DNA of 64,000 bases from Chitinophagales bacterium (GTDB lineage: Bacteria; Bacteroidota; Bacteroidia; Chitinophagales; JADIYW01), in the NCBI GenBank assembly GCA_023957245.1, contig JAMLHJ010000001.1, positions 395,273 through 459,272 on the forward strand. The letters are read 5' to 3'. Under the pieces are notes generated by a model that had not been told where the DNA came from, made no database searches, and worked only from the letters and a program-made list of their open reading frames with translations. Shown one piece after another: positions 1 through 64,000 of the stretch (within the stretch, counting starts at the first letter, position 1; each line of letters begins with the position of its first letter). A program made the position numbers and the translations under genes.

Positions 1-67
1 GTAGATAAAAAGAAGAATTGAGTTCTAAATATTCATTCCATATCTATTTCAATCATCACCATTCAAT

Positions 68-111
68 AAACAAATAAATGGTTTAAAAAAATCTAAACCA
101 TTTATTTGTTT
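68..111 (-). terminator. Perfect 18-bp hairpin after esterase gene
   Basis: Bases 68-85 and 94-111 are perfect reverse complements with an 8-base loop. The hairpin lies 10 bases beyond the stop of the minus-strand esterase gene. It is AT-rich and lacks a long T tract on the minus strand, so termination is inferred from position and stem strength. Confidence 0.55.
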
Positions 112-120
112 CATAAAGTT

Positions 121-1965
121 TTAGTTACCATTAGTAAAAAATCTTGTAGATGCAGACACCTTATTATTGGAATAGTTTAAAATATAAATACCCGAATGTA
201 ACCTTGTACTTAATTCCTCTAAATAAATTTTATTTTCACCATTTTTTGCTGAATACTCAATTTCTGAAATAACTCTTCCACTTAAATCACTTAACAACAG
301 AACTCCTTTACCTTCCTCTTTAATATCCAGTAGGAAATATCTATCATAATATTTAATTATAACTTCATCAGGCAAAACACGGGATGATGAACAAGAATTA
401 AACTCAACCTGAAATATAAAATATTCTATATCACAAGCATTAGCTGCTGCCCCTGCAACATACCAAGTACCACTCGGAATAAGAGAAACATCTAAACTAG
501 GCGCAATTGAAATTATTTGTGGAGGAGAACTTATATTATAAATATACCAAGCATATAAAGTAGCTCCAATACCTCCTTCTAAAGTTAATGAACAACCTAT
601 ATTATTTATTCCTGTTACAGGAGTAACATCTCCTCTGTCATCAGTTAAACATTTCTGAGATGACAACTCAGGCAAAGTACTCTTAAGTTCATATAACAAA
701 GGTCCTGGATTTGAAAATAAAGTACGTTGAATAAAATCATTCAGACAGTTAAACAATAAATGTTGAGTACTTATCAAACCAGTAGGATTGTCTAAATCAC
801 AAGTATTCCACTGACCAAATAATACTGCAGCATTAGTTGATTGAGTAGAAAATGGACAATTAATACTAATATTATTTATTGAATGACCTCCATCACACAC
901 CTGCTCATATCTGATTTTTTTCATTTTAGTATAGAGTTGTTGAAATATAAAGCCAGAACCATATACTTTATTGAATTTAGAAGCTGGATTAGAAGAGTTT
1001 TTAGTATATCCTACATTTAAAGATGAAACTCCTCCAATCTTACATTTAGAAGAAACATAATCATCATATTGATTAACTAATTCATCGCAAGTACCATGCA
1101 TGAGTAATAAATTTGGACCATTATTTCCTAAAATAGAAGTATCATTCAAAAAAATATTATCACTAAATGTAGCACCAGACATAGCAACATATCCTTTCAT
1201 TTTTGGTAAAGGCCAATATTGAGTTCTCCAATTGGAAGGAATATTACATGCGTTATAAGATAAGCTGCATATCGATGAAGGAATTTCTGATTGATTTAAA
1301 AATAAACTATATAAAGTTAAAAATCCACCAGCACTATGACCAATCATAATCATGTTGTTTATATCAATGTTATTTGCTATCAAACTATCCATTGAAGAGG
1401 TCTTGTCTGTAATGACTTTCCTTAATGACCAAAAACTTTTATATGAAGTCTTTTGTTGAATATATTTTACAGAATCAGTTACTACAGTGTTGCAAACATG
1501 TGCTAATGATAAATCCAACAATAGCTTTTCAACACCCGTAGCTACTTGATAGGTTAATACAAATACATTATAACCTTGATCTGCTAACAAATTTGCTAAA
1601 CTCTTTCCAGTACAATTATCAACATTAATAAAATCACTAGGTAATACAGCAGTAAATCCACCTCCAGGCACTAAAAAGATAGTAGGAAGTGATGTTAGCA
1701 TTTGTTCAGTTGTACTTTGTTTATAAATCTGAGTAATAGATAATTTCAGCAAATCATTACCCTTATCATCTACTCCTTCATTAAATAAGAAGTCAAATTC
1801 TCCTATTCTAGAATCTATTTGTCCTTCATCATCAAAATAAAGAAAATCTTCTTTAACAACATATTGTTTATCCATAGAATAATCCTGGTTTTCATTAAAA
1901 GCATAAGCATTGGACGTACATATCGTAAGTATTACAATCCAGAATTTCAAAACATTCAATTTCAT
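121..1965 (-). CDS. Secreted alpha/beta-hydrolase (esterase/lipase-like) with T9SS type A sorting domain
   Basis: The 614-residue product starts with a signal peptide (residues 1 to about 22, ending TSNAYA). An alpha/beta-hydrolase domain follows. It shows an oxyanion-type GGGF at 101-104, the nucleophile elbow GHSAGG with Ser211, Asp294 in HGTCDELVNQY, and His361 in DGGHS. The last 70-80 residues (GRVISEIEY..., SGIYILNYSN..., ending TRFFTNGN) match a type A T9SS C-terminal domain, so export by T9SS is inferred. It overlaps the upstream acyltransferase gene by four bases (ATGA), which indicates translational coupling. A paralogue with the same GTCDE-V/L-VNQY motif lies at 14368-16875. Substrate unknown; an ester or acyl group is likely from the fold and from the acyltransferase partner. 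Confidence 0.8.
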   Translation of the reverse strand: MKLNVLKFWIVILTICTSNAYAFNENQDYSMDKQYVVKEDFLYFDDEGQIDSRIGEFDFLFNEGVDDKGNDLLKLSITQIYKQSTTEQMLTSLPTIFLVPGGGFTAVLPSDFINVDNCTGKSLANLLADQGYNVFVLTYQVATGVEKLLLDLSLAHVCNTVVTDSVKYIQQKTSYKSFWSLRKVITDKTSSMDSLIANNIDINNMIMIGHSAGGFLTLYSLFLNQSEIPSSICSLSYNACNIPSNWRTQYWPLPKMKGYVAMSGATFSDNIFLNDTSILGNNGPNLLLMHGTCDELVNQYDDYVSSKCKIGGVSSLNVGYTKNSSNPASKFNKVYGSGFIFQQLYTKMKKIRYEQVCDGGHSINNISINCPFSTQSTNAAVLFGQWNTCDLDNPTGLISTQHLLFNCLNDFIQRTLFSNPGPLLYELKSTLPELSSQKCLTDDRGDVTPVTGINNIGCSLTLEGGIGATLYAWYIYNISSPPQIISIAPSLDVSLIPSGTWYVAGAAANACDIEYFIFQVEFNSCSSSRVLPDEVIIKYYDRYFLLDIKEEGKGVLLLSDLSGRVISEIEYSAKNGENKIYLEELSTRLHSGIYILNYSNNKVSASTRFFTNGN

Positions 1966-3107
1966 ATTGGTCTTTTTTTAAGGGTTAAAAAATTCTTTTC
2001 AAAAAACTCATAAGAGATATAAGAAACAAACAACGTAGATATTAAACTAAAGAAATAAAGAGTCACTCTGCTACTAATATTAAAATACCCTAACAAATCT
2101 ATCACTAGGAATATTGCCAACGTATGATACATATAAATACCATAAGAATATTTACCTGCCCAATTTGTAAATTTATTATAAATCAATTGGTTGAGCCTAG
2201 TAGGTTTCTTATTAATACAATGATATAGTATAATTATAGATATCAATATTGAAATTATTTCATTAATAATAAACGGTAGATAGATCCCAAAAAATGATAT
2301 GAATACTAATACAAAAAGAGAAGTATAATATAAAACATTGATGTGATTATGAAAAAAAGAATCTCTTTTAAAAAGATAAATATATGCAAAAATACCACCG
2401 ATAGCCATACAACTAATTCTCTGCATATAAAGGAAAACAGAAACAAACTGAGATAAATGAGATACAAAAACATTTGACTCCTCCTCTATCAACCAAATAT
2501 AAGATGATAAAAAATAAATCATTAAATATGCAACTATAATTAAAATAACGTTTCTAATGAATTTTTCATATCTGATTACTCTAGGCCATACTAAATAAAA
2601 AATCTCCTCAACACCAATGCTCCATATAAATGTCGGGAAAAATACTTTTCCTAAAGCCAAAAGAACATGAGGTAAAAATAATAAAATCAACAACCATTCT
2701 GTATAAGGACTTATAGTAACTATACTTTGAAAAACTACATTTTCAATACTAGTATGTTCAGTAAATATGCTATATCCACTAGATATAAAAGGTAAGAGTA
2801 CACGATAAATAAATATAGTTAGAAAATAAAGCGGCCAAATTCTCAAAAATCTATTCTTGTAAAAATTTCTATAATTGATATTGCCCTTCAAATTATACTC
2901 TCTAAAAAGAATATATGTAATTAAGAAACCACTTAAAGTAAAAAAAACAGTCACTCCTATAGAGCCTAAATTAATAATCCCTTTATTATCAAAAAAATTT
3001 GAATAATGATACGCTTTAAAAATCTCTTCGCTATGTTGAATAAAAACACAAAACGCAGCATAAAATCTAATAGAATCTAAATTATAAATTTTAGTTATTT
3101 TATTCAT
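1962..3107 (-). CDS. Membrane acyltransferase 3 family protein (OafA/YrhL-like)
   Basis: The 381-residue protein is almost entirely hydrophobic with about ten membrane segments. It has the family's N-terminal pattern: a YNLDSIRFYAAFCVFIQHS start with a conserved His in helix 1, then GVTVFFTLSGFLITYILFREY and a short basic loop (YKNRFLRIWPLYF). Members of acyltransferase family 3 move acyl groups, usually acetyl, from the cytoplasmic side onto surface polysaccharides or other extracytoplasmic acceptors. The 3' end overlaps the start of a secreted hydrolase gene, so an acylating enzyme and a possible deacylating enzyme are coupled. Four 17-bp tandem repeats lie just upstream of the start. Family assignment is secure; the acceptor is unknown. 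Confidence 0.85.
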   Translation of the reverse strand: MNKITKIYNLDSIRFYAAFCVFIQHSEEIFKAYHYSNFFDNKGIINLGSIGVTVFFTLSGFLITYILFREYNLKGNINYRNFYKNRFLRIWPLYFLTIFIYRVLLPFISSGYSIFTEHTSIENVVFQSIVTISPYTEWLLILLFLPHVLLALGKVFFPTFIWSIGVEEIFYLVWPRVIRYEKFIRNVILIIVAYLMIYFLSSYIWLIEEESNVFVSHLSQFVSVFLYMQRISCMAIGGIFAYIYLFKRDSFFHNHINVLYYTSLFVLVFISFFGIYLPFIINEIISILISIIILYHCINKKPTRLNQLIYNKFTNWAGKYSYGIYMYHTLAIFLVIDLLGYFNISSRVTLYFFSLISTLFVSYISYEFFEKNFLTLKKRPI

Positions 3108-3123
3108 AAGAAGTACAATTATA

Positions 3124-3191
3124 AAAATAATTTATTTAACAAAATAATTTATTCAACAAAATAATTTATTCAACAAAATAATTGTTTAAAT
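3124..3191. repeat. 17-bp tandem repeat, four copies
   Basis: Consecutive 17-base units AAAATAATTTATTCAAC occur at 3124-3140 (one mismatch), 3141-3157 and 3158-3174 (identical), and a decayed copy at 3175-3191. The array sits 17 bases upstream of the acyltransferase start, in the expected promoter/leader region of that minus-strand gene. Confidence 0.85.
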
Positions 3192-3396
3192 AAGATACAT
3201 ATATAAATATTTATAAAGTAAGCAATTTTATAGAAAAAGTCTTAAAACAAAATAGCTCCTAACAGTCAAATACAAGGAAATTAAAAAGATTACTAAAATA
3301 ACCCATTTGAAACTTGAATGTTGCAAGAAGAATTGAGTAAACAGAAATTACAAGATTCAATAACATATTATTAACTCAATTGAAATTTATTAATCA
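3192..3396. other. AT-rich intergenic region with no recognised feature
   Basis: Between the tandem repeats and the next promoter the sequence is AT-rich and divergent between two genes. I see no open reading frame, hairpin or repeat here that I can support. Confidence 0.5.
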
Positions 3397-3404
3397 TATT
3401 TTTG
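3397..3404 (+). promoter_or_regulatory. Bacteroidota -7 promoter element TATTTTTG
   Basis: TATTTTTG matches TAnnTTTG. A start of transcription about four bases later would give a leader of roughly 14 bases before the ATG at 3422. The nearest upstream TTG (3380-3382) is only 14 bases away, short of the usual spacing. Confidence 0.55.
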
Positions 3405-3421
3405 CATCAAATATTAGTACC

Positions 3422-3724
3422 ATGAATTTAGAATCTTTCAAGAAAAATTTGGACTTATTCGTTTCAGATGTAAAAGTTCAAATCGACAGCATCCAAAACG
3501 ATATAAAAGTATTTCCTGAAACATTGGAACAATTGGCGGCTAATTCACAAGTATTGTTTGGACAAGCTAAAGCTCAGTTTCAAACAATCGGTGCAGAATT
3601 TAAAAATGGCAATCTTCTTAAAAAAGATTTCAAACCTCAAATTCAAAAAGTTACAGTAGAATTGCAAACAGCTGTAATCAAAATGCTTGACTCTGTAAAA
3701 CGTGCTATCGAAAACGCTAAATAA
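3422..3724 (+). CDS. Small amphipathic helical protein (phasin/apolipoprotein-like), function unknown
   Basis: The product is 100 residues beginning MNLESFKKNLDLFVSDV. The frame is open further upstream to a TTG at 3380, but the promoter element at 3397-3404 lies inside that extension, so I chose the ATG at 3422. The protein is predicted wholly alpha-helical and amphipathic, with no Cys, no signal peptide and a Lys-rich C terminus. It resembles phasins or YtxH-like stress proteins in composition only. The next gene downstream encodes a longer helical Lys/Ala/Thr-rich protein, but a strong terminator separates them. No specific function is claimed. Confidence 0.6.
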   Translation: MNLESFKKNLDLFVSDVKVQIDSIQNDIKVFPETLEQLAANSQVLFGQAKAQFQTIGAEFKNGNLLKKDFKPQIQKVTVELQTAVIKMLDSVKRAIENAK

Positions 3725-3744
3725 TCTTTTCAAGTAAAAATATT

Positions 3745-3780
3745 AAAAGGAGATTGTTGAATAAGCAATCTCCTTTTTTT
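3745..3780 (+). terminator. Rho-independent terminator
   Basis: An 11-bp stem (AAAGGAGATTG, 3746-3756, with CAATCTCCTTT, 3766-3776), a 9-base loop and a T tract directly follow the small helical protein gene. Confidence 0.9.
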
Positions 3781-3892
3781 ATGCTTCTTTCATAGTCATT
3801 CTAGTACTATATATATACTCGCTTAATTTACAATACACTTTTATATCGTATTTTCTTAATACTCTCTTAAATATCAACTAGAAAAGTAGCTT

Positions 3893-3900
3893 TATCTTTG
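3893..3900 (+). promoter_or_regulatory. Bacteroidota -7 promoter element TATCTTTG
   Basis: TATCTTTG is an exact TAnnTTTG match 32 bases before the ATG at 3933. No clear TTG stands at the expected upstream distance. Confidence 0.6.
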
Positions 3901-3932
3901 TACTAATATTTCTGCAAACAAAAATATGCATC

Positions 3933-4856
3933 ATGGAAAAAGGTAATAAATTTAAAGACGCTTTTGAAAAACTCTCTTTAGAGTACAATTTGAAAATTGA
4001 AGAATTAAAAGCAAACATTGAGAACATTACTGCTGATTTAAAAACACAAGTAGTAGGTCAAAAAGAAAATTTTAAAGATTATCAAGACAAAATCAAAGAA
4101 AGATTCCAAGGAATCGTTGATATTGACTCCATCAAAGCTAATGTATTGACAGAAGCTGAAAACTTCGTTGACGAACTTAAAGTAAGAGCTGATAAAGCAT
4201 TTGCTTTCATCCATGAACAATTAGGCAATGCTGAAGAAATTATTAAAGATACAGTTGAGAAAGTAGAAGAAACTGCTGCCGTAGCTTCTGATAAAATCAA
4301 AGAAACTGTTGAAAATGTAGAACAAAAAGCTAAATCTGTAGCAAAAACTGTTGAAACAGCTGCAAAAGAAGTTGTTGACACTACTAAAACTACAGTAAAA
4401 GAAAATGTAGCTAAAGTTGAATCTGTTGCTAAAGAAGCAAAAAAATCAACTGAGGAAATTGCTAAAGATACTATAGAAAAAGCTGAAACTGTTGCTAAAG
4501 AAATCTCTAAAACAACAAAAGAGGGTGTTAAAAAAGCAAGCAACAAAGTAGAAAAAGCTGCAAAAGAAGTAGCAAATACTACTAAAGAAACAGCCAAAGA
4601 GACAGTAGCTATAGTAGATGAAGCAATCAAATCTGAGGCTACTAAAACTGTAAAAGCTGTAAAAGAAACTAAAGCTAAAGTGGTAAAAAATGCAGATGCA
4701 GCTATTACCGAAATTGTTAAAGAATCTAAAGATATTAAAGAAACTGCTAAGAAGAAAGCAACCAAAGTAAAAGAAACTGCATCTAAAAAAGCAGAAGAGG
4801 TTGTCAAAGCAGTGAAAGAAGAAACTAAAGCGTTGAAAGATAACGTTAAAAAATAA
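3933..4856 (+). CDS. LEA-like Lys/Ala/Thr-rich helical repeat protein
   Basis: The 307-residue protein has two parts. Residues 1 to about 100 form a coiled-coil-like helix (FEKLSLEYNLKIEELKANIENI...). Residues about 105-307 are a low-complexity array with a roughly 11-residue period built from variants of VEKAAKEVANTTKETAKET. This periodicity and the K/A/T/E composition resemble group 3 LEA proteins and apolipoprotein-like proteins, which form amphipathic helices on drying or at membranes. There is no signal peptide, so it is probably cytoplasmic. It has its own promoter and terminator, so it is a single-gene unit. Function in desiccation or osmotic stress is inference from composition. Confidence 0.65.
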   Translation: MEKGNKFKDAFEKLSLEYNLKIEELKANIENITADLKTQVVGQKENFKDYQDKIKERFQGIVDIDSIKANVLTEAENFVDELKVRADKAFAFIHEQLGNAEEIIKDTVEKVEETAAVASDKIKETVENVEQKAKSVAKTVETAAKEVVDTTKTTVKENVAKVESVAKEAKKSTEEIAKDTIEKAETVAKEISKTTKEGVKKASNKVEKAAKEVANTTKETAKETVAIVDEAIKSEATKTVKAVKETKAKVVKNADAAITEIVKESKDIKETAKKKATKVKETASKKAEEVVKAVKEETKALKDNVKK

Positions 4857-4905
4857 GCTGAATCCTATCAGCAAAGATGCGTGTTTCAAACATTCGTAGT
4901 GTTTG

Positions 4906-4935
4906 GCTCCAGTCCTCAGTGGCTGGAGCTTTTTT
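4906..4935 (+). terminator. Rho-independent terminator
   Basis: GCTCCAG (4906-4912) pairs with CTGGAGC (4923-4929), followed by a run of nine T. It ends the LEA-like gene. Confidence 0.85.
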
Positions 4936-4965
4936 TTTATAAAATAGTCATCTATCTTTATTTCT

Positions 4966-6939
4966 ATGAAAAAATGGCTAAGTACAACCCTATTCTTTCT
5001 TTTCTATTTTCAATGCCACACTATCTTGGCTCAATCTTCCAATAAGATATGGGAGATAATTCACAAAGACACTTTCCCATATTTGTTTCAATTTGAAAAT
5101 ATTGAACAAACTGCAGAAACCACATTAAAAGAGTTCAATGATCATTACAATAAAGAATCTGAAGGATATAGCACACTATTGAAAACTGCATTTACTTTTC
5201 AAGTACTCGCATCTCATTGGCAAGCTGTTGATAGTCTCATTCTTGTCAGTCGAAAAAATGCCCCTACTATTTCCAATGAGTTAGTCGCTATAAAATTATT
5301 TTTAGACTATCTGTCCTGCACACAAGTCAAGAAATCTTCTGCTTGTAAAACAAAAAAAAATAAAATTATTCAGTATTTAAAAACAAATACCATATCTACA
5401 GAATCCAATGAAAACATGAAATGGTATTGGATAAGTAAAATGCTAGAAGATACAGTAGCTATCCAACGAAAAAGCGAACTATTTGAACCCATACAAACTC
5501 TTCCCTCTTCACTCAACTCTCCTCAATATTCAGGAGCAATCCTAGCTACACAAAGAACCCCACAGTCCACCAATCTACTTATCTCCAATGGATATAGACA
5601 AAATATTCAATTGCTAGAATTAAACAAAAAAAATCAATGGATAGATATCACTTCTATTGCCCGACTAGATAGTATTCCTGGAGGACATAGATTATACTCG
5701 ATAGATATCAATAATGATGCTTATCAAGACCTTATTATTATTCGAAAAAATATTCAAATCCAAAAAGAATATTTATACCCATCTGTTCTTATCAACCAAA
5801 AAAATGGAACATATTTAGACATTTCTAGCTCTGCTGGGTTTAATGTTCCTCAACGTGCAAATTGTGTATGTTTTTTAGATTCCAACAAGGATAATAAATT
5901 AGATATTTTCATAGGCAACGAAGGCTATAACTCATTGCTCTTTATTCAGGAAGATGGTTTAAAATTCAAAGAATCAGCTAATACTTATGGCATTATTACT
6001 GGTCCCAATAATATTGTAGATTGTTGGACAACAGATATTAATCAAGATAAGCAAGATGATTTATTTTTAAGTGCATATAAGAGCAATAATTACACTTATA
6101 TTTTTGGTAATATCGAAGGCAAATATCCATTTTTCATCAATCAAGCTCAAAACACTTACACGACTTATCCATATAGTAGTGGTCATTTTTTAATAGGCGA
6201 TTTTGATGGTAATCTTACTCAGAACATTATTGCAAATACCAATCTATCTCCTAATAGCAAAGATGAAATCTTCAATATGCTTTCTGGTAAATATACTCCA
6301 AGTGAATATCCATTGATGTGGACATTGGATACTATTCAATCACAACAGTCACCCCAACAACAATTTCCACTTTTGGCTTATGAAAGAGCAAGTATCAATA
6401 TTGACAAAGGAGAAGCTCAACCTTCTATTTTATTTGGCGGAGGAAAGGATTGGGACGAATATTATCCTTTGAAACTTTACAAATATCAAAACAAGCAATT
6501 TCAATCTCAAAATTTTCTACTTTACAATCAGCCTATATCTATCAATAGTATGACAGTGACTCCTCAATTTAAAACACAGCAACCCATTCTATGGATGAAA
6601 GGAGGAGGAGATTTTCCAACATTAAAAAATAACATAGCTTCCTATTTACAATCAACTCAAGGAGGAAAATTTTACCAAATTATCCTAGAGGGAAGTCAAC
6701 GAAAAGATGCAATAGGAACAAAGATTGTCGTTACAACTTTAGATTTGAATGGTCAACAGACTCAAAGAATGAGGATGATTCAAGCGACAGACAGCCAAGG
6801 GAAAGGAGCAGGACAAAACCTTTGGTTGGTACCTAAAAATTCAAAAATCACAAAAATAGAAATTACTTGGCCAGATAAGTCAACAAAAACAATCCATAAA
6901 ATCAAAGGAAAAAATCAAATCATTAAAATCAATCAATAA
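4966..6939 (+). CDS. Secreted FG-GAP/VCBS repeat protein with UnbV-like C terminus
   Basis: The 657-residue protein starts with a signal peptide (ending TILAQ, about residue 23). The middle holds Ca-binding-type FG-GAP/VCBS repeats with Asp/Asn-rich loops, such as DINNDAYQDLIII, DSNKDNKLDIFIGN and DINQDKQDDLFLS. The C-terminal about 100 residues (KDAIGTKIVV..., GAGQNLWLVPKNSKITKIEITWPDKSTKTIHKIK) match the ASPIC/UnbV domain that often follows these repeats. A beta-propeller exported across the inner membrane is expected. A TATCTTTA sequence at 4953-4960 could be a weak -7 element. Binding partner unknown. Confidence 0.8.
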   Translation: MKKWLSTTLFFLFYFQCHTILAQSSNKIWEIIHKDTFPYLFQFENIEQTAETTLKEFNDHYNKESEGYSTLLKTAFTFQVLASHWQAVDSLILVSRKNAPTISNELVAIKLFLDYLSCTQVKKSSACKTKKNKIIQYLKTNTISTESNENMKWYWISKMLEDTVAIQRKSELFEPIQTLPSSLNSPQYSGAILATQRTPQSTNLLISNGYRQNIQLLELNKKNQWIDITSIARLDSIPGGHRLYSIDINNDAYQDLIIIRKNIQIQKEYLYPSVLINQKNGTYLDISSSAGFNVPQRANCVCFLDSNKDNKLDIFIGNEGYNSLLFIQEDGLKFKESANTYGIITGPNNIVDCWTTDINQDKQDDLFLSAYKSNNYTYIFGNIEGKYPFFINQAQNTYTTYPYSSGHFLIGDFDGNLTQNIIANTNLSPNSKDEIFNMLSGKYTPSEYPLMWTLDTIQSQQSPQQQFPLLAYERASINIDKGEAQPSILFGGGKDWDEYYPLKLYKYQNKQFQSQNFLLYNQPISINSMTVTPQFKTQQPILWMKGGGDFPTLKNNIASYLQSTQGGKFYQIILEGSQRKDAIGTKIVVTTLDLNGQQTQRMRMIQATDSQGKGAGQNLWLVPKNSKITKIEITWPDKSTKTIHKIKGKNQIIKINQ

Positions 6940-6978
6940 ACTTATTCAAGGCAAATAAAGTTTATAAAGACCTTTTAA

Positions 6979-8628
<1,650 letters not shown>

Positions 8629-8650
8629 AATTATCTTCTACTTTATATAA

Positions 8651-8679
8651 AAAACAGCCTATTTAAGGCTGTTTTTTTT
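8651..8679 (+). terminator. Rho-independent terminator
   Basis: AAACAGCCT (8652-8660) pairs with AGGCTGTTT (8666-8674), continuing into a run of eight T, just after the ABC-F gene. Confidence 0.9.
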
Positions 8680-8830
8680 GTTTATAACTAACATGGAATA
8701 ACTTCAATAAAAAAACTATTACACAAAAGACACTAAGAAGGCACAAAAGACACTAAGAAAAATCTTGGTGAGCTTTGCGTAAAACTTAGCGTACTTTGCG
8801 ATTAGTTTCTGCAATTGGTTATTAAGGATT

Positions 8831-8919
8831 TCTTCATACTTTTCTTTAGAAGAAAAAGTATGCAAAAGAATCGCACCGGATTTTTTGCTGACCCACTAAA
8901 TACTTGAAAGCTATTTCTT
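8831..8919 (+). repeat. Repeat module with 28-bp palindrome, copy 1
   Basis: The palindrome spans 8835-8862 (CATACTTTTCTTT... mirrored). An ACCGGATTTTTTGCTGACCC segment follows. The block recurs inverted at 29478-29585, where 23 extra bases are inserted. Confidence 0.8.
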
Positions 8920-9070
8920 CAAAACTCGACTTCGTCTCAAACAGTTGAAGAAACTACGCTTTCTTCGTATAGTGGGTACCCAGCATCAAAATCTATGGTG
9001 CAGGGCGCATTCGCAATGTGTAGTTCTGTCTAACACTTTGTGAGCTTTGTGCTGAAACTTGGTGAACTTT

Positions 9071-9184
9071 GTGGTTAAATTTTGGATGGTGATATTCTTG
9101 AAATCAATAAAAGGGTAGCTCCTACGGAGCAATAGATGGTTAATTATGTATTATTACCTAGCGGCAGCCTCTACGAGGCAAACT
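9071..9184 (+). repeat. 114-bp doublet hairpin element, copy 1
   Basis: The element runs from GTGGTTAAATTTTGG to GAGGCAAACT. It contains two related hairpins, GCTCC-TAC-GGAGC and GCCTC-TAC-GAGGC, about 45 bases apart. Copies of exactly the same length lie at 29224-29337 (inverted) and 40180-40293. Confidence 0.85.
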
Positions 9185-9470
9185 CTACCGATGCATTTTT
9201 CATTCACTTTTAATTTTTCACTCTTCTCTATGGTTTCGACAGCATTTCGACAAGCTCAATGACCGTCTCAACCACCAGCATCTTCACATCTCCAAATCTT
9301 CTTATTGTTTCATTGAACTTCGTGAACTTTGTGTAGAAACTTGGTGAACTTTGTGGTTAGTTTAGGCAGTATTTTTCACATTTCAACATTCTCACATTTC
9401 CAAATTTCATACTTCTCACATTATTTCATACTTGGTAATCATTGCGGTTGGCTTTGATAAGCTATCTGAA

Positions 9471-9893
9471 TCAAAGATTAGTATAATTTTTTACAACGAA
9501 AGAAGGATTGCTATAACTCACTTTTACAGATTTTCCATTGATATGTATAAAACCGTTTATTTCCAACAAATTGGAGTCAGTCAAAACCAACTGTTCAAAA
9601 GGATAAGTAACTCTCAAAGGTAAAGCATACTTAGCAGACAAAATAGGCTCTGTATCACCTGCAATGACAGATTTCCCTAAATCAACATGATTAACAATAA
9701 TATCTATTTCTGAATAACCAATTTCAACTTCAGATGTTGAAAAATGCATAATTAAATTCAATGACAATTGAGCAATATCTTCTTTCTCAGTCCTTCTTAA
9801 TTCACCTTTATCAATCCCTTCTATATTCACTTTGGGAGTACAAGAGTTCAAAAACACACTCAATACAAGCCCTATCAAAAGATTTCTCATCAT
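9471..9893 (-). CDS. Small lipoprotein, possible LEA type 2-like domain
   Basis: The 140-residue product starts MMRNLLIGLVLSVFLNSC, a signal peptide with lipobox LNSC and a Cys at about 18, so it is a lipoprotein. The rest is beta-strand-rich (LSLNLIMHFSTSEVEIGYSEIDIIVNHVDLGKSVIAG...). This resembles the strand pattern of LEA14/WHy-type domains, in which a base function plus a small differential (LPLRVTYPFEQLVLTDSNLLEING) recurs. The domain assignment is tentative. It converges on the repeat-rich region A and diverges from the reductase gene at 9997. Confidence 0.6.
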   Translation of the reverse strand: MMRNLLIGLVLSVFLNSCTPKVNIEGIDKGELRRTEKEDIAQLSLNLIMHFSTSEVEIGYSEIDIIVNHVDLGKSVIAGDTEPILSAKYALPLRVTYPFEQLVLTDSNLLEINGFIHINGKSVKVSYSNPSFVVKNYTNL

Positions 9894-9996
9894 AAATGCA
9901 AAAATATACTCAAAGATGAAGAATAGATAATTTTAATTCACCAAACGTTTGTTTGATTACAAAAATTAGCTAATTTAATATACAAAAGAGAAAAAA

Positions 9997-10773
9997 ATGT
10001 TTTCAAATGACACATTTAAGGGACAGATTGTCCTAGTTACTGGAGGAGGTAGTGGAATAGGATATACGATAGCAGAAAAATTTTTACAACTAGGCGCAAC
10101 GGTTTGGATAGCTTCTAGAAAGAAAGAAAGAATAGACAAAGCTTTGGCTGAATTATCCTCACTTGGAGAAGTACATGGAACGATTTTAGATATTCGTGAA
10201 CCTGAACAAGCAGAGGCTATTGCTGCACAGATTAAAGAAAAGCATGGTCGTTTGGATATTCTTATTAATAATGCAGGAGGACAATTCCCATCAGCTGCAG
10301 AAAACATTAGCTATAATGGATTTAAAGCTGTTGTTACTAATAATTTGATTGGAACATTCTATATGACAAAGGTCATGGCCCAAACATTTTTCATCCCTCA
10401 AAAGCAAGGAACTATTGTCAATATCATTGCAAATATTTATAAAGGTTTCCCAGGAATGGCACATACAGGGGCAGCTAGAGCTGGAGTAGATAATCTCACT
10501 AAATCTCTAGCAATAGAATGGACAAGATATAATATCAGAGTCAATGCAATCGCTCCAGGCATCATAGCTTCTTCCGGAATGGAGCAATATCCAGACGAGT
10601 TCAAGAAAAACATGAGTGCGTCTATCCCCAACAGAAGATTGGGGACTACAGAAGAAGTTGCTTGGCCTACCCTATTTCTAGCCTCTCCGATGGCATCATA
10701 TATCAATGGAGAAACACTTTATGTAGATGCAGGGAATAGATTATGGGGTGATATGTGGCAGTATATGGAATAG
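9997..10773 (+). CDS. Short-chain dehydrogenase/reductase, trans-2-enoyl-CoA reductase (PECR)-like
   Basis: The 258-residue Rossmann-fold protein has the NADP-binding TGGGSGIG at residues 15-22, ASRKKER (an NADPH-type basic pair), NNAGG and the C-terminal GETLYVDAG strand. The place normally held by the catalytic Tyr-x-x-x-Lys reads HTGAARAGVDNLTKS. That is the form seen in peroxisomal trans-2-enoyl-CoA and 2,4-dienoyl-CoA reductases, which lack the classical Tyr. A role in reducing enoyl-CoA esters is therefore the best guess. It stands alone, divergent from the lipoprotein gene. The general SDR assignment is firm, the substrate is not. Confidence 0.8.
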   Translation: MFSNDTFKGQIVLVTGGGSGIGYTIAEKFLQLGATVWIASRKKERIDKALAELSSLGEVHGTILDIREPEQAEAIAAQIKEKHGRLDILINNAGGQFPSAAENISYNGFKAVVTNNLIGTFYMTKVMAQTFFIPQKQGTIVNIIANIYKGFPGMAHTGAARAGVDNLTKSLAIEWTRYNIRVNAIAPGIIASSGMEQYPDEFKKNMSASIPNRRLGTTEEVAWPTLFLASPMASYINGETLYVDAGNRLWGDMWQYME

Positions 10774-10805
10774 AATAAATCTCAAATTTAAACCTAAACG
10801 ATATA

Positions 10806-10824
10806 TTGCAAATTTCATTTGCAA
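10806..10824. terminator. Short hairpin between convergent genes
   Basis: TTGCAAAT (10806-10813) and ATTTGCAA (10817-10824) form an 8-bp stem with a 3-base loop, between the stop codons of the SDR gene and the alpha-glucosidase gene. There is no T tract, so a terminator role is weakly supported. Confidence 0.35.
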
Positions 10825-10848
10825 AGGTGCTACTAATTTCTCCATAGT

Positions 10849-12474
10849 TTATACTCCAGCTAACTGAATAACAACTCCAGAAAGAGCATCCACTTGCAAA
10901 ATTCCTGAGGTAAGATGTGTTTGGCTAGAGGAACTCAATAATATTTCACCTTGCACTTTTTGAGAAATTTGAGATTTAGAAAAATTGACAACAATTCTCA
11001 ATCGCATATTTTCATCTATACGTTCATATACCAAAATATTTTTTTCAGAGGAAATTATCTTTAAACTTCCTTGATGTAGAGCTGAATAATCCTTTCTCAA
11101 AGCGATTACTTTTTTATACCAATTCAAGAGAGAATTTTCATCCAAAGACATCGTAGCCACATTTCGAGATTCATATTGATCGGTTACATCCAACCATGGG
11201 CGAGTATCAGAGAAACCAGCATTTTTATTGTCATTCCATTGCATCGGCGTACGGCAAACATCACGATTGATACTTACTGGCAATAATCGTAAAAACCAAT
11301 TGGGTAGCCATTTAAATTCAGCAGCCATAGGATCTTGAGCAGCGGTTCGTTCTATTTGACCATTGACCATACCGATTTCTTCACCGTAATACATCGTAGG
11401 AACTGCTCTCACAGTCAATTGAATTAAAGAAATCAATTTTGCACGATTCAAATCATTGTTAATACGCCTTGAATATCTATAAATATCGTGATTGCCCAAT
11501 ACCCATGTAGGAATCAATGGAGAAGGAAATTCCTTCTCAAAACCCATAATTGTTTTTCCAAACCATTTGGCACTCCATTTAAAATACATTGTTTCAAATA
11601 AAAAGATAAGATGCAAACCATCACCTTTTCCTAAATATTTTTTTACAACATCCTGACTTCCAAATACTTCGCCTATCAAAAAACGCTCTTGAGCACCATA
11701 TTCATCCATCACAGCTCTCAATTCTTGAGCCAGTGCGAAATTGTCTGCTTGATTGACAGAATACTTTCTTTTCTGAAAATTGCCACCTGGCCATTCAGGG
11801 CTAGGTGCAGGATTGGGACTCCAAGGATTATCTCTAAACAATTCATCTTTTAGAATACAGTTGAAAATATCCAACCTGAAGCCATCTACTCCGAGATTTA
11901 GCCAAAAGCGGACCGTGTCAAACATTTCTTTTTTGACTTCTGGATTTCTATAATTCAAATCTGGTTGGAATGGTAAAAATGAGGCATAATACCATTGATC
12001 TCTTTCTGGAGAATAATGCCAACCCTTACCCCAAACAATATTTTTCCAATTATTGGGAGCTTTTCCTCCTTTCCCATCTTTCCAGATATACCAGTCAGAC
12101 TTGGGATTGCCTTTAGATTTTTTAGATTCCTGAAACCATACATGTTGATCAGAAGTATGATTCATCACCATATCCAGGACAATTTTCATTCCTCTTTGAT
12201 GAACTTTAGCAATTAATTCTTTGACATCATCCATTGTTCCATATTCAGGAGCAATCGACCTATAATTACTAATATCATAACCAAAATCCTTTTGTGGACT
12301 TTCATAAAAAGGTGATAACCAGATTGTTTCCACACCAAGACTATTGATATAGTCCAATTTTAATATTATTCCCTTAATATCTCCTATCCCATCATTATTA
12401 CTATCGTTAAACGATCTCGGGTAAATTTGATAAACTACTGTTTTTTGCCACCAAGGCAAATTATTTTCTTGCAT
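10849..12474 (-). CDS. GH13 alpha-glucosidase / oligo-1,6-glucosidase
   Basis: The 541-residue protein starts WWQKTVVYQIYPRSFNDSNNDGIGD, the standard opening of GH13 alpha-glucosidases. It has the four conserved regions: DMVMNHTSDQH (101-111), GVDGFRLDI with nucleophile Asp202, IGEVFG with acid/base Glu269, and LGNHD with Asp330. No signal peptide is present, so it acts in the cytoplasm on short alpha-glucosides such as maltose, isomaltose, sucrose or trehalose-like substrates. The C-terminal beta domain is complete (VVNFSKSQISQKV...). The PaiB-like gene ends 9 bases upstream on the same strand, so they may be cotranscribed. Linkage specificity cannot be read with confidence. Confidence 0.88.
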   Translation of the reverse strand: MQENNLPWWQKTVVYQIYPRSFNDSNNDGIGDIKGIILKLDYINSLGVETIWLSPFYESPQKDFGYDISNYRSIAPEYGTMDDVKELIAKVHQRGMKIVLDMVMNHTSDQHVWFQESKKSKGNPKSDWYIWKDGKGGKAPNNWKNIVWGKGWHYSPERDQWYYASFLPFQPDLNYRNPEVKKEMFDTVRFWLNLGVDGFRLDIFNCILKDELFRDNPWSPNPAPSPEWPGGNFQKRKYSVNQADNFALAQELRAVMDEYGAQERFLIGEVFGSQDVVKKYLGKGDGLHLIFLFETMYFKWSAKWFGKTIMGFEKEFPSPLIPTWVLGNHDIYRYSRRINNDLNRAKLISLIQLTVRAVPTMYYGEEIGMVNGQIERTAAQDPMAAEFKWLPNWFLRLLPVSINRDVCRTPMQWNDNKNAGFSDTRPWLDVTDQYESRNVATMSLDENSLLNWYKKVIALRKDYSALHQGSLKIISSEKNILVYERIDENMRLRIVVNFSKSQISQKVQGEILLSSSSQTHLTSGILQVDALSGVVIQLAGV

Positions 12475-12483
12475 TATAATAAT

Positions 12484-13077
12484 TTATGGATTGAAATATT
12501 TCATCCAATGAATAATATCTGAATTTTCTAATTTCTCAGATTGTTCCCAATTAGAAATAATTGTATTGATTTCAGAAGGACTTCTATCCTGACTCATTTT
12601 GGCTATTCCTTCAATTTTTGTAGGTAAAATTCTAAAAGAACAAATACCTTTTAACAACCTCTGAGTATATTCCTTTGAGACATTATAATACGCTTCCAAA
12701 TCCTGTTGTGAGGTTTGACGCATCAAATCTTCTACGATTCTAATATTTTCTTTTTCATCCAAAAATTCAATTTTACCATACCAATGAACAGCCAAGTAAT
12801 CCCATGTAGGAACACTATTGGTTCTACTGTAATTCTTTGTTGAAATATATGCATTAGGACCATTGAAAACGCAGATACATTCCTTGCCATCAAAATTGAC
12901 CAAAGGATTATTAGCGGCTACATGACCTTCCAAGAAAACAGAGCCCTCTTCAAAATGTAGATTGAATGGAATATGCGTAACACTAGCCTCACAAAATAAA
13001 AGTCCGAAAGGATAGGCTTTCAAAACCTTTTCAATTGTTGCAATGTCATGAAATTGATATTCAGAAGAAATATACAT
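12484..13077 (-). CDS. PaiB-like FMN-binding protein
   Basis: The product is 197 residues from ATG at 13077 (MYISSEYQFHDIATIEKVLKAYPFGLL). It matches PaiB family proteins through HIPFNLHFE, LEGHVAANNPL, AYISTKNY...VPTWDYLAVHWYGKIEF and the C-terminal IEGIAKMSQDRS. The frame opens nine codons earlier at 13104, but that start would overlap the preceding gene and family members begin near MYIP, so the internal start is preferred. The fold is a split-barrel flavin-binding domain. PaiB was named in Bacillus as a protease-synthesis regulator, but its biochemical role is unclear. Confidence 0.82.
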   Translation of the reverse strand: MYISSEYQFHDIATIEKVLKAYPFGLLFCEASVTHIPFNLHFEEGSVFLEGHVAANNPLVNFDGKECICVFNGPNAYISTKNYSRTNSVPTWDYLAVHWYGKIEFLDEKENIRIVEDLMRQTSQQDLEAYYNVSKEYTQRLLKGICSFRILPTKIEGIAKMSQDRSPSEINTIISNWEQSEKLENSDIIHWMKYFNP

Positions 13078-13087
13078 GGATTCAGAC

Positions 13088-14089
13088 TTAAAACTCCCAG
13101 ACATTCACTTTTTCTACCTTGCTGCTATCTCCTTCTATCTTTTGAATATTAATATATCCAGAACCAGCCAATTGAATAGCGTCTCTCCTTGCTTGTTCAT
13201 CAGAAGATAATTTGACATAATCGGTATCAAATTTTTTAAGCACTTTCCACTCTCCTCGCTTAAAAGTATAAATCGTAATACGAGCTATATTCCCTCTTTT
13301 CACCAAGACACTAAACTCATCAGCACCATCACCATCTAAATCACCTTCATTCAAAAGCGAAGCATCTTTCGTGCCTTTGATATCAATAGGAGGCAATAAT
13401 TCATTTGAAAAAATCAAACTCGTTGTACAATCGACACATTGGTCATCTTCTGGTGGAAAAACATAAATAGTTTCTAATCCTTTCCCTGAAAAATTGCCTT
13501 GTATTTCAACAGATGAAATGGAATAAATCTTTTCTAATACTTGCATAGAATCTTTGACACTCTTCACTTTTATATCTGTTTCAGGGTCACTCTCAGCAAC
13601 TATTAGCCATTGATTATCTCCTATTTTCTTAAATACAATATATGAAGGAACTGGAGCAGTAATATTACCAACGCTAATATATTTTGTAAATTCACATCTG
13701 TATTCAGTAGAATTTATCTTCCTCACTTTCATTCCTCCAATGATTCTCTGAAAATACTCAGGATATCTTCTGAAAAGATTTCTTTTGATTTGGATAGCAT
13801 CATATTTACTTCTGTCCTCACCATAAAAAAACAAACTGGAGGCATACATATTATCCAAATTGTCTAAAAATTTCACATTGTGACAACCATTCCAAACTCG
13901 CACTAAATGTGCAATCTGCAAGGTATCCGACATCTCATCAAAAGATGATGTTTGACCTAATTTTTCATTAATTATCTCATCTATTCTATTCCCATCATTT
14001 TCCTCATTATCATTATTATTACAACTCTGAAAAAAAATGAATAAAAATCCTATAAGAAATAAGTATAAATTCTTGTTGGCTATTTTCAT
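13088..14089 (-). CDS. Lipoprotein with SnoaL-like and FG-GAP-like segments
   Basis: The 333-residue product has a signal peptide and lipobox FQSC (Cys about 23) followed by an Asn/Asp-rich spacer (NNNDNEENDGN). The middle (residues 50-165, HLVRVWNGCHN...YDAIQIKRNLFRRYPEYF...WLIVAESDPE) looks like a SnoaL/DUF4440-type alpha+beta domain. The C-terminal third carries a repeat-like LNEGDLDGDGADEFSVLVKRG segment typical of FG-GAP calcium loops. It is tightly followed by the PaiB-like gene. Function unknown; surface or periplasmic lipoprotein is secure. Confidence 0.65.
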   Translation of the reverse strand: MKIANKNLYLFLIGFLFIFFQSCNNNDNEENDGNRIDEIINEKLGQTSSFDEMSDTLQIAHLVRVWNGCHNVKFLDNLDNMYASSLFFYGEDRSKYDAIQIKRNLFRRYPEYFQRIIGGMKVRKINSTEYRCEFTKYISVGNITAPVPSYIVFKKIGDNQWLIVAESDPETDIKVKSVKDSMQVLEKIYSISSVEIQGNFSGKGLETIYVFPPEDDQCVDCTTSLIFSNELLPPIDIKGTKDASLLNEGDLDGDGADEFSVLVKRGNIARITIYTFKRGEWKVLKKFDTDYVKLSSDEQARRDAIQLAGSGYINIQKIEGDSSKVEKVNVWEF

Positions 14090-14232
14090 TGAAACAAATA
14101 TAAATACCTTACCTGAATACTTTATAAAATATAGAATGATAATAGAATAAAACTCTTTTAATTTTTTTGATGATATAGGATCGAATAAGATACTTAATCA
14201 AGTGCATTATGGGTGGGTTTGGTATTCATAAG

Positions 14233-14261
14233 GCAAGGGTGAATTGCATTTCGTCCCTTGC
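14233..14261. repeat. Isolated hairpin in AT-rich intergenic region
   Basis: GCAAGGG (14233-14239) and CCCTTGC (14255-14261) flank TGAATTGCATTTCGT. It is the only GC-rich patch in the region 14090-14367 and has no T tract on either strand. It looks like a decayed dispersed hairpin. Confidence 0.4.
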
Positions 14262-14367
14262 TAAAAAAAATCATTATTTTAATAATTATTTAAACTTTTT
14301 AATTATAATTAAAAAATGTTTTTGTTTTATTAAATATTTTTAGTAAAATTTGATTAATATTAAAACT

Positions 14368-14805
14368 ATGAATATTCACGTTAAGTCTTTCTACTCCTCA
14401 ACCTTAAAAACTTTAACACTTTTATTAATGTTAAATGTTTTTATTGATAATTCTTTTGCTCAGAATATTGAACAAGAAAAGATACGATACAAAGTAGAAG
14501 TGGATTCACAAATCATCAATGCTACTCCTTATGAAATTACTTATGAGAATGGTCGAGAAATCCATCATGATGAGAATGTAGAATGGTATATAGATGCAGA
14601 AGTGTATAGGTTTATACCTAAACAATTAAATAAAAATGGAGATATTATACAAAAGCAAACCCTTTCACCTGCCATCTTTTTACTTTCAGGTGGAGCTTTT
14701 GTGCACAAAGATAATCAGGCAGAACTTAATCCAGCAAATTCCCAATTACATGACAATATAAAACTAGCAAAAAAATTAGCCAATGAAGGTTATAAAGTGA
14801 TTTGA
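14368..14805 (+). pseudogene. N-terminal part of secreted esterase paralogue, cut by in-frame TGA
   Basis: The frame starts at ATG 14368 with a signal peptide ending NSFAQ (about residue 32); an upstream TTG at 14350 is less likely. It encodes the first part of an alpha/beta-hydrolase, including the oxyanion-type strand AIFLLSGGAFVHKDN. A TGA at 14803-14805 (codon 146) interrupts it at KVI-stop-INYAV. Translation in the same frame continues with family-like sequence to 16875. The corresponding region in the paralogue at 121-1965 reads YNVFVLTYQV. One base change of a TGG Trp codon would explain it. It could be a real nonsense mutation or a sequence error. Confidence 0.8.
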
Positions 14806-14883
14806 ATCAATTACGCTGTTGAAACTAATTTTGTTTATGCATTAAAGATTGGTTCGCTACTTAAAGAATCCACCAGTGCAGTT

Positions 14884-16875
14884 ATGAATGGAAGTGAAGC
14901 TAAAGCAAGATTAGAACACGCTTCTTTAAAATCTTTCAGAGACTTTAGGGTGAAATTTGGACAAGAAATCAATAAAGCAACCAATAATATTGACCCAAAT
15001 AATGTTTTTGTGGCTGGAATCAGTGCTGGGGCTATTTTATCAATTTATTCAGTTTTCTTAGATCAAAATGAAATCTCCTCCAATATTACATTCGTAGCTG
15101 ATGGAGCGTCAAGTTCTACAACGATAGTTACAATTGATTCTGCTCATGCTTTACGAACAAATGGTTATCCAATGCCTCCAATCAAAGGAATCATCCCTAT
15201 GGCAGGAGGTAGTCTATATAATAACATTTTCACTAACAATACATCAAATACTAATAAAACTGCTATTAATTTTATGCATGGCACTTGTGATGAAGTTGTG
15301 AATCAATACGAAGGGAAAGTGAGTTTCAAGTTCATTGATACTACATCTCAAAGTCCAGTAATTTTTTATCCAAATAATCTAGATGCTAATAGGTATCCTA
15401 ATGCATACGGATCGAAATTTTTATATAATTTATTAATATCAACTCACAATAAAATTGGATTTGGGCAGGTAATTAATGGAGGACATAGTGTACTAAACAT
15501 CGTTCCTGATGTGACTACTATTATCAATGGTGGCTGGGATGTTGCAACAAAAACACCGGGTCTCTCATTTCCTGCTCCCGACATGAGCTTACCTATTAAT
15601 CAGAGAGACATTGTTTTTGACAATATTTCTAGTTTCATGAAACGAGTGATGGGTGTGGCAGGATATCCAGCATGGACAAATCACGCTTATTCTGTATTTC
15701 CAGATATGCCTACCACTGGATGCCTCACGGAAGATTTATCTTTGGAGAATACTCCCATCACTGCTAATAACATCACTTGTGGAGCTGAAAGTGCAACTAT
15801 CAATCCCAACCTTCCATTGGGAGCATCAGTAGTTTGGAGTGTTTCTCCATCTTTACAAATTATAGGGTCTAATACAGGAGCTACTATCAATTTTAATAGC
15901 AATGGTGTTACATCTGGAACAGGAGTAATCACTGCTGCTGTGACCAATCATGGATATACCATCTCTGTCAATAAGACTATTAATATTTCTAGTCCTGTTT
16001 TCCCTACTCCAATACCAACCACTAATAGTGCAGGATATGATACGATTTGTTCTGGAAGTAAGACCCTGACGATTACGAATCTCCCTTCATCTTATACTAG
16101 TATCACTTGGACAAAAGTAGGTGGATTGACTATTTTAAGCCAAGATGACTCAAGTGTTACTTATCAGAGAAGTGGGCCTATTATCCAAGGAGGAATATTA
16201 ACAGCTACGATAGTCACTCCATGTGAAACTAAATCATTTAATTTTGATATTAACTCGTATCGAAATTTAAACTTTTCACCAGACAATATCATGGCATTCG
16301 ATGGCGAATGTGGTGCTACTATATTATCTACGGGAGGATTTCCTACTAAATTAAGGAATAATAGCATTCATACTTTCACTATCATATATAATAACGCCCT
16401 ATTTGATGGAATTACTGGTGCTGATTGGCAATTTACTTGTGGTACTATTACTAATGGTCCAACTAATACATGGATAGGAAATGAAATGAAATCTCAAGTT
16501 ACTGTTCATGTCAATAGTAGTAGTTCTTCTAACTGTGGAGATATCAGAGTGAGACCTACTAATCCATGCTCGATAGGAACTGTATGGAGAATACAAGATA
16601 CGGAGTATGGAACTTGCGGAGGTGGATGGTCATTGATGTTGTATCCAAATCCTAGTACGAGCTTTCTTGAAATCACTTTAAAGAATGAAGAAGATGCCAT
16701 TGAAGAAAAACTCAATATGGAAGTATTAGACATTATGGGAAATGTCGTTTTAAAATCATACATAGAAGATGGTAGAAAACAAATAAACACTTCTTATATG
16801 CAACCTGGCAAATATCAAATCGCTATATATACTAAAGATGAAGTAGTAACAAGTTCATTTATAGTAAAAAGATAA
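14884..16875 (+). pseudogene. C-terminal part of secreted esterase paralogue with T9SS type A domain
   Basis: This 663-residue frame is in phase with the N-terminal part at 14368-14805. The reconstructed protein has 835 codons plus the internal stop. It supplies the catalytic residues: Ser220 in VAGISAGA, Asp308 in HGTCDEVVNQY and His373 in NGGHS (numbered from 14368). These mirror Ser211, Asp294 and His361 of the paralogue. Ig-like/PKD-like beta domains follow (about residues 455-690 of the whole). It ends in a type A T9SS sorting domain (LYPNPSTSFLEITL... GKYQIAIYTKDEVVTSSFIVKR). By itself this part lacks a signal peptide, so without readthrough or restart the protein would not be secreted. 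A lipoprotein gene follows after 26 bases. Confidence 0.8.
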
Positions 16876-16901
16876 TTTTATCACCTTTAAATTACATAAT
16901 C

Positions 16902-17891
16902 ATGAAACATTTAAATTTTATCACCATTGTTCTATTGCTATTGACTATGCTGGCATGTAATAAAGACAAAAAAACAATCATTGACGAAGGAAAAGATGAC
17001 GATAGGAACATAAGAATATTAAGAGTTGACTATATTAATAAAGTAAGCAATAAGACAATTTCTTATATATATAAATATGACTCATTAGGTAAATTAATAA
17101 GACCTGCTTTATTAAGACCTGATAGTATAGAAGACTTCTCAATTAAAGTAGTATATAATGAAAACAGTATCAAATTTATATACTTAGATGGATTTTCTAG
17201 TGATCAACTATGGCATAATACTCATATTACGTTTGACAACGATAAAGTAGAAGAAATAGAAGTAGAAACTCCTTTTAATCTGCATACTCCACATATAGCA
17301 ATTGCTGGCAAATTGGGTGTCTTTAGAAATAATAATAATCAATTAGATTCAATAAAATTTATATACGGAGATATTCCAGCAACATCATACTTCCCTCTTG
17401 AAACTAAAGTGACAGCCTATAATTCTTATGGCTTGCCCATAACATCTCAATCGCTACCATCCCAAAACACCTTTACTCTTTATCGAGATAACGATCCAAT
17501 TTATTTTAAGTTTGATTATGTACGAGGTGAAGGAATTCCATCCATGCTAAAGCGCTTAGTAAATGAAGAGTTTCTACAACTGAATAAATATGGAGTAACA
17601 AATAATGACAAATATATTATTAAATATAATGGTATAAGTAATTCATATGGGGCAGGGCGAGGTGAAGGAAATTGGCTGGTATCTTTCGGACTCCCTCAAT
17701 ATTATATTCTCTCAAAAAGAAGCACTCATATAGTTTCAAAAAGGATTGCAGATGTTTATAAAATAAAAGTTGGAGAAGAAGTGTTTGAAAAAACGATTGT
17801 AGATGAGTTTCCATATATTCATGATACTTCAGCCAAAACTTTAGAAATTGGAGGCTTGAAGATATGGTATGAGTTTGATGAAATTAAATAG
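16902..17891 (+). CDS. Lipoprotein of unknown function
   Basis: The 329-residue product has signal peptide MKHLNFITIVLLLLTMLAC with lipobox MLAC (Cys19) and a KDKK start of the mature protein. The remainder is rich in beta-strand with YD- and YN-type repeats (YIYKYDSLGKLI, VVYNENSIKFIYLDG, VTAYNSYGLPI). These are reminiscent of YD-repeat-like lipoproteins in Bacteroidota, but I cannot name a family. It lies 26 bases after the interrupted esterase gene, so the two were probably one transcription unit. Confidence 0.65.
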   Translation: MKHLNFITIVLLLLTMLACNKDKKTIIDEGKDDDRNIRILRVDYINKVSNKTISYIYKYDSLGKLIRPALLRPDSIEDFSIKVVYNENSIKFIYLDGFSSDQLWHNTHITFDNDKVEEIEVETPFNLHTPHIAIAGKLGVFRNNNNQLDSIKFIYGDIPATSYFPLETKVTAYNSYGLPITSQSLPSQNTFTLYRDNDPIYFKFDYVRGEGIPSMLKRLVNEEFLQLNKYGVTNNDKYIIKYNGISNSYGAGRGEGNWLVSFGLPQYYILSKRSTHIVSKRIADVYKIKVGEEVFEKTIVDEFPYIHDTSAKTLEIGGLKIWYEFDEIK

Positions 17892-18142
17892 CAATTTATT
17901 GATGTATCACACTAGATTGATGTGTAGAGAACTTTGATTTAGACAGAGAAGCTCAGCTTAGTAAGTACACTGACCAAGTTCAATATGTTATATTGGAAAA
18001 GGGTTTGGTCAGTGAGCCTTGCCGAACTGACTGACTTTGGCAAACTCAGCTAGTGCTTTATTTCATTAAACTTAGTAAACTTTGCGTAGAACTTAGTACT
18101 CTTTGCGGTTAGTTTCAGAAGGTTCAGCCACCAAGCGTGAGC
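17892..18142. repeat. Repeat-rich intergenic region C beside the IS element
   Basis: CACTGACCAA (17968-17977) and TTGGTCAGTG (18005-18014) form a perfect 10-bp inverted repeat next to a GAGCCTTGCCGAACTGAC segment, a REP-like motif also seen at 29525-29547. Bases about 18063-18113 carry another copy of the ACTTTGCGTAGAACTTAG module. No gene is seen. Confidence 0.7.
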
Positions 18143-18181
18143 TTCCCTAAATAGGGTTGACCGTTTTGGTTAATAATTCAT

Positions 18182-19108
18182 TTATTTATCTATAATAACC
18201 ATCGGACAATTATGAGCCTTTGGTTCTTTTCTTGGTTTAAAGCTAAGGTGGCTCGATGCCACCTTAACTTTATAATTACCTTCGGCATAAATAATCACCT
18301 TCGGTCTTTCTTGGTTGTCCAAATCTAACAAAGTTTCTTTAAACTCCAAAGGAGAGTACTCATTATTAAAGGCAAGGTGCAACCGTGATTTGTTATAATG
18401 GTTGACCGCTTTTTTTGTTTTCTTTTTCAGGGTTTTAAAATCCGGGATGTGCCAATGCTTAAGGTATTCGTTCTTAATTGTTCCATTAATCCTTTCAGCA
18501 AAAGCATTATCCTGTGCTATTTCACCCATACTGACCCTTATGCCATTACTTTTTAATAGCCGAACATATTCCTTACTGCCATACTGAGAGCCTCTGTCGG
18601 AGTGGTGAATCATGTTTTCTAAGCATTGTGTCGGTATTTTACTTAAAGCCATTTTCAGCGCATTAATGTTGCATTGTGTCCTCAAATTATCTCCGACGTT
18701 ATATCCCAAAATCTCTCGTGTATAAACGTCAATGATAAAGACCAGATAATAAAACTTACCGTTTATGTCAAAATAAGTAATATCGCTTTGCAGTACCTGA
18801 TAAGGTCTGGTTACCTGCATTCCTTCTATGAGATTGGGATAATCAAACCACGCTGGAATTGTTGTTCTAGTATAGTTTTTCATCGCTTTGACACGGTAGC
18901 CCAATTCCATAAAAACTTCACAAAACTTGTCTCTGCCCATTGTTTTAGGCAGAAGTGCTTTGTATAACTTCTCCACCCCACATCCCGGATGATCTGTTCT
19001 GATTACATCTACTTGATGTATTAAATCATTTAATTCCATATCAAACAATTCTTGCCGTTTGCGACTTTTATGAACCGCTTGCTTGCTTATGTCTAACATC
19101 TGATACAT
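18182..19108 (-). CDS. IS3-family transposase OrfB (DDE integrase domain)
   Basis: The 308-residue frame from ATG 19108 has an HTH_21-type segment (DHPGCGVEKLYKALLPKTMGRDKF) and an rve integrase core with the DDE triad: Asp in LQSDITYFD, Asp in HHSDRGSQYGS and Glu in NAFAERINGT. It lies in the -1 frame relative to OrfA and stays open upstream past the A8 run at 19175-19182, so it is probably made mainly as an OrfAB fusion by programmed frameshifting. The DDE residues are intact, so the element may still be active. Confidence 0.92.
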   Translation of the reverse strand: MYQMLDISKQAVHKSRKRQELFDMELNDLIHQVDVIRTDHPGCGVEKLYKALLPKTMGRDKFCEVFMELGYRVKAMKNYTRTTIPAWFDYPNLIEGMQVTRPYQVLQSDITYFDINGKFYYLVFIIDVYTREILGYNVGDNLRTQCNINALKMALSKIPTQCLENMIHHSDRGSQYGSKEYVRLLKSNGIRVSMGEIAQDNAFAERINGTIKNEYLKHWHIPDFKTLKKKTKKAVNHYNKSRLHLAFNNEYSPLEFKETLLDLDNQERPKVIIYAEGNYKVKVASSHLSFKPRKEPKAHNCPMVIIDK

Positions 19109-19125
19109 ACTATTTAAACTGTAAT

Positions 19126-19524
19126 CTAGAGCTTCTCTATGGTCTTGGAACCACCAGAGTGTTGGGTGTTTGAGTTTTTTTTAATATCAATATCGAACTG
19201 TTCCTTGGCTAGGTCTATCATTTTTTCCAAGTAATCAATATTCATCTGTTTCTGACCAACAGCACGTTCAAGCTCTTTAACACGAGCTTCTAGAAGTTTG
19301 ATTTTTTCTGATTGACTATTTTTCATCTCAACGACTTGAATGGATTTTTTGTTATAATTGGAATATTTGTAAATCCAACTGTAAATTGTTGCATTACCAA
19401 TATCATAAATTCTTTCCATTTCACAAACCGAGGATTGACCAGATTCGTATTCTTGAACAATCTTTAATTTGAAATCTTCTGAAAACCTGCGTTGTCTTTT
19501 AATTCGTTTTTCACTCTTTAACAT
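19126..19524 (-). CDS. IS3-family transposase OrfA (HTH protein)
   Basis: The 132-residue protein has the N-terminal helix-turn-helix of IS3 OrfA (RRFSEDFKLKIVQEYESGQSSVCEMERIYDIGNATIYSWIYKYS), followed by a leucine-zipper-like coiled coil (KIKLLEARVKELERAVGQKQMNIDYLEKMI). It binds the element's ends and multimerises in known IS3 members. Codons AAA AAC at 19179-19174, preceded by an A, form the slippery heptamer A AAA AAC, near its C terminus. Confidence 0.9.
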   Translation of the reverse strand: MLKSEKRIKRQRRFSEDFKLKIVQEYESGQSSVCEMERIYDIGNATIYSWIYKYSNYNKKSIQVVEMKNSQSEKIKLLEARVKELERAVGQKQMNIDYLEKMIDLAKEQFDIDIKKNSNTQHSGGSKTIEKL

Positions 19525-19606
19525 AAAATTCTGTTTTAAAAAGTGGTCAACCTATATCAGGGAATGACAGCGCTCATGACTCTTGATTCTTGACTCTTGG
19601 TTCATC

Positions 19607-20554
19607 TTACATTTTCAAGCCAATCTCTCTGAGTCTTTCATCCAGATATTCTCCAGCGGTAATCGGACTATATAACTTGGGATTATTTTCATTAATACAA
19701 TTTACCAAACTATCCAGTGACATCTCACTTCTAGGATGTAAGAAGAAAGGTATTGAATATCTATGTGTATGCCATTTTTCTCTAGGTGGATTAACCACTC
19801 TATGAGTAGTTGACTTCAATACATTATTGGTCAATCTCTGTAACATATCGCCCACATTGACAACTATCTGTCCAGGTCCAGCTTTAACATCTACCCACTG
19901 ACCATCCCTAGTCAATAACTGCAAACCATCGGCAGACGCACCTACCAATAATGTAATCAGATTGATATCTTCATGTTGCTCAGCACGGATAGCAGATTTG
20001 GGTTCATTCACAATAGGAGGATAATGAATTGTTCTTAAAATACTATTCCCATTTTTAATTTTTGCTCCAAAATAATTCTCTTCAATATCCAAATAATTGG
20101 CAATAGCTCTTAATAAATGACCTCCAGCAACTTCAAAACTCTTATATAGATCCTTACCTAAACGATTAAAATTGGGCAATTCTGCCACCTCTAAGTTATC
20201 AGGATAATCTTCTATAGGCAATTTTTCATCTTCAACATATTGACCTATCTGCCAAAACTCCTTTAAATCTGGCACTTCACTCTGCTTGGCCTTTTCACGA
20301 CCAAAAGAAGTGTAACCTCTTTGACCCGCATATTTGGGTATCTCATAATTCAATTTAGTTTCCAATGGAAGAGCGAAAAACTGTTCCACTAAATCATAAA
20401 ATTGAGCGATTAATGTATCTGGAATACCATGTCCTTCTACAGCCACAAAACCAATTGTTTCATAAGCTTTACCTAATGCTTTTACAAATTCGACTCTCTT
20501 AGTTTTGTCTCCTGAAAGATAATCTTGAAGATTAATAACTTGAACTATACTCAT
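19607..20554 (-). CDS. 2-oxoglutarate/Fe(II) oxygenase, isopenicillin N synthase-like
   Basis: The 315-residue protein has the DIOX_N start (IQVINLQDYLSGDKTKRVEFVKALGKAYETIGFVAVEGHGI) and a 2OG-FeII oxygenase jelly roll. The metal ligands are His and Asp of EQHEDINLITLL and His of TTHRVVNPP. The 2-oxoglutarate-binding Arg is in RYSIPFF. Members oxidise varied small molecules; no neighbouring pathway gene indicates a substrate here. It lies just right of the IS element and is complete. Confidence 0.85.
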   Translation of the reverse strand: MSIVQVINLQDYLSGDKTKRVEFVKALGKAYETIGFVAVEGHGIPDTLIAQFYDLVEQFFALPLETKLNYEIPKYAGQRGYTSFGREKAKQSEVPDLKEFWQIGQYVEDEKLPIEDYPDNLEVAELPNFNRLGKDLYKSFEVAGGHLLRAIANYLDIEENYFGAKIKNGNSILRTIHYPPIVNEPKSAIRAEQHEDINLITLLVGASADGLQLLTRDGQWVDVKAGPGQIVVNVGDMLQRLTNNVLKSTTHRVVNPPREKWHTHRYSIPFFLHPRSEMSLDSLVNCINENNPKLYSPITAGEYLDERLREIGLKM

Positions 20555-20797
20555 AATTTATCATTTTAAAACGTAGTACACCATAAAAGCTTATAGTGTA
20601 ATTTTTTTTATATAAAACTAATTTAAGAATATTAAATCAAACCAATAAAAATAAATTTAGACTTCATTTCAATTGAAAAGAATAGCAAATACAAATGAAT
20701 AAATAAATTCACCACCACTATTCACTCCTACAACTAATTAATACAATAAGCTTTGGCATTAACATTGGTATAAAATTTCCATATTTGCACTTTGACT

Positions 20798-21586
20798 ATG
20801 AAGTTTTCACCTATTACATACCTATTTTTCCTATTACTATTGGGAACATTCTCGTGTAAGAAGAGGGTTCAATTGAGCTTTGACGAGACACCCGCTCTTT
20901 CAAATAGTGAAAAATCTATTGCTTCTCACAATCAATCTCCTGCTGATTCGGCAGTTTTACAATTCAATTATTTGCAAGCCAAAATGCGAACAACAGCTAC
21001 ACTCAATGGTACTGTACAAAGTTTTAATTCTATTTTACGTTGGCAAAATGGGCAAAAAATATGGTTATCCATGAGTCTATTTGGCATAGAAGGAATGAGG
21101 GTATTAATTGACAGTTCAGGTATTCAATGGATAGACAGAATGAATAGCAGTTATTATTTTTTACCTATCAACAAAGTCGCTTCTAAGTTGAAAATAGATT
21201 TAGACTTTCATGCAATAGAAAGATTATTAGTAGGTCTTCCAACTATCAGCGACACTTCAGATACTGAAATCAATACTTCAGAACAATATCAAAAGTGGAC
21301 TACGTTACATGCCAATGGATACTCTTCAATAGCTATCTTTGACAAAGTTAACAATATGTTGATAGATTATCAGGCTGAAAATCCGATTCTACACCGATAT
21401 TTATTAGCAAAATATGGAGATGTCAGAAACATTGGAAATAATTATTTTTCCTTTGAGCGCATGCTTAAAATATCACAAAATAATGATTTCTTTGAGATGC
21501 AATCCAAATTTTCAGATGTTGCTATATTAGACAGCTTAACTTTTCCGTTTGATATACCAGATAAATATAAGAGAATAGAATATTGA
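20798..21586 (+). CDS. DUF4292 lipoprotein
   Basis: The product is about 262 residues from ATG 20798; the frame opens two codons earlier with a TTG. A signal peptide with lipobox GTFSC precedes KKRVQ. The sequence pattern (LQFNYLQAKMRTTATLNGTVQSFNSILRWQNGQKIWLSMSLFGIEGMRVLIDSSGIQWIDRMNSSYYF) is that of DUF4292, a LolA/LolB-like beta-barrel half-shell lipoprotein of Bacteroidota. The next gene, an EnvC-like factor, overlaps its stop by four bases, a pairing I recognise as common in the phylum. A CATATTTGC sequence (20780-20788) is a near-consensus -7 element. Molecular role unknown, envelope assembly likely. Confidence 0.75.
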   Translation: MKFSPITYLFFLLLLGTFSCKKRVQLSFDETPALSNSEKSIASHNQSPADSAVLQFNYLQAKMRTTATLNGTVQSFNSILRWQNGQKIWLSMSLFGIEGMRVLIDSSGIQWIDRMNSSYYFLPINKVASKLKIDLDFHAIERLLVGLPTISDTSDTEINTSEQYQKWTTLHANGYSSIAIFDKVNNMLIDYQAENPILHRYLLAKYGDVRNIGNNYFSFERMLKISQNNDFFEMQSKFSDVAILDSLTFPFDIPDKYKRIEY

Positions 21587-22893
21587 AAAAGTTTTTGACC
21601 ATAATTGTTTTTGCCTTCATCTTACCTTTCACTTTAAAAGGTCAAGACCAAAAATCTTTAGAAAAAAAGAGAAAAAAATTGGTGAATGAAATTGAGCAAA
21701 CTCAAAAAGCCATCGAACAAACTCAAAAGAACAAAGAAAATTCGCTAAAAGAAATAGTCAATTTAGAAAAGCAGATTGAATTAAGGAAAGAGCTTATCGC
21801 CAACACTTCTAAAGAAGTCAATGAATTTGAAACCTTAATACAGAAAGCTCAGTCAGAGATTTCAGAATTGACAAATCGACTTGAAATTCTGAGAAAAAAT
21901 TATGCTCAAGCTATTTATGGAACATACAAGTCATATAGATTAGCTGACCAATTGATGTTTATTGCCAATTCTCATTCCTTTTCAGATGCAATGAGAAGGT
22001 TAAATTATCTGAGAAAAGTCGGTGATTATAGAAAAAATCAAGTAGATACAATTATTCACACTCAGAATGAAATTAATTTAAAGCTGGCTTCTATTCAAGA
22101 AAAAAGAGATAAACAAGTCAGTTTATTAAATCAACAGAAAAAACAAGAATCTGAACTGAATAAAAATAAAGGTCAAAAAGCAAAACTTGTTGAACAGCTC
22201 AAAGTCAAAGAATCCAAGCTTAATAAAACACTTGTTGACAAAAAGAGAGAAGCGGATAAATTAAATGCACAAATCCAAGCTATCATTGCTAAAGAAATTG
22301 AAAGACAAAGAAAGCTAGAAGAAGATAGAAAACGTAAAGAGGCTGAAGCACTAGCAAAAGCAAAAGCTGAAAAAGAAAAAGAAGCAGCAGCGGCTAATAA
22401 AGGCAACAAGCCAGTCACTACGCCTAGCAAACCATCTGTTCCTAGTAAACCTTCACCTGAAACTCCAGAAGTAGATAAACTATCCGAATCTTTTGCTGCC
22501 AACAAAGGAAGAATTCCATGGCCTGTAGAAAGGGGAACCATTTCAAGACAATTTGGACCTTATAAACATCCAGTTTTCGGAGGAGATATGGACAACAAAG
22601 GAATAGATATCAGAACAGACAAAAACACTAATGTCAGAGCTGTCTTTGAAGGAAAAGTCATCAGCATCATGAGTAACCCGATATACAAAAATGCGGTAAT
22701 TATCAGCCATGGAGATTATTTTACAGTATATACCAAATTAGAAAGTGTAAATGTATCTAAAGGGCAAGTTGTAAAAGGAAAACAAGTCATAGGCAAAGTC
22801 TATACTGATGATGAAACCAATGAAACAGAATTGCACTTTGAAGTCTGGCAGAAAAACATCACTCAAAATCCAGCACTTTGGATAGCACGATAA
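21583..22893 (+). CDS. EnvC-like coiled-coil protein with degenerate M23 (LytM) domain
   Basis: The start is TTG at 21583, overlapping the preceding stop (TTGA); no better ATG is in phase. The 436-residue product has a signal peptide (ending LKGQ), then about 230 residues of coiled coil with many KxxE heptads, a linker rich in Pro/Ser/Thr (about 275-305) and a C-terminal LytM domain from about 320. In the LytM domain the first zinc-ligand His is replaced (DNKGIDI) and the catalytic HxH reads ELHFEV, so it is probably not a hydrolase. It likely activates N-acetylmuramoyl-L-alanine amidases, as EnvC does. Confidence 0.82.
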   Translation: MKKFLTIIVFAFILPFTLKGQDQKSLEKKRKKLVNEIEQTQKAIEQTQKNKENSLKEIVNLEKQIELRKELIANTSKEVNEFETLIQKAQSEISELTNRLEILRKNYAQAIYGTYKSYRLADQLMFIANSHSFSDAMRRLNYLRKVGDYRKNQVDTIIHTQNEINLKLASIQEKRDKQVSLLNQQKKQESELNKNKGQKAKLVEQLKVKESKLNKTLVDKKREADKLNAQIQAIIAKEIERQRKLEEDRKRKEAEALAKAKAEKEKEAAAANKGNKPVTTPSKPSVPSKPSPETPEVDKLSESFAANKGRIPWPVERGTISRQFGPYKHPVFGGDMDNKGIDIRTDKNTNVRAVFEGKVISIMSNPIYKNAVIISHGDYFTVYTKLESVNVSKGQVVKGKQVIGKVYTDDETNETELHFEVWQKNITQNPALWIAR

Positions 22894-22952
22894 GCTAATC
22901 ATCTATTTTATTCTTAACTTATAATCCATTATATTCTAAAATATAATTTGAT

Positions 22953-23930
22953 ATGAATAAGCCTAATATTGCAATAATGACTTCTGGAGGAGATGTACCT
23001 GGATTAAATGCAGCCATTCGTGCAGCAGTAAGGACAGCTGCTTATTATCAATATAAAATTGTCGGAATTGAAAAAGGTTATGAAGGACTTATTGATGATG
23101 CTTTTATTCCTCTTCATTCAGGGTCAGTGAGTAATATTATCAATAAAGGAGGAACTTTTTTACAATCCTCTAGAAGTGAAAGGTTTAAAGATGAGAAATA
23201 CAGAAAAGTAGCCTACCAAAATCTCAAAAAAAATAATATTGAACATCTTATTCTCATTGGAGGAGATGGCTCAATGAAAGGTGCTCAAGTACTTGCTTCA
23301 GAGAGTGGCATTAATGTCATAGGTATTCCTAAGACCATCGATAACGATATTTCAGGCACCGATTTCTCTATCGGATTTGATACAGCTACCAATATTGCTA
23401 TGGAGGCAATAGATAGAATAAGAGATACAGCTACTTCACATCACCGTTTATTTTTTGTCGAAGTTATGGGAAGAAATGCTGGTTATATCGCTCTTGAAGT
23501 GGGAATTGCTACCGGCGCAGAAGGCATCATAATTCCTGAAACTCATCGTGACCTCCAACTTCTATATGAAAATATCGAACATAAGAAAAACTGGAAGAAC
23601 AGCTCCTATATTGTTGTAGTTGCAGAAGGTGATGAAATAGGAGGAGCTTACCACTTAGAAAAAACTATCCAACAAAAATACCCTGACATTTATACAGGTG
23701 TAAGCATTTTGGGACATATTCAAAGAGGAGGTTCTCCTAGCTGTCGAGATAGGACACTAGCAACAAAATTGGGTATTGCAGCTGTAGAAGCTATTCAATC
23801 AGAAAAAAGAAATGTAATGGCGGGTATTATTCACGAAAAAATCCAATATACTCCTTTAGAACAAATAGCAAATAGGAGTTTAGATATCAATGAAAACACG
23901 ATAAAAATTTTAAAAATTTTGTCAAAATAG
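22953..23930 (+). CDS. pfkA: ATP-dependent 6-phosphofructokinase
   Basis: The 325-residue enzyme converts fructose 6-phosphate to fructose 1,6-bisphosphate in glycolysis. Recognised motifs are the N-terminal MTSGGDVPGLNAAIRA, the ATP-binding GGDGSMKGA with the Gly-Asp-Gly-Ser typical of ATP-dependent enzymes, the catalytic PKTIDNDI and the substrate-binding VEVMGRNAGYIAL. The length matches bacterial PfkA (about 320). It lies 59 bases after the EnvC-like gene and is followed by a gap before a small helical protein. Confidence 0.93.
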   Translation: MNKPNIAIMTSGGDVPGLNAAIRAAVRTAAYYQYKIVGIEKGYEGLIDDAFIPLHSGSVSNIINKGGTFLQSSRSERFKDEKYRKVAYQNLKKNNIEHLILIGGDGSMKGAQVLASESGINVIGIPKTIDNDISGTDFSIGFDTATNIAMEAIDRIRDTATSHHRLFFVEVMGRNAGYIALEVGIATGAEGIIIPETHRDLQLLYENIEHKKNWKNSSYIVVVAEGDEIGGAYHLEKTIQQKYPDIYTGVSILGHIQRGGSPSCRDRTLATKLGIAAVEAIQSEKRNVMAGIIHEKIQYTPLEQIANRSLDINENTIKILKILSK

Positions 23931-23997
23931 CAGAATGTAAGTTATCTCACATTTCATATCATTTGAACGACTGATATTTGCCCAAAATTCAGTCCAC

Positions 23998-24405
23998 TTG
24001 AATCAACCTGAAACTAAAATATCAGAAATTGAACTATATAGAAGTATTGGCTATTTATTATATGCCATTTCTTCTTATTCAAACCGCATTTCAAAAGAAA
24101 GAATCAAACTTTTGAAAAATGAATTGATAAGCCATTTGTATTCAACAATTTCTATTTCAAACTCAGATGACTCGCAGACAATAGCCCAGACTGAATTAAT
24201 CTTCAACTGGCTTATTTCACATGGATTGAGCTCAAAATTTGCTTTTGATAGCTTTTCTAATTTTATTAATAAAAATGAGTCAGTCTTGACTACTGAAATT
24301 AAAGAGCAGATTTTTTCTTATTCAAAAGAAGTAGCAGAAAAGCTATTTTCTATAGAAGAGGCTCAGATTGTCTTGGAGAGTGTACGAAAAATTCTCTTCC
24401 ACTAA
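23998..24405 (+). CDS. Small helical protein, possibly TerB-like, function unknown
   Basis: The 135-residue frame starts with TTG at 23998; no in-phase ATG lies near the N terminus, and a GATATTTGC stretch just upstream could be a -7 element. The protein is all-helical (IELYRSIGYLLYAISSYSNRISKERIKLLKNELISHLY...), with no signal peptide. The opening ELYRSIGYLLYAI followed by a KE-rich helix resembles TerB-like proteins, but the acidic metal-binding pattern is not clear. Assignment is tentative. Confidence 0.5.
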   Translation: MNQPETKISEIELYRSIGYLLYAISSYSNRISKERIKLLKNELISHLYSTISISNSDDSQTIAQTELIFNWLISHGLSSKFAFDSFSNFINKNESVLTTEIKEQIFSYSKEVAEKLFSIEEAQIVLESVRKILFH

Positions 24406-24589
24406 TACGATTTTCAAAATATTTTCGTTCTAAATGCACATTCAATATGAAAAGATTGTTGATGTCGGTGCATTTTACATCCACTTCAAAACGTTTCATT
24501 TATTGGAATAGAAATATTAAAAATCTCTAACAAAATCAATAGATATGAGTAAGCTCTATTTGTCTTTATAAGCTTTGAAAGTTTTTTCG

Positions 24590-24597
24590 TAAATTTG
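24590..24597 (+). promoter_or_regulatory. Bacteroidota -7 element upstream of porX
   Basis: TAAATTTG matches TAnnTTTG 52 bases before the porX start. No well-spaced TTG is visible upstream. Confidence 0.45.
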
Positions 24598-24649
24598 AAA
24601 TGATAGTAAAATCGTTTATTTAATAATATTCTTCCAATCAAAATACAAT

Positions 24650-26203
24650 ATGTCAGAAATCAAAATCCTATGGGCAGACGATGAAATAGATTTGCTCAAA
24701 CCACAAATTATGTTTCTCGAACAAAAGGGTTATGATGTGACTCCTGTTACAAATGGCATTGATGCAATAGAAAAATTCAAAACTCACGATTTTGACATTG
24801 TATTTTTAGACGAAAGCATGCCTGGCATATCTGGTTTGGAAACATTATCACGTATCAAAGCTATCCATCAAGACATTCCTGTCGTACTAATCACCAAAAA
24901 TGAAGAAGAATATTTAATGGAAGAAGCTATTGGTTCACAGATCACTGATTACTTAATCAAACCTGTAAAGCCTCAACAAATATTGCTTTCCTTAAAAAAG
25001 ATAATTGACAATAAAAGATTGGTTTCAGAAAAGACAGGCAATACATATAGACAAGAGTTCCAAAAAATCATGATGCAAATCAACAATGAAATGACGCATC
25101 AAGAATGGGCAGACTTATATAGACAACTCATATTCTGGGAATTACAATTGGATCAGACTGACAATCAAGAAATGCATGAGATTCTTAATATGCAGAAGTC
25201 TGAAGCCAACAAAGAGTTTTTTAAGTTTATCAGTAAAAACTATTTAAAATGGGTTGGAGGTCAAGCAAAAGATGCTCCCACACTTTCCAATACACTCTTT
25301 AGAAACAAGGTCAAAGATTATCTCAATGATGATATCCCTACTTTCTTTTTACTCATAGACAATCTTAGGTATGACCAATTTAAAGTCATAGAACCTTTTT
25401 TCAACGAATTATTTAAGAAAACAAAAGAAGATAATTTTTACTCTATATTACCATCGACCACTCAGTATAGTCGCAATGCTATATTCTCAGGGTTGATGCC
25501 ATTAGAAATTTATAAAAAATATTCAGATAAATGGTTTTTTGATGATGATGAAGAAAGCAAAAACTTACATGAACAGTTTTTCTTAGAAGAGCAATTAAAA
25601 AACTTCCGTTTTCAAGGAAAATCCTCTTATACCAAAGTGACTACTAATAAAATTGGAAAAGAATTGGAGGATAATATCTTGAACTTTCTGAATACCAAAA
25701 TCAATGTAATTGTCTATAATTTCGTAGATATGCTTTCACATGCTAGGACAGAAATGGAAGTTTTAAAAGAATTGGCAAGTGATGAAGCAGCTTATCGTTC
25801 ACTTACAGTATCATGGTTTGACCATTCTCCATTATTCAATGCACTTCAAAAGTTGAAAGATAAAAAGGTAAGAATCATTGTTACTGCAGACCATGGTACC
25901 ATCCGAGTGCAAAGTCCTGCAAAAGTTATAGGAGATAAAAATACGACTACCAATTTGAGATATAAAACAGGAAAAAGTCTCAATTATAATTCAAAAGAAG
26001 TATTTGAAGTTAGAAAACCTGCGGAAGCAATGTTGCCACAAAACAGTATAAGTAGCTCTTATATTTTTGCTAGAGAAGATTATTACTTATGCTATCCCAA
26101 TAACTATAACTATTATGTAAATTACTATAAAAACACCTTTCAACACGGAGGCGTTTCTATGGAAGAAATGATAGTTCCATTTATAGTATTTGAAAGCAAA
26201 TAG
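24650..26203 (+). CDS. porX: PorX, T9SS response regulator with PglZ domain
   Basis: The 517-residue protein has an N-terminal receiver domain (1-120: acidic pocket Asp10/Asp11, phosphoacceptor Asp54 in VFLDESMPG, Lys104). A helical linker (120-210) and a PglZ-type alkaline-phosphatase-superfamily domain follow (DNLRYDQFKVIEP, PSTTQYSRNAIFSGLMP, YNFVDMLSHARTEM, VTADHGTIRVQSP). This architecture defines PorX, which works with the sensor PorY to control T9SS genes and binds the secretion machine in studied species. No porY gene is in the window. It converges on the mscS-like gene with three bases between stops. Confidence 0.93.
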   Translation: MSEIKILWADDEIDLLKPQIMFLEQKGYDVTPVTNGIDAIEKFKTHDFDIVFLDESMPGISGLETLSRIKAIHQDIPVVLITKNEEEYLMEEAIGSQITDYLIKPVKPQQILLSLKKIIDNKRLVSEKTGNTYRQEFQKIMMQINNEMTHQEWADLYRQLIFWELQLDQTDNQEMHEILNMQKSEANKEFFKFISKNYLKWVGGQAKDAPTLSNTLFRNKVKDYLNDDIPTFFLLIDNLRYDQFKVIEPFFNELFKKTKEDNFYSILPSTTQYSRNAIFSGLMPLEIYKKYSDKWFFDDDEESKNLHEQFFLEEQLKNFRFQGKSSYTKVTTNKIGKELEDNILNFLNTKINVIVYNFVDMLSHARTEMEVLKELASDEAAYRSLTVSWFDHSPLFNALQKLKDKKVRIIVTADHGTIRVQSPAKVIGDKNTTTNLRYKTGKSLNYNSKEVFEVRKPAEAMLPQNSISSSYIFAREDYYLCYPNNYNYYVNYYKNTFQHGGVSMEEMIVPFIVFESK

Positions 26204-26206
26204 AAC

Positions 26207-27061
26207 CTATTTCTGAACTATTTCTATCGTTTGATGTCCAGGACTTAAATCAATATGATGCTCATCAAATTTCAACTTAATAATTTCAAGAGCTTGATTG
26301 AGAGCAATCGTTTGCTTTCCATTATCAGTCCAAAATCTAATCAATAGATGAATATTATTTTCTTTCAATTCTTCTACCACGACTGTTGGTTTGGGAGTTT
26401 TATACACTGAACTATCTTCATCCAAAACAGAAAAAATAATCTGACGGATTTGAGAAATATCTGAAGAATACTTTACAAAAATAGAAAATTCCGCTCTTCT
26501 TCCTTTTTGATTAGATGCATTCACGATACTAGAATTGGCAACTTGCCCATTGGGTAGCACAACCAATTTGTTATCTCCTGTCAATAATTTGGTATGTAAA
26601 ATATTTAAGCTGATGACCTCACCAGAAAAACCCATACTCGTAATTGAATCTCCAATTTTAAAAGGTTTGAAGATTAAAATCAATACTCCTCCAGCAAAAT
26701 TAGCCAAACTACCTTGGAGTGCCATACCGATAGCCAAACCCGCAGCACCAATCGCAGCAACAAAGGAGGTTGTTTGAATACCCATTTGTGAAGCCACTGT
26801 CAAAAGCAACATGATTTTAAATACAATCCTGCTACTTTGCTCTATAAACTCACTTACTGCAATATCATTAGTTTTTCTAAAAATTGCTTTTCTGATACCT
26901 TTAGAAATTTTATTTATAATAAAAAATCCAATAAATAAAACCAGAAGAGCTGTTGCTAATTCTATCCCTTTAGAAAATAGCATATCAGCAAATTCCTTAC
27001 TTACCTTCTCCCAATGAGACAATTCTAACATTTTATCATTTATAACATCACCATTCTTCAT
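26207..27061 (-). CDS. Small-conductance mechanosensitive channel (MscS family)
   Basis: The 284-residue protein has an N-terminal membrane anchor and three membrane helices. The pore-lining TM3 is Gly/Ala-rich (FVAAIGAAGLAIGMALQGSLANFAGGVLILIFKPFKIGDSI). The beta domain follows (SGEVISLNILHTKLLTGDNKLVVLPNGQVANSSIVNAS). A cytoplasmic alpha/beta cage ends the protein. Length and layout match MscS. It relieves turgor on hypo-osmotic shock. Confidence 0.9.
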   Translation of the reverse strand: MKNGDVINDKMLELSHWEKVSKEFADMLFSKGIELATALLVLFIGFFIINKISKGIRKAIFRKTNDIAVSEFIEQSSRIVFKIMLLLTVASQMGIQTTSFVAAIGAAGLAIGMALQGSLANFAGGVLILIFKPFKIGDSITSMGFSGEVISLNILHTKLLTGDNKLVVLPNGQVANSSIVNASNQKGRRAEFSIFVKYSSDISQIRQIIFSVLDEDSSVYKTPKPTVVVEELKENNIHLLIRFWTDNGKQTIALNQALEIIKLKFDEHHIDLSPGHQTIEIVQK

Positions 27062-27110
27062 AATGAAAAAACTAACGCTTACTATTATATATTGTTATAC
27101 GATATGTAAT

Positions 27111-27136
27111 AAAAAAGGTCGCCATTGCAGGCGACC
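27111..27136 (-). terminator. Rho-independent terminator after DUF2795 gene
   Basis: GGTCGCC (27117-27123) and GGCGACC (27130-27136) form a 7-bp GC-rich stem. Read on the minus strand it is followed by six T, ending the DUF2795 gene. Confidence 0.85.
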
Positions 27137-27159
27137 ATTGCAATTATTTAAAAGAAATC

Positions 27160-27381
27160 TTAATACTCATCTTCATTAAAAAGGAAATCTTCTTTAGTCG
27201 GATAATCTGGCCAGATATCTTCGATTCCTTCATAAATTTCTTCTTCTTCTTCTAATTCTTGAAGATTTTCTATCACTTCTATTGGTGCACCACAACGAAT
27301 AGCAAAGTCTATCAATTCGTCTTTAGATGCCGGCCATGGCGCATCTTCTAAGTAGGAAGCCAATTCTAATGTCCAATACAT
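27160..27381 (-). CDS. DUF2795 small acidic protein
   Basis: The 73-residue protein (MYWTLELASYLEDAPWPASKDELIDFAIRCG...) matches DUF2795. It has the conserved WPASKDELIDFA helix and a very acidic tail (LEEEEEIYEGIEDIWPDYP). A family of small bacterial proteins without an established function. It has its own terminator and a strong, compositionally normal frame. Confidence 0.8.
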   Translation of the reverse strand: MYWTLELASYLEDAPWPASKDELIDFAIRCGAPIEVIENLQELEEEEEIYEGIEDIWPDYPTKEDFLFNEDEY

Positions 27382-27470
27382 ATTATACTATGTTTTATTT
27401 TATTCAATATTAAAAAAAATATTTCTCTAGTTCTCAAATGTTTATCCACAATTTTTCGTTTTCCACAAGA

Positions 27471-28013
27471 TTATGGTATCCATTTCAACTCCTTCACATC
27501 AAATCTTCTGCCAAGCTCTCTTGACATGACAAATAGTAAGTCAGAAAGTCTATTTAAGTACTTCACTAAAACTTGAGGCAGATCTTCTTCCAATCCTAAT
27601 GCCACAACTGCACGTTCTGCCCTTCTACAGACAGTTCTGGCAACATGACATTGTGCTACTGATATATGACCAGATGGCAGGATAAAATGTTTGAGAGGTT
27701 CTAAATTTTGCTCTAAAACATCTATTTTATTTTCCATCTCTTCAATATGCTCTTCTTTTACTTCAGGAAGGAAAAGAGATTTTTTATGACCATCTGTAGC
27801 TAAAATTGCACCAATATCAAATAATCGACTTTGAATACCTTGCCAAAAAGCAATTTCTTCTTGCTCCTCTAGATATGCCATCACTACTCCCACACAAGAA
27901 TTCAGCTCATCGACTGTACCATAAGCTTCTATCCGAATATGACTCTTAGAAACACGAGTGCCACCATATAGTGAGGTTTGCCCTCCGTCTCCTTTTTTTG
28001 TGTAAACTTTCAT
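27471..28013 (-). CDS. Cob(I)alamin adenosyltransferase, PduO type
   Basis: The 180-residue enzyme transfers the adenosyl group of ATP to Co(I) corrinoid to make coenzyme B12. Diagnostic motifs are the N-terminal YTKKGDGGQTSLYGG (ATP loop), GTVDELNSCVG and the C-terminal CRRAERAVVAL helix. Length matches the PduO/MMAB family. It is the third gene of a minus-strand cluster gatC - ABC ATPase - this gene, 36 bases after the ABC gene. No B12 riboswitch is seen upstream. Confidence 0.92.
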   Translation of the reverse strand: MKVYTKKGDGGQTSLYGGTRVSKSHIRIEAYGTVDELNSCVGVVMAYLEEQEEIAFWQGIQSRLFDIGAILATDGHKKSLFLPEVKEEHIEEMENKIDVLEQNLEPLKHFILPSGHISVAQCHVARTVCRRAERAVVALGLEEDLPQVLVKYLNRLSDLLFVMSRELGRRFDVKELKWIP

Positions 28014-28049
28014 TTTTTAATATTTATCAGTAAAAAAATGACGGATTGA

Positions 28050-28766
28050 TTATACTTGAATAAAATTGGAACGTTTGATTTGTTGATTAGGAGTATCTCC
28101 CTCTATTTGACCATCTCTGAGTCGGATAATTCTATGTGTATATTCAGCTATATCTTCCTCATGCGTCACAATAACAATCGTATTACCTTGGTCATGCAAT
28201 TGCTCAAATAAAGCCATTATCTCATAAGATGTTTTAGTATCGAGATTACCTGTAGGCTCATCCGCCAATAATAATGAGGGCTGATTGACCAATGCCCTTG
28301 CTATTGCTACTCTCTGACGCTGACCTCCAGATAATTCATTGGGCTTATGCCCCATCCTATCAGATAATCCTACTTTATCCAATACAGCTTTAGCTCTTTC
28401 TATTCTTTCTTTTTTAGAAACACCTGAATAAATTAAAGGTAAAGCCACATTTTCCAAAGTACTCAATCGAGGTATTAGATTAAACGTCTGAAAAATAAAT
28501 CCTATCTTTTTATTTCTCACTTCTGCCAATGCATCATCATTCATTGTACTGACATCCAAGCCATCTAAACTATACTTGCCACCTGAAGGAGTATCTAGAC
28601 AACCCAGTATGTTCATCAAAGTAGATTTACCACTTCCAGAAGGTCCCATCAATGCCACATATTCATTCACATTAATCGTCAAGTCAATACCTTTCAACAC
28701 TTGAAGTTCTTCCAAGCCCATTTTAAAATTGCGGGTAATGCCTTCTAATTGAATAATATTAGACAT
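28050..28766 (-). CDS. ABC transporter ATP-binding protein (LolD/MacB type)
   Basis: The 238-residue ATPase has Walker [11 protein letters not shown]-loop [20 protein letters not shown], signature [15 protein letters not shown], Walker [13 protein letters not shown] and H-loop VTHE. The spacing and the [15 protein letters not shown] segment are typical of the LolD/MacB/FtsE-like group, which works with MacB-type permeases. The permease gene is not next to it here. It starts 9 bases after gatC and is probably cotranscribed. Confidence 0.9.
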
Positions 28767-28775
28767 AAAAATGTC

Positions 28776-29072
28776 TTAAGATCTATGAGTAACAAATTTT
28801 GGAACCTTAATATAGTCTGAATCATGAATCGGTGCATTTGACAAAGCCTCTTCTTTGGTGATAGGATGATCGACTATATCCTCTCTGACAACATCTACAT
28901 CGTCATTCACATATATCAATGGTGCTACATTATCAGTATTGACAGCATTTAATTGTTCCATGAAGGAAAATATTTTCTCCAAATCTTTCTTGATTTCAAC
29001 TCGTTCAGTATCAGAAAACTCCAGCTTTGCGAGCTCCGCTAAATGAGATATCAATTTATCATCTACAACCAT
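28776..29072 (-). CDS. gatC: Asp-tRNA(Asn)/Glu-tRNA(Gln) amidotransferase subunit C
   Basis: The 98-residue protein has the GatC pattern: LAELAKLEFSDTERVEIKKDLEKIFSFMEQLNAVNTDNVAPL, then REDIVDHPITKEEALSNAP and a final KVPKFV. GatC holds GatA to GatB in the GatCAB complex that makes Gln-tRNA or Asn-tRNA by transamidation. The gatA and gatB genes are not in this window. Its promoter is at 29092-29124. Confidence 0.92.
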   Translation of the reverse strand: MVVDDKLISHLAELAKLEFSDTERVEIKKDLEKIFSFMEQLNAVNTDNVAPLIYVNDDVDVVREDIVDHPITKEEALSNAPIHDSDYIKVPKFVTHRS

Positions 29073-29091
29073 AGTCTTGCCAATTAAGCCT

Positions 29092-29124
29092 CAAAGGTAA
29101 GGGAAAGAATAATTAATGTAGCAA
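29092..29124 (-). promoter_or_regulatory. Promoter of the gatC operon
   Basis: On the minus strand TACCTTTG (29099-29092) is an exact TAnnTTTG element. A TTG (29124-29122) lies 22 bases upstream, and the predicted leader to gatC is about 16 bases. Confidence 0.65.
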
Positions 29125-29223
29125 TGAAATAATGAAATAATGCAGAGATTTGCAAATGTGAAGATGTGAGATGAAAAATTACGAAGTACGAATTACGAAG
29201 TACGAATAAAAAATCAGTGATTA

Positions 29224-29337
29224 AGTTTGCCTCGTAGAGGCTACCGCTAGGTAATAATAAATAGACAACCAACTCATGCTCCGTAGGAGCTACCCTTTTA
29301 TTGGTTTCAAGAATATCGTCGTCCAAAATTTAACCAC
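29224..29337 (-). repeat. 114-bp doublet hairpin element, copy 2
   Basis: Inverted copy of the element at 9071-9184 and the same length. On the plus strand it shows GCCTCGTAGAGGCTACC (29229-29245) and GCTCCGTAGGAGCTACC (29278-29294), two monomers of one REP-like unit with compensatory stem differences. Confidence 0.85.
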
Positions 29338-29477
29338 AAAGTACACAATGTATAATGAAGAAATGAAGCAATTTGAAGATGAGGAAATTCAATAATTAAC
29401 TAATGTTCTGCTACTTATGTCTTTTACTTAATAAAAAACAACCAAATATCTTGAATCTTGATTCTAGATTCTAGATT

Positions 29478-29585
29478 AAGAAATAGCTTTCAAGTATTAA
29501 GTGGGTCAGCGAAAAATCCGGTGCTGGTCACTGAGTTTGTCGAAGTACTTTTGCATACTTTTTCTTCTAAAGAAAAGTATGAAGA
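29478..29585 (-). repeat. Repeat module with 28-bp palindrome, copy 2
   Basis: Inverted relative to 8831-8919, with the 28-bp palindrome at 29554-29581. Bases 29525-29547 (TGGTCACTGAGTTTGTCGAA...) replace only four bases of the other copy, so they look like an inserted REP-like unit. Confidence 0.8.
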
Positions 29586-29668
29586 AAAAATATTGAAACA
29601 ATGAAGTAATGAGAAGATGTGACGATGCGCAAAAGCTGGTAGTTGTCGAAGCCCTATCTCCCATTTTT

Positions 29669-29742
29669 GTCATTCCCATGAAAATGGGAATCTCCAACCT
29701 AATTTTACCTTTCATGAGATTCCTGCTTCCGCAGGAATGACA
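29669..29742. repeat. REP doublet (REPIN-like) of two opposed hairpins
   Basis: Hairpin 1 is CATTCCCAT-GAAA-ATGGGAAT and hairpin 2 is ATTCCTGC-TTCC-GCAGGAAT. The outer ends TGTCATTCC (29669-29677) and GGAATGACA (29734-29742) are perfect reverse complements. GGAATCTC and GAGATTCC face each other inside. This is the layout of a REP pair. Confidence 0.85.
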
Positions 29743-29992
29743 TTGCTCTTTTTGGACATTTTGCTCTAAATACAACAAGAAATACAAAGTACAATTAACC
29801 GCAAAGATCGCTATGTTTTACGCTAAGGACACGGAGTTTTATGAGATAATGTGAGAATGTGAAATTTAAGATTTAAGATTTGAGGTTTGAAGTTCTATGA
29901 TATATAAACTAATTGTCAAAAACCAAATACAAATTTATACATTCATTTTGGTAAGGCTTTTATTAATGGAGAAAGAGCAAGATTAATATTAT

Positions 29993-30000
29993 TATCTTTG
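29993..30000 (+). promoter_or_regulatory. Bacteroidota -7 element immediately before rlmD start
   Basis: TATCTTTG ends at 30000 and the GTG start is at 30005. With transcription starting about four bases after the element, the mRNA would be leaderless. No TTG stands at the expected upstream spacing. Confidence 0.6.
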
Positions 30001-30004
30001 CTTC

Positions 30005-31417
30005 GTGAGAAAAGCAAACAAGAGGGTCATTATAGAAGATTTGGAAATCACTAAAATGGCAGCAGAAGGAAGGGCTATCGGTCGCAAAGATGGCAAGGTT
30101 GTATTTGTAGATTATGCTACTCCTGGTGATGTGGTCAATGTTCAGACAATCACCAATAAAAAAGATTATGCAATTGCTTCTATCATCAATATTCAACAAG
30201 CTGCCCCATATAGAATACAACCTGTATGTGAGCATTTCGGGACTTGTGGTGGTTGTAGATGGCAACATATTCCTTACCAACAACAATTGCATTTCAAACA
30301 ACAATTAGTTGAAGAAGCATTTCAAAGAATTGGACATTTGAAACATCCTGCCATAAAACCAATTATCGGAGCTCCCGATGTGTATTCCTACAGAAATAAG
30401 ATGGAATATACTTTCAGCAATAGAGCTTGGCTCACTCAAGAACAGATTAATAGTGGAGAAGATTTTGACCGTAGAGCATTGGGTTTTCATGTGCCAGGAA
30501 GATTTGATGGTATTATGCAAATCAATAAATGTCATCTCCAAGAAGATATTGGTAATCAAATCAGAAACTTCATCTATTCTTTTGCCACCTCTCATCAATT
30601 TTCTTTTTATGATGTAAAAAATCATGGAGGCTTGCTAAGAAATTTAATTCTCAGAAATAATATAGCTGGAGAATGGATGGTCATTCTTTCTTTTGGAGAA
30701 AGTGATGAAAACAAAATGTTCCAATTATTAGACGCTATAAAAGCTCATTTTCCTCAAATCATCTCTTTGAACTATGTTGTCAATACAAAGAAGAATGATA
30801 CTTTGTACGATCAAGATATTATCAATTATTGGGGAGTGGCTTATTTGACAGAACAATTAGGAGAATTGAAATACAAAATTGGCCCCAAATCATTCTTTCA
30901 AACCAACTCCAAGCAAGCAAAAAACCTATATGATATCGTTAAAAATATGGCAACTATTCATCCCGATGATATTGTTTACGATTTATATACTGGCACTGGA
31001 ACTATTGCACTATATGTCGCTCAAACAGCCAAAAAAGTAATAGGAATTGAAACAGTAGAAGAAGCCATAGTAGATGCCAATTTCAATATGGAATTGAATC
31101 AAATACAAAATGCAAAATTTGTTGCAGCACCTGTTGAAAATATTCTAGACGAGGAATTTATCCTCCAACATGGCAAACCCGAAGTCGTCATAACTGATCC
31201 TCCTCGTGCTGGTATGCATGAAAAAGTAATAGAAGTATTATTGAAAGCAGCACCTCAACAAATCGTATATGTCAGTTGTAATCCTGCAACTCAAGCTAGA
31301 GATTTGAATCTATTGTCTGAAAAATATGATATTCTAGAAGTTCAACCTGTAGATATGTTCCCTAATACTTTTCACATTGAAAATGTCGTCAATTTGAAAC
31401 TAAAAAATGAAGATTGA
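30005..31417 (+). CDS. rlmD: 23S rRNA (uracil-5)-methyltransferase, RlmD/TrmA family
   Basis: The 470-residue enzyme has an N-terminal TRAM RNA-binding domain (EDLEITKMAAEGRAIGRKDGKVVFVDYATPGDVVNV) and a 4Fe-4S site with Cys in CEHFGTCGGC and a later Cys in INKCHL. The SAM-binding domain (DLYTGTGTIALYVA) and the motifs TDPPRAG and VSCNPATQARDL with the catalytic Cys follow. It methylates C5 of uracil in 23S rRNA; the exact site (1939 or another) is inferred from similarity. GTG at 30005 is used as the start because the TRAM domain begins before the next ATG (30056). Confidence 0.88.
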   Translation: MRKANKRVIIEDLEITKMAAEGRAIGRKDGKVVFVDYATPGDVVNVQTITNKKDYAIASIINIQQAAPYRIQPVCEHFGTCGGCRWQHIPYQQQLHFKQQLVEEAFQRIGHLKHPAIKPIIGAPDVYSYRNKMEYTFSNRAWLTQEQINSGEDFDRRALGFHVPGRFDGIMQINKCHLQEDIGNQIRNFIYSFATSHQFSFYDVKNHGGLLRNLILRNNIAGEWMVILSFGESDENKMFQLLDAIKAHFPQIISLNYVVNTKKNDTLYDQDIINYWGVAYLTEQLGELKYKIGPKSFFQTNSKQAKNLYDIVKNMATIHPDDIVYDLYTGTGTIALYVAQTAKKVIGIETVEEAIVDANFNMELNQIQNAKFVAAPVENILDEEFILQHGKPEVVITDPPRAGMHEKVIEVLLKAAPQQIVYVSCNPATQARDLNLLSEKYDILEVQPVDMFPNTFHIENVVNLKLKNED

Positions 31418-31436
31418 GAATAGATTGATACAATTG

Positions 31437-33692
31437 TTATTTCCCTCGAAGCAAATCCAATAATTTTTTTAGCATATTCTGATTTGATTCAGTATAATAA
31501 GCACTAATAATGTCTTGTTTTTCTTTGGCAGTCAAATGATAACTCATTGATGCTTCTTTATTTTCATCTGCTGGTGTGTATATAAAAGGCAATACATGAA
31601 CAGGCACCCTCATGCTATTAGCAAGTTCAGCTACCATCAAGTCATTACTATAATCTTGTTGGGTAAGGAAATTTGAATAAATACTCCCAAAAGGCAAGAA
31701 GACTTCATTAAACAATGAACTTCTCTCTTTGATATCATCCATTTTCTTTAATTTGACATCAGAACGTATCTGCACAATAATAACCCCTGATGTATATTGT
31801 TCTATCCAACGTCTAAATACATTGACAAATCTTGTTGTCACACCAAAACCGTGATTATCTTTCAATCCTGCATCCATTATTTTCATTTCAGGTTGAGTAG
31901 GTAGATAAGCAGCAGGCAAAATATATGGGTAAGTTGCATTCAATCTCAATGCCGTCACCAAATCAATATTCTCTGCTCCCATTTCTTTAAAAAATGTCAT
32001 ATATTCCACTCCATCAGGAATCAAATAATTCAGATAACCACGATTATATCCAATATATGGAAGACATAGATATGAAACAGGGCTTGCACTTATCAATAAA
32101 GCGCGTTGGTCATTAACAATAGTAGGCGATAATACCATCATTGGAATTGTTGCATTTCTCTCCGCTTCTTTATACGCTATTAATTTACCACCCAATAAGC
32201 CATTGGTATTTTCCAATAATTGCCTATCAAACCAATACGCTCTATCCTTCCTATAATATTGTCCATACTGCTTAAATGATTGCAAAGGAAAAATTAAATC
32301 ATTAGCAGCAAAAGCTGAAAAAATTGCATTGAGGATATCTTTTCCTATATCATCTCTGTAAATAGAATCTAATGGATTAATATGACTTCCTCTCTGATGT
32401 AAATAATACAAATGCCTGAAATATCCACTTCCAATCATCCCACCTGAGGCTCCAGACATTAAAACAGTATGGTTCATCAGCTTACCTGAACTCGCTTTTT
32501 CTAATTGCTGCAAAACATGCATCCCCCAAAAAGCCGCCTTAGTACCACCACCAGAAGATTGAATAAAGACCATATATGGCTTGCGATTTTCTGTTTTCAC
32601 CAGTTTATAACTCCACCTGTCCAACATGTTAATGGTAGAACTAATATCCCTACTCAAAGAATCTTTATTAATATTCTGAGCAACAGCCGAATTGCTATAC
32701 TCTTTATTTTTCATTCGATAATCCAAGCCATTGAGATGATGTTTATAAACTATCAAGTCATAACCAGAAAGAATATTGAGAAATAACAAAATAACTGAGA
32801 ATGCAATAATTCGCCAACCACCAGCCCAATAGCTAATCAAGCAAGCCAGTGCAGTTGTTACTGATAGAACTAGCATCACTGCTGCTCCAGCAGGTATTCT
32901 AAAATAGGCATTATCTAACAATACACCATACGCCAAAATAATAGTGATACATAAGACAATGATAAGTATTGTATTCAAATGATGTTGCCTCAACACTCTA
33001 CGCACTAATGACATATCATAAAAATCAACATTTCTAATCAGCCTCACTCTGAAAAATCCAAATAAATAGGTTTCAACAGGCCATTGAGATTGATCTAATA
33101 TTGGACGGTCTGGGTCTAATTTTTCCAATAAAATACGACTAGCCTCTAAGTTTTTCTTAGCCTTTTCTGTCAGGCTGAGAATAAATTTTTCTACATTTTT
33201 ATTAAAAAGGGTAAAATAAATCACCACAAAAACCACCATCACCCACTGCCCCACTAACATACTTCCAATATAAGCAAGCATCGTTTTTAATGGCGTTTCT
33301 TGGTCGTGGTGAAATCTGACAAGTGCCTGAATATATATAATATTAAAAACAAGTGGAATGATAAAATTATTGAAACAGAAATTGACAAATGGTCTAGCCA
33401 AAGAAACTAAAAACTTGAACCTAAAGCTATTGAGCATATAGAAGCAAGTGTTCCAAGTCATTATGAAGCCTCCTATTGCAAAGCCCAATATCATATAGCT
33501 CCATATTGATATTTTACCCAAATATTCAGGATTCAAAAACAAATAAGGCCCACCATAACTGATTGCAAATGAATTGGATGAAACAGCTATCAACAACACC
33601 CAAAACAACATCAAAATGGGATGCTTTTTCAGATGTAACAAAAATAATTGTATTGGAAAAGAATAAACTAAATTAACCAATCTCCTTTTCAA
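31437..33692 (-). CDS. Patatin-like phospholipase with N-terminal membrane domain
   Basis: The 751-residue protein has about six membrane segments in residues 15-310 and then a patatin-like domain. That domain has the oxyanion motif SSGGGTKAAFWG, the nucleophile MSGASGG (GxSxG variant) and the catalytic Asp in MDAGLKDNHG. Patatin domains hydrolyse acyl esters of phospholipids or lysophospholipids with a Ser-Asp dyad; this one would face the side of the membrane to which its C-terminal half projects, which the sequence does not tell. It is the last gene of the radA-comF-lipoprotein cluster, 26 bases after its neighbour. Confidence 0.82.
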   Translation of the reverse strand: MKRRLVNLVYSFPIQLFLLHLKKHPILMLFWVLLIAVSSNSFAISYGGPYLFLNPEYLGKISIWSYMILGFAIGGFIMTWNTCFYMLNSFRFKFLVSLARPFVNFCFNNFIIPLVFNIIYIQALVRFHHDQETPLKTMLAYIGSMLVGQWVMVVFVVIYFTLFNKNVEKFILSLTEKAKKNLEASRILLEKLDPDRPILDQSQWPVETYLFGFFRVRLIRNVDFYDMSLVRRVLRQHHLNTILIIVLCITIILAYGVLLDNAYFRIPAGAAVMLVLSVTTALACLISYWAGGWRIIAFSVILLFLNILSGYDLIVYKHHLNGLDYRMKNKEYSNSAVAQNINKDSLSRDISSTINMLDRWSYKLVKTENRKPYMVFIQSSGGGTKAAFWGMHVLQQLEKASSGKLMNHTVLMSGASGGMIGSGYFRHLYYLHQRGSHINPLDSIYRDDIGKDILNAIFSAFAANDLIFPLQSFKQYGQYYRKDRAYWFDRQLLENTNGLLGGKLIAYKEAERNATIPMMVLSPTIVNDQRALLISASPVSYLCLPYIGYNRGYLNYLIPDGVEYMTFFKEMGAENIDLVTALRLNATYPYILPAAYLPTQPEMKIMDAGLKDNHGFGVTTRFVNVFRRWIEQYTSGVIIVQIRSDVKLKKMDDIKERSSLFNEVFLPFGSIYSNFLTQQDYSNDLMVAELANSMRVPVHVLPFIYTPADENKEASMSYHLTAKEKQDIISAYYTESNQNMLKKLLDLLRGK

Positions 33693-33718
33693 CTTGTGCT
33701 ATTTATATTTATTTACAA

Positions 33719-35161
33719 TCAAAATTCATAAGCTCCAATATCAGGTTTCTCATCTCTAGCTTTCCCTTCAATATCAAAAAGCACTCCCATATTTTTACCT
33801 CTATCAATCAAAATAGAGCCTTCTTTCAAATGAAAATTAGATTGAGCAGTATTTTCCAAATCAATCTTTTCATTAATTAAATTATTGAGGCTGATGACAT
33901 CATTAGGCAAACCTTCTCTTGTTCTTAAAGCTGAATTTTCTATCCTTGACTTCATTTGTCCATTAGTAGAAATATCAAAAATAATCTCTTCTTCAGCAGT
34001 GCCATCAATAATAGTATTTGTCACTTTTAAATCCAACTGAGCCAACAAGGCTGGTCTTTGTGAATTATAAACATGATAATCAGACGCATAAACAGCAGGT
34101 TCTTTGTGGTCAAAATAATTGGAAGACCTCAAATAAAAAGTACAATGAGTCAAAGAATAAATCCCTCCCAAGGTAGCAGCAAAAGCATTTTTACCTACGT
34201 CATGTATCAACACATTGGTCGCTTCAATTTTGCCCAAAAAACCAAACAATCCATAAGAAGATGAATTGTATATTTCACTATTTGAAATTTTTAAAGTAGG
34301 TGCATTTTCAATTGCAACGGTATTCAGACCTTCTAAAGTTGTATTTCCAACATTTAACCCAAATTGACTACCTCTCATCTTCAAATGATTGATATTATGA
34401 ACACCACTTTCTCTCATTAAAAACACGCCCGTCCACTGACCCGGCAATTGGTCGTAAGCAACACCAGTTACTTGTTTATCTAATCTGTATCCTCTGAAAG
34501 TCACCCAATCCACACTATCCACTCCACCATTAATATTGAGTGTACCATTGACATACATTGCAGAATTTCCTCCAAAATAAACTGTCACTCCTTCTTGTAT
34601 AGTCAAAGTATGCCCTTTCAAAACTTCAATAGAATTCAATATCACATAAGGCAAATCATTGGTCCATGTCTGAGTTTCAATAGATTCACCGTTATAGAAA
34701 TGTGCATTTTGTCCATAAGCTTGCAATATCACATTTTGTTTTGAGCCATTAGTTTCAAAAACAACTTCATCGGTAATAATAAATGGTAATTGATCTGCAT
34801 TAGGATCAACAGTAACTTCCACAAAAATATAAATACTATCTTTCCCAGGAATAATTACATTTTGAGCCATATTGGTCGTGTCGCCATCAATACTGATACG
34901 AAAAGATTTACCAGCATCTCCTTTCAAATAAATTTTCCCAATTTCTACAGCTTCTTTATTGGGATTGCTAACTGTAAAATATTTTGTTGTTGAACCCAAG
35001 GACACAAATAATGTATCAAATGTCAGCGTATCAGTCATCATTTTCAACTGAACTTTCTCCCCACTAATTATCTTATCTTTTTTGCATGACGATATCGAAA
35101 ACACCATCGTAAAAAACAACAATGCTACCATCCAATAAGATATCTTAAATTTTTTCTTCAT
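33719..35161 (-). CDS. Lipoprotein with right-handed beta-helix-like domain
   Basis: The 480-residue product has a signal peptide and lipobox SISSC (Cys about 26) followed by KKDK. Residues about 40-150 form an Ig-like strand domain (FVSLGSTTKYFTVSNPNKEAVEIGKIYLKG). The rest has repeated short strands with N/S turns (GVTVYFGGNSAMYVNGTLNINGG, MRGSQFGLNVGNTTLEGLNTVAIENAPTLKISNSEIYNSSSYGLFGFLG), as in parallel beta-helices. It ends GKARDEKPDIGAYEF. Its start overlaps the comF stop (ATGA). Function unknown. Confidence 0.75.
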   Translation of the reverse strand: MKKKFKISYWMVALLFFTMVFSISSCKKDKIISGEKVQLKMMTDTLTFDTLFVSLGSTTKYFTVSNPNKEAVEIGKIYLKGDAGKSFRISIDGDTTNMAQNVIIPGKDSIYIFVEVTVDPNADQLPFIITDEVVFETNGSKQNVILQAYGQNAHFYNGESIETQTWTNDLPYVILNSIEVLKGHTLTIQEGVTVYFGGNSAMYVNGTLNINGGVDSVDWVTFRGYRLDKQVTGVAYDQLPGQWTGVFLMRESGVHNINHLKMRGSQFGLNVGNTTLEGLNTVAIENAPTLKISNSEIYNSSSYGLFGFLGKIEATNVLIHDVGKNAFAATLGGIYSLTHCTFYLRSSNYFDHKEPAVYASDYHVYNSQRPALLAQLDLKVTNTIIDGTAEEEIIFDISTNGQMKSRIENSALRTREGLPNDVISLNNLINEKIDLENTAQSNFHLKEGSILIDRGKNMGVLFDIEGKARDEKPDIGAYEF

Positions 35162-35865
35162 TGATATTTTTCTCCAGCTATTGCCAATGTTAATAAATTA
35201 ATCGATTTGACTTGATTCAATTTTAATGAATTTGCACATGCTTCGATTGTTGCTCCGCTAGTACAGACATCATCCACCAATATAATATCTCTATTGCAGA
35301 CTTTCTCCAATTTTGAACTAAAATCATTTTTTATTTCTTCCCATCTAGCATCTTTTCTTTTTTGTGTCTGTGAGACATGAAATTGAACACGTTCCAAGAC
35401 ATCTGTTTCAACTGGGATATTTAATGTTTTACTGATTCCATTTGCTATTTCCTCGCTTTGATTGTAACCTCTCATTTGCAATTTCATAGGATGCAATGGA
35501 ACAGGAACCAGCACCATATTATTTTCTTTTATAAAATACCGTAGAAGATCTTCACCAAATTTTTCACCCATTTCTCTAGCTAAAGATTGACCTCCTTGAT
35601 ACTTAATTCTATATAAAATCTTCTGAGTTATACTTCCCTGAAAAAACTTTAAATAAGAATATGCTTGAGACAATTCGACTCTTCCTCCTAATCTATCATG
35701 CAACAATGTAGCTCCTCCTGCTAGATTATTTACAACAGGTAAAGATGACTCACATAATCTGCATATATGATGCTCATATTGAAAAAGGCTATATCCACAA
35801 CCTATACATTGATTGGGGAAAACAAAACCTTTTACACCGTTCCAAGCATCTTTAAGTAATTTCAT
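35158..35865 (-). CDS. comF: ComF family phosphoribosyltransferase-like protein
   Basis: The 235-residue protein has an N-terminal zinc-finger-like segment (CIGCGYSLFQYEHHICRLC) and a phosphoribosyltransferase domain with VPVPLHPMKLQMRGYNQSEEIA and the PRPP loop DIILVDDVCTSGAT. ComF/GntX proteins take part in DNA uptake in competent bacteria, and elsewhere their role is unclear. The start overlaps the radA stop by one base (TGATG), so it is translationally coupled with radA, fitting a DNA-processing theme. Confidence 0.88.
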   Translation of the reverse strand: MKLLKDAWNGVKGFVFPNQCIGCGYSLFQYEHHICRLCESSLPVVNNLAGGATLLHDRLGGRVELSQAYSYLKFFQGSITQKILYRIKYQGGQSLAREMGEKFGEDLLRYFIKENNMVLVPVPLHPMKLQMRGYNQSEEIANGISKTLNIPVETDVLERVQFHVSQTQKRKDARWEEIKNDFSSKLEKVCNRDIILVDDVCTSGATIEACANSLKLNQVKSINLLTLAIAGEKYQ

Positions 35866-37217
35866 CAGAAAAGTTTTTGAACAAGATTATCTACTTTCGA
35901 CACCGACATGATATTCAACTGTTTCGTTTTAGGCAATCCTTTTGAATGAAATTTGGATAAATACACTTGTTGATATCCTAGTTTTTCGGCTTCAGCTATT
36001 CTCTGTTCAATTTTATTGACTGGCCTTATTTCTCCAGACAAACCAATTTCAGCTGCGAAACAAATATTTTCTTTCAAAGGAATATCTTCATAAGAAGACA
36101 ACAAAGCAGCAACAACAGCCAAATCTGTAGCAGGGTCATCAACTTTCATTCCTCCAGTGATATTGAGAAAAACATCTTTTGTCCCAAATCTGAATCCACA
36201 TCTTTTATCTAAAACTGCCAATATCATGTGCAAGCGTCTTAAATCATAACCTGTAGCCGATCGCTGAGGGGTGCCAAATACTGCTCCAGATACCAATGCT
36301 TGTACTTCCACCATCAATACACGCATACCTTCCATCGTAACAGCAATAGCTACTCCACTAGCAGGTTCATCACGAATGGTTACTAAGAGTTCACTCGGAT
36401 TGTCCACAGCTCTCAATCCTGAACCCAACATTTCATATATTCCTAATTCTGCTGTAGAGCCAAAACGATTTTTTATCGTTCTCAACATCCTATAATTATA
36501 GTGTCTATCTCCTTCAAACTGCAAGACAGTATCCACCATGTGTTCTAATAATTTGGGACCAGCTATGACTCCATCTTTGGTGATATGACTGACGATAATA
36601 ATTGCTGGGCCATTTTTCTTAGCAAAGTTTTGAAGAGCATGAGTAGCTTCTCTCACTTGAGATACACTTCCTGCAGCAGATTCTATCCCATCAATCTGTA
36701 AAGTCTGAATTGAGTCGATAATCATCAAATCAGGTTTAATATTCCTAGCTTGATGTAGTATCTGCTCAACATTTGTTTCTGTATATAGATAAACTTCAGC
36801 TGTCTGAATACTTAATCTTTCAGCACGCATTTTTATCTGTTGTTCACTTTCCTCTCCAGATACATATAGTACACTCATCCCTTTAGACTGCATAGCTACT
36901 TGCAACAACAAAGTGGACTTCCCTATACCTGGCTCACCACCTATCAATATCAATGAGCTTTTTACTATACCTCCACCTAATACTCTATTCAATTCTGTAT
37001 CAGATGTTGCTAATCGAATTTGTTCAGACGCTGAAATATCTTTCAAGAGTATTGCAGATGTCTTATTGAGAGGAATAGAAGCAATATTTTTGGATACAGG
37101 AGATACAAACTCTTCTACCAGAGTATTCCATGCTCCACAAGATGAACATTTGCCCATCCATTTGGGAGCAGTAGTACCACATTCCTGACAGACGTAAATA
37201 GATTTTAATTTTGACAT
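35865..37217 (-). CDS. radA: DNA repair protein RadA
   Basis: The product is about 450 residues from ATG 37217; an in-phase GTG two codons upstream is less likely. It has an N-terminal C4 zinc finger (VCQECGTTAPKWMGKCSSCGAW, Cys10, 13, 24, 27), a RecA-like core with Walker A IGGEPGIGKST, the RadA-specific KNRFGS motif and a C-terminal Lon-protease-like domain (FLNITGGMKVDDPATDLAVVAALLSS). RadA helps branch migration and processing of recombination intermediates. It leads the radA-comF cluster and faces tatC divergently across 71 bases. Confidence 0.94.
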   Translation of the reverse strand: MSKLKSIYVCQECGTTAPKWMGKCSSCGAWNTLVEEFVSPVSKNIASIPLNKTSAILLKDISASEQIRLATSDTELNRVLGGGIVKSSLILIGGEPGIGKSTLLLQVAMQSKGMSVLYVSGEESEQQIKMRAERLSIQTAEVYLYTETNVEQILHQARNIKPDLMIIDSIQTLQIDGIESAAGSVSQVREATHALQNFAKKNGPAIIIVSHITKDGVIAGPKLLEHMVDTVLQFEGDRHYNYRMLRTIKNRFGSTAELGIYEMLGSGLRAVDNPSELLVTIRDEPASGVAIAVTMEGMRVLMVEVQALVSGAVFGTPQRSATGYDLRRLHMILAVLDKRCGFRFGTKDVFLNITGGMKVDDPATDLAVVAALLSSYEDIPLKENICFAAEIGLSGEIRPVNKIEQRIAEAEKLGYQQVYLSKFHSKGLPKTKQLNIMSVSKVDNLVQKLF

Positions 37218-37250
37218 AAGCACCTAAATTTAATAATAGCAATTGGCTTT

Positions 37251-37282
37251 TTGAAAAATTAATTTTTCAAGCTCTATCTTTG
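37251..37282 (+). promoter_or_regulatory. tatC promoter with embedded 20-bp palindrome
   Basis: A TTG (37251-37253) and TATCTTTG (37275-37282) are 21 bases apart. The stretch 37251-37270 is a perfect palindrome (TTGAAAAATT and its complement) that covers the -33 element and most of the spacer. The predicted leader before the tatC ATG at 37289 is only about three bases. Confidence 0.65.
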
Positions 37283-37288
37283 TACTGT

Positions 37289-38119
37289 ATGAAAGAAAAT
37301 ATTTTAGATGATGCTGCCGAAAAAGGGATGTCATTTATAGATCATATTGAAGAACTCAGATGGCATATTATCCGATCGGTAGTAGCGGTACTCATTTTTA
37401 CTATTATTGCTTTTCTCAATAAAAAAATCATTTTTGATTATATCTTATTTGGTCCTACTAGAGCTGATTTTCCTACCAATATATTTTTTTGTTGGATATC
37501 TGAAAAAGCACCCTTTTTAAATATGTGTGCCAAAAATCTAGAATACCACTTTATCAATACAGATTTGGCAGGACAGTTTATGATGCATATCAAAATGTCT
37601 TTTATTGTTGGGTTTGTTGTGGCATTTCCTTATGTGTTTTGGGAATTTTGGAAATTTATAAGACCAGCTTTGTACAAAAATGAAATACAATCTACCAGAG
37701 GAATTGTCTTTTTCAGTTCGATATTATTTGTATTAGGATGTTGTTTTGGTTATTTTATTATAGCACCATTTTCTATCAACTTTTTCTATTCTTATAGTGC
37801 AATAGAAATTGCACAAAATTTCATCTCTATAGACAATTATATTGCTAATGTCATTTCCATGGTGATTCCTACAGGTATCATGTTTGAATTGCCGATGATT
37901 GTATATTTCTTAAGTAAAATAGGGCTGATAGGGCCCGAATTATTGACACAGAGCAGGAGATTTGCATTTGTCATTATTCTATTTGTCATTGCTATTATCA
38001 CACCACAAGGGGATATGATCAGTCTATTGCTTATTTCATCTCCTGTGCTTATTCTATATGAAGTAAGTATCTTGATTTCCAAACGAGTTTCAAGAAAATT
38101 TGCTGAGGATTTTGATTAA
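37289..38119 (+). CDS. tatC: Sec-independent protein translocase TatC
   Basis: The product is 276 residues from ATG 37289; a TTG three codons upstream lies within the promoter and is rejected. The N terminus has the TatC signature MSFIDHIEELRWHIIRS, followed by six membrane helices and conserved VVAFPYVFWEFWKFIRPALYKNE and FEMPM-like FELPMIVYFLSKIGL. TatC recognises twin-arginine signal peptides of folded substrates. No tatA is adjacent in the window. Followed by a repeat-rich gap. Confidence 0.93.
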   Translation: MKENILDDAAEKGMSFIDHIEELRWHIIRSVVAVLIFTIIAFLNKKIIFDYILFGPTRADFPTNIFFCWISEKAPFLNMCAKNLEYHFINTDLAGQFMMHIKMSFIVGFVVAFPYVFWEFWKFIRPALYKNEIQSTRGIVFFSSILFVLGCCFGYFIIAPFSINFFYSYSAIEIAQNFISIDNYIANVISMVIPTGIMFELPMIVYFLSKIGLIGPELLTQSRRFAFVIILFVIAIITPQGDMISLLLISSPVLILYEVSILISKRVSRKFAEDFD

Positions 38120-38470
38120 AAAAACTGATTGATTCATTATTATAGGCAAGACATTTTCTTTCTTCAACCAAGAGGCAAGAACCAAAAATCAAGATATTTG
38201 GTTGTTTATTATTAAATAAAAGACATCAGTTGCAGGGCATCAGTTAATTATTGAATTTCCTCATCTTCAAATTGTATCATTGTTTCATTGCTTCATTCAA
38301 CTTTGTGAAACTTTGCGTAAAACTTTGCATCCTTTGCGGTTAGTTTAGGTAGCATTTTTCACATCTTCACACCTTAACATCTTCACATTACTTCATTGCT
38401 TTCTTGCTTAATTGCGTCATTGCCACATTACACTTTTTATTTTATTAATCCTATATTTTTATTAATTTAA
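38120..38470. repeat. Repeat-rich intergenic region F between tatC and amt
   Basis: Bases 38190-38290 are shared, inverted, with 29355-29453. Bases about 38289-38347 carry the ACTTTGCGTAAAACTTTGC module. TTTAGGTAGCATTTTTCACA and repeated CTTCACA/CATTGC words follow, similar to 9360-9425. No gene is seen. Confidence 0.75.
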
Positions 38471-38544
38471 TAAAATAATGTGGTTTTTATTGTGAATTAT
38501 TTATAATTTAGCTTAAAATATTGAAAACATTTAAATCCAATCTT

Positions 38545-39885
38545 ATGAAACTGAACAAATCCTTTTTATTACCATTCATCATTCTAATGGTAATTGTAAT
38601 TACCGGAGCCTTTGACCCAGGATATCCAATGACAGGCAATTCAACAAGTACAATAGACACAGGAAATACAGCATGGATGATAGTCGCTACAGCAATGGTG
38701 ATGATAATGACTCCAGGGCTCGGATTATTTTACGGTGGACTTGCCAATAGAAAAAATATCATCTCTACTGTTTTACAAAGTTTTATTTCTTTAGGTATCA
38801 TCAGTTTGATTTGGGTGGTATTTGGCTTTAGCTTATGTTTTGGTGAAGATGTAGGTGGATGGGGAATTATCGGAAACCCTTTCACCTATTTCATGTTTAG
38901 AGATGTCACACTCACTCCTCAAGAAGGAACAACCATCCCATTTATTCTTTATGCAATGTTCCAATTAAAATTTGCAGTTATCACTCCTGCATTAATAACA
39001 GGCTCATTTGCTCAACGAGTAAAATTTTCTGCATACTTATTATTTATTGTTTTATTCTTCATATTTATCTATAGTCCACTTTGCCACATGACTTGGCATC
39101 CAGATGGCATCTTTTACAAAATGGGAGTTCTAGATTTTGCAGGAGGAACTGTAGTGCATTTAAGTGCAGGATTTGCAGCTTTGGCAGGAGCTATATTTCT
39201 AGGCCCACGAACTGAATCTGAACGCACACATGAATATTCTAACATACCTTTGATTGTAATCGGAACAGGCTTGTTATGGTTTGGATGGTTTGGTTTCAAC
39301 GCAGGCTCAGCATTAGCATGTAATAGTGTAGCTGTAAACGCAGTCGCTACTACCAATACTGCAGCAGCAGCAGCAATGGTATCATGGGTATTACTTGATG
39401 CTCTACTCGGCAAAAAAATATCAGCAATTGGTGCTTGTGTGGGTGCTGTTGTTGGACTAGTTGCAATTACCCCTGCTTGTGGATTTGTCAATATTGGCGA
39501 GAGTATAGCTATTGGTTCTCTTTCTGCCATTGTGAGTAACTTTGCTGTTCATTATTCTAATAAATCTTCACTAGACGATACTTTGGATGTCTTCCCGTGT
39601 CACGGTGTAGGTGGAATCATGGGGACAATATTCACAGGTATTTTTGCAGCTGATTATGGTACTGGAATTACAGATTTAGGTTTAGCACATGGACAAACAA
39701 AAACTTTTATCAATGAAATAATTGCTCTCTTTTCTGTAGCTATATATGCATTCTTTGCTTCTTATGCGCTATATTATATTACCAATAAAATAAAACCAAT
39801 CAGAGTCAGTCAAAAAGATGAAGAAATGGGATTGGACATTACACAACACGGTGAAAGTTATGATATTCCTAGAGCAAGTGCTTAA
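38545..39885 (+). CDS. amt: Ammonium transporter, Amt family
   Basis: The product is 446 residues from ATG 38545 (MKLNKSFLLPFIILMVIVITGAFD); an in-frame TTG at 38521 is less likely. It has a cleavable signal-like first helix and eleven membrane helices. Conserved Amt segments include GLGLFYGGLANRKN, GFNAGSA, the twin-His region (DFAGGTVVHLSAGFAALAGA) and the late helix segment HGVGGIMGTIFTGIF. It conducts ammonium/ammonia. The usual partner glnK is absent immediately downstream, where a hairpin terminator and repeats occur instead. Confidence 0.94.
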   Translation: MKLNKSFLLPFIILMVIVITGAFDPGYPMTGNSTSTIDTGNTAWMIVATAMVMIMTPGLGLFYGGLANRKNIISTVLQSFISLGIISLIWVVFGFSLCFGEDVGGWGIIGNPFTYFMFRDVTLTPQEGTTIPFILYAMFQLKFAVITPALITGSFAQRVKFSAYLLFIVLFFIFIYSPLCHMTWHPDGIFYKMGVLDFAGGTVVHLSAGFAALAGAIFLGPRTESERTHEYSNIPLIVIGTGLLWFGWFGFNAGSALACNSVAVNAVATTNTAAAAAMVSWVLLDALLGKKISAIGACVGAVVGLVAITPACGFVNIGESIAIGSLSAIVSNFAVHYSNKSSLDDTLDVFPCHGVGGIMGTIFTGIFAADYGTGITDLGLAHGQTKTFINEIIALFSVAIYAFFASYALYYITNKIKPIRVSQKDEEMGLDITQHGESYDIPRASA

Positions 39886-39913
39886 GTTGTAATCAATAAA
39901 TCTTTCAATTAAA

Positions 39914-39948
39914 TGCCATTTATGAATATCAAATATTCGTAAATGGCA
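39914..39948 (+). terminator. Hairpin terminator after amt
   Basis: TGCCATTTATGAATAT (39914-39929) pairs with ATATTCGTAAATGGCA (39933-39948) over 16 bp including one G-T pair, with a 3-base loop. A short T-rich stretch follows. Confidence 0.7.
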
Positions 39949-39954
39949 ATTTCA

Positions 39955-40384
39955 TTACTTCATTCAGCTTAGCGTCCTTTGCGTATAACTTAGCACTCTT
40001 TGCTGTTGATTTCAACAGCATTTTTCGTACTTTGTACTTATGATTTTCAATTTTTCACTCTTCTCCATAGTTTCGACAGCATTTCGACAAGCTCAATGAC
40101 CGTCTCAACCACTAGCATCTTCACATCTCAAATCTTCTCATTGTTTCATTGAACTTTGTGTAGAAACTTGGTGAACTTTGTGGTTAAATTTTGGACGACG
40201 ATATTCTTGAATCCAATAAAAGGGTAGCTCCTACGGAGCAATAGTTTGTTGATTATGTATTATTACCTAGCGACAGCCTCTACGAGGCAAACTCAACCTT
40301 CGTATTTTTCATTCGTAATTTGTACTTCGCAATTTTTCTCATCTTCATATTCTCACATTTTCACATTTCCATCTTCTCATTACT
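39955..40384. repeat. Mosaic of intergenic repeat modules (region E)
   Basis: The order of modules here is a CTTTGCGTATAACTTAGC module (about 39967-40005), the TTTCGACAAGCTCAATGACC block (40049-40187), the 114-bp element (40180-40293) and degenerate TTCGTAATTTGTACTTCGC / CTCACATTTTCACATTTCC words to 40384. The same block and element occur in the opposite order in region A. No gene is seen. Confidence 0.85.
40180..40293 (+). repeat. 114-bp doublet hairpin element, copy 3
   Basis: Same orientation and length as 9071-9184, with both hairpins identical in their stems. The spacer between the hairpins and the base just before the second hairpin (GACAGCC against GGCAGCC) differ. Confidence 0.85.
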
Positions 40385-42937
40385 TTATTGCTTAATTATC
40401 TTTTTTGTTTCTAACAAGACTCCATTTTGGCTGATTTGAATAAAATACATGCCTTTAGGATACTGTGATAAGTCAATAGAGAATTTTTGGCTGTTTTGCA
40501 ATAACTTTTGTTGAACTAATTTACCATCAATAGTGGCAATATAATATTCTACTTTACCATTTAAAGCGTTTTTCAATTGTCCATAGACAATATCATTTGT
40601 TGGATTAGGATATAGACTAAAAATACTTTTCTGATTATTTTCATTCATTCCAGTACTTAAATTTATAGTTACTTCAGCTATAGGAGCTTTAGATTCTATG
40701 TTACCAACACTATCACGTGCTTCTACATAAAAAGAATAAGTAGAGTCGATATTTAGGTGAGTAACATTCACTGTATCATTATTAATCACATCTCCTATGT
40801 AAGTAAAATCTTGATGATTGATAGACCGATATAACTTATAAAGTCTAACATTAGAATGAATATCTTGATTTGACAAAACCAACTGTGCAGTAGAATCATT
40901 CACATGATTAGCACTTGCAATATTAGATTGAGGTATATCATTATCAATTTTATTTTTCCATATATTAGTAAAAATAGGCTCGTTTTCATCAAATATTATT
41001 TCTGCTTGGTTGTTAATTTGAGTATTTGTCGGCAATCCATTCTTTAAACCAATTGAATAATTCACCCAACCTTCACCTTCAGGTTGATTGATATTGGGTG
41101 GTAAAAATCCGTATAAAGGATCTGCAGTAAGATTGCCCGTTGCTTTATCTAATGTAACAAATCTCAATTGTAATTCACCACTTATGGTATCTAGGACACA
41201 AGCAATCCTAAGCACTTTTGTTGAATCGTCCAAATCTATTGTTGTAAAAAACTCTTTTCTATCAAGTGGAATTCTAAATATTTTATTACCAATTCCGATT
41301 TGATTTAATTTGAAAGTAGATAAATCAAATACATTTTTATCAATTCGATTTTTGACAATTACATATTGAGCTGGCACATCTGCTGTATCCACATTTTCAA
41401 AATTGATTTGGTAATTGACTACATTTCGATTATTGATATAATCACCGTTATAACCATTTGGCCCGTAAATAGCATTGGGGTCAAGAGAATTGACTGCTCG
41501 AATTTTTTTATCATCTATTTCTGGATCAGGGCAAAGCTCTTCATAAGCTTTATAATCACCATAGAGGTTATATAAATTACAACCAACCCCCAATGCATAA
41601 AGCCATGGATTTAATTTAGCTGCGTCAGATACACATTCAGTTGCTATACCATAAATACCAACAGCTGGGGTAGCAACTCCTGCCATACCAATACTAAAAT
41701 TACTATTATTAGAGGAACGAGCGAGCGCCCCGCCACCTCTAAATAAGTTACCAACCAGAGAAACTCCAGCTCTTACACAATTTGCAACTGGAATAAAGTC
41801 AGCTACTGTTCCAACCACTGAAGCAATTAAGGTTACCTTCGCCACAAGACAATCATTATTACTACCTGATGAGCCTGACCCTGGCCCTCCTCCTGTTGAA
41901 TCTCTACTTGATCTTAAATTTGCATACTCTGAAAATGTATGATCTATTGATTCATTAGGAAATGCCCAAACAATGATATTGGAAAAATCGCTTAATTTCA
42001 ACTGTATATTTACAGACTTATTTTCATAAGGTCCTATTTCACCTAAATGATAAAAATAATATCTTCCAGTATCACTATATCCTTCGAGAGTACCTACATT
42101 AAAATAACTAGAATGGAGTTGAATACTATCTGAAGGGCTATCATAAGAAAATGTATCTAAAACGGGTAAGATACTATCTAACATTCTGAACTCATTATCC
42201 CTAGGAATGTAGATACAAAATGGCAACATATAGACCGAAGAATTCCCTTTATTTTTAAACTCTATTTTATAATCCATCCACCTATGCTTCCTAATAACAT
42301 CAGGACCTACCAATTTAATTTCTACTATATCATCAATATATTCTTCAATAGTATAGGAATCTTTATACAAGTATATTTCACCATTGATAGTAAATTCTAC
42401 ATTATATTCTCCAACAGGTGTACCATTCAAATTAAAACTTGCAACGAGTTGATTACCAATTTCATTATAAATAAGAGTATCAGGTTCAACGGAATAGCTA
42501 TCATTATACACTCTCAATTTCGTTTGAGCATTAAAACCTCCACCATATACTACCATATTGATAAAAGTAGGCGAAGATTTATTGGGGGTAAATTTCTCTA
42601 TTCCATCTACGGATAAATTGTATTTGAGAGTATCAATAGAACAAGCATTACCTACTATTTGCGTAATAGGATATACACCTGGTGAATAATTATGTATTGG
42701 AAATCGCATACTATCCGTACTATTATCACCAAAATCCCATAACCAACTAGTAGCGTATTTTGATGTGTCTATAAAACTGATATCATTCCCAAATCGTGCA
42801 GTCTGAAACCCCGCTTCTGGAGGAAACACACTACAAATCTTTAAACTATCTGTTTGATATAGACTCCACTCCCCTGCATTAGATTGCGCTCGAACATATA
42901 GTCGATGAGTACCCAAACTCAAATCTTTCGGAACCAT
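40385..42937 (-). pseudogene. C-terminal part of frameshifted T9SS cargo protein (PKD, repeat domain, type A CTD)
   Basis: The 850-residue frame starts at an internal Met. Its open frame extends upstream to the T8 run at 43016-43023, where the frame of the preceding part takes over. Domains in order are an Ig/beta repeat ending ...YQTDSLKIC, a PKD-like domain (WLWDFGDNSTDSMRFPIHNYSPG), a second region with a Gly/Ser/Asn linker (about residue 340-360), hydrophobic Gly/Ala-rich segments (410-460), a LDPNAIYGP... beta domain (about 490-650), a fibronectin type III-like domain (YKLYRSINHQDFTYIGD...) and a type A T9SS CTD (LYPNPTND... PKGMYFIQISQNGVLLETKKIIKQ). Confidence 0.75.
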
Positions 42938-43013
42938 TATAGCAACACTGGTATCTATCTGATGTTGTCGATAGGTATTGATACGTGTCCCATTTCCAAT
43001 ACCTGGTTCTGTA

Positions 43014-43778
43014 TCAAAAAAAATATTCTAAAGCAACTATCGAATCTGTATTCGTTCCATTAACCTTTATAAATGAACCATAGTTGGAAAGTGAACGCAA
43101 ACCATTTTGAGCTATTGATGTAATATTCACCTGATGCATTCCTTGTGAAACATTAGCTAAACTAACAGCAATCTCATCATTAAAACTCGAAGAAGGTGAA
43201 GATATTTCTATTACTTGCTTAGTAGAAGTATCATTATCAATTATCACTTCAAAAGCACTCAATTGATTAGAAAATCCAGTTCCGCTATGTATCAGAAATG
43301 AGATATAGTTATTCAATGAAGGTATCCCATCATCTCCGTAGGTTACGACTTTAAGTGTATGCATACCTACAGTCAAGTCTTCAGTATTTAACGTAAATGT
43401 TTGATCTACTTGATGAGTAGGTGTGATATTAAAGACTTGAGGAGGTAGACTATCTATAATAAATTCGACTTTGGTGATATCACTACTTGAGGAGTTAGCA
43501 TAGATATAGTAAAATGTAATTTCTTGCGTTAAGGAACGCTTTTCATCATCATCTTGTACGAAGAGAGCTAACTGATGCAATCCCTGAGATAATCCATCAG
43601 GCGTAAGTGTGATAAGTGTATCTATGCTAGTATTTGATACTAATGGTAGAGTAACTATTTGGGAAGTATCACCATCAATATAATAACTTAAATGAGTAAG
43701 ATTAGTAGCATAGTTTTTTGTACTATATGATAGCAAGAAAAACAGCAAGCAACTCATTTTATAAAATATCTGTTTCAT
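43014..43778 (-). pseudogene. N-terminal part of frameshifted T9SS cargo protein
   Basis: The 254-residue frame has a signal peptide (ending KNYAT) and repeated units of about 75 residues, each with a D-rich strand and a GMHTL/GLHQL motif (DGLSQGLHQLALFVQDDD, EDLTVGMHTLKVVTYGDDG, ANVSQGMHQVNITSIAQNG). It ends LEYFF-stop at a run of eight T. With seven T, translation would pass in frame into DTEPGIGNGT..., giving one protein of about 1131 residues from 43778 to 40385. The beta-helix gene lies 34 bases upstream. Confidence 0.78.
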
Positions 43779-43812
43779 ACGCTTGGGTTTAAGGTGATGA
43801 AGTGACAGAATA

Positions 43813-44874
43813 CTATTTATTAGTTTGAGCTTTTACACGAATTTTCAAACCGCTACCTGTTGTACCAATATCTGGCACTTCCAAGCCATAGATATTTGGT
43901 ATAAATGGAATACCAGATAATACATAAGAATTTGTTCCTGCAAATACACCTACGTCTATACCACCAACACCTGCACCAATTGCTGGTGAGCCACTAGTGA
44001 GTACATATCTTGAATCCAAAGAAGAGTTGGAACTATTGTATTGAGGAAAAATACTTTCAATACTTTGATTAATAATGGCATTGTTGGTGTTTCTAAAAAT
44101 ACTATCAGAAGAAATATTGTTGGTCGCAACTAAGCTGCCAGTTGGACAAGAGCCACAGATTGTACTAATTTCTCTTTTTTCTTTACTTAAGTGTATATTA
44201 TTACTAAAATTTGTAGTTGATCCATTAGGTAATTTCAAAATACTACTACCACTATTCAACCTGTCAAAAATATTATTTGTAAAAGTGGCATTAGTCGAAT
44301 TGTTTAATTCAAAAGAGAAAGGATAACCCAAGCCACCATCTTTTTTCATTAATACAAATATATTATTACTAATTGTTATTGATGTGGACTGTATAGACAT
44401 TGCTGAATTTGAAAAATTTTGCGTAAATAATATATTGGAAGAATTGGCAACTACAGTTGCAATAATGTCGGGGACGATATAGTTTCTACTAATCGTCACA
44501 TTGGATGTTGAATCAATATTAAGATTGGAGGTAATAGTCAGACCACTCACTAAAGAACCATTGGAACCTGCAGAAATCGTCAGCTTTTGTAATTGTGCTG
44601 TTCCTATATTCGCTTGAGTATATGGAGCCTGATTACTACCAATAAAATATCCTGTCCCAATAATTGACAGAGGCTTTCTTACCACTACTTCACCATAGGA
44701 TAAAGCAGAACCATGTACTAAAAGTATAGAGTTGGCTGGTACATCATTAACGGCTGTCTGCAAATTGTCAAAATTAGCAGATGCTCCTATATTATTGTTG
44801 ACGGTAAATATACCTTGAGCAAAACTTGTTGAAGCAATTAACACTAAGATGAATAAGAGAGTGAACTTTCTCAT
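43813..44874 (-). CDS. Secreted right-handed beta-helix repeat protein
   Basis: The 353-residue protein has signal peptide MRKFTLLFILVLIASTSFAQ. The mature part opens with FTVNNNIGASANFDNLQTAVNDVPANSILLVHGSALSYGEVVVRKPLSIIGTG, the start of a pectate-lyase-like beta-helix. NIL/NIF/NNIF ladder repeats follow (VTISRNYIV, NILFTQNFS, ITISNNIFV, ATFTNNIFD). No T9SS C-terminal domain is present, so it probably stays in the periplasm. It precedes the large frameshifted cargo gene in the same direction. No active-site residues could be assigned. Confidence 0.75.
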   Translation of the reverse strand: MRKFTLLFILVLIASTSFAQGIFTVNNNIGASANFDNLQTAVNDVPANSILLVHGSALSYGEVVVRKPLSIIGTGYFIGSNQAPYTQANIGTAQLQKLTISAGSNGSLVSGLTITSNLNIDSTSNVTISRNYIVPDIIATVVANSSNILFTQNFSNSAMSIQSTSITISNNIFVLMKKDGGLGYPFSFELNNSTNATFTNNIFDRLNSGSSILKLPNGSTTNFSNNIHLSKEKREISTICGSCPTGSLVATNNISSDSIFRNTNNAIINQSIESIFPQYNSSNSSLDSRYVLTSGSPAIGAGVGGIDVGVFAGTNSYVLSGIPFIPNIYGLEVPDIGTTGSGLKIRVKAQTNK

Positions 44875-45027
44875 AGTATTTTTTTAAAAAAATGAATGAA
44901 ATGTTAATTCAATGTAAACAATAAATCATTTTACATTTGGGAAATAAATCATCATTTATCAAGTTTCTGAACAGCATTAATTATATGCAAACAGTTGATA
45001 ATCAATTAGTAAATATTTAGATTTATA

Positions 45028-46515
45028 TTATTTCAAATGAGAAATTTCTTTCTGAATCCACCAGAATATTTTAAAAAACATAAAAGCACTCAGGTGGTTT
45101 TGTTCTAATGAAAGCATAATTGTTTCAAACTCATCGAGCAATGCTAGTTTACTTTTCTTATCATCAACATCACTCAACTTCTTAAACATTTTTAGATAAG
45201 TTTTTTCAACAGTTGTATCATAATTCGATTTTTGAATAAGCTTTCGTAATGTATCATACTGACTATACATCAATAAATCCTCACCCTTTTCATACCATAT
45301 AATAAATTGCAATATCCTAGTAAACAAAAGTACATCTGGAAAAATATTTCTATTCTCATGGTGGAGAATTGTATCTATATATTGTAGAGCAAAATCATAT
45401 TCTTGAACATAAAATGCAGCACAAGCAAAATCATAGTGATATATAATAAATAAAGCATTGTTCCTTTCCATGGGCAATGAATATTGCTTCATGAGTTCTG
45501 TCATTTTATAGGCTTCCTTAAAATTCTCTAAAGACAAATAATATGCGTACTTGGCATGATAATATGTGATATATATATCTTCTAAGGCGACTTTATCCAC
45601 CTTTTTTACAGATGCTATCTTTTCAATTTCTTGAATAGTCTTATCTAATGATTCAATCTCTCCAAATGCTTGAATACTTACAAGTCTATTGATATAATTG
45701 CAAATCAATTTTGCATAAATATGAAAGAAGTGAGTTTTAAATTGAGCTTGCTTGTCATATTCATTCAACAGAAGACTTAGACTTTTTGCAGCTTCTTCAT
45801 AGTTATGCTCTAGGATAGCAATATTGCTATAAGCGTGATATATGTAATGCTTTGTTTTAAATGATAACAGTTGCTCTTCTAATAGATTATTTAGGGTTGA
45901 TTTTATCTTTAAGATATCTTCCCTCTCGAAGCTTCTAGTAGATACACCACTATTAAAGATTAAATTTTCAGAAATACTCACTTGAAGTTGTGCTAAATTC
46001 TCATTAAAAATCAATTGAGACAATTCAATCTTCTTCTGAATGAGCAACTGTTTGTCTTCTAAAGTTTTCTTAAAATAAGCAAATAAATCAATCTCTGTTT
46101 GTAGTAAAATGATATAGAGTGAATACATTTCATACTCTTCCAACAATTGTTTAAACGATGCTATTTTCTTTAAAGCCTGATCATAGAGAGATTTTCGAAT
46201 CAAGAATTGAATATGTCCAAATTGTTGAATACTTGTAAAATGCAAATGACTTTTTTCACCAATGGGCGTCAGAGTGTCAAGAATATGCTCATACAAATAA
46301 TAGAAAGCAGCCGCAGGATTTTTTGCAATGGAGGTGTTTTTAAATTCTTTTTTAATATCAGCAATATCAACATCTTTAACCTTACACAAGTAAACAAATA
46401 AATTTAAATATGTTGAATCATTCTTATTGCTTCTAAGAAAATACTTAGACACATAAGCTTTCTCATTGGGAGAGAGTGTATCAAGCAGAAAAAATATATC
46501 ATTCTTTACTTTCAT
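45028..46515 (-). CDS. Helical-repeat cytoplasmic protein, function unknown
   Basis: The product is about 495 residues from ATG 46515 (MKVKNDIFFLLDTLSPNEKAYVSKYFLRSN). The frame opens earlier at 46572 with a less likely start. It is predicted all-helical with TPR-like pairs (ALQYIDTILHHEN, EEAAKSLSLLLNEYDKQAQFKTHFFHIYAKLICNYI) and no signal peptide. The opening (LSPNEKAYVSKY) resembles a group of uncharacterised Bacteroidota proteins. No function is claimed. It is divergent from the ECF operon. Confidence 0.65.
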   Translation of the reverse strand: MKVKNDIFFLLDTLSPNEKAYVSKYFLRSNKNDSTYLNLFVYLCKVKDVDIADIKKEFKNTSIAKNPAAAFYYLYEHILDTLTPIGEKSHLHFTSIQQFGHIQFLIRKSLYDQALKKIASFKQLLEEYEMYSLYIILLQTEIDLFAYFKKTLEDKQLLIQKKIELSQLIFNENLAQLQVSISENLIFNSGVSTRSFEREDILKIKSTLNNLLEEQLLSFKTKHYIYHAYSNIAILEHNYEEAAKSLSLLLNEYDKQAQFKTHFFHIYAKLICNYINRLVSIQAFGEIESLDKTIQEIEKIASVKKVDKVALEDIYITYYHAKYAYYLSLENFKEAYKMTELMKQYSLPMERNNALFIIYHYDFACAAFYVQEYDFALQYIDTILHHENRNIFPDVLLFTRILQFIIWYEKGEDLLMYSQYDTLRKLIQKSNYDTTVEKTYLKMFKKLSDVDDKKSKLALLDEFETIMLSLEQNHLSAFMFFKIFWWIQKEISHLK

Positions 46516-46655
46516 TGCTTCTGATATAATGAAATATACAAAATATTTAAGCAATAAGGAATTAACAAACAATATATTTAAATCAATGTCAAGTTCATCT
46601 TGCTATAGTCAGATTGTCTAATTCTGAACATTGTAAAATATTTTTTCACTGCTTT

Positions 46656-46685
46656 TGTAACCTTTTCATTCTTGGTTGACTCTAA
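46656..46685 (+). promoter_or_regulatory. Putative ECF sigma-dependent promoter
   Basis: TGTAACC (46656-46662) is the classic -35 form of many ECF sigma factors. A CTCTAA-type -10 lies about 17 bases downstream (46680-46685), inside an otherwise TAnnTTTG-free region. The operon encodes its own ECF sigma factor, which suggests autoregulation. A perfect GTCTAGAC palindrome is at 46695-46702. Confidence 0.5.
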
Positions 46686-46736
46686 TATTTTAAAGTCTAG
46701 ACAATTTTTAAATTACTAAAAGCAAAAAATATTACT

Positions 46737-47405
46737 ATGAAAAATTTATTCAGACAGACAGCAACCTTCTACGGGAAGTTCGTACTATTATCAATAGCAT
46801 TCTCTCTAATATTCTCTTTACAAAGTTGTAAAAAGGACGATGTAACAATTGACCCTACAAGTACAGAAAAGTTCAAAGCATTTGATAATGCTATGCAGAA
46901 ACTTTGGGCAGACCACATGCAATGGACTTACAAAACAGTAGAAGCATTTTTTCATGAGCCAGATGCTCTCAATTCCAATCTCGCAAGATTAATTCAAAAT
47001 CAAAAAGATATTGGTTCAGCTATCGTCCCCTATTATGGTCAAGATGCAGGAGATCAATTGACTGAACTATTGATCGAGCATATTCAATTAGCGGTGCCAG
47101 TATTGACAGCAGCAAAAGAGAATAATGAGGTAGAACTCAAAACAGCATTAGACAATTGGTATGTAAACGCAAAAGAGATTGGAGATTTTCTAAATGGAGC
47201 CAACCCTACTCACTGGACACAACACGACATGCATCACATGATGGAAATGCATATTGACCAGACTGTAGCTTACTCAGTAGCACTTCTTCAAAATGACCAC
47301 AATAAAGCCATTCAACTTTATGATGAAGCATTTGACCACATGACACTTATAATGTCAAGAATTCTTTCAGAAGGTATCGCTAAACAATTTCCTAACAAAT
47401 TTTAA
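46737..47405 (+). CDS. His-rich helical lipoprotein, function unknown
   Basis: The 222-residue protein has a signal peptide and lipobox SLQSC (Cys about 31, then KKDD), so it is a lipoprotein. The mature part looks like a four-helix bundle with His/Glu-rich helices: LWADHMQWTYKTVEAFF, LTELLIEHIQLAVPVLTAA, HWTQHDMHHMMEMHIDQTV and YDEAFDHMTLIMSRIL. The clustered His and Asp/Glu suggest metal binding (inference). The segments RLIQNQKDIGSAIVPYYGQDAGDQLTELL match a widespread uncharacterised family also found in Firmicutes. It is the first gene of an operon with a DoxX-like protein and an ECF sigma factor. Confidence 0.7.
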   Translation: MKNLFRQTATFYGKFVLLSIAFSLIFSLQSCKKDDVTIDPTSTEKFKAFDNAMQKLWADHMQWTYKTVEAFFHEPDALNSNLARLIQNQKDIGSAIVPYYGQDAGDQLTELLIEHIQLAVPVLTAAKENNEVELKTALDNWYVNAKEIGDFLNGANPTHWTQHDMHHMMEMHIDQTVAYSVALLQNDHNKAIQLYDEAFDHMTLIMSRILSEGIAKQFPNKF

Positions 47406-47417
47406 AATTATTAAGTC

Positions 47418-47801
47418 ATGAACACAAATCATTCAAATCAAATAGTCAATCAAGTATTTATCATCTTAAAATATACATTTGGTATAGTTCCAATTGTCGC
47501 AGGTGCAGATAAATTTGCAAATATACTCACTAACTGGGAACAATATGTCAACCCAACTATTGCAGGATTACTACCATTTTCAACAGGCACATTTATGATG
47601 ATAGCTGGAGTTGTCGAAATTATTGCAGGTATCATTGTACTTGTTAAAACAGAGATTGGTGCTTATATTGTAGCTGCATGGCTGACAGTTATCGCTTTAT
47701 CTCTACTCATTGGATTTAACTTTGTAGATGTTGCAGTAAGGGATTTAGTGATGGCTATCGCAGCATTTTCATTAGCCAAATTATCAAAAGCAGTATCTTA
47801 A
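47418..47801 (+). CDS. DoxX-like four-helix membrane protein
   Basis: The 127-residue protein has four membrane segments (FGIVPIVAGADKFAN, FMMIAGVVEIIAGIIVLV, YIVAAWLTVIALSLLIGF, LVMAIAAFSLAKL). The early GADKF segment is typical of DoxX/DoxD-like proteins linked to redox or thiosulfate chemistry. It starts 12 bases after the lipoprotein gene and ends 3 bases before the sigma factor gene. Function inferred only. Confidence 0.72.
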   Translation: MNTNHSNQIVNQVFIILKYTFGIVPIVAGADKFANILTNWEQYVNPTIAGLLPFSTGTFMMIAGVVEIIAGIIVLVKTEIGAYIVAAWLTVIALSLLIGFNFVDVAVRDLVMAIAAFSLAKLSKAVS

Positions 47802-47804
47802 ATC

Positions 47805-48455
47805 ATGGAAAAGATTTCAAAATATACTGAAAAAGAAATTATTGAAAGAGTTCTTAATGGAGAAAAACCGCTTTATGAAATCATCATAAGGCGGTATAAT
47901 CCTTATCTATATAAGATAGGAAGATCATTCAACTTCAACCATGAAGATACAGAAGATTTGATGCAAGACACATATATAGACGCATTTAAAAGCCTCTCTC
48001 AATATGAAGAAAGAGCCAACTTTAAGACATGGCTTATTCGTATAATGTTGAACAACTGTTATAGAAAGAAACAAAAATCTTACGTCAAAAATGAACAATC
48101 AACAGAACTCATTCACGAAAATGCAAATCCAATGTTTAGTAAAAAAACAAATAATGCTCAGGAACAATTACTCAATCTCGAATTGGGACATATTATAGAA
48201 ATATCACTTAGCAAAATCCCAGAAGATTATCGCATGGTATTTTCTCTCAGAGAGATGAATGGATTAAATGTATCTGAAACTTCCAATCTATTAGAAATAT
48301 CAGAAGCCAATGTCAAAGTGAGATTGAATAGGGCAAAATCAATGTTAAGAGCACAGATTGAAAAAGCATATTCAACTGATGAACTGTTCAGTTTCAATCT
48401 AAAATATTGCGATCCATTGACAGAAAAAATCATGGATAAAATCAATAAATTATAG
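47805..48455 (+). CDS. ECF-type RNA polymerase sigma factor
   Basis: The 216-residue protein has region 2 (NPYLYKIGRSFNFNHEDTEDLMQDTYIDAFKSLSQYEERANFKTWLIRIMLNNC) and region 4 (SLSKIPEDYRMVFSLREMNGLNVSETSNLLEISEANVKVRLNRAKSMLR), typical of ECF sigma factors of the RpoE-like type. No anti-sigma factor is recognised next to it; the DoxX-like or lipoprotein gene may take that role. It starts three bases after the DoxX-like stop and is likely translated from the same message. Confidence 0.9.
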   Translation: MEKISKYTEKEIIERVLNGEKPLYEIIIRRYNPYLYKIGRSFNFNHEDTEDLMQDTYIDAFKSLSQYEERANFKTWLIRIMLNNCYRKKQKSYVKNEQSTELIHENANPMFSKKTNNAQEQLLNLELGHIIEISLSKIPEDYRMVFSLREMNGLNVSETSNLLEISEANVKVRLNRAKSMLRAQIEKAYSTDELFSFNLKYCDPLTEKIMDKINKL

Positions 48456-48478
48456 TTTATCAAACACCTATATAAAAA

Positions 48479-50305
48479 TTAATTTTTACGAGGAAACATT
48501 CCTATTTTATATAAATCCCCATCTTGTGATATAGTAGAAGTACAACTAGGTCTATAAAAAACTCTAACAGAAGATTCTCCTCCTTGATGTTCTAATTCTT
48601 TAAACCCATATCTAGAAAACTGATTGTTATATTCAGAAATTATAAAGTAAGATTTTGAAGAATATACAACAGACTTTACATACGAATTTGAACCATTTAG
48701 TAATATGCTTAATTTATGAACATTATAATCATTCATATTTTCACGATTAGGAATCATAGTCATTAGTATTCCTCCATCATCTGTTCTAGAGATAGGCCTT
48801 CCTAGCTTAAAATTATTATACTTCATCGTACTAAGAATTGAAGACGTATCATTTGAACCTACTAAATTCATCATAGTTCTAACTCCAACCATGTACTTAT
48901 TGCTAAACTCATTATTTTCAATTGAATATTTTTCAGCGTCTGGATCCATTGGAAACTCATCAACAACTTTTTCCTTTTGAACAATATTAATTGGCGCTTG
49001 AATTTCTTTATACTTCCCAGAATAATCTCCATCGTAAAAAGGCTTGAATCTATCTTGTTCTATTAAACTGACTACTTTTGAAGTCGAAGTATCCAATACA
49101 GACAGATTAGTCAACGACATATAATATCCGTAATCTGGATGATAAAAGATACATGAATATCCCAAATTTTTGCCTTTCTGATCCATTTTTACATCTGTAT
49201 CTAAATTTTTAACATTCGACCTTTTGTAAAAATCATCTCCTTTATCCAATCCAAAAAAATCAATATACCTATCCCTTTTATCATTGCCAACAATTCTAAA
49301 TTTATAGTTGAATGGATAGCTTGTAATATATAATGAATATTTATAATCATTCACATTCCTCATGTCTTTATAATAGCTATGTTTTAAAAATACTTTTTGG
49401 GCATCTTTATCAACTCCTACAACTCTTTCATCATTGAGATACCATGTTATGATTTGCCCTCTAGTTATCAATTTATTTGTAGCCAAATCCAAAATAGTAT
49501 AGTTGGCTGTTGTATCAGTAGCATCTCCTGAATTTTGATTATGATAAAAAACAACGGCACCATCTATAAAACCAATACCATTATAAATAATATTTGATGT
49601 CGGGTATTGTTGTTTTAAAATATCCTCTGGTGTCAAGAACTTATTCTGAGACAATGAATATATCAGATGCATCGAAGTCGAATCATAAGTTGTTAAATAC
49701 GCTTGACCAACAGTCCAATTGATATACAAATAATCTCCAGGTGATTTATATTGAAAACTAAGATTAGCTTGAGGTATATCCATTGAGCCTATAACCTTGT
49801 TATAGTTTTCAATTGAAGTGCTTATAACATTTGGGAGATTTATTGATTTCACTATTGTACCCAAAGTATCTTTGATTGCCAGTTGAACTTTATTTTCCAA
49901 AATCAATTTATGGTCAGCATCCAACCATGTTTCCATTTTTTGATTTTCTAAATAAGGAAAATTTATTGCTGGAAGTAACTTACTAATAACTGTTCTCCCA
50001 TATCGTGTTTTACTGCCTTCTGAATAATTAAAAGACTGTACTTTTAGCCCACTCTTTGCATCAAAAACTATAAATAAATCTTCAAATGGCTGTTTGAAAA
50101 AGATTTGACTTCCATCATCACTATAACAAAATTTATCCATTTGCTGGATGATATTATACTTGTCAGATTGAGAAAATTTTATCGAATCTTTATTCAAACT
50201 AATAATAGGATTTCCGAAGTGAGCAATCCCAATATCGTGATTAGAAATCTGAGAAAAAACCTGATTGGAAAAAAATAATAAAAAGGATATTATAAACCAC
50301 CTCAT
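48479..50305 (-). CDS. Secreted protein of unknown function
   Basis: The 608-residue product has signal peptide MRWFIISFLLFFSNQVFSQ. The mature protein is beta-rich with many aromatic and Asp/Lys residues and WD/PQQ-like strand repeats (FDAKSGLKVQSFNYSEGS, ILDLATNKLITRGQIITWYLNDERVVGVDKDAQKVFLKHSYYKD), which suggests a beta-propeller. No catalytic motif or T9SS domain is recognised. It converges on the ECF operon. Confidence 0.55.
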   Translation of the reverse strand: MRWFIISFLLFFSNQVFSQISNHDIGIAHFGNPIISLNKDSIKFSQSDKYNIIQQMDKFCYSDDGSQIFFKQPFEDLFIVFDAKSGLKVQSFNYSEGSKTRYGRTVISKLLPAINFPYLENQKMETWLDADHKLILENKVQLAIKDTLGTIVKSINLPNVISTSIENYNKVIGSMDIPQANLSFQYKSPGDYLYINWTVGQAYLTTYDSTSMHLIYSLSQNKFLTPEDILKQQYPTSNIIYNGIGFIDGAVVFYHNQNSGDATDTTANYTILDLATNKLITRGQIITWYLNDERVVGVDKDAQKVFLKHSYYKDMRNVNDYKYSLYITSYPFNYKFRIVGNDKRDRYIDFFGLDKGDDFYKRSNVKNLDTDVKMDQKGKNLGYSCIFYHPDYGYYMSLTNLSVLDTSTSKVVSLIEQDRFKPFYDGDYSGKYKEIQAPINIVQKEKVVDEFPMDPDAEKYSIENNEFSNKYMVGVRTMMNLVGSNDTSSILSTMKYNNFKLGRPISRTDDGGILMTMIPNRENMNDYNVHKLSILLNGSNSYVKSVVYSSKSYFIISEYNNQFSRYGFKELEHQGGESSVRVFYRPSCTSTISQDGDLYKIGMFPRKN

Positions 50306-50434
50306 AACATAAGTTTTATTTAAATCTATAATTTTTGATTTAAAAAGAACTAGATGGAAATGCTAAAATTATTTAATAAGTCAAAAAATGCAGTACTTAA
50401 ATCATTGAAATTTCTAACTCAAAAATAAATAAAT

Positions 50435-51028
50435 CTATCCGTTAGTGGCTTTCAAATATCGTTGAATGTATTTACCTATTATATCAAATTCAATATTGAC
50501 AATATCTCCTTCTCGATACAAATGAAATAAAGTGTGCTCAAAAGTATAAGGAATAATAGCTACATGAAAATTTCTTTTATCTGCCTTAACAACTGTCAGG
50601 CTCACACCATCTATACACACAGAACCTTTATCTACTAACGAAAACTCTGCTTTATCAGACAGCTCAAAATAAAATTCAGTACTACCATCTTTAGTAATCA
50701 TCTTATCCAATATTGCTGTGGTATCAACATGACCTTGAACGATATGACCGTCTAATCTTGCCCCGACAAGCATTGCTCTCTCCAAATTGACAAGATTGCC
50801 AATTTCAAGATGTTCAAGATTTGTCTTATCCAATGTCTCTTTGATTGCAGTAACGCCATAAGTATTCCCTTCAATCTCGACTACTGTCAAACATACACCA
50901 TTATGAGCAACACTTTGATCTATTTTCAATTCACTAGTAAAAGAACTTTCTATAATAAAATGAATATTTTCTCCTTGATACTTTTTTTCGACTACTCGCC
51001 CTATTGTTTCTATGATGCCTGTAAACAT
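50435..51028 (-). CDS. ribE: Riboflavin synthase alpha subunit
   Basis: The 197-residue enzyme dismutates 6,7-dimethyl-8-ribityllumazine to riboflavin. It has the N-terminal MFTGIIETIG and two homologous lumazine-binding domains. The first contains SVAHNGVCLTVVEI, the second GSVCIDGVSLTVVKA, and the junction reads ARLDGHIVQGHVD. The length is typical. It begins 8 bases after the upstream cargo gene, so it may be cotranscribed although the functions are unrelated. No FMN riboswitch is seen. Confidence 0.95.
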   Translation of the reverse strand: MFTGIIETIGRVVEKKYQGENIHFIIESSFTSELKIDQSVAHNGVCLTVVEIEGNTYGVTAIKETLDKTNLEHLEIGNLVNLERAMLVGARLDGHIVQGHVDTTAILDKMITKDGSTEFYFELSDKAEFSLVDKGSVCIDGVSLTVVKADKRNFHVAIIPYTFEHTLFHLYREGDIVNIEFDIIGKYIQRYLKATNG

Positions 51029-51036
51029 AATTGTCT

Positions 51037-53688
51037 TTATCTGATTAAATGAATATATCCACTCAAAGGTTTCTCCAATTTTGATTCACCTTCTAAGGTT
51101 TGAAAATACACTTCACAAACATAGTAATATACACCAGTAGGCAATTCTTTCCCATTTTTAAAATCTGTTCCATTCCATAAAATATCTGGAGAAGTAGTTT
51201 CAAATACTAAATTACCCATCTTATTAAAAATATGAATATTGATACGATTTACTCCAGAATAAGGCAATATAGGTGTATATAAATCATTAACTCCATCTCC
51301 ATTAGGCGTAAACGTATTGGGCAATTCATAAATTGGACAATCTGATACACAGATTTCATTGGAAGCCTGACTTATATTATCTACTTCATCAACAGCTTTC
51401 ACTTGATAACACCCTCTTAAACTCACATCTAGATAATGCATGAAACTTTTAACATTTCCTCCAATTACGCTATCTATCAACTGATAATCTCCTGAAAAAT
51501 CTTCTTTATAGTAAATCAAATATTTCACAGCGTTACTATCTGTACAGTTTCTTGGAAAATTCCATTTCAAATGGTTGACTACCTCTTCTTTAGAATACGC
51601 TTGATTGGAACAATAATTATCTACTTCAAGTATAGGTGGACAAGGAGGAGTCGTGTCTTTGGGTTGAGCACAAACTAGCTGAGAATAATTCAACAAAGGA
51701 CTTTTGAGTCCATCAATATGATAAGAACCAATACTTTTGATTATATAGCAATAGATACTATCATTTGATAAGTTTTTATCCAAATAAGTAGTTGTATTTG
51801 TACTATCAATTAAAATAAAATCACCTAAAACATCTTCTTTATAAATGTGATACAATTCATTTTCCCATGGAACAGAAGATGTCCAATTTAGCTCTAGCTT
51901 TTGATTGGAAGGTATGACTGACAAATAAACAGATGATGCTGTAAGAGATTCCCCTAAAAGTTGATTACCATTGACATAAAATTCAATCTTATAGGAATAA
52001 AAATGAGCTACCGTATTCAACAACTTGTCTGTAAAGGTTGTATCCCACAAAGCAGAATATTGTTGTGCAGTTGTTTCAAAAATGGATTGAAAATTAGTGC
52101 TATTATCTATAGCTCTAAATAATTTCACCTGATAAGGACCTGGATTTAATATCGTATCCAAAGCCAATGCTTGAGGTTTAGACCATTCAATATATATCTG
52201 ACCATTAGCTGCTTCAGTTGCTTTGACATCTACATGATAAAAGAAAGGTATGTTTTTGGGTAATTCAACACAAACTTCTGTAGAAGGAAGCCCTTGAAAT
52301 TTATTATACAACATTCCTATCTGACTTTTACTTGCAAATTCTGCAACTACAAAATAACTATAATTGACTCCCCTTCTAATATCGACATCCAACCATTCAC
52401 TATTTGAAGTTTCACCAATTTTTGTATATCCCAATAAATTCAAATTATTCTGACAAGTATCAACTACAAAGCCACAACCTATCTTTCTCCATATCGAGAA
52501 GCCAATAAATTTATCATTATCAGCACATGAATAATTCCTCTCCCAAGTAATTTTCACTTGATTATCAGCAGGAAAATATTCACCTAAAACACTTTGAGGT
52601 GCTGGTGCTAAAACTTTAACTATCACAGTTTTCAAATCCACTAAGGGCACTTCAGCATTATCTTCTGCCTTTACAACCATTTGATAATCTGTATTTCTCA
52701 AATGGCTGCAATTTGTTGCCCAATAAAATTGAGCCTGATTGGGATTTGAAGGTTGAGAAGTAATAAAAACTGCCTTGCTATTGGCAACTTCATAAGGAGC
52801 TCCATTAGATGACAATTTTACTAATTGTTGAAAATTAGGATCTGTTGCAGTATATAATTGTTTGATTGTATCACCTGCTACAACACAGATTTGTTCAGGA
52901 CCACTTATCTGAGGAGGTTTATTGACTGCTGCTTGAACAATAATTTGTAAATCCCTCACCACAGTCCCTATTGCTTGACCATTTCTATATTCTGTTATTA
53001 ATATTGCGACATTATAAACTCCTTGCCTTTTGGGAGTCTCCCAGCGCAATTCTCCAGTATATTGATTCAGCGTAATCACGTTATCTGGGCCTGGGCTGAT
53101 TTTGTCTGGCGACACATATCCTGGAACATTCATGCCTACTCCTTGCTTTGGAACTACAAAACTATATGAAAGGCTATCCCCATCTGGATCGTAAGCATTA
53201 GGATTGTGAACAAATATTTCATTTACATTCCCAAAATCTATAGGTGGATTTAATAAAATTGGTGAATTATTAAACCCATAAATCAATGGATCTAATATTT
53301 TTAATGTATCTTCAATATAAAAAGGAACATTGACAGAATTGGATATATTCAATATACTTTCTATTCTATTAGGATCCACCATATAGACTACATAAGTAAA
53401 TGGACCGCTATAAGTATGTGTTCCAGTATATCTATTTAGCTTGATATCATTAGACAAAAATTGTTCGGTAGTTCTAGGAAGAGTACTAGTCGTACCATCT
53501 CCCCAAAAAATAGGCAATTCATTTCTATCAGCTTCCACTGAACTCGCCTTGGTATAGGTAGTAATTGTAAATTCAAATGTCAATCCTGAAATTTGCTTAT
53601 AAGTAATTTCACCTGCACGATTATGCGTAGCAAAACTATTGATAACGAATACATGAAGTATTACAATGATTAATAAAAGTCTTTTCAT
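51037..53688 (-). CDS. Secreted gliding motility-associated type B (CHU_C) T9SS protein
   Basis: The 883-residue protein has a signal peptide (ending NSFA), then Ig-like, cadherin-like and fibronectin type III-like domains (about 20-780). The first domain (THNRAGEITYKQISGLTFEFTITTYTKASS) is typical of Bacteroidota surface proteins. The C terminus (PNTFTPNGDGVNDLYTPILPYSGVNRINIHIFNKMGNLVFETT..GTYYYVCEVYF-like ending) is a type B sorting domain with the hallmark FTPNGDGVND. Export by T9SS is therefore expected. A TATATTTG element at 53701-53708 (minus strand) is a likely -7 sequence. Likely a structural or adhesive surface protein. Confidence 0.85.
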   Translation of the reverse strand: MKRLLLIIVILHVFVINSFATHNRAGEITYKQISGLTFEFTITTYTKASSVEADRNELPIFWGDGTTSTLPRTTEQFLSNDIKLNRYTGTHTYSGPFTYVVYMVDPNRIESILNISNSVNVPFYIEDTLKILDPLIYGFNNSPILLNPPIDFGNVNEIFVHNPNAYDPDGDSLSYSFVVPKQGVGMNVPGYVSPDKISPGPDNVITLNQYTGELRWETPKRQGVYNVAILITEYRNGQAIGTVVRDLQIIVQAAVNKPPQISGPEQICVVAGDTIKQLYTATDPNFQQLVKLSSNGAPYEVANSKAVFITSQPSNPNQAQFYWATNCSHLRNTDYQMVVKAEDNAEVPLVDLKTVIVKVLAPAPQSVLGEYFPADNQVKITWERNYSCADNDKFIGFSIWRKIGCGFVVDTCQNNLNLLGYTKIGETSNSEWLDVDIRRGVNYSYFVVAEFASKSQIGMLYNKFQGLPSTEVCVELPKNIPFFYHVDVKATEAANGQIYIEWSKPQALALDTILNPGPYQVKLFRAIDNSTNFQSIFETTAQQYSALWDTTFTDKLLNTVAHFYSYKIEFYVNGNQLLGESLTASSVYLSVIPSNQKLELNWTSSVPWENELYHIYKEDVLGDFILIDSTNTTTYLDKNLSNDSIYCYIIKSIGSYHIDGLKSPLLNYSQLVCAQPKDTTPPCPPILEVDNYCSNQAYSKEEVVNHLKWNFPRNCTDSNAVKYLIYYKEDFSGDYQLIDSVIGGNVKSFMHYLDVSLRGCYQVKAVDEVDNISQASNEICVSDCPIYELPNTFTPNGDGVNDLYTPILPYSGVNRINIHIFNKMGNLVFETTSPDILWNGTDFKNGKELPTGVYYYVCEVYFQTLEGESKLEKPLSGYIHLIR

Positions 53689-53787
53689 GGTTTATCCTTA
53701 CAAATATACACTCAAGTCATCAGTGAGTATCACTGTAATTTACTTAAATTCTATTATAAAATAAAAATGACAACAGTTAAAACGTAG

Positions 53788-55926
53788 CTATTCTTTCAAT
53801 GGAGGTGTTTCTAATTTTTCCAACATTAAATAAAAAGCATATTCTCTAGCAATTTCAAAGATTTTTTGAAAACGACCAGACTTTCCTCCATGACCCGTTT
53901 CCATATCACAATTTAGTATCAAAATATTATCATCTGTCTTCAACTCTCTTAATTTGGCAACATACTTAGCTGGCTCAAAATATTGTACTTGACTGTCATG
54001 CAACCCTGTATTTATCATCATGTGAGGATACGACTTGCGTTCTATATTATCATAGGGAGAATATGATTTTATATAAAAATAACTCGCTTTATTGTGAGGA
54101 TTTCCCCATTCGTCATATTCACCCACAGTCAAAGGAATAGTTTTATCTAACATAGTTGTAAGCACATCAACAAATGGTACATCTGAAACAATTCCATTCC
54201 ACAAATCTGGCCTTAAATTGGCTACTGCCCCCATCAACAAGCCTCCAGCACTCCCTCCATTAGCATAAAGATGCTCTTTAGAAGTATATCCTTCTTCAAT
54301 CAAAAAATCAGCACAATCAATAAAATCAGTAAAAGTGTTCATTTTCTTAAACATCTTTCCATCTTCATACCATTGCCTACCCATCTCCTCTCCTCCTCTA
54401 ATATGTGCAATAGCAATAGCAAATCCTCTATCTAATAAGCTAAATCTTGCTACACTAAAATAAGGATCTGAAGACAATCCATAAGCTCCATAACCATTCA
54501 ACAACAATGGATGTGTGCCATCATTTTTAAAATCTTTTCTATAAATGATACTAATAGGCACTTTTGTTCCATCTTTCGCAGTCGCCCAAATTCTTTTTGT
54601 AACATAATATTCTGAATGAAAATCACCCATAACTTCCTTCTGCTTCAAAACTGTACGTTGCTGATTATCCATTTGCAACTCAAATTGAGTCGGAGGGGTA
54701 TTCATACTTTGGTAATGAAACCTAAGTTTATTAGTCTCAAACTCAGGATTATAACCTAGCCCTGCCATATAAGCATCTGTGTCAAAATGAATATAATATC
54801 CTTTTTGTTGATTCTTCCATGGAATTACTTTTATTTGAGTATTAACATTCGCTACTTCTTGTATGACCAAGTAGTCTTTGAAAATATCAAAAGATTCTAA
54901 AAGCACATCTTTTCTATGAGGAATAATTTCTTTCCAATTATCTTTCAAATAAGAACCATTTATACCTACTTTCATTAACCGGAAATTAAAGGCTTCCCAG
55001 TTGGTGAGGATATAAAAATCCCCTTCAAAATCTTCTATACTGTATAAAATTTCTTTCTCTCTTGGTAAAAAGATTTGAAATCGACTCAAAGGCTGGCTCG
55101 CTAAGATAAATTGAGTTTCTGAGCTTAATGTACTTTCAGAATTGATGAAAATATACTGATTACTTTTTGTCTTTGACACTGACACATCAAACATTTCATC
55201 TTTCTCTGTAAAGATGAGTTTTTTAGATTTTGCCATTCCAATCTCATATCTCCAAATCTTATTACTTCTAAGTGTTTTTGCGTTCTGTGTAGAATAAAAT
55301 ACAGTTTTACTATCTTGAGCCCATACTAAATTGGAGGTGGTATTGGGTATTGTTGCATCATAAAGTTGACCTGTTTCAAGATTTTTGAAATAAATAGTGT
55401 ATTGCCTTCTACCCAAAGTATCAACACCATAAGCCATTATTTTATTATCAGGACTTATGTCCAAACTTCCCACTTGATAATATCCATGCCCATCTGCCAT
55501 AAGACTGACATCCAAAAGAATTTCTTCTGGTGCTTCCATATTCCCTTTCCTTCTAGTATAAATAGGATATTCTTTACTTTCTTCAGTTCTAACAATATAC
55601 CAATATCCATTTTCAAAATATGGGACACTTTGATCTGTCTCCTTGATTCTACCTTTAATCTCATTATAAAGCAAATCTTGCAATTCTTTTGTAGGTTCCA
55701 TAATAGCATCTGAATAACTATTCTCCCTTTTAAGATAGTCAAGCACTTGTTCTTTCTTAGAGCCATTTAACCAGTAATCATTCAACCAGTAATAGTTATC
55801 TATTCGAGTGTCCTTGTGTGCTGTTATTTGATGAGGTATTTTTTCACAGGTAGGTATTTCTTGTGCATTCATATTAAAGGCTAAAAGTAAAACGACAACA
55901 TTTAAAAAGATGATATTTTTTATCAT
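53788..55926 (-). CDS. ptrB: Oligopeptidase B (S9A serine peptidase)
   Basis: The 712-residue protein has a signal peptide (ending NMNAQ), an N-terminal seven-bladed propeller (residues 60-420) and a C-terminal alpha/beta-hydrolase. The triad residues are Ser in NGGSAGG, Asp in GLHDSQVQY and His in TGHGGKSGR. The opening (EKIPHQITAHKDTRIDNYYWLND) matches oligopeptidase B/prolyl oligopeptidase. It cleaves peptides after basic residues if it is a true oligopeptidase B; prolyl specificity is the alternative. Length fits (about 690-720). A TAAATTTG -7 element is at 55947-55954. Confidence 0.9.
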   Translation of the reverse strand: MIKNIIFLNVVVLLLAFNMNAQEIPTCEKIPHQITAHKDTRIDNYYWLNDYWLNGSKKEQVLDYLKRENSYSDAIMEPTKELQDLLYNEIKGRIKETDQSVPYFENGYWYIVRTEESKEYPIYTRRKGNMEAPEEILLDVSLMADGHGYYQVGSLDISPDNKIMAYGVDTLGRRQYTIYFKNLETGQLYDATIPNTTSNLVWAQDSKTVFYSTQNAKTLRSNKIWRYEIGMAKSKKLIFTEKDEMFDVSVSKTKSNQYIFINSESTLSSETQFILASQPLSRFQIFLPREKEILYSIEDFEGDFYILTNWEAFNFRLMKVGINGSYLKDNWKEIIPHRKDVLLESFDIFKDYLVIQEVANVNTQIKVIPWKNQQKGYYIHFDTDAYMAGLGYNPEFETNKLRFHYQSMNTPPTQFELQMDNQQRTVLKQKEVMGDFHSEYYVTKRIWATAKDGTKVPISIIYRKDFKNDGTHPLLLNGYGAYGLSSDPYFSVARFSLLDRGFAIAIAHIRGGEEMGRQWYEDGKMFKKMNTFTDFIDCADFLIEEGYTSKEHLYANGGSAGGLLMGAVANLRPDLWNGIVSDVPFVDVLTTMLDKTIPLTVGEYDEWGNPHNKASYFYIKSYSPYDNIERKSYPHMMINTGLHDSQVQYFEPAKYVAKLRELKTDDNILILNCDMETGHGGKSGRFQKIFEIAREYAFYLMLEKLETPPLKE

Positions 55927-55946
55927 AGAGGAAAATTAGAACAGTA

Positions 55947-55954
55947 CAAATTTA
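55947..55954 (-). promoter_or_regulatory. Bacteroidota -7 element upstream of ptrB
   Basis: On the minus strand the sequence is TAAATTTG, 21 bases before the ptrB start and just past the aconitase terminator. Confidence 0.45.
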
Positions 55955-55968
55955 AGGGACTTTCTATT

Positions 55969-56008
55969 AAAAAACATAGGCTATCTACTATTCAAGCAGA
56001 TAGCCTAC
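55969..56008 (-). terminator. Rho-independent terminator of aconitase gene
   Basis: The stem TAGGCTATCT (55977-55986) pairs with AGATAGCCTA (55998-56007). On the minus strand it is followed, after ATG, by six T, downstream of the aconitase stop. Confidence 0.85.
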
Positions 56009-56031
56009 GGCAAATTACTCAATTCAGGAAA

Positions 56032-58302
56032 TTATTTCCCTGCTTGTTGTTTAATTAAGTTAAGAGCACTTCCTGCTTTAAACCATTCAATTTGTTGATC
56101 ATTGTATGAATGAGCTACATCAAATGATTCAGAAGAGCCATCAGCATGATTTAAAGTGATAGTTAAGTTTTTACCAGGAGCAAATGAATCTAATCCAGTA
56201 ATATCGATATTGTCATCTTCTCTTACTTTATCATAGTCATTAGCATCGATAAAAGTCAATGCCAACATTCCTTGTTTTTTCAAGTTGGTTTCGTGGATAC
56301 GAGCAAAAGATTTTACCAATACAGCTTTTACTCCCAAATGTCTTGGTTCCATAGCTGCATGTTCACGAGAAGAACCTTCACCATAGTTTTGGTCACCCAC
56401 AACAATAGAAGGAACGCCAGCTGCTTTATATGCTCTTGCTGTTGCAGGAACTTCACCTCTTTCGCCAGTCAATTGATTAACAACAGAGTTAGTAGCACCA
56501 CCGAATGCATTGACAGCACCGATAAGCATATTATTAGAAATGTTATCCAAGTGACCTCTAAATCTCAACCAAGGTCCAGCCATAGAGATATGGTCTGTTG
56601 TACATTTACCCAATGCTTTAATCAATAATTTTGAACCAGTAATATTTTTACCATCCCATGCAGCAAAAGATTCTAATAATTGCAAACGTTGAGATGTAGG
56701 GCTTACTACCACTTCTACATTAGAACCATCTTCAGCAGGAGCTTGATATCCATTATCTTCAACAGCAAAACCTTTTGAAGGCAATTCAGAACCTTGAGGT
56801 TCAGCTAATTTCACTTGCTCACCAGCTTCGTTCACCAAAGTATCGGTAATAGGGTTAAAATCTAATCTACCTGAGATAGCAATTGCAGCTACCATTTCAG
56901 GAGATGCTACAAATGCGTGAGTATTTGGGTTACCATCAGCACGTTTAGCAAAGTTTCTATTGAAAGAGTGAACGATAGAGTTTTTCTCTTCTTTCTCAGC
57001 ACCTTCTCTATCCCATTGGCCAATACATGGACCACAAGCATTAGTGAAGATTTTTGCATTTTCAAATTTATTGAACGAATCCAATAAACCATCCCTTTCT
57101 GCTGTATAACGAACTTGCTCAGAACCTGGGTTGATACCTAAGATAGCTCTTGGTTTAATGCCTTTAGCTACTGCATCTTCAACAATAGAAGCCGCTCTAG
57201 TCAAATCTTCATAAGAAGAGTTGGTACAAGAACCTATCAATCCCCATTCTACATCCAAAGGCCATCCATTAGCATTAGCTTTCTCTTTCATTTCAGCAAC
57301 TGGAGTCGCCAAGTCTGGAGTGAAAGGACCATTCAAATGTGGAGTCAATTTAGATAAGTCAATTTCGATGAGTTGGTCAAAATATTTTTCAGGATTAGCA
57401 TAAACTTCAGGGTCTGCAGTCAAATGTTCTGCTACTTGATCAGCCAACTGAACTACATCTTCACGACCAGTAGCTCTCAAGTAACGACGCATAGAATCAT
57501 CATAACCAAAAGTAGAAGTTGTCGCACCAATCTCAGCACCCATATTACAGATAGTACCTTTTCCTGTTGCAGACATTGCCTCAGCTCCTTCTCCAAAATA
57601 TTCTACAATTGCTCCAGTACCACCTTTCACAGTTAAAATACCTGCAACTTTCAAAATCACATCTTTAGGTGCAGTCCAACCACTTAATTTTCCAGTTAAT
57701 TTAACACCAATCAACTTAGGCATTTTCAATTCCCAAGCCATTCCTGCCATAACATCTACAGCGTCAGCTCCACCAACACCAATAGCTACCATACCCAATC
57801 CACCAGCATTCACTGTATGAGAGTCTGTACCTATCATCATTCCACCAGGGAATGCATAGTTCTCTAATACAACTTGGTGAATAATACCAGCACCTGGTTT
57901 CCAAAAACCAATACCGTATTTATTACATACTGATGCCAAAAAGTTAAAAACTTCAGAAGATTTGTTGATTGCTTCTTGCAAATCTTTATCTGCTCCTACT
58001 TTAGCTTGAATTAAATGGTCAGCATGTGCAGTAGAAGGAACTGCTACTTTAGTTTTTCCTGCTTGCATAAATTGCAATAATGCCATTTGAGCAGTAGCAT
58101 CTTGCATTGCTACTCTATCTGGAGCAAAATCTACATAAGACACTCCTCTTTCATAAGCTTCAGTAGCATTACCTTCCCATAAGTGGGCATAAAGAATTTT
58201 TTCAGCAAGTGTCAAAGGTTTTCCAACTACTTTTCTTGCAGCAGCAATACGTTCTGGATAACGCTCATACACCTTCTTAATCATATCCAAATCAAAGATC
58301 AT
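56032..58302 (-). CDS. acn: Aconitate hydratase
   Basis: The 756-residue enzyme isomerises citrate to isocitrate in the TCA cycle. It has the aconitase core with cluster ligands Cys in [12 protein letters not shown] and both Cys of [11 protein letters not shown], substrate-binding [29 protein letters not shown], and the swivel-domain motif [40 protein letters not shown]. The length and layout resemble the mitochondrial-type aconitase rather than AcnB. It has a TATCTTTG promoter element and its own terminator, so it is probably monocistronic. Confidence 0.95.
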
Positions 58303-58347
58303 GGAATTAATATTTTAAATGTTAATTAATAAAAACTTTTCGAGGTG

Positions 58348-58355
58348 CAAAGATA
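58348..58355 (-). promoter_or_regulatory. Bacteroidota -7 element upstream of acn
   Basis: On the minus strand TATCTTTG lies 46 bases before the aconitase start. A TTG is 12 bases further upstream, closer than the usual spacing. Confidence 0.5.
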
Positions 58356-58526
58356 CGATTTTATAGTCAAATAAATGAATATTACTTCTCCAATTATTGG
58401 TCATTAATTCAAGAATCTATACAAATACTTTAGAACGCTATGTTATTCAATGTCAATGGATTTGTTGATATTGTTAATTTAGAATCATTCTTAAATAATT
58501 CTTATTAAAACCTCAATATTCAACAC

Positions 58527-58554
58527 AAAAAAAGCCGCTAAAAAAGCGGCTTTT
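58527..58554 (-). terminator. Rho-independent terminator of gldJ
   Basis: AGCCGCT (58533-58539) pairs with AGCGGCT (58545-58551). On the minus strand it is followed by seven T, just after the gldJ stop. Confidence 0.85.
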
Positions 58555-58572
58555 AAGTTTTATCTAAAAAGA

Positions 58573-60078
58573 TTATTTTCTTGCTTTAGCATTTTTCATC
58601 TGAGCTTTTTTGCTCTCAGTGAAATTATTTCCACCACCTGGTTTACCATCAGTAGAACCTAATCTAATCATCGCACAACGGAAACCAATTGTTGCTGAAG
58701 ATTGATCTTGATTCAAAAATCTTCTAGTACCTGGAGACAACCAATATGCTCTATCATTCCATGAACCACCTTTATAAACTCTAGCTTTATCGCTAATCAA
58801 TGTTGTAGTTTCTTGATATTGAACTTTAGAACGCTCATCACCATCACCATAGTTAATAGCATCTGCAGTTCTATAGTTTCTTCTATTTTCTAATTCTTCT
58901 TCAGGTTGAATAACCATTTGAACACGACCAGTTGTTTCGTCTAACTCAGGAGTATTTGTTTCATCAGTTTTCACTTTCATAAATACGTTACCTCTGAATG
59001 TATTCAAATCACTAGCATCCGCAAATGTAAGAGGTCTATAAACATCTTCAACCCATTCAGATACGTTACCAGACATATTGAACAAACCAAAATCATTAGG
59101 GAAGTTAGCATGAATATCAGCAGTAATCTCAGCTTTATCATTCAAAGCTCCAGCCATACCCATATTGTCACCACGACCTCTTTTGAAGTTAGCCATCATC
59201 ATACCTTGATTTCTATTGTGTTTTTGATATCTCACACTATTACCATCCCAAGCGTATATTCTTCTATTAGCAACCACTTCCTCTCCCTCTATCGGTTGAG
59301 TACCTTTCAATGCAAGTGCAGCATATTCCCACTCTGCTTCTGTAGGCAATCTGTAATCTGGAAGTAAAACACCATCAGAAAGTCCAACTGGTCTTGTACC
59401 TTCTCCCTCAGGATTGTTGTCTTTAATTGCTTTTTTACCTTGAGCACCTTGGTATAAACCACTAGTATAAGCACCAGTATTAAAGTTATTTGCACCTTTT
59501 TGATCAGTAGAAAGTTCCAAATAACCATTTTTCACTAACAACATTTCATTGACTCTGTCAGATCTCCATGCACTATAATCTCTTGCTTGCTCCCAAGTTA
59601 CACCTACTACTGGATAGTTATCATAAGCAGGGAATCTAAAGTATTGCGTTACATAAGGCTCATTATATGCCAATTCTGAACGCCAACATAATGTATCAGG
59701 AAGCGCTTTTCTTACAATCTCTGGATTGTCAGCACCAAATACATTATTAGTCCAATAAAGATATTCTCTATAGTGAATATTGGCAACTTCAGTCTCATCC
59801 ATATAAAAAGAAGATACCGTAATTCTCCTTTGAATATTGTCCATTTCTTGTGTAATAAGATGTTCTGTTCCTCCCATTAGGAATGTTCCACCTTCAATAA
59901 ACACCAAATTTGGGCCAGTTTTTTGTTCTTTGCTTTTCGCAACACTAAAACCACCCCACTTGGAATCATTGTAGTTCCATCCTGTAGCAGAAGATTGCTC
60001 TTTCTTACTACAACTAGTTAATACAAAACCTAAAACCGCTACACCGAACAGCTTTTTTGCTAATTTTTTAGTTATCAT
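58573..60078 (-). CDS. gldJ: GldJ gliding-motility/T9SS lipoprotein (SUMF1-like fold)
   Basis: The 501-residue lipoprotein has signal peptide and lipobox VLTSC (Cys about 23), then SKKEQSSATGWNYND, which I recognise from GldJ proteins. The rest is a formylglycine-generating-enzyme-type (SUMF1) fold: FIEGGTFLMGGTEHL, FYMDETEVANIHYREYLYW, YPVVGVTWEQARDYSAW, LPTEAEWEYAA, NVSEWVEDVYRP and VYKGGSWNDRAYWLSPGTR. GldJ is needed for gliding and T9SS stability in Flavobacterium johnsoniae. It lies divergent from porU, an arrangement known in other Bacteroidota. Its promoter is at 60107-60136. Confidence 0.92.
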   Translation of the reverse strand: MITKKLAKKLFGVAVLGFVLTSCSKKEQSSATGWNYNDSKWGGFSVAKSKEQKTGPNLVFIEGGTFLMGGTEHLITQEMDNIQRRITVSSFYMDETEVANIHYREYLYWTNNVFGADNPEIVRKALPDTLCWRSELAYNEPYVTQYFRFPAYDNYPVVGVTWEQARDYSAWRSDRVNEMLLVKNGYLELSTDQKGANNFNTGAYTSGLYQGAQGKKAIKDNNPEGEGTRPVGLSDGVLLPDYRLPTEAEWEYAALALKGTQPIEGEEVVANRRIYAWDGNSVRYQKHNRNQGMMMANFKRGRGDNMGMAGALNDKAEITADIHANFPNDFGLFNMSGNVSEWVEDVYRPLTFADASDLNTFRGNVFMKVKTDETNTPELDETTGRVQMVIQPEEELENRRNYRTADAINYGDGDERSKVQYQETTTLISDKARVYKGGSWNDRAYWLSPGTRRFLNQDQSSATIGFRCAMIRLGSTDGKPGGGNNFTESKKAQMKNAKARK

Positions 60079-60106
60079 TCTACTATTTGATACTTTTACA
60101 GAAAAA

Positions 60107-60136
60107 CAAAGATATTTATAACATTTCTTAATTCAA
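60107..60136 (-). promoter_or_regulatory. gldJ promoter, full consensus
   Basis: On the minus strand TTG (60136-60134), 19 bases, then TATCTTTG (60114-60107). This is the ideal Bacteroidota sigma-A-type arrangement. The predicted leader to the gldJ ATG is about 25 bases. Confidence 0.75.
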
Positions 60137-60264
60137 AAATTTTTATGCGTGTAAAATTTTGTTAAATTACTTTCTATGTATTTTTCTTATGAATTTTAAC
60201 AAAAACACCTCATTTTCTCCCTTTGAATTTTATCTTTAACGATACAAAATAATAAATATTATTG

Positions 60265-63200
60265 ATGTTGCAAAAAGTATTTTATAAAACCAGCCTATTT
60301 GACAAGTATTTATACTATTGTCTGCTATTATATTCAACTTTCTTTTTTGTAAATCTTAAAGCTGAAGTTATCAATATAAAATGGAATAATAATTCTGATG
60401 ATTTATCTTTTAGTAACGCCAATTATTCTGCTCATCATCAATATTTGCCTACATATTCATTTCAAAAAAATGAAAACCATCAAGTTGCAAATTTAATATC
60501 AATCAGCACTCGTAAAGTTCCTACAAGTTATCTAAGCATAGAGCAACTCAATCATATTTCTAATGATTGGCAAGTTGAAGTCTTCTCAGGTATTCAAAAA
60601 GGTCAAGCAGTTTCTACAATAGAAATATTGCCGTTCCGAAAGGCAGGGAATGATATTGAAGTCTTAGAAAAATTTGATATCGAACTGAGAAAAGCTGAAA
60701 ATAGTACCAAAAAATCACAAAGTAGAGCTATTCAATATGCAGACAACTCCCAACTATCATCTGGTAATTGGTATAAGATAGGTGTCGAAAAAAATGGTAT
60801 ATATAGAATGAATGCCGAATTTTTGAAAAAACTCAATATTGACATTCAAAATATTAATACTTCTGAAATCAAAATATACGGTCAAAATGGAGGCATGCTC
60901 CCAGAGTTGGCAGGAGCTCCTCGTATTGATGATATCAAAGAGATTCCTATTCAAGTCAATGGTCAAGGACAAAATTTAGAAATAATTGCTTACTTAGAAG
61001 GACCTGAATCATGGGTATTAAATACTTCAACTAATACTTTCAGACAAATCAAAAATCTATATAGCGACCAAAAATCATATTTCATTACCATCAGTCCAGG
61101 CGCAGGAAAAAGAATTACCAACTCCTCTCCTATTGTAGAAGTTGCCAATAAGGAAATAAACACTTTCAATGACTATCAACATATAGAAGATAACACAATT
61201 AATCTCTTGCAATCAGGGAGAATATGGCTAGGACGTGAAATTGATGGCACTAATCAAATTCAATATAATTTCAATTTTCAAAATATCGACAACTCTGCAC
61301 CAGCAAATATCTTTTTAGGAATCGCCGCAAAATCTGCTCTTAATACGAGTTCTTTCCAAGTAAATTCTAATAATACACTTCTAAAAAATATTTATATCTC
61401 GGCAACTGGTAGCTCCGAATTAGCCAATGCTGCCAACTATTCAGAATCTAGTTTTAGTATAGCCAACCCTAGCTCAAATATACCTATACAGATTTTATAC
61501 AACAGACCAGACTTTAACTCAAAAGCATGGCCAGATTATATTACTATCAATGTTACACGCCAATTATCTTATGCTCAAGAACCTTTATATTTTAGATCTT
61601 TAAATTCTATAGGAGAAAATAATGTATCTCAATTCAATATTGGCAATTGGAACTCTTCTCTGAAAGTATGGGACATTAGTGACTTGTTCAACATTCAAGA
61701 AATATCTACATCAAATGGAACATTCAAATCTAAAACTTCGACTCTTAAAGAGTTTGTCGCTTTTCAAAGCCCAACATTAAGCCCAATAGCTTTAGGTCAA
61801 ATCAACAATCAAAATCTTCATGGCTTATCACAAGCAGATTATTTGATTATTACACGCAAACCATTAATAAATCTTGCAAGCGAAATAGGCGAATTTCATT
61901 TACAACAAGAAGGCTTGAGTTATCATGTTGTAGATTTAGAAGAGATTTTTAATGAATTTTCATCTGGGAATAATGATTTAACAGCCATTAGAAACTTTGT
62001 CAAAATGTTTTATGATAGAGCTGCTATTGCTCCTGAAACTGCTCCAAAATATTTATTACTTTTTGGGAATGGCAACTATGACAATAAATCATTGGCAGAT
62101 TTTCTTCTCCCCTCTTACCAAAGCAACTCTACCTTCCAAACTGTAGAGACCTATGTTACAGATGACTATTATGGATTTTTAGACGACTCAGAAGGGAATG
62201 ATGTCACAAATACAATGACACATTTGCTAGATATCGCAATTGGGCGAATCACTGTAGATAATCTTGAAAAAGCACAACATAGTGTAGAAAAAATCAAAAG
62301 ATATTATTCTCAATCATCTTATGGAAATTGGCGAACCCAAATGGCTTTTATGGCTGATGATGAAGATGCAAATATTCACATCAGAGATGCCAATGAAGTT
62401 GCAGATATCGCACAAAACCAATATCTTAATTTCAATATTTCAAAAATATACTTAGATGCATTTAAGCAACAATCTGTATCTGGAGGCCAACGCTATCCTG
62501 ATGTCAATGAATCTTTAAACAATAAAATATTTCAAGGTTTATTCTACCTTAATTTTGTAGGACATGGAGGGCCAAATGGTTTAACCACAGAGAAAGTGCT
62601 CACATTTGATGATATTAACAGATGGGAAAATCGAGATAAATTATTTTTATTCTGTACTGCAACATGTGAATTTACAAGATTTGATGTGCCTAAGAAAAAC
62701 TCTGCTGGTGAAAGGATTTTAGTTAAAGAAAATGGAGGCGCTATCGCCTTGGTAAGCACAACAAGGCTTGTATTCTCAGATAAGAACAGAGTGATAAATG
62801 AACGGTTTACTAGATATTTATTAGAGGCTTCTACAACATTTGATAAAACAATAGGAGATATCATGCTCTTGACAAAAAACTCAACCAATACAAGAGAAAA
62901 TAATAGAAAGTTTGCATTATTTGGAGACCCTGCTTTAAAACTTGCTTTCCCCAAAAACTCAATTAATACCACTGAAATACTTTCTTATGAAGAGCCTACT
63001 GACACATTAAAAGCACTAGGGAAGATTACAATCAAAGGAGAAGTCAAAGAAAATAATATTTTAGACACAGATTTTAATGGAATTGTAAACGTGATAGTTT
63101 ATGATAAAATGGTCTTACAAAGCACATTAAGTAATGATGCCACTAGCCCTACTTACAACTTTAAATCAAGAAATAATATTTTATACAAAGGTCGTACTCA

Positions 63201-64000
63201 AGCTAAAAATGGACTTTTTGAACTTTCGTTTATCATGCCTAAAGATATTAACTATAATTTTGGTCTAGGCAAGTTGAGTTACTACGCCAATGAAAACTCA
63301 TGGGATGCTGTAGGTTTTGATACATCTATTACCATTGGTGGTATTGTAGATAGTATTCCTTTGGATAATAAAGGCCCTATTGTTGATGTATATATTGATG
63401 ATGAAAATTTTGTTTTCGGAGGAATTGCTGGAAAGAATTCTACTTTATATATTCAATTAGAAGATGAAAATGGAATCAACACCTCTGGAACAGGAATTGG
63501 TCATGATATTACAGGCATTTTAAATGATGATTCTAAAAAACCCATCAATCTCAATTCCTTTTATGAAGGAGAAATTGGAAATTATAAAAAGGGAAAAATA
63601 AAATACCCATTCAATGAGCTCGAAAACGGTAGATACAAAATTCAAGTTAAAGCATGGGATGTTCTCAATAATTCTGGTGAAGGCTATACAGAATTTGTTG
63701 TTGAAGACAAAGCAGAAATGGCATTGTATTATGTATTAAATTATCCCAATCCATTCACCACAAAAACACAATTTAGCTTTGAACACAATAGACCAGGAGC
63801 TTACCTTGATATAAAAATTGAAATTTTTAACGTAGGAGGTAAACTTGTCAAAACATTACAATATAACCAAAGCTCTATTGCTAGAAGAGTTGCAGGTATG
63901 GAATGGGACGGGCTAGATGATTATGGTGATAAAATCGGGAAAGGAGTATATATTTACAAAGTGACAGTCAAAAATAATCAAGGAGAGAAGGCTTATAAGT
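60265..64000 (+). CDS. porU: PorU, T9SS sorting-domain signal peptidase (partial at right edge)
   Basis: The frame from ATG 60265 (MLQKVFYKTSLFDKYLYYC...) is open to the window end, giving 1245 residues and lacking only the C terminus. A membrane-type leader (about residues 12-33) precedes a long N-terminal beta region. A caspase-like peptidase C25 domain then has His767 in FVGHGGPNGL and Cys801 in FCTATCEFTRFD. The last 85 residues (NYPNPFTTKTQFSF... GVYIYKVTVKNNQGEKAYK) are a FlgD-like/CTD-type beta domain. PorU removes the C-terminal sorting domain of T9SS cargo in Porphyromonas. It lies divergent from gldJ, with 186 bases between the starts. Confidence 0.92.
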   Translation, partial: MLQKVFYKTSLFDKYLYYCLLLYSTFFFVNLKAEVINIKWNNNSDDLSFSNANYSAHHQYLPTYSFQKNENHQVANLISISTRKVPTSYLSIEQLNHISNDWQVEVFSGIQKGQAVSTIEILPFRKAGNDIEVLEKFDIELRKAENSTKKSQSRAIQYADNSQLSSGNWYKIGVEKNGIYRMNAEFLKKLNIDIQNINTSEIKIYGQNGGMLPELAGAPRIDDIKEIPIQVNGQGQNLEIIAYLEGPESWVLNTSTNTFRQIKNLYSDQKSYFITISPGAGKRITNSSPIVEVANKEINTFNDYQHIEDNTINLLQSGRIWLGREIDGTNQIQYNFNFQNIDNSAPANIFLGIAAKSALNTSSFQVNSNNTLLKNIYISATGSSELANAANYSESSFSIANPSSNIPIQILYNRPDFNSKAWPDYITINVTRQLSYAQEPLYFRSLNSIGENNVSQFNIGNWNSSLKVWDISDLFNIQEISTSNGTFKSKTSTLKEFVAFQSPTLSPIALGQINNQNLHGLSQADYLIITRKPLINLASEIGEFHLQQEGLSYHVVDLEEIFNEFSSGNNDLTAIRNFVKMFYDRAAIAPETAPKYLLLFGNGNYDNKSLADFLLPSYQSNSTFQTVETYVTDDYYGFLDDSEGNDVTNTMTHLLDIAIGRITVDNLEKAQHSVEKIKRYYSQSSYGNWRTQMAFMADDEDANIHIRDANEVADIAQNQYLNFNISKIYLDAFKQQSVSGGQRYPDVNESLNNKIFQGLFYLNFVGHGGPNGLTTEKVLTFDDINRWENRDKLFLFCTATCEFTRFDVPKKNSAGERILVKENGGAIALVSTTRLVFSDKNRVINERFTRYLLEASTTFDKTIGDIMLLTKNSTNTRENNRKFALFGDPALKLAFPKNSINTTEILSYEEPTDTLKALGKITIKGEVKENNILDTDFNGIVNVIVYDKMVLQSTLSNDATSPTYNFKSRNNILYKGRTQAKNGLFELSFIMPKDINYNFGLGKLSYYANENSWDAVGFDTSITIGGIVDSIPLDNKGPIVDVYIDDENFVFGGIAGKNSTLYIQLEDENGINTSGTGIGHDITGILNDDSKKPINLNSFYEGEIGNYKKGKIKYPFNELENGRYKIQVKAWDVLNNSGEGYTEFVVEDKAEMALYYVLNYPNPFTTKTQFSFEHNRPGAYLDIKIEIFNVGGKLVKTLQYNQSSIARRVAGMEWDGLDDYGDKIGKGVYIYKVTVKNNQGEKAYK

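Follow-up and report, generated by a model that had tools for sequence, protein, structure and literature searches.

The window, i.e., the whole stretch of 64,000 nucleotides that was analysed, contains a predicted operon of three genes encoding a lipoprotein, a DoxX/MauE-like small membrane protein and an ECF sigma factor. The features of the locus are as follows:

45028-46572, - strand: gene 5' of the operon, with a weak NCBIfam match of the BT2802-like type
46656-46686, + strand: predicted ECF-type promoter (-35 element TGTAACC at 46656-46662, spacer of 17 nt, -10 element CTCTAAT at 46680-46686)
46737-47405, + strand: lipoprotein gene (222 aa; lipobox LQSC, Cys31)
47418-47801, + strand: gene for the DoxX/MauE-like small membrane protein (127 aa)
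47805-48455, + strand: ECF sigma factor gene (216 aa; C-terminal tail FNLKYCDPLTEKIM, which includes Cys202)
48479-50305, - strand: gene 3' of the operon

The lipoprotein and DoxX-like genes are separated by 12 bases and the DoxX-like and ECF genes by 3 bases, with one direction of transcription throughout, as the original prediction had it, and this arrangement supports the assignment of the three genes to one operon. Since both flanking genes are located on the other strand, the operon is a closed unit of three genes. The divergent neighbour (45028-46572) matched the BT2802 family with 69 bits, well below the cut-off, and no link between it and the operon was found. Searches of the window with Rfam and ARAGORN gave no matches.

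Lipoprotein and DoxX-like protein

No Pfam or NCBIfam family matched the lipoprotein above the cut-off. The AF2 model is an all-helical bundle (mean pLDDT 89, core ~98), in agreement with the helix bundle initially proposed. The His-rich stretch HDMHHMMEMH is unconserved except for His172, and the conserved histidines are His60, His115 and His172. Together with Trp57, Arg84, Asn88, Tyr100 and Asn144 these residues are invariant across Bacteroidota, Alphaproteobacteria, Actinomycetota and Bacillota, the three histidines being present in 20 of 20 homologues. According to the predicted secondary structure each of the three is positioned mid-helix in a different helix, and Asn88, Asn144 and mostly Met202 are positioned mid-helix in further helices. 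This placement suggests that they may form one central site. No convincing solved relative of the lipoprotein emerged from searches by sequence or by fold (VIA Z of 7-9, corresponding to helical-bundle background). The lipobox cysteine (Cys31 of LQSC) is missing from some of the aligned orthologues (L020, L022, L025).

Homologues with 34-44% identity were found in Methylocystis, Nocardioides and Priestia, and the one in Methylocystis is encoded directly 5' of a PRK11922 sigma factor gene. In Arachidicoccus (G168, L175) a lipoprotein homologue is encoded in divergent orientation to a second, distinct tailed ECF of the PRK11922 type, and this pair is remote from the DoxX-linked ECF. From these two arrangements the pairing of lipoprotein and tailed ECF spans phyla. 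The helix-bundle homologues on plasmids of Priestia and Cytobacillus (L142, L183) are annotated as glycosyltransferase, a name that is apparently wrong for these Bacillota proteins. In the sister genome of the same genus (G002) the lipoprotein gene is kept with a partly matching promoter (L032), and the ECF homologues appear to be fragmentary (residues 82-216; 124-216 and 5-115 with a stop; L176, L178, L180).

The label DoxX-like is weak by family models: the best Pfam match was MauE (15.5 bits, E-value 0.022), which fails the gathering cut-off of 27, and a profile of the protein gave no match in the PDB. Orthologues with 63-71% identity are encoded directly 5' of orthologous ECF genes, and in 395 Bacteroidota genomes an ECF homologue adjoins 14 of the 15 strong DoxX-like orthologues. 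Based on this adjacency the DoxX-like protein is tied functionally to the sigma factor, probably as one of its outputs.

Promoter conservation and predicted regulon

The TGTAACC motif and the CTCTAA-like -10 element, for which an ECF-typical spacing had been claimed, were located at 46656 and 46680 with a spacer of 17. Conservation of the promoter was determined at 33 loci in Bacteroidota at which an orthologous ECF gene is present, the window among them, by searching 1.7 kb upstream of the ECF gene on the same strand for the exact pattern TGTAAC-N(17-19)-CNCTA. An exact site was present at 27 of the 33 loci versus 0.57 expected, the chance figure being derived from 6 sites per 586 kb elsewhere in the same sequences. 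The other six loci are near-exact: five match TTGTAACCTTT-N13-ACTCTAAT at 16-18 of 19 consensus bases in a similar upstream place, and in the sixth (L021) the sites precede lipoprotein genes ~3.5 kb off. Among the exact sites the spacer is 17 in 28 of 30, and the -10 and -35 cores are invariant. A scan of 34 whole genomes with a stricter pattern gave 43 matches versus 6 for the reversed control; additional pattern matches within genes (L088, L091, L092, L094, L095) were judged to be due to chance. Conservation of the promoter together with the sigma factor gene points to self-activation, and on these sequence patterns it is highly probable that the sigma factor recognises the promoter of its own operon, as the original prediction had considered possible.

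In more distant DoxX-linked systems the ECF gene is divergent from DoxX, and several of these divergent loci contain related sites, e.g., TTGTAACC...ATCTAAT, facing one or both genes. TGTAAC is also contained in the promoters of RpoE7 (ECF16) of Sinorhizobium meliloti (PMC6180224).

In the window's own genome a single site was found at ≤1 mismatch, which is the operon promoter, so the predicted regulon there is the operon alone; sites with 2 mismatches were rejected as background (22 versus 40 control matches). Two other genomes (G102 and G051) have lipoprotein genes that are unlinked to the ECF gene and are preceded by the promoter (19/19 and 17/19), and at three loci (L017, L022, L025) there are separate promoter copies for the lipoprotein gene and for the downstream DoxX/ECF part. 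Sites were furthermore found in front of a DUF4142-cupredoxin unit in Niabella (L081), a unit of GTP cyclohydrolase I (FolE) and an FAD/NAD reductase (L087), a TonB receptor gene (L082) and a gene for a cytochrome c-type protein (L104). Of 31 Bacteroidota loci, 12 have FolE and ~12 have the reductase beside the ECF gene. The lipoprotein and DoxX look like exchangeable outputs, comparable to FolE, the FAD/NAD reductase, DUF4142 and cupredoxin.

Locus L021 has three promoter-type sites in tandem, ~66 bases apart (2429-2593), 5' of a lipoprotein gene and a fourth 5' of a second lipoprotein gene. Good promoter-type sites at position 1638 of L083 (G007) and position 4237 of L085 (G006) have no obvious ORF directly 3', and a small protein or an RNA is possibly encoded downstream.

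Sigma factor family and C-terminal tail

The best family for the sigma factor was PRK11922, with 178.4 bits below the cut-off of 204, which was passed by RpoE8 of S. meliloti (323 bits) and by a DoxX-linked relative (L117, 228 bits). The sequence used as RpoE8, which is 32% identical to the window's sigma factor, was assigned from its pSymB position beside DUF4142 and blue-copper genes, as described for RpoE8 (PMC6180224). In the phylogenetic tree all tailed members grouped together (support 95/94), with a proteobacterial clade including RpoE8 (97/89) and a separate Bacteroidota clade (95/92), within which the window's clade was recovered with 100/100. By sequence, the window's factor belongs to a branch of Bacteroidota that is sister to PRK11922/ECF29. 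Like the window's factor, ECF29/PRK11922 (RpoE8, SMb20592) has no anti-sigma gene beside it and carries an F-x-C-type C-terminal tail; its DUF4142-cupredoxin neighbours are present at related Bacteroidota loci, and its CATCYAAT-type -10 element at some of them. The published ECF29 promoter, however, is GGGAAC/GCATCCAA (PMC6180224) as opposed to TGTAACC/CTCTAAT here, and the window's factor differs further in its separate well-supported clade, its score under the PRK11922 cut-off and its lipoprotein and DoxX partners.

Cys202 of the tail is located outside sigma regions 2 and 4. It is present in all 56 family members compared, which represent three phyla, and only four other residues are as invariant; Phe197 is present in 54 of 56, RpoE8 among them. 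None of the six other ECF factors of the window's genome has such a tail. This invariance makes the tail the best sensor candidate, and we consider the chances that the sigma factor senses via the tail cysteine to be evenly balanced. The protein contains two cysteines in total, C85 and C202. A Cys85-Cys202 redox pair was dropped as a general mechanism because distant members have Ala, Ser or Val instead of Cys85. AF2 modelled the sigma factor poorly (pLDDT 56), and the placement of the tail is not readable from this model.

Two groups of ECF factors have no anti-sigma factor and carry cysteines at the C-terminus as a regulator. In OrbS of Burkholderia cenocepacia (ECF243) the C-terminal cysteines are an on-board regulator (PMC9023288), but there four cysteines bind Fe(II) and the regulon is for siderophores, whereas the window's factor has one invariant tail cysteine; no siderophore genes were found among the operon partners. 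CorE and CorE2 of Myxococcus xanthus (ECF238, formerly ECF44) have a cysteine-based C-terminal sensor (PMC8999054), but the Cys-rich C-terminal domain and the CxC linker motif of CorE are both absent from the window's factor. Compared with the clusters used by OrbS and CorE a single cysteine would be a minimal sensor, and Cys202 could be structural.

Signal, control and proposed mechanism

The genes next to the ECF gene were used to infer the putative signal. Truncated hemoglobin genes are neighbours in Chryseobacterium, where genes for a flavohemoglobin and an Rrf2 regulator are also present, in G051 and, annotated as group III, in Mesorhizobium and Roseateles; in Methylocystis the neighbour is NnrS. 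These loci are from a small hand-picked sample, and the association with globin or NnrS genes holds for a minority of loci. Flavohemoglobin, truncated hemoglobin, Rrf2 and NnrS have roles in the stress caused by nitric oxide and by oxygen. The original prediction had named a metal or a reactive species as the signal, and the neighbourhoods lean to the latter. From these neighbours reactive nitrogen or oxygen species would be the likeliest class of signal, which is the weakest step of the interpretation, and the odds on reactive nitrogen or redox rather than a metal are about one to one.

A sigma factor that directly senses copper or iron, with the His/Met-rich lipoprotein and cupredoxins handling the metal, would have precedents in CorE (PMC8999054) and OrbS (PMC9023288) and would agree with the presence of cupredoxin/DUF4142 units both behind the promoter and at loci of the wider family, as well as with the invariance of H60, H115 and H172 in the lipoprotein. 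It is nevertheless rather unlikely, since the tail has one invariant cysteine and no cysteine cluster, the linker has no CxC and no metal exporter recurs beside the Bacteroidota ECF genes.

It is also unlikely, and slightly more so, that the sigma factor is not controlled post-translationally, with regulation by transcription or proteolysis and a tail cysteine that is structural or serves RNA polymerase binding. Some ECF factors without an anti-sigma factor are controlled transcriptionally (PMC8999054), and RpoE8, for which no anti-sigma factor is reported and whose regulation “remains a mystery”, activated no detectable target upon over-expression (PMC6180224); the latter result rather suggests that the activating signal was missing. 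Against transcriptional control, the only conserved promoter found is of the self-type, and the site of another regulator would need to vary; an invariant cysteine outside the sigma domains would be unusual for a purely structural role.

By family models, no anti-sigma family was matched among the proteins flanking the ECF gene or recurring at related loci, which bears out the original prediction that no anti-sigma factor is recognisable. Its further proposal of an anti-sigma or obligate sensor role for either the DoxX-like protein or the lipoprotein is not supported. That the DoxX-like protein, alone or with the lipoprotein, holds the sigma factor at the membrane until the signal arrives would agree with the adjacency of the ECF homologue to nearly all strong DoxX-like orthologues and with the 3-base gap in the window, yet it is improbable: the ECF gene occurs without the DoxX-like protein in 12 genomes and without the lipoprotein in 25 of 26 (no homologue above the search threshold), and six genomes (G001, G006, G009 and G057, with completeness 100, and the assemblies G160 and G165) keep the ECF gene and the promoter in the absence of both. 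Moreover, the lipoprotein genes that are unlinked behind the same promoter are target-like. It is thus very probable that none of the operon partners is an external anti-sigma factor, although one may be encoded at an unlinked site. An affiliation with the bufferin-type copper/oxidative modules (ECF16, SigF/RpoE7-NrsF), which include a DoxX gene and share TGTAAC-type -35 elements (as in the RpoE7 promoters mentioned above) and small autoregulated operons, is highly improbable, because their partner and anti-sigma genes (DUF692, DUF2063 and DUF1109, i.e., NrsF) were seen neither in the operon nor recurrently at related loci, their -10 element differs and the window's sigma factor groups with PRK11922.

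The interpretation that we favour, to which as a whole we assign a probability of roughly 0.55, is a self-promoted operon with a tail-gated sigma factor and variable envelope outputs. The ECF sigma factor would direct RNA polymerase to TGTAACC-N17-CTCTAAT and thereby to its own operon, giving positive feedback. In place of a separate anti-sigma factor, its own C-terminal tail would gate its activity, with Cys202 as the chemical sensor. The signal would lead to more sigma factor and to an envelope protective set that differs between species, here comprising a lipoprotein whose helix bundle would face the periplasm and contain the conserved three-His core, together with a membrane protein of the DoxX/MauE type, and elsewhere GTP cyclohydrolase I with the FAD/NAD reductase, or DUF4142 with cupredoxin.

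No study of the module was found in literature searches on the gene trio, PRK11922, DUF4142 with sigma factors and NnrS with ECF factors. The original view of a small stress module is probably correct, and it is right in calling the mechanism undescribed, the nearest studied relative, RpoE8 of ECF29, being reported as unexplained (PMC6180224). The operon is a real, conserved and probably autoregulated sigma module of the ECF29-like kind. The sequences show the operon itself, the conservation of its promoter, the dispensability of the DoxX-like protein and the lipoprotein and the invariance of the tail cysteine, and from them we infer self-activation, tail sensing and the signal. More tentatively, it may represent a class of ECF factors, occurring in several phyla, that act as one-component systems: nitrosative or oxidative stress would be sensed directly when it modifies the single invariant C-terminal cysteine, no anti-sigma factor would take part, and a conserved self-promoter would drive interchangeable envelope and pterin/redox outputs. 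For ECF29-type factors, whose control has been called a mystery (PMC6180224), the Bacteroidota branch makes the question of their control directly testable, as it offers a clear-cut promoter, a very small predicted regulon and a single candidate residue, Cys202. The operon also provides a first functional context for a helix-bundle family, as yet without a name, that has three invariant histidines and is distributed over four phyla.
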